From positions 310,001 to 374,000 of the forward strand of contig JAIVFI010000025.1 of NCBI GenBank assembly GCA_025558095.1: a DNA stretch of 64,000 nucleotides, read 5' to 3'. The notes beneath the pieces are model-generated. The model was not told the DNA's origin and ran no database searches. It saw only the letters and a program-made list of their open reading frames with translations. Shown here in pieces: positions 1-64,000 of the stretch. The stretch is from Hyaloraphidium curvatum (lineage: Eukaryota > Monoblepharomycota > Hyaloraphidiomycetes > Hyaloraphidiales > Hyaloraphidiaceae). The position numbers and the translations under genes were made by a program. Numbering within the stretch: the first letter of the stretch is position 1; the number at the start of each line of letters is the position of its first letter.

Positions 1-1830
1 ATCCGGAAGCAGAAGCGCGAGGAGTCGCTGGCCAAGCGGCGGAATCTGCAGCCCTTTGCTGACTCGGCGTCGGACGCGGAGGATGACGGCTCGGGCTCGC
101 TGATGTCGGGCGGCCAGCTGTCGGACCAGTTGCCGCAGATGGTGTCGGACGTGTTTTCGGAGGACCCGGAACTGCAGCTCCAGGCGACGGCCAAGTTCCG
201 GAAGCTGCTGTCGAAGGAACGGAACCCGCCCATCGAGGAGGTCATCAACTGCGGCGTCATTCCCCGCTTCGTCGAGTTTCTTCGCAGCCCGCATTCTCAA
301 GTTCAGGTGCGCGGCGGCTCCGGACCCGCTTCGAACAGTCTGACCATGGCATTCCAGTTCGAGGCGGCTTGGGCCCTGACCAACATCGCTTCCGGATCTT
401 CGCAACAGACTCAGACCGTGATTGAGCACGGTGCGGTGCCGATCTTTGTTGAACTGCTCCGCTCTCCCGTGCCGGATGTTCGCGAGCAGGTGGGCTGTGC
501 ACTCCGAAACAGCGGCACGTGCTTGACCGGTCATTGGGCAGGCCGTCTGGGCGCTCGGCAACATTGCTGGCGACCACCCTCGCTGCCGCGACTTTGTCCT
601 GGTCGCCGGAGCCCTGAAGCCGCTGCTGGACATCCTGAACGAGCCGACCAACAAGCTATCGATGCTGCGGAACGCGACTTGGACCCTGTCCAACCTCTGC
701 CGCGGCAAGTCCCCGCAGCCGGATTGGAACCAGGTGGGCGTGTGCGGTGCTTTCCCTCGCGTGCACGCATCCTTACGTTGGGCCGCGTCAGATCTCCCCC
801 GCGCTGCCCGTGCTGGCGAAGCTCATTTACGCGAACGACGAGGAGGTCCTCACGGACGCGTGCTGGGCAATCTCCTACCTGTCGGACGGCTCGAACGAAA
901 AGATCCAGGCCGTGATCGAAAGCGGCGTGTGCAGGCGGCTTGTGGAACTTCTCATGTGAGGCGGCCGGCCGATGGGTGCGCGGCGTTCTCATTCTTTCTT
1001 CAGGCACCCGTCGTACACTGTCCAGACCCCGGCGCTCAGGTCGGTCGGAAACATCGTGACCGGAGACGACGTGCAGACCCAGGTGGTGGTCAACTGCGGG
1101 GCCCTGCAAGCGTTGCTCGCGCTGCTGGCTAGCCCTAAGGACGGCATCAGGAAGGAGGCCTGCTGGACCATCTCCAACATCACCGCGGGCAACCCGAACC
1201 AGATCCAGGTACTGCACTGTTGTCTCGACTGGCTTACAGCTCCTCACTCCTTGTCCTGCAGGCCGTCATCGATGCCAACCTGATACCGCCACTGATCGAC
1301 ATCCTCCAGCATGGGGACTTCAAAACAAAGAAGGAAGCCTGCTGGGCGATTTCCAACGCGACTTCGGGGGGTCTGGCGCGGCCGGAGCAGATCCGGTATC
1401 TCGTCAGCCAGGGTTGCATCAAGCCGCTGTGCGACCTACTCGTGTCCGGCGACAACAAGATCATCCAGGTCGCGCTCGATGGGCTGGAGAACATCCTCAA
1501 GGTCGGCGAGATCGACAAGCCGCAGACAGAGGGCGTGAACCGGATGGCGCTCTACATCGAGGAGTGCGGAGGCATGGAGAAGATTCACCAGCTGCAGATC
1601 CACGACAACGTGGAGATCTACAAAAAGGCTTACGGGATCATCGACAAGTACTTCAACGACGAGGACGAGGACACTGGCCTGGCCCCGGACGTGGACCAGT
1701 CGACCGGCCAGTTTGCCTTCCCCTCGGACGGGATGATGAACATTCCGCAGGTGCGTCTGCGGTGCGGATTGCAGGGATGTCCCTCACGGTTTCGCTCCCC
1801 ATCCAGGGCGGCTTCCAATTCAACCAATGA
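1..1830 (+). CDS. SRP1: Importin subunit alpha (karyopherin alpha), 5' end missing
   Basis: The adaptor binds classical nuclear localisation signals and hands cargo to importin beta. The reading frame is already open at base 1, inside the basic autoinhibitory N-terminus (KQKR, AKRR), so the start lies outside the window. Seven exons are seen: 1-306, 358-489, 542-733, 792-955, 1004-1208, 1262-1750 and 1807-1830. They join in frame to 503 residues and a TGA. Armadillo repeats are clear from recurring helix signatures such as [33 protein letters not shown] and [11 protein letters not shown]; the Trp and Asn in each are the NLS-groove residues of the family. The last coding exon is only 24 nt (ends GGFQFNQ). 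Family identity is certain; the symbol is the fungal name for the single-copy form. Confidence 0.97.
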
Positions 1831-2182
1831 GCGATGCCAGGCGTGCCGGCAGAGCGCAGCCGGCGCGCGGCGGAATCTTGGTCTGCTGCATGGACATGCT
1901 GTCGCCTCTCGGGTCCCCAACCCCCCACTCCTCCCCCCCTCCCTCCCCTCCCCTTGGGATAGAACCTGGTATATGGCTGTACAATTCAAAAGAAGCATTT
2001 CGCGCCACAAACCTTCGTTCCCGGTGGCCGTCGTGTGAAGGTAGCCCGGACCGCCCGGACCCCCGCACAAGAATCAGCCAGGCTGGCCATCGCGCAATCA
2101 GTTTTCTCCGGCAATCATCGGCCCGGCGGCAAACCCGGGGTCTTTGTTCCTACAACCCCATCGCCAGAGAAAAGCGGCCGAA

Positions 2183-5100
2183 ATGCCGCCTCAGCGGGTT
2201 TCCGGCGGCGCATCGCTGCTGGTTGCCTACAACCTCGCGGGCAAGTCGGTGCTCGTCGTCGGCGGCTCGGCGACCGCGGCATCGCGGGTGTTCGCAGCCC
2301 TCGAGGCCGATGCCGGCCACGTCACGGTCGTCGCCCCCGCGGACGAGCTGTGCGCGGAGCTCGCAGCGCGCGCCCGTGCCAAGGAGGTCACGCACATTCC
2401 CCGCGACTTTGACGAGGCCAAGGACCTCGCCGCAGCCGACGACATCAAGGGCGTGGTCTTTGTCGCCCTCGAGGACTCGGTCCGCTCCAAGCAAGTCGCG
2501 ATGGCCTGCCGCAAGCGCAAGATTCCCGTGCACTGCTCCGGCTTCCCGGAGTACTCGGACTTCTTCTTGACAGCGACGTTCCGGGATCATTCTCTTCAGA
2601 TTTCCGTGAGCTCGGGAGGCAACGGGCCCACGCTGGCCAACCGGGTGCGCAACCACATCGCTGCGACTCTGCCCCCCTCGGTCGGCAAGGCGATGCAGCG
2701 ACTGAGCGTCCTGCGCCAGAAGTGGGAGACGAGACGCTGTGGTTCATGATCCCGACTCACCTCCGGGCTTGGCAGATTGCGCGAGGCCGACCATCTCACG
2801 GGCGCCGAACGCAGTGCCCTGCTGCGCCATGTCTCGGAGGAATGGCCGTTCGACCAGATCGCCCAGCTCTCTGACCTCCAGATCGCGGACCTCGTGGAGG
2901 GGGTCGACAAGCGCCTCTCTTCGGTGCTTCGCGCGAAGGGCCGGGTGCAGATCGTCGAGGCCACCACGGACAACATCGAGAATCTGACTTTGGGAGCCTA
3001 CCGCGCCCTTGCGAGTGGGTTGCGTTTGTCTCTCCGGAACGTTGGCGATCTTGACTTATCATGGCCCGTCAGACCCCGACTCGCTTGTGCTGGCCGCTCC
3101 TGGCACATCGGATGATATTCTTGCGGCTGTGTCCGGAGATCTCGTTGTGGTCAAGGACGGTCCGGCCGAAGCCGAACCCAAGATCGCGGCTGCGCTCGAG
3201 GCTGGCCGCAACGCCGTTTGGCTTGCCAAGGGCGCCTCCAAAAGTGTGGAGCTGCAGAAGTGGCTCGAGTCCAAAGGTTTCGAGCACACGGTGGGCCACG
3301 CTCTTTGGACTTATGCCAGTCAGGGAACTGATCCCAATCCGGCAGGCATTTGCGGCTCCGGAGGCCGTGCCTCGTTCGGTCCCCGCAAGCTCAAAAGCGG
3401 TCGTGGACACTTTGGAAGCTGCAGCACTGGCTCGCACCGGTCCGGTGGAGATCATGTCGGGGAACGCGGCCGTGGAGGCTGCGGTTGCGGCACTGAACGA
3501 CCAGATCTTCATTCACCCGCTGTCTCCCGCGGACTATCTCGGGGAAGGAATCACGGCGGCTGTCCAGAATGTCTTTGGCCGGTCGGTGAGGCCCGTCGTG
3601 AGGTCGACGAAGCTTGGTGCTGGGAACGGTTTCTTTGGCGCCCTGATGGCTGGATCCAAGGCGGCTTGCCTCACTTCTGGACAGGTCCTGCCTATGATGC
3701 TGCCGGTTAGTCTGGGTCTCCGTGGATTTCCGCGTATCGAAGCTTACGCCGGCTTCTGTGCAGGCCCTGTACGACATCGCCCTTCAGTGTCACCACGGCG
3801 CGGTGATCCACGCCACCGCCGACGTGATCGGAGAGGACCTCATCCGCCGTTCGGACTACTCGGACGTCCTCGGGGCCGCAGCGTCCGGCTTTGCGCTCCT
3901 CACGTCCCACTCTGTGCAGGAGGCCTATGACATGGCCATCGCTGCGCAGCTTGCGGCGGCAAGGTCGGGGGGCTCGGTGTTGCACGTCGTGGACGGCGGC
4001 CGCATTGCCCAGCAGCACTCGCAAGTGGTCAAACTTCCGCGCGAGGCCCTCGTCAGCGAGCTCGACAAGGCTGCCAAGGACGGCAAGGCACCGTTTGGAA
4101 AGGCGCTCGATGCCGTCTTCGCGGACCTGGAGAGCCACTTCGGCAAGAGGTACAGGGCGATCGAATACGCCGGTAACAAGAACCCCAAGGTGGTTGTGCT
4201 TCATGATGGAAGATCTGCGCTGACGTTTCTGCGCAGCTGGTCTACGTCGCGCTCGGAAGCGACGCCGCAGTTTTCGAGGACGCGGTCGTCAAGTCGTCGG
4301 TCCCCGCCGGCATCGTCAAGATCCGCCTTTACCGGCCCTTAGACGCCGCGGCCCTCCTCGCTGCGATCCCCGGCTCGGCGGAGAAGATTGTGGTCTGGGA
4401 CTCGGTGCTGGACGGCAACGCTTATCTCTACAAGGATGTGGCTGCTACGCTCGCGCGCCAGAGGTCAAATTTAGGCCTCATCCGGTTGAGCAACGCCAGC
4501 GGCAAGGCCCTGACGCCGTCGGCGATCATCGGCGCCACGAAGGTCCTTCTCCGCGGCTCGAAAACGGTCTTGGCCGCCGACCTGGCCGACTTTGCCGAGG
4601 AGGAGGTCGTGCCGGAGGGCGGCGAGTACCTCTTCTGGGGCACATCGGACATCAACATCGATCGAGTTACCGGTCAGATCGCGGCGCAGACGGCCCCTGA
4701 TGTCAGCACCCGCTTCCTTTCGCACGACGCCCTTTTGCCGACCGTTGTTTCTCGCGCCGAGCTCCGCATTGGCGGGCCCGAGGTCGCCGCCCCCGCCGCC
4801 TACCCCGTCTCCGCCGCGGACATTACTTTCGTGCTTGCGGACTCTGTTTGGGCTGGTTACGACGTTGTTGCCGACGCCAAAGACGGCGGTATCGTTGTCT
4901 TCAACACCGCGCTCAGCGACGAGGACCTGGACCAGGCCTTGCCTCTCGCCACCAAGAAAGCCATTGCAGCAAGGAGGCTCAAGGTGCTCGCCGTGGACGC
5001 CACCCAGATAGCGAAGAACTACACGATCTTCGTCGGCAAGCCCGAGGCGTATCTCGAGTTGATCCTCCGCGGGCTGTTCTCCCACTTGCGTTCGGACAAG

Positions 5101-6703
5101 GACGGTGCCCAGTTCATGCAGCGCATCCGCGAGGAGCTCTTGGCTGTCGAGACGAACTTCACCGTCTTGAGGACCAAGATCTCCGCCGTGGCGAGGGCCG
5201 TACGCGAGCTTCGGACCGTGAAGGCTTTCACCGTGGAGCAGGATGCAGAGGGCCAGCAACCGCTGAAGCGCAACGTGGACGGCACCATTCGGCTCGACGG
5301 TCCGCAGATCAACTTCGGCGACGACGAGGACGAGTCGGGCAAGTTTGCGGCGCACAAGTCGCACGTCGCCGCCTGGAACATCATTTTCCGCGAGTCGCTG
5401 AGGATGGACGATACCGTGGGTTGCGAATCGAGCTTCTTGGTCCGCTGCGCCTCCTGAACCGTGCCAACGTAGTCGATGCGCCCCGATGTGGCCGAGGCCC
5501 AGGTTGCCACCGTCACCACCAACGTCCGCGTCACCCCCGAGTCGTACGATCGCAACATCTTCCACATGGAGATCGACATTTCCAAGACCAACCTCAAGTA
5601 CCAGATGGGCGACGCCCTTGCGGTGCACGGTCTCAACGACGAGAAGGAGGTGGCCGAGTTCCTTTCCGACTACGGCGTCCGCCCCGACGACGTGGTCGTC
5701 ATGCGCCGGAGAAACGCGGCGGGCAAGGAAGTCAGCGACACGGTCACTGCCCGCCAGCTCTTCACCATGTACCTGGACGTCTTCGGCAAGCCGGCCAAAA
5801 AGTTCTACCAGGATCTCTCGGCGTTCGCCAAGGATCCCGACGAGAAGCGCACGCTTCGGTGGCTCGGATCTTCGGACGGAGAGGCCGAGTTCAAGCGCCG
5901 CGCCGACTTGTTGTACAGCTACGCGGATGTCTTGCTGGAGTTCAAGTCGGCCAGGGTCCCGCTCGGCGACCTCGCGCGGATCATTCCCTTCACGAAGCCG
6001 CGGGCGTACTCCATCTCTTCCTCGGCTTCGATGCATCCCACGAGCGTCCATCTGCTGGTCGTGCTGGTCGACTGGCCTGGCAAGGACGGCAAGATGCGCC
6101 ACGGGCAGTGCAGCCACTACCTCGCCAACATCCGGCCCGGTCAGCCGATCATTGTTTCGCTGACGCCGTCGGTCATGAAGCTTCCGGCGGACCCCAGCAC
6201 GCCCGTCATCATGGCCGGCCTCGGTACGGGGATGGCTCCCTTCCGCGCCTTTGTGCAGGAGCGCGAGTACATGCGCAACGAAGGGGCCAATGTCGGGGAC
6301 ATGTCCCTCTACTTTGGATCGCGCCACCGCGCCATGGAGTGGCTGTACGGCGAGGAACTGGAGGTGTACCATTCGGACGGTCTCCTCACGGACCTCAGGC
6401 TGGCCTTTTCGAGGGATCAGGCGAGGAAGGTATACATCCAGCACAAGATTTCGGAGGACGGCGATCGCCTCTTTGATCTGCTCACCCGGCAGAAGGGACA
6501 CTTCTACTTGTGCGGACCGGTGGGTTGCTGTTGCTTCGGTCCGTGTCTTCGTAACCTGACCGCTTTCGTAGACCTGGCCCGTCCCGGACATAAAGGCTGC
6601 GCTGATCAAGGCGTTTGTCAAGAACGGCTACACCGCGGAGTCGGCCGAGGAGTACCTCGACGAGCTGAAGGAAAGGGGTGCTTACGTGCTGGAAGTGTAC
6701 TAG
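2183..6703 (+). CDS. MET10: Siroheme-synthase-like module fused to sulfite reductase flavoprotein (Met10-type)
   Basis: Eight exons (2183-2721, 2776-3014, 3073-3290, 3346-3705, 3764-4189, 4237-5415, 5473-6519, 6572-6703) join in frame to 1,379 residues. Residues 1-235 are Met8-like: an NAD-binding LVVGGSATAASR loop and the VSSGGNGPTLANRVRNHI segment. Residues about 236-332 resemble the N-terminal half of uroporphyrinogen-III methyltransferase (LTLGAYRAL, GRNAVWLAKG), then stop short. From about 340 the protein follows fungal Met10: a pyruvate:ferredoxin-oxidoreductase-like region, no flavodoxin domain, then FAD binding (RAYSISSSA) and NADPH binding (GLGTGMAPFRAF, YLCGP), ending LEVY. Met10 passes electrons from NADPH to the sulfite-reducing subunit in sulfate assimilation. 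The usual catalytic Asp of the Met8 domain is Gly here (IPVHCSGFPEY). A Met1-type origin of the N-terminus is equally possible. All seven introns are 47-58 nt. Confidence 0.9.
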
Positions 6704-7053
6704 ACGCTGTGGGTTCGACTAGACCCGTAGCTATTGACCAGTTGAGAGATCGGAGATTGCCGGACGTCCTTTTTCAAGCTCCCGCTTGACGTCATGTTTC
6801 GACTTCCCCTTGTTGGTCCTGAGGCACCATGCCAGATCGATCGCAACCGCAAGGAATGTGAACAGCCCGCGGCGCTGCCAAGGAGATGGAGCCAGTCTTC
6901 AAATACATAGTTCTGGCAAAGCGACAGAAATCGGGGTTTGATGGCCGAAACCATTTAGTGAAGTCATCGATCGATCGGGCGCTTAGTCTCGTGCTTCGCG
7001 CACCGTCGCCGCGAACCGCCAACGAGCCGAAGCGGGGCCTCGCGTCCGGCAAA
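6704..7053. other. Intergenic, sulfite reductase to REC8
   Basis: This 350 bp gap holds the 3' flank of the sulfite reductase gene and the upstream region of REC8, both on the plus strand. An ATG at 6886 is in frame with REC8, but homology starts only at 7054. No RNA gene or repeat was seen. Confidence 0.6.
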
Positions 7054-10000
7054 ATGTTCTACAACGCGGATATTCTCACAAGGAAGAAGGGCACCGGCGC
7101 GTTCGGTGAGGGCGGTGCTGCGAAGTCGCGGCGCATTTAAACCGACTTCTCTGTGCTCCTCGCGCTCCCCGCGAGCTCAGGCGTCATTTGGTAGGCAGAA
7201 CCGACACTGTTTCGTTATTTGCACGAGCTTAGGCACGGGAACCGCCGAATCAGGCTCGCGGCGACGCTGGGACCCCGGTCCTCCTACAAGAAGCTCTCGA
7301 AGCGCGAAGTGAACGCGGTCGATGTCCCGGGAGCATGCGCATACCTTCAAGCGCCTCCGGAGCCGATGGCCCTGAGGCTCACTTCGTCGCTCATGGTCGG
7401 CCTCAGCCGCGTTTTGCAGCAGCAGGTGGGCAAGATTTGGAGGCGCCGATCTTGTCCGTGACTGATGCAGCCGCGACTCCGCTAGTACACGTTCTACTAC
7501 AACGGTGCCCCTCTTTCCGTGGAAGAGAGGCGCTCGAGTTGCTAATCTCCGTGGGGTGCAGATGTCCAAGGAACCTACCACAAACTCAAGCGCTCGTTTC
7601 TGTCCCTCAGCGAGGAGGAGATAAACATGCAGATGGTCGAGGCCAAGTACGATGCAATCACTCTCGAGCTGGAAGACGAGCTTCGCTTGGACATGGAGTA
7701 TCGGCCCCCCAAAACGCTGGCTGCAGGCAAGAAGCCGCAACCAGGGCTTCAGGTTCGCGCCGCTATGTGGAGGCCTCACGTGATGCTCACTCCCACACTC
7801 GGACAGTTGGAGCTCGTCGACTACGATATGCTGATGAATCCGGAACTCAACAGCCTGTCCCAGGATTCGTCGCGTGAGCACCTGTGGCGTACCTTTTACA
7901 TCAGAGCTAACTGTGTACATAACTCGCTTCCAGTGGCCGCCGCAAAGAAGCGCCACACTCTTCCCGGGGTTGACGTATTCTCGGCTACTCGCTCCAGTTT
8001 CCGCGGAGGTGCTCTCGGCGATGGGCTCGACAACTCGACGAACATGGATGCGCTGTCCGCGGCGCTCGATCTGCGCGAGGGATCTGCACGCAAGTCCGGA
8101 TTGGGCGGAAGAGCAGGCTCGAAGGAACGCTCCCTCATGCAAAACGACTACTTCGTCATGGAAGATCCCCTGATGAACGATGCAGGTTTCGATCTCTTCG
8201 GACCGGATCTGGGCGACGTCGACTTTGCTGCCATGGTTGCCGAGGACCACGCCGACGCGCGCCAGAACGCAAAGAAACGCCGCCGCGATTGGAAAACGGG
8301 CGCAGAGGAAGAGGTCAGTCGCCCGGCCCATCCGATTCCGTGGCTGATTGGCCGATCGCCAGGACGAGGATGAGGACAAGGAGAATCGCAACAACGGGCA
8401 AGAACCTGGCATGCTCGACGACAGCGTCATGCAACACGTCGATTCCAACGGCTTCTTCGACACCCAGGAAAGACAGAGGCCTCTGTCGGACATCCCGGCC
8501 GGGAGCTTGCCCGATGAGAAAGATGCATCCTCCGCGCAGGAAAACGTCAACAAAAGGGCGCGCAAGAAGAAGAAGCTCAGCCTCACGATCCGGGCAGACG
8601 AGGTGGGATGCACAGCGGCGGCGGCCCTCATGCATTCGTGGTTTGAACTAGAGCGGCAGAAAACGGACCTGACGAACATCGAGCTGCTCGGCCACATCAA
8701 GAAGTATGGCGGTGATCTTGCCCGCTTCCTCTTCGACGAGACGGCTTTCCAGGTCATGATCAAGGTTCGACAACTTGCCTGTCAATCTTTCGGGCACCCG
8801 AAGATGTTGATCGTCCCTTGGCCACAGGAACGGAAGGAGCAACAGACGCTTGAGCTGAAGAAGCTCCTTTCCGACGTGCCGGCGAAAGGTGAAGATTGCG
8901 GGCCTCGCAGAGCTCAATCCGCCTGACCGCTCCTTTTGCAGTGCCGCAGGAGATCCGCGAGATGTGGAACGAAGTCGTCATTGGGGAGAACAGGTCCAGG
9001 GGTAGGTGCGACGAACGCTTTGAACCCCCGTATCCTGACAACCCTTGGGCCCGTAAGAGTACCAGGCCATGCTGCTTGCGCCCAAGACAAAGAAGAAGAG
9101 GAACGCCAAGCGAGCTGCAGCGGGGGAGGAAGGTCCTGGAAACGCCAAGAGAGCGAAGGGTAGGTGCCTGATTCAAAAGGATTGGTTTTGAATTTCCTGA
9201 CCGCAATCAACTGCAGCGGATCACCGTGATGGAGCGCTGGATGTCGATTTCGCCCCGCAGCCCTTTGACGAGCTGCCAGTGGGTACAGCCATCTGCAAAG
9301 CATCAGGCAGCTCATGCATGGCCACCGCCATCGCAGCTCGACATCGAAATCGAAGCCGGCAGGGCCGAGGACCGCCCTTCCCTGCACTCGAGCGTCCGCG
9401 ACACCCCGCTTGCCCGCCTCGCGCCTTGGGAACGCTCGGCCGACTCCACCAACCGCGCCGGGTTCCCGTCGGTTTCGTCCAAGGACCGCTCCAGCTTCCT
9501 CGCCGGAGGGCTGGACCTCTTTGGCGCCGGCGATGCGTGGAGCGCATCCAAGGGCAGCTCGGGCAGGCCGTCGGCTTTCGGGCCGGGCTTCGACTTTGAG
9601 TCTGCCGACAGGTTCTCCATCAACCAGGACATCGGGAGGCCCGAGGGCATCGGGATCGGTCGGTTCCCGATGCATGTGCCGTTCCTCCGAAGCACCTCTG
9701 ATGGATGCATGTCCCGCAGAAGGCGATCTGTTTGACGAGGACCAGATCAAGAAGGCGCAGATGTCCACGGTGGAGAAAGAACAGCAAGGCCTCCTCACGT
9801 GGGCACCGCATGCACGCATCCGCTCCCGTCGGCTGATCGCACCGCCCAAAAGCTACATGAAAGACGTCGCCCGCGCCGCCGGCACCAGCTACGTGTACTT
9901 TGCCGACATCGTGCCCAAGAAGTTCGCCACCGCTCAGACGGCAGCGAACGCGTTCTTTTACGTGCTCGCGATGACGACGAGGGACATCCTCGACGTGTGG

Positions 10001-10097
10001 GTGGTCGCGGGCCATGTGTTGCTGGCGCTCACGCGTCTCCCACAGGACCCAAGAAGAGCCTTACGGCGACATACGAATCGAGATTCGCGCCGAGTGA
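7054..10097 (+). CDS. REC8: Meiotic cohesin kleisin Rec8
   Basis: Kleisin that closes the Smc1/Smc3 ring and holds sister chromatids together in meiosis. Seventeen exons: 7054-7105, 7181-7190, 7254-7425, 7486-7504, 7562-7752, 7807-7873, 7934-8313, 8363-8602, 8654-8764, 8828-8888, 8942-9001, 9058-9159, 9217-9278, 9337-9658, 9720-9798, 9853-9996 and 10046-10097. They total 2,124 nt (707 residues) with phases matching at every junction. The N-terminus begins MFYNADILTRKKG and runs into VIWLAATLG, typical of Rec8 rather than mitotic Rad21. The C-terminal winged helix has AFFYVLAMTTRD and ends TQEEPYGDIRIEIRAE, the kleisin Smc1-binding signature. The middle is acidic and basic low-complexity sequence where separase sites would lie; I did not assign one. 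The start is set by the universal kleisin MFY. Confidence 0.93.
7181..7190 (+). other. REC8: 10-nt micro-exon of REC8
   Basis: The ten bases GCGTCATTTG sit between an AG acceptor (ends 7180) and a GT donor (starts 7191). Included, they restore the conserved kleisin stretch GVIWLAATLG and the frame between exons 1 and 3. Skipped, the frame breaks and the motif is lost. Confidence 0.88.
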
Positions 10098-10427
10098 CGA
10101 TACCATCGCAAAGCTTATTCATCGGATACCATAATGGATGCCTGTTTCTCTGCTATGATGTTCGGATTGGGATGCAACGCTCTGCGTCGAAGTGTTCACT
10201 AGATGTTGAACGAAACAAGGGCAGACGACTAGACGAGCGGCTGCGCTGTCCGCATCGGACTTGCCGAGGTGAATGCAAAAGAAAGCGCGTGTGAGACTGG
10301 CGGCGGCGGCGGCCGGTGGCGGCTTGGGTGGGGCGCGGCGCGGCGAGCGGGTTGGCGTACATCGTACATCGTCCGATCGCGGGCCCGACGAACGTCTACC
10401 GCCCATCAAGCAGCAAATACACGTCCC
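10098..10427. other. Intergenic between convergent genes
   Basis: About 330 bp between the 3' ends of REC8 (plus) and capping protein alpha (minus), so it should hold both 3' UTRs. No further feature was seen. Confidence 0.6.
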
Positions 10428-11802
10428 CTACCGCTTCGCGGCCTCCTGCCCCACGGTGTACCCGCCGAGCTTGGTCCACTCGATCTTGGACTTTGTCACG
10501 GGCAGCGCTCTGCGCAGGGCCTTGAAGGTGGTGTCGGAGAGCTGCGCGCACGTGTCGTTGAGCGAGGCCTGGAACTCGGCCTCGGAGGAGGAGACGAGCT
10601 TGACGAGGGATTTCCAGGACTGGGCGGGGTCCTTGATGGGCGAGACGAGGGTTGGGGCAACGCGGCGGCGAAAAGGAGGGTCCAGGGAGGGCACGACCAA
10701 GTCAGCACCCATGAACAGCCAAAGCGAGCAGAGCCACGCACGGAGGAGGGGGAGAAATCGACCTCGACGTCGCGCGAGGTCTCCAGCTGCACGTTGCCGT
10801 CCTCGTAGTAGTGCACCTGCACCTGCACCTTGCCCCGCAGCTTGCCCGCGCCTTCCTTGGGCACCTTCCAGACCGACCGCCACCGCCCGTTCCTGTCCCG
10901 ATCGCTCAGCGTGTGGTTCGCACGCGGCGGTTTGGCAAGAAGCCCACCAGTAGTTCCCCGGGTTGTACTTGTTGTCCACGATGGCGATCACGAGCTCCGA
11001 GCCCGCCGCAAAGACCGCCGAGACGCCGTTGGGGTAGTGATCTTGGACATAGGCCGTCACTGCGGCCTCCAGGCCCGACCTCGCGCTGCGGGTGCCCGTC
11101 CTTGAGGCACTGCGGAGGCAGGGGGACACGATCGGACCCACCTGTCGTCGGCATCGTCTGCGTCGCCTTCTGCCGGGGGTTCCACGTCGCTCGTGGTCTG
11201 CGGTGCCGGGGGTCAGCGCGAAGCAATCGATCGGACGGGTAAGGGACGCGCACGTGGAGCAGGTGGTCAAAGGCGAAGGTCGTCCGCGTCTTGGGGTCCA
11301 CGAAGCGGACCTCGTCCAGCTCGTTGTACTCCGACACGATGACCTGCGACGCGTCAGCGAATGCCGGGGCACGACCGCGCCCACCGACCTGGTGGTCCAG
11401 GCCGTCGACCGCCGCCACGACCAGCTGCTCCTTGTTGTATGTCGCGACGGCGTCGAGCACCTCCGCATCGAGGTCGTCGTCCTCGCCGAGCAGCACGCGC
11501 ACGTCTGGGGGGCGTTGGCGGGGTCGGGGAGGAGCGGCGGCGCGCGCACCGTTGTACACGTCGTTGAACTCGCCGGGCGGCGCGGCGCGCAGGAAGTCGG
11601 CGGCGACGCCGGCGCGTTTCAGCGCGGACGCCGAGCGCGGCGGGGCGGGCTCGGGCGCGGGCTGCTCGTCGGCCTCCGCCGGACTCTCCGGCGCGTCTTC
11701 CTGCGCGTCCGCCCCGGCGTCCTCGACCGTCTCATCCTCCACGGGTTCAGCCTCGTCCATTTCCGCGTCCTCGGCCTGCTCGGGCCGGTCCTCGTCGTCC
11801 AT
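10428..11802 (-). CDS. CAPZA: F-actin-capping protein subunit alpha
   Basis: The alpha/beta heterodimer caps actin barbed ends. The ATG at 11800-11802 opens an acidic, alanine/proline-rich leader of about 70 residues that is longer than in animal or yeast proteins. Conserved sequence then starts (ALKRAGVAADFLRAAPPGEF, then NDV-VRVLLGEDDD across a short intron). Other landmarks are YNELDEVRFVDPKT, the family signature NKYNPGNYW, KVQVQVHYYEDGNVQLET, and the C-terminal actin-binding tail (ALRRALPVTKSKIEWTKLGG). The stop is at 10428-10430. Several introns of about 50 nt interrupt it. It is divergent from UBE2H across a 528 bp gap. Confidence 0.93.
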
Positions 11803-12330
11803 CTCGCGTCGGGTGTAATCAGCGAGCTGGAGGTGTCAGGCTGCGACCTCCGAGGCGTCCAAGTCACTGACGCTGGCATGCATTGCCCCAAAGCGCTGGA
11901 ACTGATCATCCACGCCATAAGGAGCTTGCTGATGGTGTCGATGCATTCGAAGCTTGCCGTTTCAACGGGTGACCAGCTGCGCCCGGCCGTCGCCTACTGG
12001 CGCCGCCGTCACGTATCCTTGAAGAGAGCAAGGAAACCAACCAGCTTTAGGTTCGTACGTCCGTGATCGGCATACCGAGACTTGAAGCAGCGCCTATTCT
12101 TGCGTGTTCAGGTACCACCCACTCGTAGAGATCGATCTGTGCTGGGCAACCGCGAGGCCGGATAGAATGCCCCCTGGGAGGAGCAGCTCCGTGGCCAAAC
12201 ATGCCAGGATCGTTCCCGTGGGCATACCGAGGGCATGGCCTCGGGCAGCTCGGTCCGCATCTGCACATATCGGATATCGTTGCATCACAGCCCAAACCTC
12301 TCTCCCGCTCTCCCACCCCGTGACCGAAAA
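11803..12330. other. Divergent promoter region, CAPZA / UBE2H
   Basis: A 528 bp gap between divergently transcribed genes, presumably holding both promoters. I saw no convincing TATA box, RNA gene or repeat. Confidence 0.5.
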
Positions 12331-13391
12331 ATGTCGAGTCCACGTCGACGCATAGAAGTCCGTTGGGTTGCCGTTGCTTCCCTGGACTGCCCTGACTGAC
12401 CCGGCTCCGCCCTTCGGACCCCCAGACGGACGTCATGAAGCTGTGGGTGCCGCTCGCGTCCCTCCGCCCTCCACCCCTAACTCCCCCCCCAGCCTGATGA
12501 GCGATTACGAGGTGACGCTCGTCAACGACAACATGCAGGAGTTCTACGTGCGGTGCGGGTCCCGGAGCAACCTCCGGCCCGGCCAGCTCACCCCCGCGCT
12601 CCCGACCCGACCCGCTCCCCGCACCCCACACGCCCCTCTTCCAGCTTTCACGGGCCGAAAGACAGTGCGTGTCACCCGTAACTCCCTCGGATAGCCGCCC
12701 CGCCCTCCCTGACGCGTCCCGCCCCGCCCCGCCCCCCGCCAGCGCCCTTCTCCGGCGGCGTCTGGAAGGTATGCATTCGCTCCCCGCTGCGCCCCGCGGA
12801 CCCCCGGAGCCGACCGCCTCGCGCTGCCGCCAGATCCACGTGGAGCTGCCGGACCAGTACCCCTACAAATCGCCGTCGATAGGGTTCATGAACAAGATCT
12901 ACCACCCCAACATCGACGAGCTGTGCGTTCGGTCCCCCCCTGCGCGCGGTGGACGGCCGCTGACCATCTTCGTTGGCTCTACAGGAGCGGATCCGTGTGC
13001 CTGGACGTGATCAACCAGACCTGGAGCCCGATGTTTGGTTTGCATCCTCCCAGCCCGCGTGCTGCTTCTCCCACTGACACCGCGCCCCCAGACATGATCA
13101 ACATCTTCGAGGTCTTCCTACCGCAGCTCCTCCGGTACCCGAATCCGAACGACCCGCTGAACGGCGAGGCGGCGGCGCTGCTGATGCGGGAACCCTCGGC
13201 GTACGACACCAAAGTCCGAGGTGGGCCCCTTCCCGCCCCTTCTTCGGGGAGATCTCACGCGCGCGGCAGACTACGTGACCAAGTACGCCTCCCCCGACGC
13301 CGTGGACGCGACGGCGGGCGAGTCGGACGGGGAGGACTCGAGCATGGAGTCCTTCTCGGACGACGACCAGGCGGCGGACCTGGAGCTGTGA
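12331..13391 (+). CDS. UBE2H: Ubiquitin-conjugating enzyme E2 H
   Basis: E2 enzyme that works with the GID/CTLH E3 ligase in yeast and animals. Nine exons (12331-12357, 12426-12442, 12493-12552, 12645-12664, 12743-12768, 12834-12922, 12985-13037, 13092-13220, 13270-13391) give 180 residues, the usual family length. The start [15 protein letters not shown] matches the family's N-terminus. The UBC core shows [26 protein letters not shown], the active-site region [13 protein letters not shown] with its catalytic Cys, and [17 protein letters not shown]. The tail is acidic and serine-rich ([16 protein letters not shown]), as in UBE2H/Ubc8. Two exons of only 17 and 20 nt show how finely the genes here are split. 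Confidence 0.96.
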
Positions 13392-13713
13392 CCGCGGGCT
13401 GCGGTGGCGGAGGACTATACCCACGGGTGCGGTCTCGGGTTCCTTCTTGGTCGGCCGGGGATTGGGAGGGGCGCGGAAGGGGCGGAGGGCTGCAGTGCCG
13501 AAGCGGGCGCGTCCGGTGGCGGAGCGCACGACATCTCGTTCGATTGGTCAATCAGCTATTAGATGAAGCGCTTGGAGAAGTGATCGGGCTGCACATCGGT
13601 CCAGATCGCGGTCCGGGGTGAGCAGATCAGGGGCGAGCGCGGGTGACGGGGACGGGGACGCGTTGCGCAAACCTCCCAAACCTCCGCACCTGCCTCCCCA
13701 CGCCTTGCCAGCC
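13392..13713. other. Intergenic, UBE2H to STAM
   Basis: About 320 bp between two plus-strand genes. An in-frame ATG at 13618 upstream of STAM would add a low-complexity leader; I prefer the ATG at 13714. Nothing else was seen. Confidence 0.5.
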
Positions 13714-15269
13714 ATGGCGGACCTCACCGCGCTAGTGATCAAGGCGACGGACGAGACGAACACGTCCGAGGACTGGGGCACCATCGTCGACATCATGGAC
13801 CGCGCGCGGGGCAGCGACGAGCGGTGAGTTCCGCGCGCGCCTTCCGCGCCCCGCTGACCCGCGAAGGTGCCGCGCCGTCGTGCGCGCGCTCGTCGACCGG
13901 CTGGCGAGCCGCAACGGCAACGTGGGCGGCGCCTCTGCCGCCCCTCACCCCCTGACCCCTGACCCCCCCGACCCGCGCAGGTCGTGATGTACGCCGTCGT
14001 CGTCGCCGACTCGCTCGTCAAGAACTGCGGGCCCGCCGGCCAGAAGGAGGTCGCGTCGCGGTGGGCCGCCCGTCGCTCGGCCTGGCGCCGGGCTGAACCC
14101 CCTGCAGCGCTTTCCTGGACGCGCTGGTGAAGCGCATCGCAGACCGCGACTTGCACGACTCGCTGCGCCAGCGGATCCTGGACAACATCCAGCAGTGGGC
14201 GACCGCCATGAAGGCGGACCCGTCGCTGGGCTACATGGCGGACGTGTACGGCTCCCTCAAGGCCCAGGGTTACCGCTTCCCGGAGGCAGCAGCGGCCCCG
14301 GCGCCGGGGTCGAAGCCGGCTGCCGCCTTCGCGCCGCCAAAGAGCGCGCCAAAGACGACAAAGGAGGAGGAGGACGAGGAGCTGCAGCTGGCGGTGGGAT
14401 CTATTCCAGCCACTGCGGCGCCCTCAAGTACTGACGTTCCTCCGGCGGGCCAGCTGGCTCTTTCGCTGTCCGAGTTCGAGTCTCGGGCGTCCTCGACGAG
14501 CAACGTGGCAAGTCGGGCCCCCGTGCGGGAATCCGCAGCACCAGTAGCGCCCAAGGTGGACCGCCTCTACCACTCCTGCCAACTCCGGCTCTGACCGGCC
14601 CCCGATCCTGCAGCCCTCCTCCCGCGTCCTGTTCCAGGTCCGCGCCCTGTACGATTTCGCCGGCGACGCCTCGCAGGGCGAGCTCTCCCTCACCCGCGGC
14701 GACATTGTCGACGTGACCGACACCACCTTCAAGGACTGGTGGCGGGGCGAGCTCCGCGGCGCGGGTGCCTCGGGCGTGTTCCCGCAAAACTACACGGAAA
14801 AGATCAGGGAGGAGCCCAAGGTGGACCTGAACCTGGAGCGCGAGGTGCTCGAGGGGAGCAGGAACGTGGAGCTGTTCCTCAAGGTCCTCGGGGAGGTGGA
14901 CCCAAGGAACGAGAACCTGAGCGAGAACGAGAAGCTGCAGGAGCGGTACAGGGACATGCTCATCATGCGGCCAAAGGTCATCAAGCTGATCGAGTTCTAC
15001 AGCCGGAGAAAGGGTGGGTTATCTGCCGCGGTCGCGACCGTCCAGCGCTCACGCGGAGGCGTTTAGACGAGCTCCTGGCCCTGAGCGAACAGTTCTCAAA
15101 GGCCCAGCAATCCTACCAGAGCTTGCTCCAGGGAGCTCTCGCGCAGCACCGCTCGGCGTCCTACTACAGCGCCGCACCGGCCGGACCGCCCCCGCCGGGT
15201 CACGAGTATGGGGCGCCACCGCCACAGCAGTATGATTACGGTTACCAACAACAATACCCGAGCTATTGA
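13714..15269 (+). CDS. HSE1: ESCRT-0 subunit STAM/Hse1 (VHS-UIM-SH3)
   Basis: Endosomal sorting protein that pairs with Hrs/Vps27 to capture ubiquitinated cargo. The VHS domain starts MADLTALVIKATDETN and includes NIQQWATAMKADPSLG. After a basic/alanine linker, removal of the 60 nt intron 14394-14453 creates an intact ubiquitin-interacting motif (EEDEELQLALALSLSEFES); read-through would destroy it. The SH3 domain follows (VRALYDFAGDASQGELSL, DWWRGEL, GVFPQNY), then a GAT-like coiled coil (NVELFLKVLGEVDP, DMLIMRPKVIKLIEFYSRR). The tail is rich in Pro/Gln/Tyr (PPPQQYDYGYQQQ), as in other STAM proteins. Domain order and length fit the family well. Confidence 0.95.
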
Positions 15270-15323
15270 GCCCTGTAGCGCTCCACCCTCTGTGTCGTTC
15301 AACCATGTGCAATGAATCCTCTA

Positions 15324-17714
15324 CTACCTGACCTGCTGCGGGGCGAACCTGTCGAAAGTGTTCCTCACACCGGTAGCCCGACTCGCCGGCTGCGGTTTGA
15401 GTCCGAGGTCCGGCTTGTCCGCCGGACCGTTGGGAGAGTTGCCCGACGTGGGCGTCCCCGAGAGCGTCTCGGTCTCGACCAAGATATCGTCCGTCTCGAG
15501 GTTGCTCTCGTCCAAGAACCGCTGGCTGCTGCTGTAGACGCGCTTCCGTCCGGATTGCTGGCTCTGCGGGACCACTCCCGACGGGGTGGACGAAGGCTTG
15601 GCAGCACGGATGGCGCTGACGTCAAACGTTGCGCCCGGGGATTTGGAGGAGTAGAAGGATGTGTTGAGGGGCTTGCTGCTAGCTGCGGACGCAGCCGCGG
15701 GCTTGCTGAGGGGAACACTAGGCGACCCGAAAGGATCGCCCAGGGGCGAGAGAATGGCTGCGGCATTGTATGCCGGCTGGCCGCCGCTGGCCTTGAGGAA
15801 TCTGATCACGAATTGATAAGCGGGCGTTCGCCGCAGCCAGCGGGAACACTTACGCCGGGGTTGATGGAAGATCCTTGAGCATCTTGGCCGTCTCCAGCTT
15901 CCTCTTTTCCTCCAGGACCTCCTCCTTCTCACGCTGCAACGAAAGGGTCGTAAACGAAACTCCCGGTCCCGCCGCTGCAGTGCAACCCACTTGCAGCTTG
16001 AGCCTCTCCTGGCCCATGCGAATCGCTGCTTCGGCAAAGCGCTTTCGCTCCTCGTCGAATTGAGAGCGAAGCTTCTCGAGCTCGGCCTGCTCGCGCTTGA
16101 GCTCGCCTGCCAACCTGGCAACTGCGGATCAGCTTTGCATTCGGGCAAAGCCGACAGCGCAGCTCACTCTTCCATGGTGTCCCGCTTGCTGTGCGTTTCA
16201 TTAGAAGTCACTGCGAGGTCGAGGAGTTCTTGCTGCTGCCTCGTGACGACCTTGGCCGCAGCTTTACGTGACAGCTCCGTCAATGCCCGAATGAAAAACT
16301 CCGAACACGGACACCAACCAAGCTGAGCCTCGAGCTCCTTGATTTGGCGAGCGTTTTCAGCGAGCTTCCGGGTGCTCTCCTCGGAGGTGTCGACGCGGTT
16401 CTTTTCCGACTCCATGGCGGTGAAGATGCGATCGTAGCAGGACTCCAGCAGCTCCCGTATCTTGGCTTCCAGAGTCGACTGCACGAGCTCGAGCGCAATT
16501 TGGAAACGACCCTGGTCGGCATCGGCCGCCGGATCGGTGAGGTCCACCGCGTCCAGGTTCCCCTGCTCGTCCATGCTGAAGGTCGTCGAGTCTCTGGGCA
16601 GCTCGAGGCCGACGGCGATCTGCTGGAGATCCGAGTAGATGGAAAACAGCAACCGCCTGAGCGCCAGATTCTCCTGCAGAACCTCCTGTTCCCTCTCCTC
16701 GTAATTCGCAATGACGACCCGGTACATGTCGTCCTCCGGCTGTTTTCTCCGTCAACGTTATTGCGCATGGCAACAACGGCACGCTGACCCACGTCCTGCT
16801 CGTGAAGAGTGGCCGACGAGCTTGCTTTCGGCAGCGCGTTCAAGCATCGGATGGCCGGCCGCTTGACACCTCCTGCGGTGCGGTCGTTCGACGCCTTGTT
16901 TATCCGGTCTTTCAGCTTCTCGTTCTCCCGTTCCTTCTTCCGCAGCTCGTGCTAGGTCCCGTGTTAGTCGTTCCGACGCCGCGTCACCGGGCAGGCCTAC
17001 CTGGCACTGCTGCTTGACGTGCTGGAGATTGTTGCGGGCCACTTTGAGCTCCTCCCTGGTCAAGCTGTGCTTGATATTCGACTCCTGCAGCTGCTTCTGA
17101 GCAAGGCTGGTGGACACGTAAGACGGAGCGTGGCCGAACCGGGTCCCGCGGCTCACCTCAGCTTCGACCCCAGACTCTCCACCTCTCGCTCCAACGACTC
17201 CAGCTTGGACTTTGTGCGATTCTGGCGGCATAATAAGCTGCGCCTTCGCCGTTCTCAGATACCGCCTACGCACGTGGGTCTCCGTGAGCGCGTCGTTGTC
17301 GCTGCTCAGCTTCCGCAGCCGGTCCACCAAGCCTTCCTGCGCCGTGACATCACGCTGAGTGTCCCACATTATCAGAAACAATACAAATGAGACACAGAGA
17401 AGTCGTCCGACCTGGTGTTGTTGCAGCATGGCAAACAGGCAGTCGATGACCTTCCGGTTGTCGTCGTTGTTGCTTTCCTCCCCCTTGTAGAGCTTCAAAG
17501 GCGAAGGAAACCCGGACGCCGCCAGCTCTCGGTTGAGAAAATCGCATGTCGCGCTCAGCGAGTAGGCCGTGGCAGCTTCGTCGTCGCCGGAAGGATCCCT
17601 GGGCCACCGCGTCGGTTCCGCGCTCCCGCGGCGCGCCGGTTCCCCTCACATGCGGTCAAGCTTCGCCGCCGCGGTCATTCGTGGACGTCGCAAATCCAAA
17701 TCGAGCGACGCCAT
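15324..17714 (-). CDS. SSX2IP: SSX2IP/ADIP-like centrosomal coiled-coil protein (Msd1 family)
   Basis: ADIP-domain proteins sit at centrosomes and spindle poles and help anchor microtubules. The first conserved segment (FLNRELAASGFPSPL, then CLFAMLQQHQRD) matches the N-terminal ADIP motif. Long coiled coils follow, including EMYRVVIANYEEREQEVLQEN and KRFAEAAIRMGQERLKLQRE, both recognisable in animal SSX2IP. The C-terminus is Ser/Pro/Lys-rich and low in conservation, ending FAPQQVR. I place the start at 17714 (MASLDLDLRRPR); an in-frame ATG about 25 codons upstream cannot be excluded. Several introns of about 50-60 nt occur. With the CPAP-like gene at 40.6 kb it indicates a centriole-bearing cell. 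Family assignment is from remembered motif similarity, not a search. Confidence 0.85.
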
Positions 17715-18239
17715 TGGGCTCGCTCTTGGGGGTGTGGACTCTCGGAATTCGGCGAGATGAAGCAGACTCTTCATATTCGGCGCCGGCATTCATCAGTCAA
17801 CCCATACATGCTCTCCGGAACCCAAGACCTTGGAGGTGCTTATCCCGATGAAGGAGCAAGAAAGGAAAGCCTCGCCGTGGATCCCTCTCGCGCTTTCACG
17901 GCGGTTCCTAGTCGGTGTCGAGTCCGCGTCTGAGCCGACACTCCTTTGCCCAGTCCGACGCTCTCCCGGCGTGCAGTGACTGGGTATTCAAGCAGGAACC
18001 GCCACAGGCCCATGCAGGAGACCAGAGTCCCGAGGCAGTGGGTTGAACCATCAAGCTATCATGGTGGTGCGTCGCCACCAAGCGAGTTCACGGGACACAA
18101 TCGACCACAATTGGAGCTCAAACCCGGCTTCCAAAAGGCACGCCTCGGGGAAGAACTCGGCCGACTGTCCGGATCGCGTGGCTGCAGACCCAAATGTTCG
18201 ACCTCGGCTGCCGCTGACGACCAGCCGCGGCGACTTCCT
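17715..18239. other. Intergenic, RPC9 to SSX2IP
   Basis: 525 bp between two minus-strand genes, holding the RPC9 3' flank and the SSX2IP promoter. A weak tRNA-like stretch was considered and rejected. Nothing else was seen. Confidence 0.5.
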
Positions 18240-18770
18240 TCAGGGGGGCGGAGGTGTGTAGGGGAGCTGCTCCTGGATGATCTCCAGCATCCGATTGACT
18301 TCCTCTTCGACGAAACGGCCCTCGCAGTTCTCGATGATGCTGTAGAGATCGATTTGTTCAGTGGGCCGGAAGTTCAGGATCTGCAGCTTCTCCAGCTTCG
18401 TCAGCTTGAACTCCTTCATGTGCTCCAGGAAGGAAAGAATGATCTGCTCGCTCTGCTGCGCACAGGGTCTCTTGGCAAGGTACTTCCGCAGCTTCGGGCA
18501 CGACGTGTGAATAGGCGCGTCGCGGGGAAGTCTCCGGCTCCACGCACTTGGTAGTCAATAGACTGGAGGTCTCCAGAGTCCTCGTCCTTCTTCTCCTTCG
18601 CCTTCTCCCGCTTGTCGCGCCCCTTGCCATCGCGAGACTCCTTGAGCTCCCGGAGGAAATCGAACACTTCGTAGTCCGAAACTGTCGCGGGAGAGCCAAA
18701 TGAGCGGGTGCCGGGGCCGTGGCGGGATCGTGGCCGTACGGAACGCCGCTTGGACGTCGTCAATCTCCAT
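18240..18770 (-). CDS. RPC17: RNA polymerase III subunit RPC9 (Rpc17/CRCP)
   Basis: Stalk subunit of Pol III that pairs with Rpc25 and contacts TFIIIB. Three exons join to about 138 residues. The start MEIDDVQAAF is followed, across a short intron, by LSDYEVFDFLRELKE, the family N-terminal motif. After a lysine-rich linker and a second intron come YLAKRPCAQQSEQI and LTKLEKLQILNFRPTEQID, the HRDC-like Rpb4/RPC9 core, then VEEEVNRMLEIIQEQLP. Its ATG lies only 41 bp downstream of the stop codon of the transposase-Fanzor gene on the same strand, so its promoter must overlap the 3' part of that gene. Confidence 0.93.
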
Positions 18771-18811
18771 CGCAGAGGTAACGCAGTAAGTGGCTACACA
18801 CATATGGAATG

Positions 18812-21800
18812 CTACTTGCCACCAAAAAGGCGGTCCTCTCGGACTCCACCTCGATCAAGCCCACAATCGGGCACAGGCGAGGGCTCGCACCACCCGCCAA
18901 TTTGTAGAGAAGAAAGATAAGAAGACCCACGGCCGGGGCCGTCCAGCCTGACCTTCTTGGCAGAGCCGCGTCCCCGCGCCACCGCACCAGGACGCTTGGG
19001 CACGGTGGGAACGGATCCGGTCTGAAGAGTGGTGCCTGCAACGCCATCAGCTCACACGCTCCAAAGCGAGCAAAATCAGCGTACCAGCGGACTTCGCGGC
19101 CGGCTTCGACGGCTTGCGCCTCCTGGTGTCAGGCTTGAACGGCCAGGGGCGCTCGCCACCGGTAGCGATCGCGAACCAGAACAGGTACCCGATGGACCGA
19201 CAGCTGTTGACGTCCCTCATCCAGTACGTGCGACAGGTCGGGCAGTACTTGGCGCCCCGGATCTCGCCACGGCACCCGGGGTTGGTGATGGGGACAACGT
19301 AGGTCGTCAGGCACCTGCCGAGAGGGCGATCAATGCCGCGAAATCAGGCGCGAAGTACGAGGGAAAACTCACTTTGAACACATCTGGCTCGTCAGGTACT
19401 CGTTGATCAAAACGAGGATTCCAACGGCCGCGAGCGCGGCCCTGAACTGCACAATCCGAGAAGCCGGACCGCCCTTGCTTGCGTGACCAAAGCGGGCGGC
19501 GCCATAGGCGAAGGTGGTCTGGGAATCGAACTTGCCCGAGTACGGGTTGCGACACAGGTCGCGGGCGATCCAGTCGAGCACCTGCCGACGCCTCCGGATG
19601 GTACGGACGCGGTCGCGGCTGCAAAAGAAGGCGTCAGGAAGGCTGCATCCCAATCACGCAGGCTGGCCGTGAACAAACCATATCTCATCATTGCAGTAGA
19701 ACTTGACGACGGAGCAGAGCTCCTTCGTGATGGCATGGGCGTACTTGCGAAACTGCTCGCAGCTCGTCGTCCGCTGCGAAGGCAGTGCCGATTCCCAAGC
19801 CTCGATTGTCAGGCCGGAGGGGAGGGTGTGCGACTTGCGCAGCGACGCCAGTTTCCTAGAAGCGTGCTGGTAACCACACATCCGGCGATCGAGGTCCCCA
19901 GGCACGCCGAGAATGAGCTCCGGAAGCTGGCGGACGCCGGCGCGCCCAAAGCCGGCGATACCACCCCAGAACCTGTCCCCGTCGGCATCGGACCCGCCGT
20001 CGGGGTTGGGGAAAAGCGTCCAGTTCCGTTCGGCCTTCCGCAGCTTCTCGTCGCGGTTCGCATGCCCGCGGTTGGTCGGGCGGTGAGCCGAGAGCTTGGC
20101 GGCGCCGTCCGGGTGGTGTCGGCAGCGGATGTTGCGCGGCGCCGCCTGCGTCGCCCGCGCAACGCGGGCCGTCTCGTCGCAGGAGTGTTCGAGCCGGATG
20201 TCCTTGATGCGGCCCGCAGAGATGCACCCCTTGGGCACGTTGGCGCGCACAAGAATGTATGTCGATGTGGTGCCGTCCGGGTTGGTGACGACGATCTTCT
20301 CCGAAAGCTCGGGTAGGTGGGTGTTGGCGAAGTCGAACCGTCTCCCCGGGCCGGGGTCCAGGCAGCGGGCCACAAACGCGGGTGCAAGTCGTCGACCGCC
20401 CTGCATATAGAACCAGCGATTTGGATCGCAAAAGACAACGCCACCAGAAACGGGAAGGCCCCGTTGGGCGGCATCCCACATCTCCTCTTCCGTTGCCATT
20501 GTTAGGAAGTGCGGCATTAGCTTCTCCGCGTCCGCCTTCCGGCTAAAGTTGTAGCACGGTATAGAGGTCTTCCAGTCAACAGGCGGACGAGGTATCGATG
20601 AGCACGTAGAGCGAGGGTGCGGTGGGAGAGGAGCGGAGGTTGGAGGCTGAGCAGGGGCAGGTGGAGAAGAGGGCGGAAGCGGAGAAGATCCTGCGGCACC
20701 CACAGGCGAGGCCGTCGGGATGGGAAGAGGAGGCGGAGGAGCGAGGGTGGGAGTGAAGGAGGATGGAGACTCGGAAGGTACCGATGTGGAGGAGTTCGGT
20801 GATGTTGCGGGTGGGGGTTCGGGGGGGATGGAGGCGGGAGGCGGGAGCCCGATCCAATCCTGATCCACGTCCATCCACGTGAAAGGAGTCGAGTCGGGAT
20901 CTACCAGCAAGTGCTCGGCATCGTCGGTAATGGCGGGCGGGGGGAAGAAGACGGTCCCGCCAGCATGGAGCCAGCCGTGAGCTTGAAGATGAACACATCA
21001 GCAGCGCTGAGTGCAGCGGCAAGGATGACATACCATCAACGACGGCCATGCCCGGCGGGGGGTCCGGAGCACCGTGCGGAAGGGTGGGCACGAGGACCGC
21101 GGGCATCCCGAACGAATCTTGGGCCGAAAAGTCGTGCCAGTGGGCGTGCTGTTCTGGCTCCGTACACTCCCAACACGGCTCGGGCGATGGCGCGCTGAGG
21201 AAGACTGTTGGGAAGCAGGTTAGGCGCGGAAGCTCCGATGAAAGAACGGGGACCTACAATCCAAGGGCGGCGTCACTTTGGGCTCAGATTCCGTCCACTG
21301 CTGCTGCGGTGCCTTCGGCTTCGAAGCCCTGGGCACGACGGCCATGTGCTCCTCGACAATGGCAAAGGTTGGGCCACGAAGAACCATGCCAGCAATGCAC
21401 GAGCAGTGCAGCGCATCGCCCGACCGGCGAAGGGTCGGCCGTGAGGCGTCCGCGTGCCCTGCCGGGGAGCGCTTCCCCTCCTGATGGAGGCGGAAAAGAC
21501 GCTCGTCCTGAACAATTTTGTTGCCATTGTTGAACAGGTGTCCAAACAGGTAATCGGGGTTGATCTTGGCCACGTCCGGTGCCAAGGGGCCGAGCTTAAC
21601 ACCGAGCATCTTGAAGAGGTCGGGCAGATCGCTCGCGGTTATGTACAGGGCTATGGGGGTGAGGGAAATCCTGGTCAAGAGCGGCCGGATCCCGCCCGCG
21701 GCCCAGGTCCCTCCGGTGGTGCCGCCTTGGGTCCTTGACTGCTGTTGTTCATGAAACGTATCAGAATGACGACCTCACCACGGGAGAGAACGCGTCACCC

Positions 21801-24800
21801 ACGCTCTTCTCCCCGCTCCCTCCGGCCGCGCTGGACCATCGGCGAGCCGCCACACGTGACTTCCCCAATCGCTTCTTCACCTTGCCCTCGGGCGACAGCG
21901 GCGCCCGCTTCTTCCCCGTCGTGACGTAGCCATGGAATCGCTTGGGTGCCCCGTTCTTCGGCCACGGCTTGGGGTCCACTCGGATCGGTCGGCCCTTTTT
22001 CGACTTCTGCTTCCCGCCGCCGATCGTGGGGAAGTCGTCAGCAGCCTCAACATTGCCGTCTTCCGAGTCGGAGCACTCCATGTCCGCGCAAAGCAGGTCC
22101 ACGGCGGCACTTCCGCGGAACAGAGTCGCAGAGGGTCCACCACCCTCCGCCTCGTTCGCAGGGTCAACGTCCATTGCGGCCTCGGTGGTGAAGCTGGCGG
22201 CGACGCGCCGAGCGCTGTCCGCCGCACTCGATGATGAAGGTGTCGGTGTCGAGCTTTGCGGCAAGGCCGTCGGGCTTGGTTCAGATCCGGTCGAGGCAAC
22301 GCTTGACGATCGCCGCATCTTGAGCCTCGCGATCTGCTCCTCCCGCAGCCGCATAGTCTGAAAGAGAGCCTCGGAGCCAAACGCGTCCGCGTCCGCGCAT
22401 TTGCCCGTCTGCGCGAGGCGAAGTTCAGCTGTGCTCAGCTGACGCGCCCTCTGCCTCTCATCGAGCAGCTCCCTCTCGTAGCGCTGCAACAGCGCCTCCT
22501 TGTCCAGGCCCTCCGTCCACTCCGGCCCCCAAAAGCGGCTCTTTGTGGGGTGGATGCCAACCCCCTGCACGGAGGGGATCTCGACGGGGATGCCACGCAA
22601 CTGCAGCTTGTCAGCCACATACGTCTCGACCAGTTCGTGCCGCTCCTCCTCCTGCAGTTGCCTGATCGCTTCAGGCGGCATCCGGCGGAGTTCGGCTTGG
22701 GCCCGGTCGCGCAGATCCAGCAGGTACGCCGCCTTTGCGTCCTCCTCGTCCTGCGACTTGCCGCGCGCCTTCTGCGGCGATATGGCGACGCTGCGGATAC
22801 GCGTCGCCATCGCCGACCGCTTCAGCTCCACGTCCCGCTTCCTCAGCGAAAGCATCACGCGCTGTAGGACAGTCGCTGGCCATTTTGGCCGGTCGCGGGG
22901 CTCCCGCAGGTCCATGATCGTATTCAGCGAGCGTCCGGATAGCGGCAGGAGTAGCCAGGTCAGGCGAAGCCGAGCCTCCGCGTCAAACTCGGGGCTGCAG
23001 CCAAAGGCCGCGAAGCTGGTGCCGAAAAAGTTCGTATCACCCGTCCCGAGCTTGGCCAGCACGCAGCGCAAGATGTGGCCAATCTTTTGCCGCTTCACGG
23101 CGTTGTCCAGCTCCTCCTTCAGGAAGGTGCGGATCAGGTCCGAAAGCTCCTTGCGCAGCTGGATGGGGACGGTGCGGAGGCGTCCTGCGGCAAGATTCCT
23201 GAAGTAACCGAGCAGCGGGCCGCGCAGCAGGTAGTGGTGCCAGTCGGCAAACTCGGAAGCCAGGTCCGGCCTCAGCTCGTGGTAGGCGTCGGTGACTACC
23301 GCCCGCAGAACCGCAGCCGCCGCGTTATGCTCCTCCACGGAGAGGGTGCCGGGACCGTCAAAAACCTCGCCGTCGTCGGCCATCCCGTCGCCACCGAAGC
23401 CGGCGCCCAGAGCTTCCAGCGCGTGTTCAGGTCCGTCGGCTTCCCCCTCGCCGGCCAGGAAGTCCGCGAACCCGGCGTATTCACCGAAATCTCCGCCCTC
23501 CTCTTCTTCTTCCCCATCTTCGGCAGCGGGCTCGTCATCGTCCTCCGCCATTTCCGTGACCGTGCCGAGTCCCGCGCCAGTTGCGGTGATCTCCACGCCC
23601 GGATCCGTGCCGATGTCCCCGCGCGGCTTCTTCCTCCGGCGTGTGCCTGCGTTGGCGTTTAGCGCCCCCTCGTTCAAAACCACCAGCATCGCCATGTTCG
23701 CTACGACGGAAGGTGGGAACTTGCGCAGGATGGCAGGGGGAACGGAGCGGTTGTCCAGCAGACCGTTGTATACTGCCAGCATCGCCGAGGTCCAGACGAG
23801 CTTTGCAAAGGACGCCGCACCGGTTGCGGCGCGGGAAATGAGCAGCCCCACGCTCTTGAGCGGCTCGATCGCCCAGGGGTGGAGGGCCTCCTCGGGCAAG
23901 AACCAGGTTGTCGACATGGCGCGCTCGGTCACGTGCCGCTCGTGCTCCGCATCCCCGACGGCCTTGTACGCATTCTCCGCAGCTTGCCGCAAAGCCGGCC
24001 GGCATCCTCGCCGGTGTCCCCGGGTTGTCGACAGGCAGAGGTGGCACCTGGGCTCCTTTGCCGCGCAACCTTCGTCCTTCGCCCCGTCTACGTCCATCGC
24101 CGTTGCTCCGGCGGCAGCACTCTCCGCTTCCGTTGCTTGAGTGCGGCAGGCGTGCGGCACAATGTAGTTGACCTGGGCGAGCAGCAGTCCGCGCCGTGAT
24201 GTGAAGGCCCGGGGGATGACGAGGCTGGGACAGCGAGGATGAGTAATGACCCCGTGTGGATCTCTTGCGGAGACCTACTGGAGAGGAGCATCTGCATGCT
24301 GGGTTTCCACGTGTTCCCGGTACTTGGCCTCGAACGCAAACGTGACACGCCTGCCGTCTTTGCGGCAGATCTGGCACGTAAAGTGCTTCCCCGCGACGTG
24401 ATGCCCGAGCCGCACGCCAGCGTCGTACTGGCGCTGATCCGACGACTTGCCGGCCGTAGCGCCGTTCGCGTCCTTTCTCTTCCGCTCCGGGTTCCGAGCC
24501 GGCACCCGGCCCTCGACCGCCACTGTGAAGGGACAATAAAGGCATCCGAGGGAACAGATGTCGACGCGCTTGGCGTCAAAGGCCTTTTCGAGCGCGTCCA
24601 ACTTCAGGTGGAACGCGACGCTCGCGCGACGGGCGGCGTCGCTGACAGGGTTCACGAGCGAATCGAACCCCCAATAGTCCAGCAAATGGTCGCGCATCGG
24701 GTGGCCAGAAAAGATCAACTCAAACAGGACCGAGCGCCCCTCCTCTCCGTGCACAGCAGCCAAAGCCTTGTCGAAGAACGAGCCGAGGTCCGCGTCCGCC

Positions 24801-27393
24801 CTTTCGCTCACGCCTCTTAGCCCCTTCGTGGGCTGGAAGATCTCGTAGAAGGTCAGCGGCTGCGAGGAGTGCACCGTCAGCCCAGAATGCTGGAGCTGGA
24901 AGCCAGAACGTTGCTCACCAGCGCGGGCACCGGACCACGATCCGGTATGCCCAGGAGCGCCTCGTTGGCCTTCATGGGGCCCCAGAGGAAGGTTTCGAAG
25001 AAGATGCGGCGCTGTTCAGCCTGCTGAAAGGCAATGTCCTTGGGCAAGTCCGTGCGGACAACGAGCGCCATGCGCTCTTCCAGAGTCAGGCTGGCGAGCG
25101 CAACCTCGAGCGAACGACTCCTCCGATCCCACAGGGCTTTCCCGGACGCGTTCTTGAGCGCGCCGAGGGCGTCCTCCAGGATCTTGCGCCAGTTCTGCGG
25201 CCGGCGGAGGTGGGTCTGGGCTGGGAGCTCGAAGTCCTCCACGGGTATGAGCCCGGCTTCCGGCTGGCGAACGAAGTGCCGCACTCGAGCAAGGAATACG
25301 GAATGGACGAAATCATCCAAACGAGCCGCATCACTCGCCATCAGCCGCCCACGCAGACGGATCTCGGTCGCTGCCGTCCAGCGGTGGAAGCCTCCTTCAC
25401 GGTCGACCGCCACCAGGCGCGAGACAAAAAGTCGTTCCTTCCTCGTCGCGGAGAGGGACGAGTAACTGCCGTCCGGACGACCCTGGTCCAGGTCGGAAAG
25501 CCCGGCACAGCACGCGTACTTGACAGCCTCACGCAGGTCCTTGGGCACGGTCGGCTCCAGAGCGTAGTCCAGCAGAGCGTCCAGCTGCGCCCCCGGGGCT
25601 CCGACAACGGCTGGAGCGAAAATCGGGTTCGCTAAAACAGTTGGAAAGAGCGGCGGAGGCGGCGAGAGGCCGGAAGGGGTGCCCGCGGTGGCCGGCGATG
25701 GTTCGTCGGCGACGGGCGCGGGGAGCCGACGTCGCTCGACGAAGTTCCGCAGCTTCCGGCAGAGGGCCGCGCGGACCTCCTTGCCTTTGCCTTTCTCGAC
25801 TGCGGAGCATATTCCGCGGAACTGGTCGGGAGGGAGGGAGGTGAGGGTGCCGATGACGTCCTTGGAGGCGGTGGCGCGGGCGTTCTGCAGCTCGTCCAGA
25901 AACGTGTTCCACGCCGATCCGAAAGCACCTCCATTACTGAGTCCTCGTAGTCGGCCATAGAGCTGGTTCACATCGTAGGCCTTGTGGACGTCGACCTCGG
26001 CCACTCCGAGTTCCCGGGCCTGGGAAGTCAAACGGAGGTCGGCACGCGTCAATGACGACGGCGACGAGTTCCCCACCTCCTGCAGCAGGCGGGCCGCTTC
26101 TCGAGCAGCGATGCCGTCGTCCACCGCGTTCCTGGGCGCGGCCCCGGGACCCGGTCCGGTGTCCATGCGGGTCGAGTTTGTGTCTCCCGTGATCTCGCCA
26201 GTTGCCGTTTCCGGTTGTATGCACCCGCTCGTGGAACCAAGGTTGTCGGACCGAAGCATCTCCCGCTGAATGCGCGCCTTCTCTTCCGCGCTGAGCTTGA
26301 TGCAGTGCCGAAAAGTGGGACAGAGATCGCTCTCCCCAACAATTCGTATCGCCCTCTCGACAGCGTCAATCAGATCGGCCACAGTGGAGGGACAGTCTCG
26401 CCGGACAAGGCGCTTCAACCGCCCTATCACGCGCTCACTCGCATTGAACTCGGGAGTACGGGGTCGCAGGTACACGAGGTTGAGGTTGTTGGCTTTCGCC
26501 ACCGCCTGAACCGCGAGGAACGATTTGCCGGAGGTGTTCTCTACAATCGCAGTACCATTTGCGGTCTTCTTTGCCCTCAAAGGGGATCCATGGTAACCAG
26601 CATTGTCAATCACAATGTTCAGCGCGTTCTTGGGGCCCTGTCCGTCTGCCTTAACAGACCTCAAGAAAGCGCAGAATCGCTCCGTGTTCATATTGCCACG
26701 GTAGATCACATACGAGATCACCGTTCCAGCAACTGCTCCCGGACGAGGACTTGGTGACACTGCGAGACACAGAGTCACCTTTGGACCTCTATTCCGCGGG
26801 AGGTAGACAACAGCGCGGCTTCCGCGGTCCGAGTACCCGTGGCTGCCCGGGTCGTTGAGCTCGAAAGCCGTTTCGTCCAGTGCGACCATGCGTTCCATAG
26901 GCACATTCTCGATGCGACTATGAAACAGAAGATGCCTTTCCGGTTGCCGTAAGGCCTCGGAAGACTTGACGGTGAGCCTCTTCCTAGTGACGCCATTTGC
27001 CTTCAGCAGCCGCGAAACGTGCTGCTGGGAGACGCGGATCCCGTACTTTTCTGCCAGAAAAAGAACTAGCTCCTGCTGGGTGACCCTGACCTGGCTTTTT
27101 GCCTCGTGTACGATGTCCTGGACCATCTGGTCCGTGACCTTGCGGCGGCTCCGGACCTTGCGAACTCCCTCTCTCGATGCCGGGGGCAGCGATGCCCACT
27201 TGATCCAACGAAAATAGGTCGTGCGATGTACTCCCAACGACGCAGAAATCTCCGCCGAGCTCAGCTTCCCAGTCTGCTTGAGCCGAGTTGCGATGGCGGG
27301 GCCGTCCACCAACATTGGCGTCCGGGGCACAGGTAGTTGTGAAGAAGCCCGAGGCGCAGAGTTTGCAGATGGAGATGCCAAGGCCACTGGCAT
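18812..27393 (-). CDS. Giant DDE transposase-Fanzor (RuvC) fusion protein
   Basis: Nine exons on the minus strand: 27393-24919, 24859-24279, 24224-21803, 21738-21258, 21204-21034, 20981-19679, 19618-19373, 19314-19085 and 19035-18812. They total 8,133 nt and 2,710 residues, with phases matching at all eight GT-AG introns (49-64 nt). Most introns carry stop codons, so read-through is impossible. Residues 1-370: helix-turn-helix plus IS630/Tc1-type DDE domain with D173, D263 and E320. Residues 987-1013: C2H2-like finger (CQIC ... HVETQH). Residues about 1,000-2,200: long acidic and proline-rich regions I cannot assign. C-terminus: RuvC-I D2229 (VVFCDPNRWFYM), RuvC-II E2551 (LVLINEYLTSQMCSKC), zinc ribbon C2558/C2561/C2584/C2587, RuvC-III D2594 (WMRDVNSCRSI), then a basic NLS-like tail (KRPGAVARGRGSAKKVR). 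This matches the Fanzor/TnpB C-terminus. Without intron 24860-24918 the second exon has no ATG, which supports one gene. Separate transposase and Fanzor genes remain the alternative. Confidence 0.82.
19085..20427 (-). other. Fanzor/TnpB-type RuvC nuclease module with zinc ribbon
   Basis: Spans the three RuvC motifs of the fusion gene. RuvC-I Asp is encoded at 20425-20427, RuvC-II Glu at 19399-19401 and RuvC-III Asp at 19212-19214. The block FGHASKGGPASRIVQFRAAL ahead of LINEYLTSQMCSKC follows the order seen in TnpB and Fanzor, and the split CxxC...CxxC ribbon precedes RDVN. TnpB and several Fanzors are RNA-guided DNA endonucleases; activity here is inference from intact residues. Confidence 0.82.
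26284..27393 (-). other. Transposase module: HTH plus DDE domain
   Basis: The first 370 codons of the fusion gene. An HTH (EISASLGVHRTTYFRWIKW) and a second, winged segment (VTQQELVLFLAEKYGIRVSQ) precede the catalytic core. D173 lies in MVALDETAFELND (codon 26875-26877), D263 in NIVIDNAGYHGS and E320 in PEFNASERVIGRLK, the positions used by IS630/Tc1/mariner enzymes. There are 56 residues between D263 and E320, because about 20 residues are inserted after the second Asp. No stop or frameshift interrupts it. Confidence 0.88.
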
Positions 27394-27498
27394 TGGGGCG
27401 CTGCCGGCGGAAACAGCTAGTAGCAGAGGCGATGTGTGCGACTAAGTGAACCGGTGCCGGCTGTGATCGACGCGACGGGAAAACAGCGCGATCAACGA

Positions 27499-28501
<1,003 letters not shown>

Positions 28502-28758
28502 ACGGGGACGCCGGCGGTGGCGATTGACGCCCCAGTTCCCCGTCGCGCACATTGGCGCTGCCCGCGTTTCGCTGTCTATGCGGAAGTGAAGGACTTCCGG
28601 AGATGCTCTGGACGGCCATCGATACCCGTTTATACCGTCGTCGCACTTGTTTGGTCCTCGAGATATTGCGTGAAATCAATACCATTGCGCCAACAGCACA
28701 GCATTCTAGGCGCCCTCCGAATGATGAGGGCGGGCAATCCGGCCAACGTCCATGCCAA

Positions 28759-29329
28759 CTAGTGCTCCCCTCCCTCTGCGCTCCGCTCCGGGTACACCAG
28801 GGGGAACCATTGCGCGAGGTAGGTGAAGCAGAAACTGCGCGGGGCCGGTGAGCGTTCTGATTGCGGGGCGGGTCGGCGAGACCCACATAAGGTAGCAGCA
28901 CACGAAGGTCAGGACAAGCGACGTCTTCGTCGTGCCGATGTTGGGGCCGCCGAACGGTGCCGGGTACTGCGAAGGGCGTCAGGGCCATGCGCGACGCCGG
29001 ATCGCGGTGCGCCCACCTTCGGCACGGCGATGACGATTGCGGACAGGGCGACGATGACGATGATGCCGACCCAGACCTGCGTGGAGTTGATGTTGTTGCA
29101 GTTCGCGATGACGCCGTTGCACGGGTTGGTGCCTGTGGGGGCGGCCGGCCGGGGGGGGGGCGGCGGGCGTCAGGGCCGTCCATCGCCTGCGTGCCGCAGT
29201 CCCCGCACCGTATGCGCACGGCTTGCCGGTGTACGAGCACGGCTGCAGCGGCGGCCTGCCCGGGTCGCTCTCGGGGTTCGTCGCGCGCGCCACGAGGTGC
29301 ACAAAGTGCTCGAACGCCGCGAGCGACAT
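28759..29329 (-). CDS. VMA9: V-type ATPase V0 subunit e
   Basis: Small two-helix membrane subunit of the V-ATPase V0 sector. Four exons; the core is QVWVGIIVIVALSAIVIAV (first membrane segment), then FGGPNIGTTKTSLVLTF, a second membrane segment CCYL, FCFTYLAQWFPLVYPER and a stop at 28759-28761. GPN and the YLAQWxPL tail are the family signature. The N-terminus from 29329 (MSLAAFEHFVHLVARATN) adds about 40 residues, with a cysteine-rich stretch, beyond typical 70-80 residue members. A later internal start would remove part of this, but the splice after PCAYG favours the longer form. It is divergent from MRPL11. Confidence 0.82.
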
Positions 29330-29347
29330 GGCGAAACACGCGCGGAC

Positions 29348-29353
29348 TATAAA
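29348..29353 (+). promoter_or_regulatory. TATA box candidate for mitochondrial L11 gene
   Basis: TATAAA lies 90 bp upstream of the L11 ATG, in a 113 bp region shared with the divergent V-ATPase e gene. Position and orientation fit a core promoter, but a six-base match in isolation is weak evidence. Confidence 0.45.
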
Positions 29354-29442
29354 GGCAAAGCCGGGCGCGGGGGGAGGGAGGAGCGATAGGGCGGTGGCGC
29401 TGGAGGGGAAGGGGTTGCACGCATCCACACAGTGATCCTGCG

Positions 29443-29895
29443 ATGGCATCGAAGGGCAAGGCCGCAGCGGCTAAGGCCGTGACGATCAAGCTGGTCGTGC
29501 CGGCCGGCAAGGCGGCCCCGGCGCCGCCCGTCGGCCCCGCGCTGGGCCAGCGCGGCGTCAAGGCAATCGACTTCTGCAAGCAGTTCAATGACCGGACGAA
29601 GCACCTGATCCCGGGCACGCCGACGCCGTGCCGCATCACAGTCAACCCGGATCGGACGTTCTCCTTCGTGACAAAGTCGCCGCCCACGGGATGGCTGCTG
29701 AAGAAGGCCGCGGGCATCGAGAAGGGCGCCGCGCGGCCCGGCGAGGAGGTGGCGGCCACGCTGTCGGTGAAGCACATCTACGAGATCGCAAAGATCAAGC
29801 AGGTGGACAAGCACGGCGGCGGCAAGCCGCTGGAGGTGGCCGCGCGCGCCGTGGCGGGCCAGTGCCGCAGCATCGGCATCAAGGTCGTGCCTTGA
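29443..29895 (+). CDS. MRPL11: Mitochondrial ribosomal protein uL11m
   Basis: Bacterial-type L11, which builds the GTPase-associated centre of the large mitoribosomal subunit. The 150-residue single-exon ORF reads PAGKAAPAPPVGPALGQRGV, then IDFCKQFNDRTK, TFSFVTKSPPTGWLLKKAAG and AGQCRSIGIKV. These match eubacterial L11 and not cytosolic eL12/uL11. A short basic alanine/lysine leader (MASKGKAAAAKA) may serve in import. It is one of only three intronless genes in the window. Confidence 0.95.
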   Translation: MASKGKAAAAKAVTIKLVVPAGKAAPAPPVGPALGQRGVKAIDFCKQFNDRTKHLIPGTPTPCRITVNPDRTFSFVTKSPPTGWLLKKAAGIEKGAARPGEEVAATLSVKHIYEIAKIKQVDKHGGGKPLEVAARAVAGQCRSIGIKVVP

Positions 29896-30419
29896 GGAAC
29901 TTGGACGGACGGCTGTGACGTGCGGCAGGTTAGCCGTCAGAGCAAACGGAAAAGGGCGCCACTGGCGTTGTACTGCCTCTGGGTTCTCTTTGGAGGAAGG
30001 CGGCCGCACGGAACTCTTTGAAGAGCGAGGGAAGGGTACAGCCCAGCCTGGCCCGGGGGCGATTGCGATGCAGGCTTTCGAGGAACGGGTCGTGTCCTGT
30101 AAAAGGAGCAGTCGTGCCTCCGCGTGTAGTTCCTCGTTGATCGGAGTTAGCCGATGACGCGGCAATCCCTGGTCGCGCACGTCCCTGGACGAGTTGAAGA
30201 CCAAACAGTCTCCGAATTCCTCCGCCAGAGGACATCCCGGGCGGAACAGCCCGGCGACGGCCGCCCGAGTAGGATTCGGCCGGCCCGGCATCCACCCGGC
30301 CCCGCGGGCCGCGAATCGCGTCCGGCCGCGTCTCCGCGGACCCGGCTTCTGCCCCCCGCCGCGGCCGCCCGGCCGGCCCCGCGGCTGCTCCCCCCGCCAC
30401 CGGGCACACGCCCGCGGAC
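29896..30419. other. Intergenic, MRPL11 to CDC25
   Basis: 524 bp between two plus-strand genes; it should hold the L11 3' UTR and the CDC25 promoter. A long open frame from 30154 enters CDC25 exon 2, but its arginine/proline-rich translation looks non-coding. Confidence 0.5.
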
Positions 30420-32199
30420 ATGCTCTCCTCGCCGACCGCAATGGCCGGGGCCCCGGGACCGGCGCCCGGGGACCTGCTCGCGGACTTGTTTGCCGCGGAG
30501 AGTCCCGTCACGGCCCTTGCGACCGACCTCAACGCCAACCTCGGGGTCCGGGAGAGGTAGATACGCAGCGCAAATGCGTTTTCCCGGCGACGGAGGCGGA
30601 ATGCTGACCGCGGGGTTCAGTCCGGACGTGCCCCACAGCCCGCTCCAGCTGGCCGGCAGGAGGAAGCTCGAGCTCGCGAGTCCGACGCCGGTCGTTGAGA
30701 AGCCGATGGCGTTCCCGAACCGGACTATGCGCAGGCATTTCACCGCGGACGTCTCTTCCTTGAGAGCACCGCTCGACTTTGGCGCCGTCGCACCTCGGCC
30801 GCTGGCGCCCACGGTCTGCATGTCTCCGCTGGAGGACGAATTCAACCCGCTCGGCCCTGGTGCAAGCACGGCGCCGCGGAAAGAGTCTGCGAGCGGGCTA
30901 TTTCCAAGCGTTTCCTCGTGGGATGCGTCCGCGAAGGCTGCCGTGCCGGGCTAACTGCGAGTGGCATTAGCAGTGGGCCGGACGCAAAACCGCCACCGGC
31001 AGACACCCAGCACAGTTCGGAGGTCGCAAATAAGGCGCGGAATGCACTGTTGGTTGACTACTGCGCTCGCTTTCTGTCGCGACTGCGGGCTCACTGATTC
31101 GCAGGTTTGGGACGAAGGCCGCCAGGAGCTGGCACCGGCAACCTGCAGCCGTCAAGCCACCTCTTACGAGGACATCCAACACTGCGCCGACTGCGCTCCC
31201 CATTCCGCAGGTTTCCGTGCGGCCCACCACCAAACCGCCTCTGCCCGGAAGCCCCATCACATTCCTTCCCTCTCCGACTTCCGACGAGGACGTCGAGCCG
31301 CCGAAAGCACAGGTTGCACCGGACTTTATGGCAATGGATTGGGCGGCCGACAGCCCCGTCCGTCAGTGCTCCGTTCCGGTGCAGGAGAGCGCCAAGCGCC
31401 GCCGGGAAGACGAGCATTCGCCTCCGTCAAAGAACCGACGAACCCACAGCGTTCCGGCCATGGAAACATGCAAGGAACCCGCACCGCTACCCCGGGAAGC
31501 CCCGCCCATCCTCCCCTACATTCCTACCGGCGCCTCGGACGGCATCAGGCGCATCGCCCCCGAAACGGTGCGTTGAGCTCGCCCAACGGGGATTTTACGC
31601 TGACGGTGGTCCTCCGCAGGTAATCGACCTGTTGAATGGGCACTACAGCAACATGTGCGACGACTTTCACATCATCGACTGCCGTTTCGATTACGAGTTC
31701 GAGGGCGGGCACATCCGCGGGGCGAGGAACATCCACCAGGAGGAGCAGATCCTCGAGGTTTTTCTGAGGGGATCCATCGTCCGTCGGCGGACGGTGATCG
31801 TCTTTCACTGCGAGTTTTCCAGCCACCGTGCCCCACGAATGTTGGCTCGCTGCCCGTCGCGCTGTCGTTGCCGCTGCCTCCTAACCACGTGCAAATCCAG
31901 GGCCAAGGTGCTCCGCAACGAAGACCGCATGCTCAATCTCAAGAACTACCCGGAACTGCATTACCCCGATGTTTACGTTCTTGAGGGTGGATACAAGGGC
32001 TTCTTCGAGAAGTACAAGGTGAGACAGATCGCCTGGGAAGTACTTCGGTATCATTCATGGCCCGATTCAGGAGCACTGCGACCCGCAAGCTTACGTGCAA
32101 ATGGCAAACGAAGCGCATCTTGAGCAGTGCAGACAAGCGAGGCGCGAATTCAAGAAGGTGCGATCGTATAGAGATGCGCAGAAGCGTGATCGCCTCTAG
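30420..32199 (+). CDS. CDC25: M-phase inducer phosphatase Cdc25
   Basis: Dual-specificity phosphatase that removes the inhibitory Tyr/Thr phosphates of Cdk1. Seven exons (30420-30556, 30621-30917, 30974-31048, 31105-31567, 31620-31840, 31901-32018, 32071-32199) give 479 residues. The N-terminal two thirds is a disordered Ser/Pro-rich regulatory region with many SP/TP sites and a possible NLS (AKRRRED). The rhodanese-type catalytic domain has IIDCRFDYEFEGGHIRGARN, the active-site loop FHCEFSSHRAPRM (Cys-x5-Arg) and YPDVYVLEGGYKGFFEKY, then a C-terminal helix (QCRQARREFKKVRSYRDAQ). Several exon joins in the regulatory part rest on splice signals and composition only, so the N-terminus is less certain than the catalytic half. 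Confidence 0.92.
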
Positions 32200-32394
32200 A
32201 AGCTAGATCGAAAGGACCTCACTAGTAAGACTAATTAATGAACTTCTTGGGAAGAGGCTACCAAACGAACAATTCATTTGGTCCCAGATTACATGGAGCT
32301 GCCGCCAAAGTCTACACGTCCTGATCGTTGCAGTTTCCGAATCTACTCACGGGAAATTGTTTTTCGGTCCCCATCGAGAAGGGAGCGTGTCCGA

Positions 32395-33945
32395 TTACGC
32401 CTTCGTCAGCGAAGGGAAGGCGTTGGGGTCCTCAAGGGTGACGCTGCCGCTGGCGCCGGCGCCCTCGCGACCGCGGCCACGCACGCCACCGCCGCGCCCG
32501 CCCCTGGATTCCCCACCCCGGCCGCGGGTCGACGGCCGGCGAGTCGTCTCGTCGGAGAAGCGCATGTCCAGCTCGATGGTTTCCTTGACCTTCTTGGGCT
32601 TCTCCTTCGTCGGCTTAGCGGTGCCCTAAACGAAAAGGCGTCGATCACTCGGCCAACAAAGAACGCCCAGCTTCCCAACCTTCCCGGCAAAGTAGACCTC
32701 GTCATCCTCCTTGCGCTCAAACTTCTTGGTTTTCCACTGCGACTCGTCAACGCCCTCGTTGGCCTTGCGGGCCGGGGCAGCGGCCGCAGCGGCAGTGCGC
32801 TTGGCGGCCTGGGCAGCCTGGTACTGCTCCAGAGTCATGAGCTTCGCGTCCTCCTCCTCCTGGCGCCGCCTCTCCTCTTCGGCCGCCTTGCGTTCGAGCT
32901 CCTCAGGCGTGGGCTCGGCGGGGGTCTCCTCCTTGGCCTCGCCCTCCACCTCGACTTTCTCGCTGTGGGAAACGCCACCTTTTAGTTGCAGTTAGGTAAA
33001 CGGAAGCGCAGGTGCATACCCGGTGGCCTCGGTTTCAGCGGCAATGCCGCCCCAGTTGCCCTTGCCAGCCACCTCCTTCTTGTCCGACTCGCTGCGGATC
33101 AGAACCGACATCAGTACGTACGAAGATCCACAAGGGCAACAAGTTGCTCACGGGTGCTCGATGTTGCTGTGGCGGTCGTACTCATGCCGCGGGGGACGGC
33201 CACCGAAACCGCCGCGGGCCCCACCGACGCCCCTGCCACGGCCGCGGTATTCTCCGCGCGAACGCTCGCTGCGGTCACGACGGGCCGCCCTCTCCTCCTT
33301 GGCCTCGGTCACATCCGGAGCGCCTTCCCCACCCTCACCGCCCTGACGGGCGAGGCGCGGCGGAACATTGCGGTCCTTCGCGACGGGACCTGGAAGACAT
33401 GAGCCAGGGCCGCCCAGCAGACCAAAGCGACAGACGCACCGTTACCGCTGCCTTCACCGGCAGCCCTGGCACCGCGGTTCGAAGCGGCACCTCCACGTCC
33501 GGGGTAGCCCGTCCTGATTTTGTTCTGCTCCGGGCGAGCACTGGTAGAGGGGACCAGTAAGCGCTGAACGCAACAATGCCTCTCCAAGTCCGCCGAAGGG
33601 GAGCCAAGAAGATAGCATGCTGCGTGGGCGCGATGATCGGGCCCACGGCGCACGCCAGTTTGGGGATGGGAAGCACCTTCCAGGTGGGAAGAAAACGCGG
33701 TTGCGACCGCAATCGCATCCAACCGTCACCGACGCCGGCATTTCTGTGATGCCCAGGCTATCCCTAGTCACAGATACCAACCGAGTGTCGTCCTTCTTTG
33801 CGGGGGCGGCCGCAGGCGCGGCCTCCTCCTTTTTCTTCTTGGCGTCCTTCGCGCCTGCCGCCGTCGCGGTCTGCGCCTTCGGCTCCTGGTTCTCCTCGTC
33901 CAGGAGGTCGAACAGGTTCCGCGAGTAAACACCCGCGTCCGCCAT
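32395..33945 (-). CDS. STM1: Stm1/SERBP1-like ribosome-binding protein
   Basis: HABP4/SERBP1/Stm1 proteins clamp inactive 80S ribosomes and bind mRNA. The start MADAGVYSRNLFDLLDEEN matches the family's opening (NxFDLLxDE). Next comes a Lys/Ala-rich stretch, then RGG-rich exons (RGEYRGRGRGVGGARGGFGG, HEYDRHSN) and GNWGGIAAE. The C-terminal half is charged (MTLEQYQAAQAAKRTA, KANEGVDESQWKTKKFERKE), corresponding to the SERBP1 'TLDEYLA' region. The end is another RG-rich run and TLEDPNAFPSLTKA. Several short introns occur. The start is 101 bp from the KNL1 stop. Confidence 0.85.
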
Positions 33946-34046
33946 CGCGGCTGTCCGACCGGCCGAAGCGATGGACGAGGGGTGGGAACGACGAGCTGCA
34001 GCGCTTAGACAGTTCGAAGCAAACAAAAAGACGAACACAGAAAAAC

Positions 34047-37000
34047 GCTAAGGCTCCAAGCTGAGCGAACTATCCGCTGCTCGAACGGTCGTCACCGATC
34101 GCCCGCCTGTCCCAAGGATTGTGGCCCTCAGGACATTCTCCACCTTGGAGAAGCTCAGGCGAACGGGATCGCGGAGGCGAGTCTGCTCAAGGCTGCGCTC
34201 AAAGACACGCAAGCGATCCCAAAGGAGAGCAACACGATCGAGCGTCTGGGAACCGCGGTGTCAGCGCCGGCGGGCTTGCAGGGTGCCTCTTGTACTCACG
34301 ACCGGCAGCATCTCGATCGTGCAGGAAGTGGCGATTGCTCGCACGTTCTGGGCGAAGAACTCCTGAAGCTCCTTCATGTCCGATCTGCGGCCGCGATCCG
34401 CAAAGCAAGGTGTTTTGCGATTCAGGCGCGCGCGAGCCTGATAGATAATCGTCAGCTTCGAGCGGCGCGACATTATGGCCGGCTCACCTCATCCAATCGA
34501 ACGGCCACCTGGCCACTCAGCGACCCGTTTGAGTCCGGCACAAAGTTAACAGTCACGACGTCGTCAAAAGTGAACGAAAGGGGCTTGTGGCCGGAGGCTT
34601 TCCACGAGTGAACGGCGGAGAACAGATTAATCGAGTCTGTGGAACGGAGTTAGAACGGTTGCAAGCGCATGTTCTTGACGCCCACCGCTCCAGTGCTTGA
34701 CCTCTTGCTTGCTCAGAAGCTTCAGGCTGTCGCGCGTTTTGGTCGCAGATTCAATGTCCTGGAAACGGTTTCAGTTTCATGAGACTGAGCAACCTCGAGC
34801 GCGTACCTGTGCAATAGTCCTCTTTTCTCGCAGCATGGACTCGTTCTTGACTTCTAGCGCAGCGAACCGTTCTTTGAGTGCAAGAAGCTCGCTGGGCAGC
34901 GATGCCAGCTCGGTCCTGAAGCATAGCGGAGTTAGTGCAATCAAAAGTCGCCCCACAAACGCCGTACCTCTTGGCCACGACGCTGGCATTCAATTCGTCC
35001 AGAGACCTCATTGCCTGCAAGTCGTAAGACGTTTTTCTGCGACGCGATCCTCTCAGTTCTCGAATTGAGAATGGTCCAGTGCTACCCACTCCTGGATCCG
35101 CTCTTCCTTAGCCGCTTCCAGCTTCTTCAGGTGCAGACGTGCTTCGGGGAGGAACACGTTGAGCTGCTCCAGGAACTGATCGATGAAATTCGCATCCTGC
35201 ATTTCCGACCATAAGCGGCGAGCGAGACACCCCAGCTACGATCTGTGCAACACGCACCTTCTCGAGCTGATCGCGGGTGTCGATCAGAGACCCAGAGAAC
35301 CCATCGATGAGCCTTTCCTTCCAGGTGTACCATCCTTCTCGCGCCACGAGACGAGAAAACGCATGCGTAGCAGTCAAGTCATTCTGCGTGGCGCGTTGCG
35401 ACATTAGGCTGCGATGTCTCGTGGACTGTGCCTGCACGCACCATGATGGTTCCGCGCTCATGATCGTCAGCTTCCTGGAACTCCAAGAACAGCAAAGGGT
35501 TGTCCTCCGAAGCACTGGTATCCATCTTTGCGATGTTGGCCTTGGCTTGCGAGATGTACTGGGCCAGCTCCTTGCAACCCTACACAGGAGTTGGCCAACA
35601 ATCAAAGGCACATTAGGGCAAAACTCACAAACTCGAGCATTTCGAGCTCGGGCATATCGAGTCCGTTCGTCTTGACAAAAGCAGCAATCTCGGGAGCATC
35701 TGCTAACGAAGTTTAGCCTTGCAGCGGGACGTCAAACGGTAGTCGGCCTACCGGTCGGAATAACAAAGGCGCTAGTGTCCCTCCGGAGCTCGACATCATC
35801 TTCGTTGCCATAACTGAAGCCCGTGGCTTGCATGAAGAGCTCCAACGTCATGGGACCCTTCAACGGACCGTCATCCGCCTGTAACCTTCACGTTAGCCAA
35901 AGGTTGCGGAGCCCAATGACTGGAAGTGTACCGAAGCAAAAGACTCGTCCGCCGCATCGAACTCCTCGTTCATGATGTCCACGGGCACCGAATTGGATTC
36001 CATGGTACCGCTCGGGAAACCGCCGTCTTCCTGCGAAGCTTGGATAGCAGAGTCGCCGTCCGAAGTTCCCTTCATCACGAACGACGGGGATTCCGTCGTC
36101 AAGACGAAAGACGGTGCAGACCCGATGCTCGCCTGGGAGAAGGCGGCAGCAGGCGAAGCCGGAGCGGTACGGTTCATCCTTGGGGAGAATGTCCCAGTTG
36201 ACTGCCTGGCCGCCGAAATGGTTGCACGTCGTCGAAGAGGAGATCCCTCGTAGCCCGCAAGGCTCTTCCTGGGCGAAGGACCGACAGATACCTTGGCGCT
36301 CCTCGCTGCCACCGAGATGGCGGGGCTGGCCGGCGCAGCCGGTTCCTCGGCGATCGGCGAGTTTCCCATCTCCGCAATAGTGTCGGCCAGCCGGACGGTG
36401 TAAACAGGTGCCATGGCTTGCAAAGCACTGTTAGTGAAGACGGTAGAGAGGCGATGCGATCCATACCTTGAGCAATGGTCAACTGGAGTTGCTCCGTTGT
36501 TTCGGTCATATCGTCCACCGGGACCGCGGCTCCTGCCTCCGCGACATCGTCTTCATCGTTGGTGTCTGCACGATGCTCAGAGTCTTCGATCGCGGGCTCC
36601 AGGGAATCGGACTTAGGAGCTGCTACCGCAGAGCACGGTTAAGCCTTCCCATCCGGAACAGCATGGGAAAAGAGACTAACCAGAAGATTGGAGCAGTCCT
36701 GAGGATCGTTGAGTCAAGGGGAAAGTGGGGTCTTGTTCCTCTGCAGAAAGGTTGGGGTCGATGAAGAAGGAGAGCCAAGTCAACAAGCAGTAACTCACCA
36801 TCCTCGTCCAGTTCGCTTCCGACCTCGCTGCGCATGATGCCGCCAATGCAACGTGTAACGTCCATTGGAAGCTCACCGCCGAACAAGCTTTGCCGAGTCA
36901 TCGTGGTCCTCCGCGAACGGTCCTCGATCGGGTTCCCATCTTCCTTGTCCTCATGGACACTTTCTGCTTCGCCATCCGGGGCCAAGAAAGATCCGTCCGT

Positions 37001-38438
37001 GCGTGGTCGCTCGAACTCGTATTCTTCCTCGACGACGACGGAAATGCCACCGATGCAGTTGGTCTCGTCCATCAAGGCGGACTGCATCGTGGCATCCACC
37101 AGAGCTTCACCGGCATCACCGTCCGATGAAGGCTCCTGGGGTTTCTGATCGAGCTCCTCCAAGACGGGCCCATCCGCTGCCTCGTGGTTCGCGCTTGCGG
37201 AAGACATGCGGCGAGTCGATTCTGCGCAGCGATCAGAACAAGAAGAGCATGATTGGCCGGCACTGCCCACCTATACCACCGTCGCATTCGACGAGCTCCA
37301 TGGACATCTCCGACAAGTTGTCTCCGTACTCCAAGCCGCTGTTGATCGAATGCGAGGTCATGTCCTCCTGATTGTCCACCTGCGCGAGACTGGAACGCCT
37401 GCGAGAGCTGGAAGAAACCACAGAAAGCCTGCGAGGCGAGCGCCGAGGGGAACTCATGGCGGAATCCAGCTGGGGCTGAATCGGGCTGGGCGGCACACTG
37501 CTGTTCAACCCGCTGCCGGGCGCAATGGTGCTGAAGCTCAGGTCCAGGACGTGGCGCACGCCATCATCATCTCCCGCCAAATGGCCCTTGGCATGCTCTG
37601 GAGAGCCACCTTTGACAGCAATCTCAAAGCTCCGTTGCCTAGAGAAGCGACGGTGAGTGAGGTAGCAGAGCGAAGCCGCGGATCAACGCACGAAGTGTCG
37701 CTGCTTATGCTGGTGTCGGGTCCCACGTGACCCGGGAGCGATAGCCGAAGGTCAAATGCGTCGCTGGAATCGCGCATTAGAAAGCCTTCAACGCGAGTAT
37801 TGCCAAAGTGCCCACCTCGTCCGCCGGACCGAAGAAAGGTCCGGAATCTGGAAGCCCGCGCTCGAACCGGAGAAGTTGAAGTCGGCCCCAACATCCTGTG
37901 TCTTGTTGGCATCCGGAGACTTGAGCCAGTCGTCGTCCTTCTCAAACAGACTGGCGACAGGTGTCAGCGAAGCAGCACGGGGCGGAAGCGCCCGGGACAC
38001 ACCGGATGTGGGCAGTCTGAGCGAAGCTCACGCGACGACCGAGAGATTTGCGGAAAGCCTTGGACTTGCGGTCCGCGGCGGGGCGCTTCTCCGCAGACTT
38101 GGGCTCGAAGGTCACGCCCTTCTCCTTCTTCGCTGAGCCCGGTCCCTCTCCGCTGTTAAGGACCGCCTCCGCATCCGAAAGCGCCGCCCGGGAAGGCGAT
38201 TTGGCACCCCCCGGCGACTTCAGGATGCTCTTGGCCGTCGTGGTTCCCTGCGCGACGGGCCGGTTCGGACCCCGCATGTCCCGTCCACGGCCCCGCCCAC
38301 CATTGTGCTCCTCCGCCGTCGCTTTCCGTCCAGAATCGAGTCCTGCGTGTTGTCCTCATTCTCCGCCGAACCACGCTTGGAAGGGGTTGTGGGCGCCGAG
38401 TTGGCGAACAGCCGCAGGCTCTCGCGCCGCTCGCTCAT
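34047..38438 (-). CDS. KNL1: Kinetochore scaffold KNL1/Spc7
   Basis: Large kinetochore protein that docks PP1 and the Bub3-Bub1 checkpoint complexes. From the ATG at 38436-38438, the N-terminus has an SILK motif (KSILKSPGG) and an RVSF motif (GRRVSFA), the two classic PP1 sites. Several MELT-like repeats follow: MSMELVEC, LMDETNCIGGI and PMDVTRCIGGI, the last two sharing a C-I-G-G-I extension. The Spc7 domain begins LKGPMTLELFMQATGFSY and continues as coiled coil (ELASLPSELLALKERFAALE). A C-terminal RWD-type region (SFTFDDVVTVNFVPD; VRLSFSKVENVL) ends at the stop 34047-34049. Many introns of about 50-60 nt. Not all exon boundaries in the coiled-coil part were checked. Confidence 0.9.
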
Positions 38439-38643
38439 TGCGCCGCGGGGGCCGCCAGAGACGGAGCTGGCGGGGAAGGCGGATCCTCCGGCACGCTGCG
38501 GTGCCCGGGGGAAGTTCAACCGAGCCCGGACTGGGATCCTCCGGACCGGCTAATTCGAGCGTGTGTTTTGGTCGGCCGCGCCACGAACCGTTCACTCAAC
38601 CTTGTCAAAGCTGGTCAAGCAGTTACAAGAGAGACCAATAAAT

Positions 38644-40491
38644 TCATTCGTCCAGCTCCACCAGGAAAGGATGCACAAGGGCTTGGGCGGCGGTGATCCG
38701 CTCTCGGGGATCCAACGCAAACGTCTTGGTCAGGAGGTCGTACCCCTCGGGAGGAATGCGCGCCAGGAGGTCGGGGTGGTTCCGTTCGAGGATCTTTGTG
38801 CAGAGCCTGCGGAAGACGTCGTTCGGGTGCACGTCGTCGGGGATCGAAGGAATGTCGGTCTCCCAGGACACGTCTGCAAGGCAACACGGTTGGCCGGCGC
38901 CCACTAGGCTGCAGCCGCACCTACTGAAAAGAGCGGCGCAGTCCGACATGTTGCGATTGCCAAAGAGCTGTGCAATCTCGACTATGGCGTCCATGTCGTC
39001 GTTCGACTGGAAGAAAGGAAACTGCTGGGTGAAGAAGCAGAGCAAGATCACACCGCACGACCAAATGTCAATGGCTTGGATGGCATGTCAAGTGAGCTCG
39101 GCTCCCTGTCAAATCATGGGGCGCTTCACCTGTCGTTTGGTGCTGCACTTTGAAGAGGACCTCAGGAGCTCGGAAACCCCTGGTTCCAGCACGGTTCGCG
39201 CGGCGGCTTGGCCTAATGACGAGACGGATTAGCGAAAGATTGGCATGTCAATGCACCCGGAATGAGGCACACCTGGTGTCCTGCTTCAGCGTCTTGGGCA
39301 CTTTGAATGGCGAGGGCGCCGTCTTTGCCGAGCCGTGATCCCTGTCCCGCGCGCGCCGCAGCTGGGAAAGCAGCGGCTTCGTCTTGCCCGTTGTTTTGTC
39401 TCTGTATGTGTCGTCCGGCAATCGATCCACTTTCTGCATGGAAATGCGAGGTGAGCCGGAAAGTCATTGCGGAACAGGATGCCAGCGTGCCTGAGCGAGC
39501 CCGAAGTCCGTGAGCATGCCTCGTCGCAAGCGAAAATTGTAGAGGAAGTTGCTCGGTTTGATGTCCCTGGCAATGAGCGCTGGAGCAAGGTCGCGGACCT
39601 GAAATGACAAAAGCAAAACGCACCTGTGGAGAATGTTCTTCGCGTGCACGCTCTTGACCGCAACGAAAAGCTCCCTCATGTAAGCCCGAATCTCATCCAT
39701 CTCAAGCTTCATGTAGTATTCCTGCGGAGAGCGGGTTGACACGCATGCCGCGACCGACGCGACCCGACGCACTCGAAACTCCTGGTTGTCGAAGTAAGGC
39801 AGAACCGCCACGACTTGGTCGTTGTAGCGACTCGCAGTGATGATGGGGACAATACCGTCGGAGTACCTGAGAGCATTTCATTCGGTGACGAAGCCAAGCC
39901 GCGGCGGGGCGGAGCCCACCTGAGCTCCTTGAGGAGCTCAAGCTCGTTGTGGATCCTCTGCGCGCTGCTCGTGACGTAGATCCTCTTGAGGGCCACGTGC
40001 ACCACGTCCGGCTTCTCCGCCGAGATCCCCGCTTTGTGGAGCCAGTGGCCGTTCTCGTACCGGTTGAAGTTGAGGTCGATGGCCTTGTATACCGAGCTGA
40101 AGGTTCCTGTCCGCGCACGCTAAGTCTTCGCCGCGGACTTGGCCAAGACATGCGCACCCTCGCCGATCTTCTTCAGGACCTTGTAGTTCAAGGCGACGTC
40201 CGGCCACTGTTCGAGGAACATCTCGATTTCGTCCCTCTGCGCCTTGATCGACGTCACGTCCAAATCGCTGTCCGAGTCATCGTCGCTAGACGCGTCGTCC
40301 TCCATCATGCCGTTCGATTGGAAGAGGTCGGCATCGTCCGCGCCGTCGCCGTCGGCGAAGACGTCGTCCCCGCTCCGTCGCGACCCCACGTTCGTCGCCG
40401 TGTCCGAATGGTTCTCCTTGCCACTCTCCGAGTCCGGCAGCGGGCGTTTGAGAGGCTTCGCCCGCGATGGAGCCGAGGCGCGCCCCTCCAT
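38644..40491 (-). CDS. CDC7: Cdc7/Hsk1 kinase (DDK catalytic subunit)
   Basis: Kinase that, with Dbf4, phosphorylates MCM2-7 to fire replication origins. After an acidic N-terminus (ASSDDDSDSDLDV), the kinase domain starts with LNYKVLKKIGEGTFSSVYKA. It then shows VALKRIYVTSS (VAIK lysine), NILHRDIKPSNFLYN (catalytic loop) and LTDFGLAQ. A kinase insert rich in Lys/Arg follows, then GFRAPEVLFKVQHQTTAIDI and WSCGVILLCF. The string DDMDAIVEIAQLFGNRNM is characteristic of Cdc7 and not of other kinases. The end is DPRERITAAQALVHPFL. Start 40491, stop 38644-38646. Multiple short introns. Confidence 0.93.
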
Positions 40492-40590
40492 GGCTCGTGC
40501 TCGTGAAGAATTCCGGGCAGAGCGCGGGAGGCCTTCCAGCGCGTGCGAAATCACAACCTCGAAAGTCACGGACACAGAAACCATCAAATT

Positions 40591-42132
40591 CTATGAAATA
40601 CATTCAACATGACCATCAGGGAACTCCACTTCTCTCGCGCCGTCGTTGTAAGTGGTCTCGATGCACCCGGAGGCGGCCACATAGAGAACTTGATCACCTG
40701 AGGGAAACATCTGCCAGAGCAACCGTCGTTGACGTTAGAGCAAGCAATGCAACATGTAAAGCAGCATACCGTAATGACATCGCCGTTTGGATGGCTGTAG
40801 GTCGATTCCCCATTGGGCAGCCGGATCACGACGACGCCGTCACCCAGACACTCCATGGAGATGTTCCCGCCATAGGAACGGAGCAGAGTTCCGTCAGCAA
40901 GCATCGATTCCTGTATGGAGGTGGAAGAGTAATGAGAATCAAGTGGTACGTCGCGACGAAGAAGCCCGACTCCACCTGCACAAAGGTACCGGCCTCAACG
41001 ATCGACTGCATCTCGTCCAAACGAGCTCGCTGCGCCCGACAATCAAGCACTGGTGGAGATGGAAGCGGTTGAAAGGTTGATGTCAGCGCGTCACGACCAT
41101 GGGATGCCGTCTTTGGTGCCCGCTTGCTGGTCGGCGGACCGAGAGAGCGTGCTGCGACCGAATGCCCTGGTAGAGCAGTCTCGGGAGAAAGCGAAGTTGC
41201 TCCAAAGGTCAATCGCTCTGCAACAGGCTCTTTGCGAATAGTCGCGTGCCCCGCCGCCTGCGGCCCGATCGAGGAAAGCTTGGCGTCCCGAAGCTCCCGC
41301 TGCAGCTCCCGCATTTGCCGCTGAAGTGCCGAAACCTCCCGCGACGTCGCCAAAATCACGTTCGGAGGCTTGGCAAGAGGTTGGGTGACCCTGAAAAGCA
41401 CCGCATCAGTATTGGAAGCCCGACGCACTGAAAGAGCACCAACTCTGTCGTTCCTCCTGGTGAGCGCCCAAGCTTCGAGCTCCGATGCGTCGGGGTTTCC
41501 ACAGCATGTCGGGGATGAAGCTGGACTGGTTGTTTTCCGGAAGCACGGGGGCCGGGACCACATGCTCGCACTTTGGTCCTCGTAGGAAGGTCCTTTCCGC
41601 GACTCGGCGAAGTGACACGTTGCTTTGGGACAACAAGACCTTCCACTTCGCGCCCAGACATCACTGCAGCGGATGTTTCGCCCCCGTTCGGTGCCGAATC
41701 ATCCCCCCCGCCCTCGTCAGTCAGGAACGAGCAGTCCGCGGCGAGCTTCGGGAACAAGGTCCTCAGGTAGTCCTTGGGTCCCATCGATCTCTTCGGGCTC
41801 CCTTGCTCCGCCTTGTTTTCTTTGTCCGGTGCGATGTGTCGCGTCGGGAAGGCCGCGGTCCCGCCGCCGTGCTCCTTCGCTGACTTCCCCGGGGAACGGG
41901 CGGTGGTGCGCCCCTCCTCCCCGTCCTTCCTCGTCTCCCGCAAGGTTCGTCCGGAATCTGCCGATTTCGGCTTGTTCGGCCTCCGCTCCGCAACGGGTTC
42001 CGGTGCAGATGGCATGGACCGCCTCTCCAGCTCCGCAAAGTCTGCGAGGCACCGTTCCAGCCGTTCCTGCTCGGCCCTCCAGTCCTCGAGCGTGTCTTCC
42101 CATGGGGAGCCCGGCGCATCGGCGTGCGCCAT
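40591..42132 (-). CDS. CENPJ: CPAP/SAS-4-like centriolar protein with TCP10 G-box
   Basis: CPAP/SAS-4 proteins control centriole length and link tubulin to STIL. The N-terminal half is a charged, disordered region starting MAHADAPGSPWEDTLEDW, followed by a coiled coil (VSALQRQMRELQRELRDAKL). The C-terminus has short beta repeats of TCP10/G-box type: ADGTLLRSYGGN, VIRLPNGESTYSHPNGDVIT, FPSGDQVLYV, GCIETTYNDGAREVEFPDGH, then the stop at 40591-40593. The repeating [Y/F]-x-[D/N]-G pattern is what marks the family. A polo-box was considered because of the NGESTY string, but there is no kinase domain and the repeats fit TCP10 better. It is shorter than animal CPAP (over 1,000 residues). The N-terminus may be incomplete. 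Confidence 0.72.
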
Positions 42133-42356
42133 GGCTTCACGGGCTCTGGCCACGGAAGATTCGAAGCTTTGACACCGATATCAAATGCCCGCACGACCGT
42201 GGTCAAAACTCATCGTCTCGCACCCCCTGCCCAACATTCGAGTCCGCGAGAGAACAAGATGTATTCTTAAAAAGCACGAAAATGGGAATCCAATCTGTAC
42301 ATCCGACATAAGTGAGAGAGTGCTTGACTCACGATTTATGCCTGGCGGTGACGGCG

Positions 42357-45197
42357 TCAGGAAACCAATCCGGGCATCAGCGAGAACAGAACGAACCTCT
42401 TTGCGTTGTCACGCGACGCCCGGATGAGGGGTGACAAGCTCCTAAGGGGCTCCGCCTTCTGAATGAACGGATGCTGGGGAGGGAACATGGTGAGCCGGGT
42501 CGGAAACAATCCACGTGGACCACCAACCTTGAGGGCCTCGTCGCTCGTCGGCCTCCGGTCGCAGTCAACCTCGAGGCAGCACCTCAAAAAGTCGCGGAAT
42601 ACGAGGCTCAGGCTCTCGGGGTTCTGCAGCTTGGGCGTGCCGTTGGTGGCGATGAGGTACAGGGCGCGCAGGGGGTTCTCGTTCAGGTATGGCGGCTCGC
42701 CCTCGACCATCTCGATGCACATGACGCCCAGGGACCAGATGTCGACCTTGGGCCCGTACTCCTTGCGCGTCACGACCTCAGGCGCCATCCAGTAGGGAGT
42801 GCCGACCATGGTCGTCCGCTTGTTCTGCGTCTCGAAAAGCTGCGCGCAGAAACCGAAATCGGCTGCGGGAAACCCGTCAGCGGGATGCGACGGACGACAG
42901 GGCAGGGGATATGCACTGAGCTTGACGTCACCCGCCATAGAGAGCAGCACGTTGTCCGACTTGATGTCGCGGTGGATCACGCCCCTGGAGTGCAGGTGCG
43001 ACAGCCCCTCGAGCACCTCGCGGCACACGGCGGCAATTTGTCCCTCCGTCATGTAGTTGCTCGTCACCACGTCGGTGAGCGAGCCGCCCTCCATGTACTC
43101 CATGATGACCTGCGGGACCGTCAGCGGAGCGCTGGCCGAACGGGCAGCGAAGGGACGCACCCAGAGGTCCCCCTTCCACAGGCAGCCGTCGATGTAGTTG
43201 ACGATGTTCTTGTGCCTCATCTCCTTCATGACGATGATCTCGTTGATGATGAGGTCCTTCTTGGGCTGCTGCTCCAGGTTCATCTGCTTGATCGCCACCA
43301 GCTGGTTGGTCGAGTTCTGGTACGCCGTGTAGACGCCCCCGGACGCTCTGTAGGTGAAGGGAATTCAGCAACGAGCAGTTGAACCGATCGCGCCGCACGA
43401 CGCACCCCTGGCCAATCTTTGTCAGGTTCCTGTAGGCCTTCGTCGGGTCCGTGTCGCTGACGATGGTCTTGAGCCGCTCCATCACGTCGTCCGTCGTCGT
43501 CACCTTGGGCGCGCGGCGCTGGTTCGGCGCCGGCATGGTCACCTCCTGCACCGCGGGCACGGACCGGTCCGGTTCCCGCGGCCGGCTCGGCTTGGGCGGC
43601 GGGAAGGCGCCGGCCGAGGGCTGAGCCTGCCTCGACGAACTCGAGGGTTGGGAAGAGGAGGAGGAGGAGGAGGGGCCGGGCTGGGTGGGTTTGGGCGGGT
43701 CGACGCGGCGGGGAGGCAGGCGGGGCGAGCTCGATCGGGCGGCGGAGGAGGAAGAAGGGGCGGCCTGCGCCGAGGCCGGCGGCACGACCTGCGTAGGGGC
43801 GGGGAAGGACTGCTGCTGCACCTGCGCAGGGACAGCGGCTGGCGGCGGCGCGCTCGTGAGCTGCTCGAACTGCTGCGTCCTCTGCGCGACAAGCGCCTTG
43901 GCCGCCTTTTCCTCGGCCGAGGTGGGGGCCCCTGCATGGACGTAAGTTAGAAACATTGGCCAAGCGACTGGAAGAAGACGCCTACGGGTCGGTTTCGGCG
44001 GCGGAGCAGCGCTCAAATCCAGGTTCTCCGTGGCCGGTTCGGGCAGCTGGGGCGGGTACGCCGCGACCTGGCCCGACGGCGGCAGCACCGTCGGCTGCGC
44101 GGCCGGCACGGCAGAAGGCTGCTCCACGACCGCCTTGTAGTCCTCGAAGCCCTTGAGCTGCTCCGCCGAGGGGCCGCCCGTCGCAGGCACAAAGGCCGGG
44201 CGGGCAGGCATGGTCGGGGGCTTCGCCGCAGCGGGGGCGGGCACGACGTCCCCGGGCTTTGCCGGCTTGCTCTGCGGCACGTCCCGGCGCGGCAGCGACG
44301 GCGGAGAGGTCAAGGCAGCAGCCGCGGCCACAGCGGCGTCTCCCTTCTGCTTCGACACCATGTACTTCTGGCTCTCGCCCATCTGGCCGCCGGTGTAAAA
44401 GTTCATGACGTCGATGACGGCCTGCGGGTGTGCCTGGACTTCCTGCTTCGTGATGCCGGCCTCCTCGAGCAGCATCTTCCACTCCCTCGGCAGGCCCTGG
44501 GTTGGGGGTAACGGGCACGTCAGGGCGGAGGCCGATACCGGCACACAGTGGGACGCACCGTGAACTCCCCGGTCTCTGCATTGTAGCCCACGTGCGTCAG
44601 ATGCTTCGCGTTGAACGGCAGCGAGATTTCGATCTTCTTCTCCGTCGAGAACATGTCCGTGATCGCGCCGACGAACGACGAGAAGGCCCCCTTCAATTTT
44701 GGCGGGCGCTTCTCCTCCGTGGGCGTCGACGGGAGCGCGGCCGGCAGCGTGGCGGCGTGCACCAGCTGCGGGGCGGGTCCGGGAGCGGGGGCGGCCTGCT
44801 GGGGCGGCACCGCGGCCACCGCGGCCACGTCGATTGGCGGCGGGGCGGTCGCGGCCGCGGGCACCGAGCGCTGCTGCGCCGGCGGCGATTTGCGGCGCGG
44901 CGGCGGCACGTTCCTTGCTGGTGCGCGCGCGGCCTGCGGCGACGGCGGGTCTTGTTTGGGCGGCGGTGGCGGGCCGACCGGGCGCGGCGGCATGGCCGGC
45001 GGGGCGGCGGGGGCGGCAGCGGGACGCGGCGGGGCGGCCGGCGCGCGCCCGGCGGTCCCCGGGCCGGCGGCCGCCTCGGGGGCCGGCTCGGCCGCGTAGC
45101 CCACCGGCGAGCTCCCTGTCATGCCGCCCCCAGCGTCCGGTATTCCGGGGTACAAATTGCCGGTCCCCACAACGTCTTCAGCTGGACTGTACATCAT
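42357..45197 (-). CDS. p21-activated kinase (PAK/Ste20 group)
   Basis: Cdc42/Rac effector kinase. From 45197 a proline/alanine-rich N-terminus leads to a complete CRIB/p21-binding domain: [20 protein letters not shown], then [20 protein letters not shown] across an intron. A second long Pro/Ser-rich region separates it from the kinase domain. That domain has [54 protein letters not shown], the activation segment [17 protein letters not shown] and [20 protein letters not shown]. All catalytic residues are present. The CRIB domain first and kinase last is the PAK arrangement; there is no N-terminal PH domain, so it is Ste20/PAK1-like rather than Cla4-like. Confidence 0.94.
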
Positions 45198-45775
45198 CGC
45201 AGGGTCAGCGGGGGGATCGGCCGCACATGCGGGGGTGGGCCGGAGTGGTGGGTGTGACGGGCCGGGAGTTGGCCGTCCAAACGCTCCGTAGAGCCGAGTT
45301 CACCCCCTCGCCGTCGCCATGGCTCCCTGACCAGCGTTGTCCGCTGTTGAAGCTAGATATTATTAACATGCACAAGATTCTGGAGCCAGGGAGCTCACAA
45401 GGTCGAACGGACACGGAGGGACCCGGGAGTGTTTCGGCCCTGACAGGCCCCTCGTGTCTTCGATCGGCGGCCTCAAAATTCAGTAGAGCCCATGCATCTT
45501 GTTGGTCTACCTCAATTGCATCGGCGATCGTGGCTTTCGAGGGCACAGGATGTCCAGAGCCTCCGACGTGCGTGAGGACGCGTCCGCAACGCGGACCACG
45601 ACGTGCCCGTCGGCGATCGGCTGTGTTCCCCTGAGCCGAGGCAGTGCCAGCTCATTCAACTGCAAGATCCCGCTATTTTCGCTTCGGATCAGCCTGTTTG
45701 TCCCGACTTTTCCGGGAGGGAGTGTGTGCACCTTCCTTTTTCCCGTGGCGGAAACAATCAAACATTGCTTCTTTC
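45198..45775. other. Divergent promoter region, PAK / exonuclease
   Basis: 578 bp between divergent ATGs. A minus-strand open frame at 45507-45761 has balanced composition but no recognisable motif or partner exons. I treat the interval as regulatory. Confidence 0.4.
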
Positions 45776-47092
45776 ATGCAGGGCGCCCTGCGCGCGACTG
45801 CCTGCATTTCCCGCCGCTTTGCGCTGCTCGGCATCTCGTTCGCTGCCGAGCGAAGCGTTCCCGGGGGGAGCAACGCACTGGCCGGCCCCGGAGGATCTTT
45901 TCTCGCGCTCGTGAAGGCCTTCCCTCTCGGTGAACAGAGAGCATCGTTCCTGCGCCCGCATTCCACGAACCCGGCCGGGAACAGTACGGGCAAGGCCGCG
46001 ATGTCCGGCACGAAGCGGCCCCGTGCGGCGTCGGACGCCCCCGCTCCGCAGGACGGAACCCCGCGGCCCGCAAAGAAGGCCCGCGCCGACCACCCGAAAC
46101 CCACGGCGCAGAAACCCGCTCCCGCCTCTGCGGGCGCAGCTTTCGTGCGTGAACTGGCCAACAAGCGGGGGCACGACCAGACCTACTCCCATCCGCTCCC
46201 CATCAGCTCCCGCCCCATCCTCTCCGTCCTGTACCCCTCTACGGACCCCCCGAAGGGGATCGCGGTGCACTACACCAGCTCCCCCGAACGCGTGGATGCC
46301 TTTCTGGACTCTTTGCCCCCTCCCCCCTTTGCCCTGGGCTTCGACACCGAGAGCCGCCCCGTATTCCGCAAGGGCCAGCCGGCAAACCCGCCGTGCTGCG
46401 TGCAGCTGGCGACGGAGCGCGAGGCGCTGGTCGTGCACATCCGCCATGAGGGCGGCGGCGGACGGGCAGGGAGCGCGCTGACGCCCAAGCTGAGGGCGCT
46501 GCTCGAGGACCCGCGCGTGTTGAAGGTCGGCGTCGGGGCCGTGGAGGACGGAGAAGGACTCAGGCTCTCCTGGAAGGTGGCCGTCAAGGGATGCATCAAC
46601 GTCAACAGGGCGGCCGAATACTTTACCGGCGAGCGCGTGTTTGGCGAGACCAAGCACGAGCGCCTCGTGCGGTTCGAGCAGGAGCGCCTGATCCGGCGCG
46701 CGCTGTCGGCCCGCGAATCCGAATCCGAGGCCGCATCAGAAGCGGGAAGCACCGTCGCCGCATCGGAAGCGCCGTCGTCCGAGGGCTCGTTTGCCGAATC
46801 GCTGTCCACCCTGGCGGCGTCGGCCGACGAACCCTTCGGCCTGCGCCAGTTCCTCCCGGGCTACGGGCTCAAGAACCTGACCGCATTTTTCCTGGACACG
46901 CAACTCGCCAAGCCCAAGAGCATCAGCAGGTCGAACTGGGAGCGCTTCCCGCTCACGACGGCGCAGCTCGATTATGCCGCGCTGGACGCTTGGATCTCGC
47001 TGATGCTTTTTGTGCGTGTCAAGGACCTCGCCGGGCTGCAGAACATGAGGCTGTGGCACGCGGAGCACTCCAAGCACGGGCATTTCTACTGA
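45776..47092 (+). CDS. WRN-type 3'-5' exonuclease domain protein
   Basis: DEDDy-family exonuclease without a helicase domain. Motif Exo I is ALGFDTESRP, Exo II is around RVLKVGVGAVEDGEGL and Exo III is YAALDAWISLML, together giving the D-E-D-Y-D metal ligands. A Ser/Ala-rich acidic insert (SEAASEAGS) separates Exo II from Exo III. The gene is intronless, 438 codons from the ATG at 45776. That start gives MQGALRATACISRRFALLG, a plausible mitochondrial presequence. A second in-frame ATG at 46001 gives a protein starting with a bipartite basic NLS (KRPR ... AKKARADHPK). Substrate (DNA or RNA) cannot be told from sequence. Confidence 0.85.
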   Translation: MQGALRATACISRRFALLGISFAAERSVPGGSNALAGPGGSFLALVKAFPLGEQRASFLRPHSTNPAGNSTGKAAMSGTKRPRAASDAPAPQDGTPRPAKKARADHPKPTAQKPAPASAGAAFVRELANKRGHDQTYSHPLPISSRPILSVLYPSTDPPKGIAVHYTSSPERVDAFLDSLPPPPFALGFDTESRPVFRKGQPANPPCCVQLATEREALVVHIRHEGGGGRAGSALTPKLRALLEDPRVLKVGVGAVEDGEGLRLSWKVAVKGCINVNRAAEYFTGERVFGETKHERLVRFEQERLIRRALSARESESEAASEAGSTVAASEAPSSEGSFAESLSTLAASADEPFGLRQFLPGYGLKNLTAFFLDTQLAKPKSISRSNWERFPLTTAQLDYAALDAWISLMLFVRVKDLAGLQNMRLWHAEHSKHGHFY

Positions 47093-47211
47093 TTCCCTGC
47101 TTTTGGGATGTAGGGATCGGCGATGTAGTGCAGACTCCCGAAATGGACGGTGCGCGAGGCAAAGTCCTGCAATGACCAAGCCGTCCGATTCGTGACATTC
47201 TACACGTCCGC

Positions 47212-47994
47212 CTAGGATTGCGGGTACTCGCGGCCCTGCACCGCCTTGTCTTTGCGGTAGTTTGGCGGGAAGGGCCACCCGAACGTCTCGCCGCGCTCCT
47301 CCAACCGCCGCTCGGCCTCGACGCGCGCCCAGACCGTGGGCCTGTCGGGCAAATGAGTTAGGAAGTCCAAACAAAAACAAGCACGGCCCGGCGAAGGCAC
47401 GACGCGTAGTCCACTCTCCGGCATGGCGGCCGCGCAACGCAGGGCGCAAGTAGGGCGCAATACCGGCAGCCACCCGACGATACGCAGCCACGCCAACCAA
47501 CGCGTGATCCGAACGCGAGCCAACCATTCCCAAATCCCGTCGAGAGACTCACTTGTGGTCAGGCTTCTTGGAGTAGAGGTACGCAAACACGACGACTCCC
47601 CCGACGAAACCCGTGTAAATGGGCGCCTCCCACCACTCCCACTTTCGCTTCTGCCCCGGAGGAAGCGGCTGCCGGTATGGGAAGCGTCAGTCGGCGTTCT
47701 CTTCGTCCTCGATCCGAACCCAGGTCCCGGGCCCGTGTCCGAGTCCTCCGCGGACGGATCGCCTCTTGGCGATGCCATCCGACTGGCCCAAGCCGTCCAC
47801 TCGGATCCGCGATGCGTCCGATCGCTTTCCGTCCGGCTCCGGATGCCCGTTTCGTACCGACGTTGCGGCCCCACCTTCTCGTTGAAGAGGTACCCGCCCG
47901 GCTCGTAGAAGGGCTCGTCCCCGTGGCCGGCCCGCCGCACGGAAGAGGAGTGGAATAGCCGTCGCGGCAGCAGCCGCGCTCGGGCGAGGAGCAT
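47212..47994 (-). CDS. NDUFB11: Complex I ESSS subunit (NDUFB11-like)
   Basis: Accessory membrane subunit of NADH:ubiquinone oxidoreductase. The start LLARARLLPRRLFHSSS is a typical mitochondrial presequence. Next come GGYLFNEK-PLPPGQKRKWEWWE, the family signature ahead of the single membrane helix (FVGGVVVFAYLYS), then KKPDHKPTVWARVEAERRL and a C-terminal tail ending REYPQS. About 120 residues in three exons. Its introns (47669-47874, 206 nt; 47342-47552, 211 nt) are three to four times longer than nearly all others here. Confidence 0.88.
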   Translation of the reverse strand: MLLARARLLPRRLFHSSSVRRAGHGDEPFYEPGGYLFNEKVGPQRRYETGIRSRTESDRTHRGSEWTAWASRMASPRGDPSAEDSDTGPGPGFGSRTKRTPTDASHTGSRFLRGRSESGSGGRRPFTRVSSGESSCLRTSTPRSLTTSESLDGIWEWLARVRITRWLAWLRIVGWLPVLRPTCALRCAAAMPESGLRVVPSPGRACFCLDFLTHLPDRPTVWARVEAERRLEERGETFGWPFPPNYRKDKAVQGREYPQS

Positions 47995-48184
47995 CGCGCG
48001 TTTGGGATGGGTGAGGGGTAGGAGAGGACGGGCCTCTACTTCGCCGCGCCGCACTCCCACCAGTGGTGGCGCCTTCCTCGAACACTGTTGGACAAAACCT
48101 GCCGGAGACCAGAGGCAGGCATCGTTTCTGCTCTATTGGAGCTTTTGAAGCAGTCCCATTGATCTTTCGGCGCCGCCTCACAGG

Positions 48185-48810
48185 ATGGCTCCCCAGATTT
48201 CGGCCAGCGCCTCGCCGGGCGCCCGCGTGTACCCTACGCCGCAACTCAAGACCTTCTTCGGAAGGACATTCTGGCCAGCACCCATATTTAAGTCTGTCTG
48301 GCCTTTCCTGTTCACTTTCACGGGTCTGGTGTTCATGAACCGGGCGTTGGTGACCGCGATGGAGAACGGTGGGCACTTCGCGGCGTCCAAGGGCCGCAAA
48401 ACTCACCCGTGCGTCCCATCCGCCAGACCCGTACGACAAGTGGAACCGGCAGGTGTGCGTATTGGGTGCTGGGCGGGGCCTGGGAGACGGGGAGGTGTTT
48501 CGGAGGGGCTGGAGGCGTTCCGCCCGTTTCGACGACGGGGCTGCGGCAAGGGCCCATCCGCCTTTGCGGTCCCGGGATGTGGGCTGGAACAGCGTCTGCC
48601 GCACTGCCTTGGGTCGGATAATTCGCGGAAGGACCACCGGTCGGGATGGAAACGGGCGAATCTGGGTTTCGCAGGTCGGCAAACAGCATCTCACGAAAAT
48701 TGCCTTGCAGGGCCATCGTCAACGCCGACACCGCGAAGGGCAAGGAGAAGGGCGAGGCCACTGCCTATTACATGGAGCAGCGCAAGAAGGCCGAGGAGAA
48801 GCACCACTAG
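48185..48810 (+). CDS. ATP18: Mitochondrial ATP synthase subunit i/j (Atp18-like)
   Basis: Small F1Fo-ATP synthase membrane subunit. The segment WPAPIFKSVWPFLFTFTG, then VFMNRALVTAMENDPYDK, reproduces the Atp18 pattern (FPTPI, a single membrane helix, NDP). I resolve three exons: 48185-48368, 48427-48454 and 48711-48810, about 103 residues. The middle exon of 28 nt supplies DPYDKWNRQ and sets the frame for the charged tail (AKGKEKGEATAYYMEQ). The last intron, 48455-48710, is 256 nt, unusually long. The N-terminal 30 residues and the long charged tail go beyond the 59-residue yeast protein. Confidence 0.75.
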
Positions 48811-49021
48811 ACGGCTTTTGTACGCGGCCTCTTCAATTCACGGTTGCCCAGATTCCGCCAGATCATCGTTCAATTATCACCGGGGTACCTACTACGAGCC
48901 TCCTGGGTCTACGGATGCCCGTCCGTGCTGGGGATTCTGCGCGCAGGAAGCACTGGACGGCCGGTGTACAACTCAGGCAACTCGAGCAAGAAAGAGTAGT
49001 TGATTGAGATACACGTCGGCA

Positions 49022-52000
49022 TTACTGACCATCGGTAAACACAGTCGAGGTGGTACCCGTCCTCTTTACGGGGCCTTTCGCCATGGGCAGCTTTGTGCCG
49101 CCCTCGGTCCGCGGGACCGACACACCCGGGATCTTGCTCGCGTCCGGCCGCGAGGACTGTGCCGATGCCGGCCTTCTAAGTTCGCCCACAGTTCCAGTCA
49201 CCTGGGTGCCGCTGGCGACGCTGCCCCGGGAGTCCGATCGTTCCAATTGCGGGGCGTCATTCCGCTCCGATGCCCTGCTCTCCGATCTAGACGGAGGCAA
49301 GGGGGCCTCTTCCGCCGCGCGGATGTCCTCATCGTAAATGTCGCTCTGCGAATCGCTCGTTGCGAGCGCATCGTCCGGCGACACCGGCGTGGGAAGAGTG
49401 GCCGCAGCTGCTGCAGCCGACGACCTGAACTCGGCCAGGATGACGTCTACAAAACGATGAGGGTAAGCTATGGGAACTTGTCCGTGGCATTCAGCAGACC
49501 CACCGTGTGGTCGAGTAAGATCCCAGGACTGCGGATACCGGTACTTGCGGCGGGGAGGCGTAGATCCTGTACTCTCGTCCTTCTTGAGGTCCCGGTCCAA
49601 CAAGCTGTTGGTAGACTCCGCAATGGTGGCAATGTGCCAGTCGTGATCCTGCCCCCGTGATGCATCGGCTTTGGCGCTCCGTTGCTTCCAGGAATCGAGG
49701 TCGTCAATACGCTGTCTCGCGCCCTCAAAGCCAGCACCGAGCGTAGCACGAGCGATTTCGAGATTGCGGTCGACCAACAAGCGCGATGCCTCCGCGGCAG
49801 TCTTGTGGCCGTTTGCGAAAGAGGCAACCGTTGCAGTTGCTGTAGAGGAGCAATTTACCAAACCATGTGCAGGGGGCCCTTCGATTCGACCTACCCATGG
49901 AAACGGCACCGCCAAGTTGTCCGCCCATGGCCGTGAACGACGCCAAGTCGGCCGACCTGCGTTCGGACGCTTTGGCACGTCCTTCGACCATCGCCCTCTC
50001 CCAGGCAGCGCGCTGCGCGTTCTCGCGCCCCATCGCATTCTCCTTGGCAGCCTGCAATGCGCGCACAGAGCGGTCAATGCCCGCAGAGAGCTGCCGTTGC
50101 TGCTCTTCCGTGGCAGCTTTGGTTGATGCAAAGGCCCTGCCGACGTCCTGGAAGGCCTTCATGCCGTTCTCGTTGGAGGATGCAAGTCGCCGCGTTAGCT
50201 CCGAATGATCCTTGGCGCGCTGCTCCGACATCGCAAGGAGAAGACTGTTGATGGTTTGCAGCGCTTCAGTCTGCCGCCGCTCCGCTTCTTCGGCCTGCCT
50301 AGCCAGGAGGGATTCGACCTGGGCATACTGGTCCGAAAGAAGAGAGAACTGCAGACAGCATTTCAAGCATCGACCTGTGAACGGCAACGTCCAACGAACC
50401 TGCTGGTTCAGCCTTTCTTCGACTTCGGCAGCACTCTCGTTCAGCTTCCTCTGCAGAGAAGCCGAATGCGTTTCCATCGCGACCCTGATTTCCGAAGCGC
50501 CTTCCTCGATCTGCTCTGCCCATTGCTCGATCTGCGGGGATCAGCAGCGTGACAACTATCCAATGCGAAAGGCCCACCTCGCTATCCCATTGCGATGAGA
50601 AAGCCTCCCACGAGCCCAAAAGCTGCGACCAGCTGGCCTCGTCCGATTTCGCCATGGAGCCGACGGACTGCGACAGTTCCGCGAGCAAGCGTTCCATGTC
50701 GGCCAGCTGGGTCTTCATCGGTTCGGTCAGGGCGGTTTCCGAGTAGGCCAAAAGACCCTGCAGCGCTTCCAAAACGGAGTCCGTCTGTTGCTGCAGCATT
50801 TCGGTGCCCCGGGCGTGCTCGTGTTCGGCTGCCTCGCGCCAGTGAAGCAGTGCTTGCCCGAGTGTCTGCAGCTCCGTAGTGCGGTCCTCGCGGAACTTGT
50901 TCGAAGACGACGAAAGCGAAGCAAGACGGTTCCGGATGCTCTGCCGGAAATCCGAGATGACGGCATCGTTCAGCTCTTCGACCATGATCTTGCGTTCTGT
51001 GCAACATTATGAATGGATTGCCGGTCCTGCACCAAGCCATTGACTTACCTAGCTTGTCATGCACAGCGTCCAAATCGGCAAGGCCACCGGTCGCCACCTT
51101 GTGCAAGGTCTTGGCGACATCGTCCAGCTTGGCCTCCGTGGCCTGGTGCGACTGCGTGAGAACCTGCTGCTCCCGGAGCATCGTGCGCGTTTCCTCGAGA
51201 TGCTGCTCCGTCTTGGCCAGCGCTATACGGACGCGCTCGTACTCGGCCTCAACGAGCGTGAGCTTGCTCCGCTCCTTGACAAGCTCGTTCCGGACCTGCT
51301 GCAGAGCTTCCTCTCGCCGTTTTAAGGTCTCCTCGCGCTCGGTGGAAGCTTTGGTGAGCTCGTCGATGCGGTCCTTGCGTCCTTGCTGGTCCTCCATGAG
51401 CTCGTTGTATCTTTCCAAAGTCAGGTAGACTCCAGCTTTCTCGCGAGCCGCCAGCAGGTCGACCTTGAGCCGCTCGATCTCCGAGACGTACTCGCGGATG
51501 AGCGCCTTCTTGGTCATCCTCTGGTTGACCTCGGGCTTGTTGCGGATGTTCTTCGCCCGATGTGCGTAGTCCAGAGTGGAAAGAGATTCGTCCAGGTTCA
51601 CGCGAGCGGGGCTGATGGTCGCGATGATGCAAGTCTTTGTCCGACCTGTCAAGCGCCGGCGGCGTTAGCTCGGCACCACAAAACAGCGGGACAAACCCAC
51701 CTCCGAGCGAGTCCTGCAGAAGCCTTGTGAGCTTGCTTTCGCGGTAAGGGATGTGCTGCGACTTTTCGACCAGGTTGTTGATGACGCGCCCGAGGGTGAG
51801 CAAGCTCTGGTTGATCATGCCGGCTTCCCTCGCCCTCTTGCTCTCCGCTCCCGACCGTCCAATGTTCTCCGAGCCGGCCAAGTCGACCAGGTTCAGCTTG
51901 CCGACCTGGACGTAATTGATCAGGGGACGCTGGAATCGCAACAACATCGCAGATCCCACTTTGAGCAAGTCTTCGCCCTCTGGAGTAGCTTCCTTGGTGT

Positions 52001-52954
52001 GGACCGTTATCGAAAAGACGCAATGAGAACGACTGCGAGGTCCATGTTAGGTGACCGTCCTCGAAAACCCGAAAAGTCGACTCGCCTTGACTTGTCGTTC
52101 ATCAGAGTTCCGGCAGTCTGCCGACGCTCCGCTCCCTTCCTGAGCACGCCCAAGACGTCCTTGACGTTCTTGACGAGCACCTCCTCGAGCCCCTGGATGA
52201 CCACGCTCCCGCGCCCTTTGGCGTCCTCGAAGAGCCTCAGCTTGGTGTTGAGCCCGTCGACGCCCAGGAGGTCGTTGAGCTCCTCGTTGTAGAGCTCCAG
52301 CATCGAGACCCGGACGGAGTAGTCAGTGGAGGTCGACTCGAGGATGGTGAAGAGCTGGTGCAGCGCGCGCGGAATGATGCCCGCGTGGGTGTTTTCAAAC
52401 ACGGTCCCTTCGAGCGAGCCCTCCATCGTGTAGGTCTTGCCGGTGCCGGTCTGTCCGTAGGCAAAGAGCGTGCAGTTGTACCCCATGAGCACCTCCTCCA
52501 GCATCGGGGCAACGACCTCGTGGTAGACGAGCTCCTGGTCGGCTTTCGGCAGCGGTTGTCAGCTGTCCGAAACGCCCTGCGGGCCCGGGAAGACGCGTAC
52601 CATCGGGACCGAACGCCTTGTCGAACGTGTACGTCTTGCTGCTAAGATCAGACGGCGTGGTCTTGACGTGGATCTCCTTCCCCTTGGTCCCGTTGGTCGT
52701 CACGCATACGCTCGAGTTCTCCCGGATCTCCTTCTGGCTCCTCGGCCTGGCGGGGCACCGTTCAGCCCCACGTTCCGCAGACCCCGCTCCGAACCCGACC
52801 TCAAGCGCACGACGACCTGGATGTTGGCCTCCTTGGACTCGGGCTCCCGCGCCGGCGCGGCCTGCGACGAGGTCGACGCGGCGAACGCGGCGGCCGCCAT
52901 GTGCGCCTCGCTCTTCCCCGGGCTGAACACCACCGCGTGCGGCGCCGAAGACAT
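49022..52954 (-). CDS. KIF11: Kinesin-5 (BimC/Eg5) spindle motor
   Basis: Tetrameric plus-end motor that slides antiparallel spindle microtubules. The motor domain starts at [11 protein letters not shown], with the P-loop [27 protein letters not shown], switch [22 protein letters not shown] and [15 protein letters not shown]. The neck and coiled coil follow ([20 protein letters not shown], then [12 protein letters not shown]). The tail holds a BimC box, [19 protein letters not shown], whose Thr is the Cdk1 site in kinesin-5s, and ends in a disordered Ser/Pro region. Start 52954 ([17 protein letters not shown]), stop 49022-49024. Many short introns. The BimC box distinguishes it from other kinesin families. 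Confidence 0.95.
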
Positions 52955-53196
52955 GCAGCGGCGCGATAGAGCGGATGCGCGGCCGGAGGTGCGGCGTGGT
53001 CCGGCTCAGGACCGGAGGGCGAGGCGGGCACGTCCGGTCCGGAGGCACCCCGCTTCCAGCGAACCGGCGCGCCCGGAGAAAATGCACCAGCCGGTTCTCC
53101 GAGACAAGAGCCTCAGAGTAGTTCGCTCGCCGCGCAGAGCCGCAAACGGCTCGCAGGCGTGTAACGGGCCGAGCGAATTCGGAATGAAGCTGTGTT

Positions 53197-53454
53197 TCAG
53201 AGTGCCGTGAGTAGCCGCGGCCGGCACGGTTCCCTCCCCGAGGCCGACAACAAGTCCTCCCGCTGTTGCAGAAGCGCATGCTCTGCTGCTTCTCGTTTAG
53301 CTTCTTTTGCTGTCGATCCAGCGACCTTCATTGGGACGGACTGCCACGGGCCCGGACAGCCGCTCCACCCAGACAAGACGTGGACCAGCAAGCAAGGTCA
53401 AGATCCGCCCCTCAATCCGATATCCTCTACCAGCAACTGATACAGGGCCTCCAT
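53197..53454 (-). pseudogene. dsRBD-like fragment with in-frame TGA
   Basis: An 86-codon frame starting MEALYQLLVEDIGLRGGS has a TGA at codon 19. It then continues in the same frame to a segment resembling the end of a double-stranded RNA-binding domain (VPMKVAGSTAKEAKREAAEH). Only the second half is recognisable. It may be a decayed gene, or a real gene whose intron removes the stop: a GT donor after codon 8 and an AG before SVPMKV would excise 90 nt in frame. It lies 48 bp downstream of the NDUFS7 stop. The region 52955-53196 beside it is non-coding as far as I can see. Confidence 0.35.
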
Positions 53455-53502
53455 CCGACTCGACCATCCTCCAAGCAGGGCATCGGCCGTCGGCGAAGGA
53501 GT

Positions 53503-54606
<1,104 letters not shown>

Positions 54607-55008
54607 CGCGGCGCGGCGGGCGGAAGCGGCGATGGGACGGGGCAGGCGCCTTTAAGACTGAGGTGGTGGAGCACGGCGCCGCGGCGTCGGCTCAAACTCG
54701 GCCTCCCCGCGGAACAATCAGCCCCGCGATTGGCAGTCGGAAGAACCCAGACTCCACCGACGAGCTGCGAGAAGAGCTCCGCAGTCTGTCGCACGCGTTT
54801 GTTGCCCCGATTCCTCTCTTCTCCGCCCACGGGCAGACCCTGCCTCCCACCCTGTCCCGTGACACGAAAACATCAATCAAGGCGATCGTGGGCGACGGAA
54901 CTGCCGGGCAATCGCGTTGTACCGCTCAGTCAGTGCGATCGGACCGAGGAAACGTGGTGCTATTGAGGTGTGCGATCATTTCCATCCCGCTGAAGTGCTC
55001 TGGCCGAG
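54607..55008. other. Divergent promoter region, NDUFS7 / SnoaL-like gene
   Basis: About 400 bp between divergent genes, presumably both promoters. No other feature was seen. Confidence 0.5.
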
Positions 55009-55416
55009 ATGGAGGCGCCGGCATCCGATCCGCTGCAGCTGGCGAGGCAGTACCTCGACGCGATCGAGCGTGGGACGACGGGAGACGCCCTGGCCGCCTT
55101 CTTCACCGACGACGTGGTGCAGGAGGAGTTTCCGAACCGCCTCGTGCCCGCCGGCGCGCGCCGCGATCTCGCGGACATCCTCGCAGGCGCGGAGCGCGGG
55201 CAGAAGGTGCTCTCGGCGCAGAAGTATGAGATACTGGAGAGCCTCGTGGACGGCGAACGGGTCGCCTTGGAAGTGCTGTGGGTCGGGACCCTGGCGATCC
55301 CTATCGGGTCGATACCCGCGGGAGGAGAGATGCGGGCGCGCTTCGCCGTCTTCCTGACCTTCCGCGGCGGCAAGATCGCGCAGCAGCGCAACTACGACTG
55401 CTTCGAACCGTGGTGA
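55009..55416 (+). CDS. SnoaL-like/NTF2-like fold protein
   Basis: A 135-residue intronless ORF (MEAPASDPLQLARQYLDA) with the outline of the NTF2-like/SnoaL superfamily. The N-terminal helix leads to ALAAFFTDDVVQEEFPNRL, a helix (ARRDLADILAG), then beta strands (VALEVLWVGTLAIPIG, FAVFLTFRGGKIAQQRNYDC). Members include small cyclases, isomerases and many proteins of unknown role; no substrate can be assigned. It is probably a cytosolic single-domain protein, with no signal peptide or membrane segment. Lack of introns in an intron-dense region, and abundance of the family in bacteria, make transfer possible but unproven. Confidence 0.7.
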   Translation: MEAPASDPLQLARQYLDAIERGTTGDALAAFFTDDVVQEEFPNRLVPAGARRDLADILAGAERGQKVLSAQKYEILESLVDGERVALEVLWVGTLAIPIGSIPAGGEMRARFAVFLTFRGGKIAQQRNYDCFEPW

Positions 55417-55661
55417 TGCTCATCGTTCAGCTTGCCGACGGCTTGACAGCTCCATGTGGTGGATCTGCAGAAGTGCAGTCCATTTTTGACGTTGAGCTTT
55501 CGTGCTTTCATGACTGGCTGCTTCGCAATAGAATGCAAGTACAGCTGGCTTCTTCTAGAAGAGAGAGCTGGAAGAGCTAGCTCGGAGGTTGCTGGAGTGC
55601 CGGCGTGGTGTTGACCGCACGATAGAGCCGACGCTGCTCCAAACATCGCCACTCCAAAGAC

Positions 55662-57026
55662 ATGGCGTCCACCGCCGAGCTCGAGGACCTCCGGGCCAAG
55701 GTCGCCTCGCTGGAGCTGCAGCTCAACGTCGAAAAGGCAGCCCGCGCCGTCACGGAGCGCTTGCTGGCCAAGGCCCTCGCGTGGGCGAGTTAGGAACGAG
55801 CGAGGCCCGCACCCCGAGACAACGAAGTCGCCGCCATCGAGAGCGCCGCTCTCCCGCTCGAGCTCATCGTCGAAATCGGAAGGCACCTGGAGCCCGGCTC
55901 GAGGACCCTCGCCAACATGATGCTCGCCTGCCGCGGCTTCCACGAGCTCCGGCTCCCGTTGTCCCTCTCTCGCCTGAGCCTCAAGTGGATGCTCCAGAAG
56001 CCAGAAGTGCACATCAACCGCATGCTCGACGCAAGTCTCGCCGATGGGAGGCTCAGGCACGTGCGCGAGCTCAACATCGTTGGGTTCGGCGGGGGACTGC
56101 GGTTTGCCGTGATGGGCCCTGAACTGAGGAGCCTCAAGTGCTCGTTCAAAGACTCGCAGGAGGCTACAAACTTCTGGATTGTAGTCAAGCGCGGCTGCTT
56201 TTCAGAACTGACCTCCCTGGACATGCATCTTGACACCGCGGCCAGGGACTTCCTTTTCAGGCACGTCGAGGAGCCTGTTGGCGCACGGCAGGTTCCCACT
56301 ACACGAGGCACTCTGCCGAAGCTGAGGCATGCAGTCTTCTCCGGCGATGCCCGAGCGACGAACACCTTACTCATACTGAGCACGGCCGCTCCCGGGCTGG
56401 AGGTCTTCGAATGCCACCTGAGCAACCTCCATGCCCTCGGAGAGTACGTGCACATTGTGCTCCCGCCTTCGCTGATCCCCAAGATCAAGAGCTGGCAGTA
56501 TGAAGACATCGAGGACTTTTTCGCCCTGGTGGAGACTTTCCCCAGCTTCCGGCCCGAGACCCTCGTGCCAGGAATCCACAGAAGAGTCATATCTCTCAAC
56601 GAATGGGAGCAACTTGCGGAGCAGGACTTCCTCTGCCATGTGACCTTCAAACGTGTCGAGTCCTGGGACTTCGGCTTTGGTCTGCCGCGGAACCTGGAAA
56701 CCCTCACGATCCAGCACCTCCATCTGACTGGGACGACCTCAATCGGCCATCAGGAGCTCGAAGCAGCTACCCTCCGGAGCAGATCGTCGTGCAAGGTCCG
56801 GATTCAGGGGTTCGATCACGGAAGTCGATTCTGGTGGGACACGGCTCCCCAGGCGATCCTGCAGGAGATCCGCGTGTGGATAGGCGCCGAGAACATCACC
56901 TTCGGCTGCGACGTTGGCACCGTCCTTACGGACCTGGAGCTCTTGCGGCAGAAAGACATCAAGCCCTGGGAGACCGCCGCCCGCTCCACGATCTCGCCAT
57001 CCCTCGCGCATCATGGGACAGCTTGA
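55662..57026 (+). CDS. F-box protein with N-terminal coiled coil
   Basis: Probable substrate receptor of an SCF ubiquitin ligase. Exon 1 (55662-55748) encodes a short coiled coil (LEDLRAKVASLELQLNVEK). A 45 nt intron (55749-55793) restores frame to the F-box: AALPLELIVEIGRHLEPGS, then LANMMLACRGFHELRLP, the LPxELxxEI...C+xFxxL pattern. The remaining 330 residues look like divergent leucine-rich or beta-strand repeats (LRSLKCSF, LEVFECHLSNL, LETLTIQHLHLTG). Expanded families of this type are common in fungi; the target is unknown. The TGA at 57024-57026 overlaps another open frame (see next). Confidence 0.75.
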
Positions 57027-57279
57027 GGAACCGAAAATACAACTGCAGAACCAGCTCGAGAGCGTTCTCGGCAGCGACGATGACCAGCCCGAGAGCTTGT
57101 TCGGCAGGGGCCAGCACGAGAGCCTCTTCGGCGAACAGCTCGGCAGCGACGACTACCAGCTCGGCAGCGACGACGGTCAACTCGGCAGCGACGGCTACCA
57201 ATTCGACTTCGGGGGTTCGGCCGAGCCGAGGTCGAGATCGAGGCAAACCATTTTGAATGAAAATGTACAGCGCGCCTAG
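57014..57279 (+). CDS. Uncertain 88-codon ORF with 7-residue repeats
   Basis: Begins at an ATG overlapping the F-box stop by 13 nt in another frame. It encodes a Gln/Asp/Ser-rich sequence with consecutive QLGSDDY, QLGSDDG and QLGSDGY units. No family recognised. It could be the true C-terminus of the F-box gene reached by an unseen splice, a downstream small ORF, or chance. The gap from here to 57351 shows nothing else. Confidence 0.3.
57136..57198 (+). repeat. 21-nt tandem repeat, three units
   Basis: Units start at 57136, 57157 and 57178 and share the core CTCGGCAGCGACG. The period of 21 nt equals seven codons, so the repeat is in phase with the open frame. Confidence 0.85.
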
Positions 57280-57351
57280 TCCTTGACGAGCAGCCCCTTT
57301 TCGGAGACGTAGATCCCGGATGAAGGGCGATTTAATTGATCCGGCTGCGAA

Positions 57352-58968
57352 CTACGAGCTAAGCCCGCTGAGGTGCTTATGCCTCTTGCGCGCCTCGGTC
57401 ACGTCGATGGGCTTGTGGACAAAGGCGCGCTTGCCCGACGCGTAATCGCCCGCGCCCTGCCCCGAGCCGTACACCTTGTACTTGTAAATCACCATGCCCT
57501 CCAGGCCGACCGGGCCGCGAGCATGCGTTTTGTTTGTCGACACCTGTTCCGTGGAGGTGAGCATCGGTTTGAGATTGCTGGCGCCAGCATGCCAGCATGA
57601 TGCTCACCCCGATCTCCGCGCCAAAGCCGTAGCGGAACCCGTCCGCGAACCTCGTGCTCGCGTTCCAGTACACCCCCGCGGAATCCACCTCGGCCATGAA
57701 CCTCTCCGCCGCCTCCTCGGACTCGGCGACGATGGCGTCGGTGTGGTGCGAGCCGTGCGCGTTGATATGCGCGACGGCGTCGGCAAGGGAGGGCACGGAG
57801 CGGACGGCCACGACGAGCTCGAGGAACTCGGTGTCGTAGTCGGCGTCCGAGGCGGCCGAGAGCTTGTCCTTTGGAATTTCGGGGTCGGAAGAGAGGACGG
57901 CGAGGGTAGGGGTGTCGCAGCGCAGCTCGACACCGAGCGAGGCGAGGCGCCGGGCGACCGGGGGGAGGACGCGGTCCACCGCGGCGGCGTGGACGAGGAG
58001 CGTTTCCGCGGCGTTGCAGGCAGCGACGTAGTTGGTCTGGTGCGAATGGCAGGTCAGCTACCGCTGGGGAAACGACCTGGTTCCCGTGATCCCACCTTGG
58101 CGTCGGCCACGACCTCCACGGCCTTGTCGACGTCCGCCGACTCATCTAAGTACACAGTGCAGAGTCCGTCGGCGTGACCAAGAACAGGTATCCGGGTGTT
58201 GTCCTTAATGTAGCGCACAAAGTCGTTGCCGCCGCGCGGGATTGCCAGGTCAATGTACTTGTCCAGCTTGAGCAGCCCCGCGATCTCCTCGCGGGTGGCC
58301 ACCAGCTGGACAGCGTCCTTTGGGATCCCCGACCCTGCCGGCAGGCTTTCCAGCGCGGCCTGCAGGGTTTTGTGGAGCGCGGCGTTGGAGTGGTGCGCCT
58401 CCCTGCCGCCCTTCAGGATCACGGCGTTGCCCGACTTTAGGGCCAGCGTCGAGATCTGCACCACCACCTCCGGCCTGGCCTCAAAGATGATGAGCAGCAC
58501 GCCGACCGGGCAGGTGACGCGGTACAGCTCCAGCCCGTCGTCGAGCTTGGTCGCCAGCGTCACCTGGCCCGTCGGGTCCTCCAGCCGGTCCACGTCCAGC
58601 ACGCCCTGCAGCATCGTGCTGTACTTGGAGTCGTTGGCGCCCGCGAGATCGAGGCGCTTGAAGAGCGCCGACGAGAGCTCCCCGCCCTTGACGCGGGCCT
58701 CCGCTTCCTGGCCGGCCCTTCAGCAATACGGCATGCCCTTTGTCGGGCGACCACGCACCGCCAGGTCCCTCTTGTTGGCCTCCAAAATCGCATCCTTGTC
58801 CGCCTTGAGGCGTTCGTAGATCGCCTTTAGCGCAGCGCTCTTTGCCTCGCCGGAAGCGGCCTGGAGCGCGAAGGACGCCTCCTTTGCCCGGCGGGCGATG
58901 CCGACCAGCGCGGGGTCCGCATCGCCGTTTGCGGCACCGCGATGGCCGTTCTGCTCCGCGGCCGGCAT
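57352..58968 (-). CDS. PRO2: Glutamate-5-semialdehyde dehydrogenase (gamma-glutamyl phosphate reductase)
   Basis: Second step of proline synthesis: reduces gamma-glutamyl phosphate to glutamate semialdehyde with NADPH. Start 58968 (MPAAEQNGHRGAANGDADPA). Conserved blocks: CPVGVLLIIFEARPEV, SGNAVILKGGREAHHSN, LAIPRGGNDFVRYIK, GHADGLCTVYLDESAD, the catalytic NYVAACNAAETLLVH (nucleophile Cys) and HTDAIVAESEEAAERFM with NASTRFADGFRYGFGAEIG. The tail is RGPVGLEGMVIYKYKV, then a longer C-terminal extension (AFVHKPIDVTEARKRHKHL). Several short introns. It is the stand-alone ProA type, not the fused plant/animal P5CS. Confidence 0.95.
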
Positions 58969-59127
58969 CGCTGATCGCTCGCGATTGGTCTGTGTCTGTG
59001 GAGCGGTTCAACCAGTCAGTTCGCTCCGTTCCCTTGGGGCGCCCGCGCGGAGCCCTCCGCGGGACCACCGTCACCCGCTCTACATCGCCCTCTCCTCTCT
59101 CCGCGCCCGCTGCCGCCGCCGCCCGCC

Positions 59128-61696
59128 ATGGACCTCTCGACGGGCGCGGTCGCGCTCATGTACAACAGCGCGCTCGAGGCGCGCACGCCGACGCTGCAGG
59201 TGCTCAACATCAAGAAGATTCAGCCGCAGCCCGGCCAGCAACAGACGCAGGAGCGTTACCGGTGACGGCCCCGCCGCCCCCTGTGGCGCCCGCGCTGACC
59301 CCGCCCACACGCAGCCTCATCATCTCGGACGGGCAGCACTACATCCAGGGTGGGCTCGGTGCTTGGTCGCTGCCCCTCCCCGCTCTGACACCTCTTCGCC
59401 CCGCAGCCATGGTCGCCACGCAGCTCAACGAGAAGCTCACGTCGGGGCTGCTCCAGAAGAACGGCATAATTCAGGTCCACAACTGCGTCACGAACCAGGT
59501 TCAGGGGCGCAAGTGCGTGTCACATGATGGTCTCCCTGCGCTCGTTCCTTACCAGATCTCGCATCCTGCCTGCCTCTACAGGATCGTTATCATCCTCGGC
59601 ATGGACGTCCTCACCCCCAACAACGGCACCATGGAGAAAATTGGCGCCCCTGCCAACATCGAGCCCAACGCCGGCAACGAGGCCGGCGGTCCCCAGAACG
59701 CCGCCGCTCCGCAGCACCAGGCGCCCCCGTCGGTCTCGCACGCTCCCCCGATGAACAGCTACGGGGGAGGCCACGCGGCTCTGCCCCCGCAGAACAACTA
59801 CGGCGGGGGCCAGCCCGCGCCTCCCCAGAACCGCCCGCCGCAGTACGGCGCGCAGGGCGGGAGCAGCTACGGCGGCGGCGGCGGCGGCGGGTTCGGCAAC
59901 AACCAATCCAACGTGGCGAGGCCGGGCTCGGATGCGCACGGCGCCATTACTCCCATTGCCTCCCTCAACCCGTACCAGCAGAGGTGGGTCCGAACCCGCC
60001 TTGGGCTCCTATTGCCCAATCTCATGGCCGATTGTCAGGTTCACCATCTGCGCACGGGCCTCCAACAAGTCGGACATCAAGACCTGGAGCAACCAGCGCG
60101 GCGAGGGCAAGCTGTTCAGCGTCACCTTCCTCGACGACTCGGTGTGTATTTCGATTTTCGCGTCGCGGTCATTGGTGCTCATTTGCCATGGCAGGGCGAG
60201 ATCCGCGCGACGGCCTTCAACGATCAGTGCACCCGGTTTTTCGACCTCGTCGAGGACGGCGGCGTCTACTTTGTCAGCAAGGCCGACATCCGCGTTGCCA
60301 AGGGTGGTTTCGGCTCCAACAACCAGTACGAGCTACAGCTTCGGCACGACACCACCATCGAGAAGGTGCGTCTTCCTTGATTTTGTGTCGCTGCTTTCTT
60401 ACGCACTTGCAGTGCAACGACAGCAGCGTCGGCGTCCCCACCATCCGCTACAACTTTGTCCCCATCGCCAGCATCGGAGAGTACGAGAAGGACGCCCAGA
60501 TCGACGTCATCGGCGTGGTCAAGGACTGCGGCGAGGTCCAGCAGATCATCTCCAAGTCCACCCAGCGGGCGGTGCGTTCTTTCGTATCGACGACCAGCGC
60601 CCTTTTGACACGGACTTTCTTTCCAGATCGACAAGCGCGACATCACCATCGTGGACGACAGCAACCAGTCCATCCGCCTGACCCTATGGGGCAAACAGGC
60701 CATGAACTTCCGCGGCGACAACAACCCGGTCATTGCCGTCAAGAGCGCCAAGGTCGGCGACTTTGGCGGTGAGCAACTCTGCCCTCGTGTCTTGATAGTG
60801 CAGCGTTTTGATACTTTTCTTCAGGCCGCTCCCTCTCCCTCTACTCCACGAGCACCCTCACCATGGACCCCGACATTCCCGAGACGCACCGGCTGTCGAG
60901 CTGGTTCAACGGCGGTGGCCGGACCGCCGAGTTCCACAGCTTCGCCGGCACCATGGGCGGCGGTGGCGGCGCCGGCGGCCGCAAGGACGTCTTCAAGACC
61001 GTCGCCCAGGTCAAGGACGAGAACCTCGGCCACGGCGACAAGCCCGACTACTTCAACCTCAACGCCACGATCGTCTTTATCCGCAACGAGAACGTGGCGT
61101 ACCCGGCGTGCCCCACCGAGACGTGCAACAAGAAGCTCAACGAGGAGGGGCCGAACAACTGGCGCTGCGAGAAGTGCCAGAAGTTCTTCGAGGCGCCGAA
61201 TTGGAGGTGCGGTTTGCGCCATGCTGGAACTTGGTGTCTTCGTTGCTCATCTCTTGCCATTCAAGGTACATCATGAGCTGTTCCGTCAGCGACCACACGG
61301 GCCAGATGTGGCTCTCGGCCTTCAACGAGACCGCCCAGGCGATCCTCGGCGGCATGTCCGCGAACGACCTGATCGCCTTGAGGGACTCGGACTCCAACCG
61401 GTACGGCGAGATCTTCACCGATGCGACCTTCAAGCGGTACAACTTCCGCGTGCGGGCCAAGATGGAGAACTTCAACGTGCGTATCGTTTTGCGGGGAAGG
61501 AGGGACGGAAGCTAAAACCTCAATCGGCCTTCCCACAGGAGGAGCAGAAGATCAAGTGCAGCATCATGGCCGCGAGCCCGGTGGATTGGTCCGAGATGTC
61601 GAACCAGTTGATCGAGACGGTTGGTCTTTGAGCGTTGCCGCATGTTGACTTGACTCATCGTCGTCTTCGGAGCAGATCAACCAGTACGGACAGTAA
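59128..61696 (+). CDS. RPA1: Replication protein A 70 kDa subunit
   Basis: Large subunit of the ssDNA-binding RPA heterotrimer. The N-terminal OB fold starts MDLSTGAVALMYNSALEART. A Gly/Pro/Gln-rich linker (SYGGGGGGGFGNN) leads to the DNA-binding core: SLNPYQQR-FTICARASNKSD (OB-A), FNDQCTRFFDLVEDGGVYF, QSIRLTLWGKQAMNF and NPVIAVKSAKVGDFGG (OB-B). OB-C carries a zinc ribbon, CPTETCNKKLNEEGPNNWRC followed by KC (Cx4C...CxxC), and ends CSVSDHTGQMWLSAFNE and IKCSIMAASPVDW. The last exon is 21 nt (INQYGQ and stop). Multiple introns of about 50 nt. Confidence 0.96.
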
Positions 61697-62073
61697 ACTC
61701 CTTCGAAGAGCATACCCAATCTCATGCCATGTAATGCTTTTGTTGACAATTATGATTGCGCTCATGCGTGGCCCTACTTGATGATGGAAGCCCGGGTGGT
61801 TGCGGTCCGATACAGGGTCAGTGACAGGTTGCTTGTTGTTCCGCGACCGTCCCGCGAACCTGCGCAACTTTCGTAGGACGTGCCGCGTAATTCGGCGGCC
61901 CGCCCGACTGCATCTCCGCTCCGGAGATTGAAGAGCGGACTGTTCGATTTAATTGAGGCGGAGGCTGCCGGAACGGATACGGCGGAACCGGCCGGGGAGT
62001 TGTCCGGCGGGCCGGAACCGTCGCGTGCCCTTCGCCTGGACGCACCTCTTGAACACTCGGTCGGGATTCCAAG
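61697..62073. other. Intergenic, RPA1 to kinesin-13
   Basis: 377 bp between two plus-strand genes, holding the RPA1 3' UTR and the kinesin promoter. Nothing else was seen. Confidence 0.5.

Positions 62074-64000
<1,927 letters not shown>

Follow-up and report, generated by a model that had tools for sequence, protein, structure and literature searches.

Comparative analysis of a 64,000-nt stretch of Hyaloraphidium curvatum DNA (hereafter the window) reveals a transposable element with, probably, one gene, which we predict from its sequence to be spliced into a ~2,685-residue transposase–middle–nuclease fusion, with intron 1 as a possible switch. The pre-mRNA would be spliced at eight short introns, and the resulting protein would carry an IS630-like DDE transposase at its N terminus, a middle of ~1,000 residues, and a TnpB/Fanzor-like RuvC nuclease at its C terminus. 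Splicing of intron 1 would yield the fusion, which we take as the main product. Retention of the same intron would end translation at a TGA in its branch site and release a ~812-residue transposase alone, so that splicing may switch the products of the gene. The comparison establishes the element and its copies, the gene order, conservation of the predicted intron and retention of the catalytic residues. An earlier note on this DNA had proposed transposase and nuclease as one polypeptide, and the comparison favors that proposal, with the predicted intron bridge present in all four families that we compared (A to D) and the gene order kept at 17 of 17 genomic matches to the first long nuclease exon.

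The Element and Its Copies

The window element belongs to family A, of which five near-identical copies, the window copy included, are present in the 31.9-Mb genome (55 contigs). The other four lie on contigs C36, C5, C16 and C4, and their match to the window starts at 27443 or 27442 and stops at 18791. In the coding region the C36, C5 and C16 copies differ from the window by substitutions only, none of which creates a stop. In the C4 copy one base is inserted in exon 4 and the first ATG is missing; under the gene model, four of the five copies are free of coding indels and stops. Recent copies of family A differ by eight synonymous and seven nonsynonymous substitutions (27.6% synonymous expected) and those of family B by 13 and 28, respectively (positions 61–6600). 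These substitutions show little sign of constraint or selection.

Table 1. Features of the family A element in the window
Feature	Coordinates	Strand	Basis
Transposable element, family A, 8,653 nt	18791..27443	-	Homology to four other copies, with unlike flanks beyond
Target-site motif CGCGTCGATC	27465..27474	-	22 nt upstream of the element; in 5/5 family A flanks, each with no more than one mismatch
5' terminal sequence GTCGCACACATCG	27430..27442	-	Common to 5/5 family A copies
Exon 1: DDE_3 transposase with HTH domains	24919..27393	-	Pfam DDE_3, E 3.2e-12
Intron 1 (predicted), 59 nt, GTGAGC...CTGAC...GCAG	24860..24918	-	Corresponding intron in B, C and D
Exon 2: cysteine-containing region (mid1)	24279..24859	-	36% identity to B over 200 residues
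Exon 3: middle region (mid2)	21803..24224	-	33% identity to B over 656 residues
Exons 4 and 5 (intron 21257-21205): N-terminal part of nuclease region	21034..21741	-	42% identity to B over 135 residues
Exons 6 to 9: RuvC nuclease with TNB zinc ribbon; stop 18814-18812	18812..20981	-	PF07282 matched by 4/4 spliced members
Hairpin followed by T run; candidate omega-RNA or 3' structure	18824..18858	-	Folds as a hairpin in A and B
3' terminal sequence ATGTGTGTAGCCA	18791..18803	-	Common to 5/5 family A copies; forms, by eye, a weak inverted repeat with the 5' end

Family B consists of ten copies that are mutually 99.7–99.9% identical in their 5' parts over 3.8–4.0 kb, and its transposase shares 45–48% identity with that of family A. 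Families C and D are represented by one damaged copy each, both on contig C2. In all four families a DDE_3 transposase is followed, on one strand, by a long middle and then by a TnpB/Fanzor-like nuclease. Genome-wide, all 17 matches to the first long nuclease exon have a transposase match upstream of them on the same strand, and 12 further transposase loci have no match to that exon; both counts were made by hand and are lower bounds. The TNB profile has three matches in the genome, one of which, C5:336026 (L002, C5:334526–337672), has no transposase match nearby, and this nuclease type may therefore also occur apart from the transposase.

Gene Model

Spliced on the minus strand at eight GT-AG introns (24918–24860, 24278–24225, 21802–21742, 21257–21205, 21033–20982, 19678–19619, 19372–19315 and 19084–19036), the window copy has an uninterrupted frame of 2,711 residues that begins with the ATG at 27393. 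The eight in-frame introns and single frame of the earlier note, which counted 2,710 residues, are thus borne out. Seven of the introns come from a gene-model script whose codon table was trained on the exons of A and B and whose splice scores were set by hand. The last, 19084–19036, was placed by eye and has a counterpart in family B with the donor after the same K-S-A-G residues. Run separately on each family, the script recovered intron 1 and the next intron in A, B, C and D; the C and D models cross lesions and needed weak junctions, one in C and five in D. Translation likely starts at Met27 (27315), which would give the chain 2,685 residues: the first ATG is missing from copy C4, and the frame of family B has its earliest Met at the aligned position.

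For comparison with a host gene, the same script models RPA1 (59128–61628) with eight introns of 47–83 nt; the protein from this model was recognized as RPA70, its best PDB match being 4gnx, from Ustilago. The introns of the element resemble those of host RPA1 in size and sites, which we count in favor of a spliced gene. From the comparison of families we infer both the splicing of the element transcript and a stable fused chain as its product.

A Conserved Predicted Intron Bridges Transposase and Middle Region

The unspliced transposase ORF of family A stops at an in-frame TGA (24879–24877) that lies within intron 1. That the transposase stop falls inside a 59-nt intron with a GTGAGC donor had been proposed from the window alone, and it holds up, with a corresponding intron found in B, C and D. 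This intron is 59, 57, 59 and 60 nt long in A, B, C and D, respectively, has GT-AG ends and keeps the frame in all four families. The donor is at the corresponding place in each, and the in-frame TGA follows it at a distance of exactly 39 nt in 4/4 families. Moreover, the letters around the TGA resemble a branch site: they read CTGAC in A, CTGAA in one B copy, TTGAT in C and CTGAT in D; the last letter of the B word is T in the other nine B copies, which makes it CTGAT. Sequence similarity restarts directly after the AG, both between A and B and between C and D. The earlier note had also proposed looking for fused relatives, and such predicted relatives are found in the same genome, each family having the joining intron.

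Intron 1 received splice scores of 7.25, 5.55, 6.1 and 6.75 in A, B, C and D; the B score, just below the control threshold of 5.6, is that of the CTGAA copy and not of the T variant. In the control, an ORF of at least 100 aa was counted when its stop could be bridged by an intron scoring at least 5.6 into at least 150 open codons. Seven of 352 ORF stops in the window, with the minus-strand ORFs of the element omitted, and 1 of 105 antisense ORFs of A to D were bridged in this way, and at least one of the seven, at 60769, corresponds to an intron in our model of RPA1 from the host. As a property of the sequences, the predicted intron-1 bridge, present in four of four families, exceeds chance.

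An alternative that we consider unlikely, if worth weighing, is that two proteins are made, the transposase ending at the TGA and the middle–nuclease part arising from a separate or alternatively spliced transcript through another donor or an internal promoter. Residue similarity within A/B and within C/D runs on up to the TGA, and the stop is equidistant from the donor in the four families. By eye, in the peptide from the start of intron 1 to the TGA, A and B are alike at 7 of 14 positions and C and D at 6 of 14, the stop included, which means that the transposase may simply end there. Such an ending was our first idea; it was dropped once C and D placed the TGA in the corresponding intron, and it is kept here as a rival. 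In addition, exon 2 has in-frame Met codons from which a second protein could begin. The earlier note was wrong to state that this exon has no ATG of its own, as an in-frame Met lies 54 codons past the join in A. However, the position of the first Met is not conserved, being codon 9, 42 and 69 in B, C and D, respectively. Two further features weigh against separate proteins: the frame is kept in four of four families with three different intron lengths, which separate genes would not need, and the similarities in the transposase and in exon 2 are separated by the intron alone. The constant in-frame distance of the TGA itself could mean that a truncated product is needed, or simply that the intron was inherited. 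The single spliced gene stays our preferred reading; weighing against it are also the substitution pattern of recent copies, the damage in C and D, the TNB match at C5:336026, the poor structure model and the dissimilar middle regions of A/B and C/D.

Transposase and Middle Region

The transposase of family A matches DDE_3 (PF13358), with catalytic residues D173 (26877–26875), D263 (26607–26605) and E320 (26436–26434), and the D, D and E are found in both A and B. The second D and the E are 56 residues apart in A and B and 57 in the D model, in which the transposase glutamate is lost; a spacing of 34 in the C model was rejected as an artifact of a weak junction there. In IS630/Tc1/mariner transposases the corresponding spacing is typically 34–39 residues, a range into which neither A nor B falls. 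A TA target-site duplication was not found in family A, where the 5' flank ends in TA in three of five copies and the 3' flank starts with TA in none of the five. The window copy is flanked by CTTA on both sides, and the other four copies show, by eye, only partial repeats. In family B, for which both ends were seen in eight of ten copies, the 5' flank ends in TA in four and in TC in six of the ten. The designation IS630/Tc1-type given earlier therefore stands for the catalytic domain, and it does not extend to the residue spacing or, in family A, to TA duplication.

The mid2 exon has no Pfam match, and the middle regions of A/B and C/D have no significant similarity to each other. In the family C middle (L065) we observed a weak match to OTU cysteine proteases (E 6.9e-4, 20.6 bits against a cut-off of 23.3). 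This match is the one feature that speaks for a fused precursor that is made and then cleaved into separate enzymes, a reading we regard as improbable: the OTU match is below the cut-off, family A gives none at E up to 1 (the scans covered A and C), and the middle regions do not align.

That the whole arrangement is a set of chance open frames joined by chance GT-AG pairs in GC-rich sequence is scarcely credible, since, even with 377 stop-to-stop ORFs of at least 100 aa in the window, protein similarity between A and B and between C and D spans transposase to nuclease, and control bridging rates are low.

Nuclease Module

The C-terminal part of the predicted chain has the three acidic RuvC residues in order, D2230 of RuvC-I (20427–20425), E2552 of RuvC-II (19401–19399) and D2595 of RuvC-III (19214–19212), all on the minus strand, and a C4 zinc ribbon ahead of the third, an arrangement present in all four families. 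In the spliced RuvC regions of these families the motifs D-P-N-R, E, C..C...C..C and RD-x-N-S are invariant. The spliced members of all four families match PF07282 (OrfB_Zn_ribbon / Cas12f1-like_TNB), the best at E 5.6e-8; the window member matches with 25.6 bits and E 1.4e-5, just below the curated cut-off of 26.3, and unspliced exon 8 alone gives no match. The earlier note had named failure of the C terminus to match Fanzor/TnpB profiles as an outcome that would count against it, and a TNB match is what was found in 4/4 families, in the window just under the cut-off. A profile built from the four families, searched against solved structures, matched LaTranC (4.6e-4), the TnpB-like L79 (5.8e-4) and, weakly, Guillardia theta Fanzor1 (0.068). 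Predicting the structure of the family C nuclease exon together with those of three relatives yielded no usable model (pLDDT 39.5).

Bao and Jurka (2013; PMC3627910) give a range of 125–275 residues from the RuvC-I Asp to the [TS][TS]xxC4 ribbon motif. The corresponding distances of 324, 337, 342 and 317 residues in the A, B, C and D models, of which the C figure takes in a probable unspliced intron, all fall outside that range. Because of this distance we use the name TnpB/Fanzor-like for the nuclease, which may or may not belong to the Fanzor1 clade. By its sequence it is a divergent nuclease, TnpB/Fanzor-like in the broad sense. The name Fanzor used earlier thus survives in the broad sense, with the TNB match and the RuvC D/E/D residues, and is at odds with one published spacing rule. 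In SpuFz1 the metal is coordinated by D383, N385, E541 and D606, according to Saito et al. (2023; PMC10432273), and the D-P-N, E and RD motifs of our families correspond to these by motif rather than by structural alignment. SpuFz1 differs in being, as described there, a stand-alone protein with demonstrated omega-RNA-guided cutting, whereas the putative nuclease described here would be one module of a longer predicted chain.

A 3' Hairpin and Family-Specific Target Motifs

Near the 3' end of the element, A and B share the hairpin of Table 1 with 92% identity over 37 nt and one gap; other blastn matches between A and B do not exceed ~72%. In A the hairpin overlaps the final codons of the gene model, and in B it follows the stop (L059, ~1939–1975). 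A pattern written for the hairpin of both families returned ten places, all of them in family B, A being missed owing to the gap.

The insertion sites are also distinctive. In the five family A copies, CGCGTCGATC ends 22, 22, 22, 19 and 7 nt before the element, with one mismatch in two copies; 48 of 50 letters agree, and the best of 60 random sets reached 41. Upstream of family B, a GGGCAAGGGGTT-like word ends 26 nt before the element in seven of ten copies and 25, 29 and 14 nt before it in the others. By letters the B motif is modest (89/120, with 87 the highest value among 60 random sets). When the B flanks are aligned at fixed distance, eight of 60 columns reach 7/10, the T adjoining the element being among the conserved columns, and none of 2,000 random sets reached this number (maximum 7). 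The random sets of these motif tests were drawn from the window only. Scanned with a position weight matrix, the insides of elements A and B contain no target motif above background. A family-specific motif at near-fixed spacing, ~22 nt in A and ~26 nt in B, suggests sequence-directed integration.

On the single-gene reading, the nuclease would cut the empty site using RNA from the 3' end of the element, of which the 18858–18824 hairpin is a candidate part. Tethered to the transposase, its cutting would favor keeping or homing of the element. Cutting of the empty site with a 3'-end RNA to the advantage of the element is a role drawn from work on TnpB. This nuclease may work with such an RNA, and the element may make use of intron retention. 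A bolder version, to which we give little credence, has the RNA-guided nuclease module direct or license the attached transposase, the spacing of ~22 and ~26 nt being a footprint of the tethering; the element would then be, in principle, a eukaryotic counterpart of guide-directed transposons.

Relation to Known Systems

The bacterial insertion sequences IS605 and IS607 have another transposase chemistry and encode their proteins in separate genes, unlike the element described here. They resemble it in that a transposase (TnpA) travels with a TnpB-type nuclease (PMC10711439). Also comparable are the Mariner elements PGv-1 and PUl-1, which carry Fanzor1 and a transposase, described as separate proteins by Bao and Jurka (2013; PMC3627910). 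Each of these eukaryotic or viral transposons likewise contains both a Fanzor nuclease and a transposase from the IS630/Tc1/mariner group. In contrast to these elements, with their separate proteins and TA duplications as that account has them, the element reported here has one predicted spliced frame with ~1,000 residues between the two enzymes and, in family A, no TA duplication. The words "fused" and "fusion" are absent from the main text of that paper, and "fused Fanzor," where it occurs in the text of PMC10711439, denotes tagged proteins. A search of the open-licence literature listed no transposase–Fanzor fusion.

Protein searches for fused relatives and for transposase relatives, with ~8,000 candidates scored in each, returned none at E ≤ 0.001, negatives that, given the uncertain share of eukaryotes in the searched collections, say little about eukaryotic relatives. 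Viral contigs likewise gave no relative.

A fusion of this kind bears on the question of why transposons carry TnpB or Fanzor and how the nuclease keeps step with excision. If true, the covalent fusion and possible splicing switch would be a natural experiment on the coupling of transposase and nuclease, and the fusion would offer a scaffold for studying RNA-guided homing in cis. Two multicopy families with near-identical copies and mapped insertion sites make these ideas testable.

Other Loci

A related transposase ORF of 822 aa was observed at C5:413000–424220 (L019, L067). Queries with A and B gave no middle or nuclease homology in the ~7 kb downstream of it, and this ORF is possibly an unfused relative. 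On C15 (~543498–553764; L011, L027) a B copy adjoins a transposase remnant, and its 3' flank looks, by eye, like the N terminus of a family E transposase; this copy may be a nested insertion. Finally, three B copies (L015, L016 and L018) have deletions just within the 5' end that leave the terminal GTTTCACACACAG untouched.
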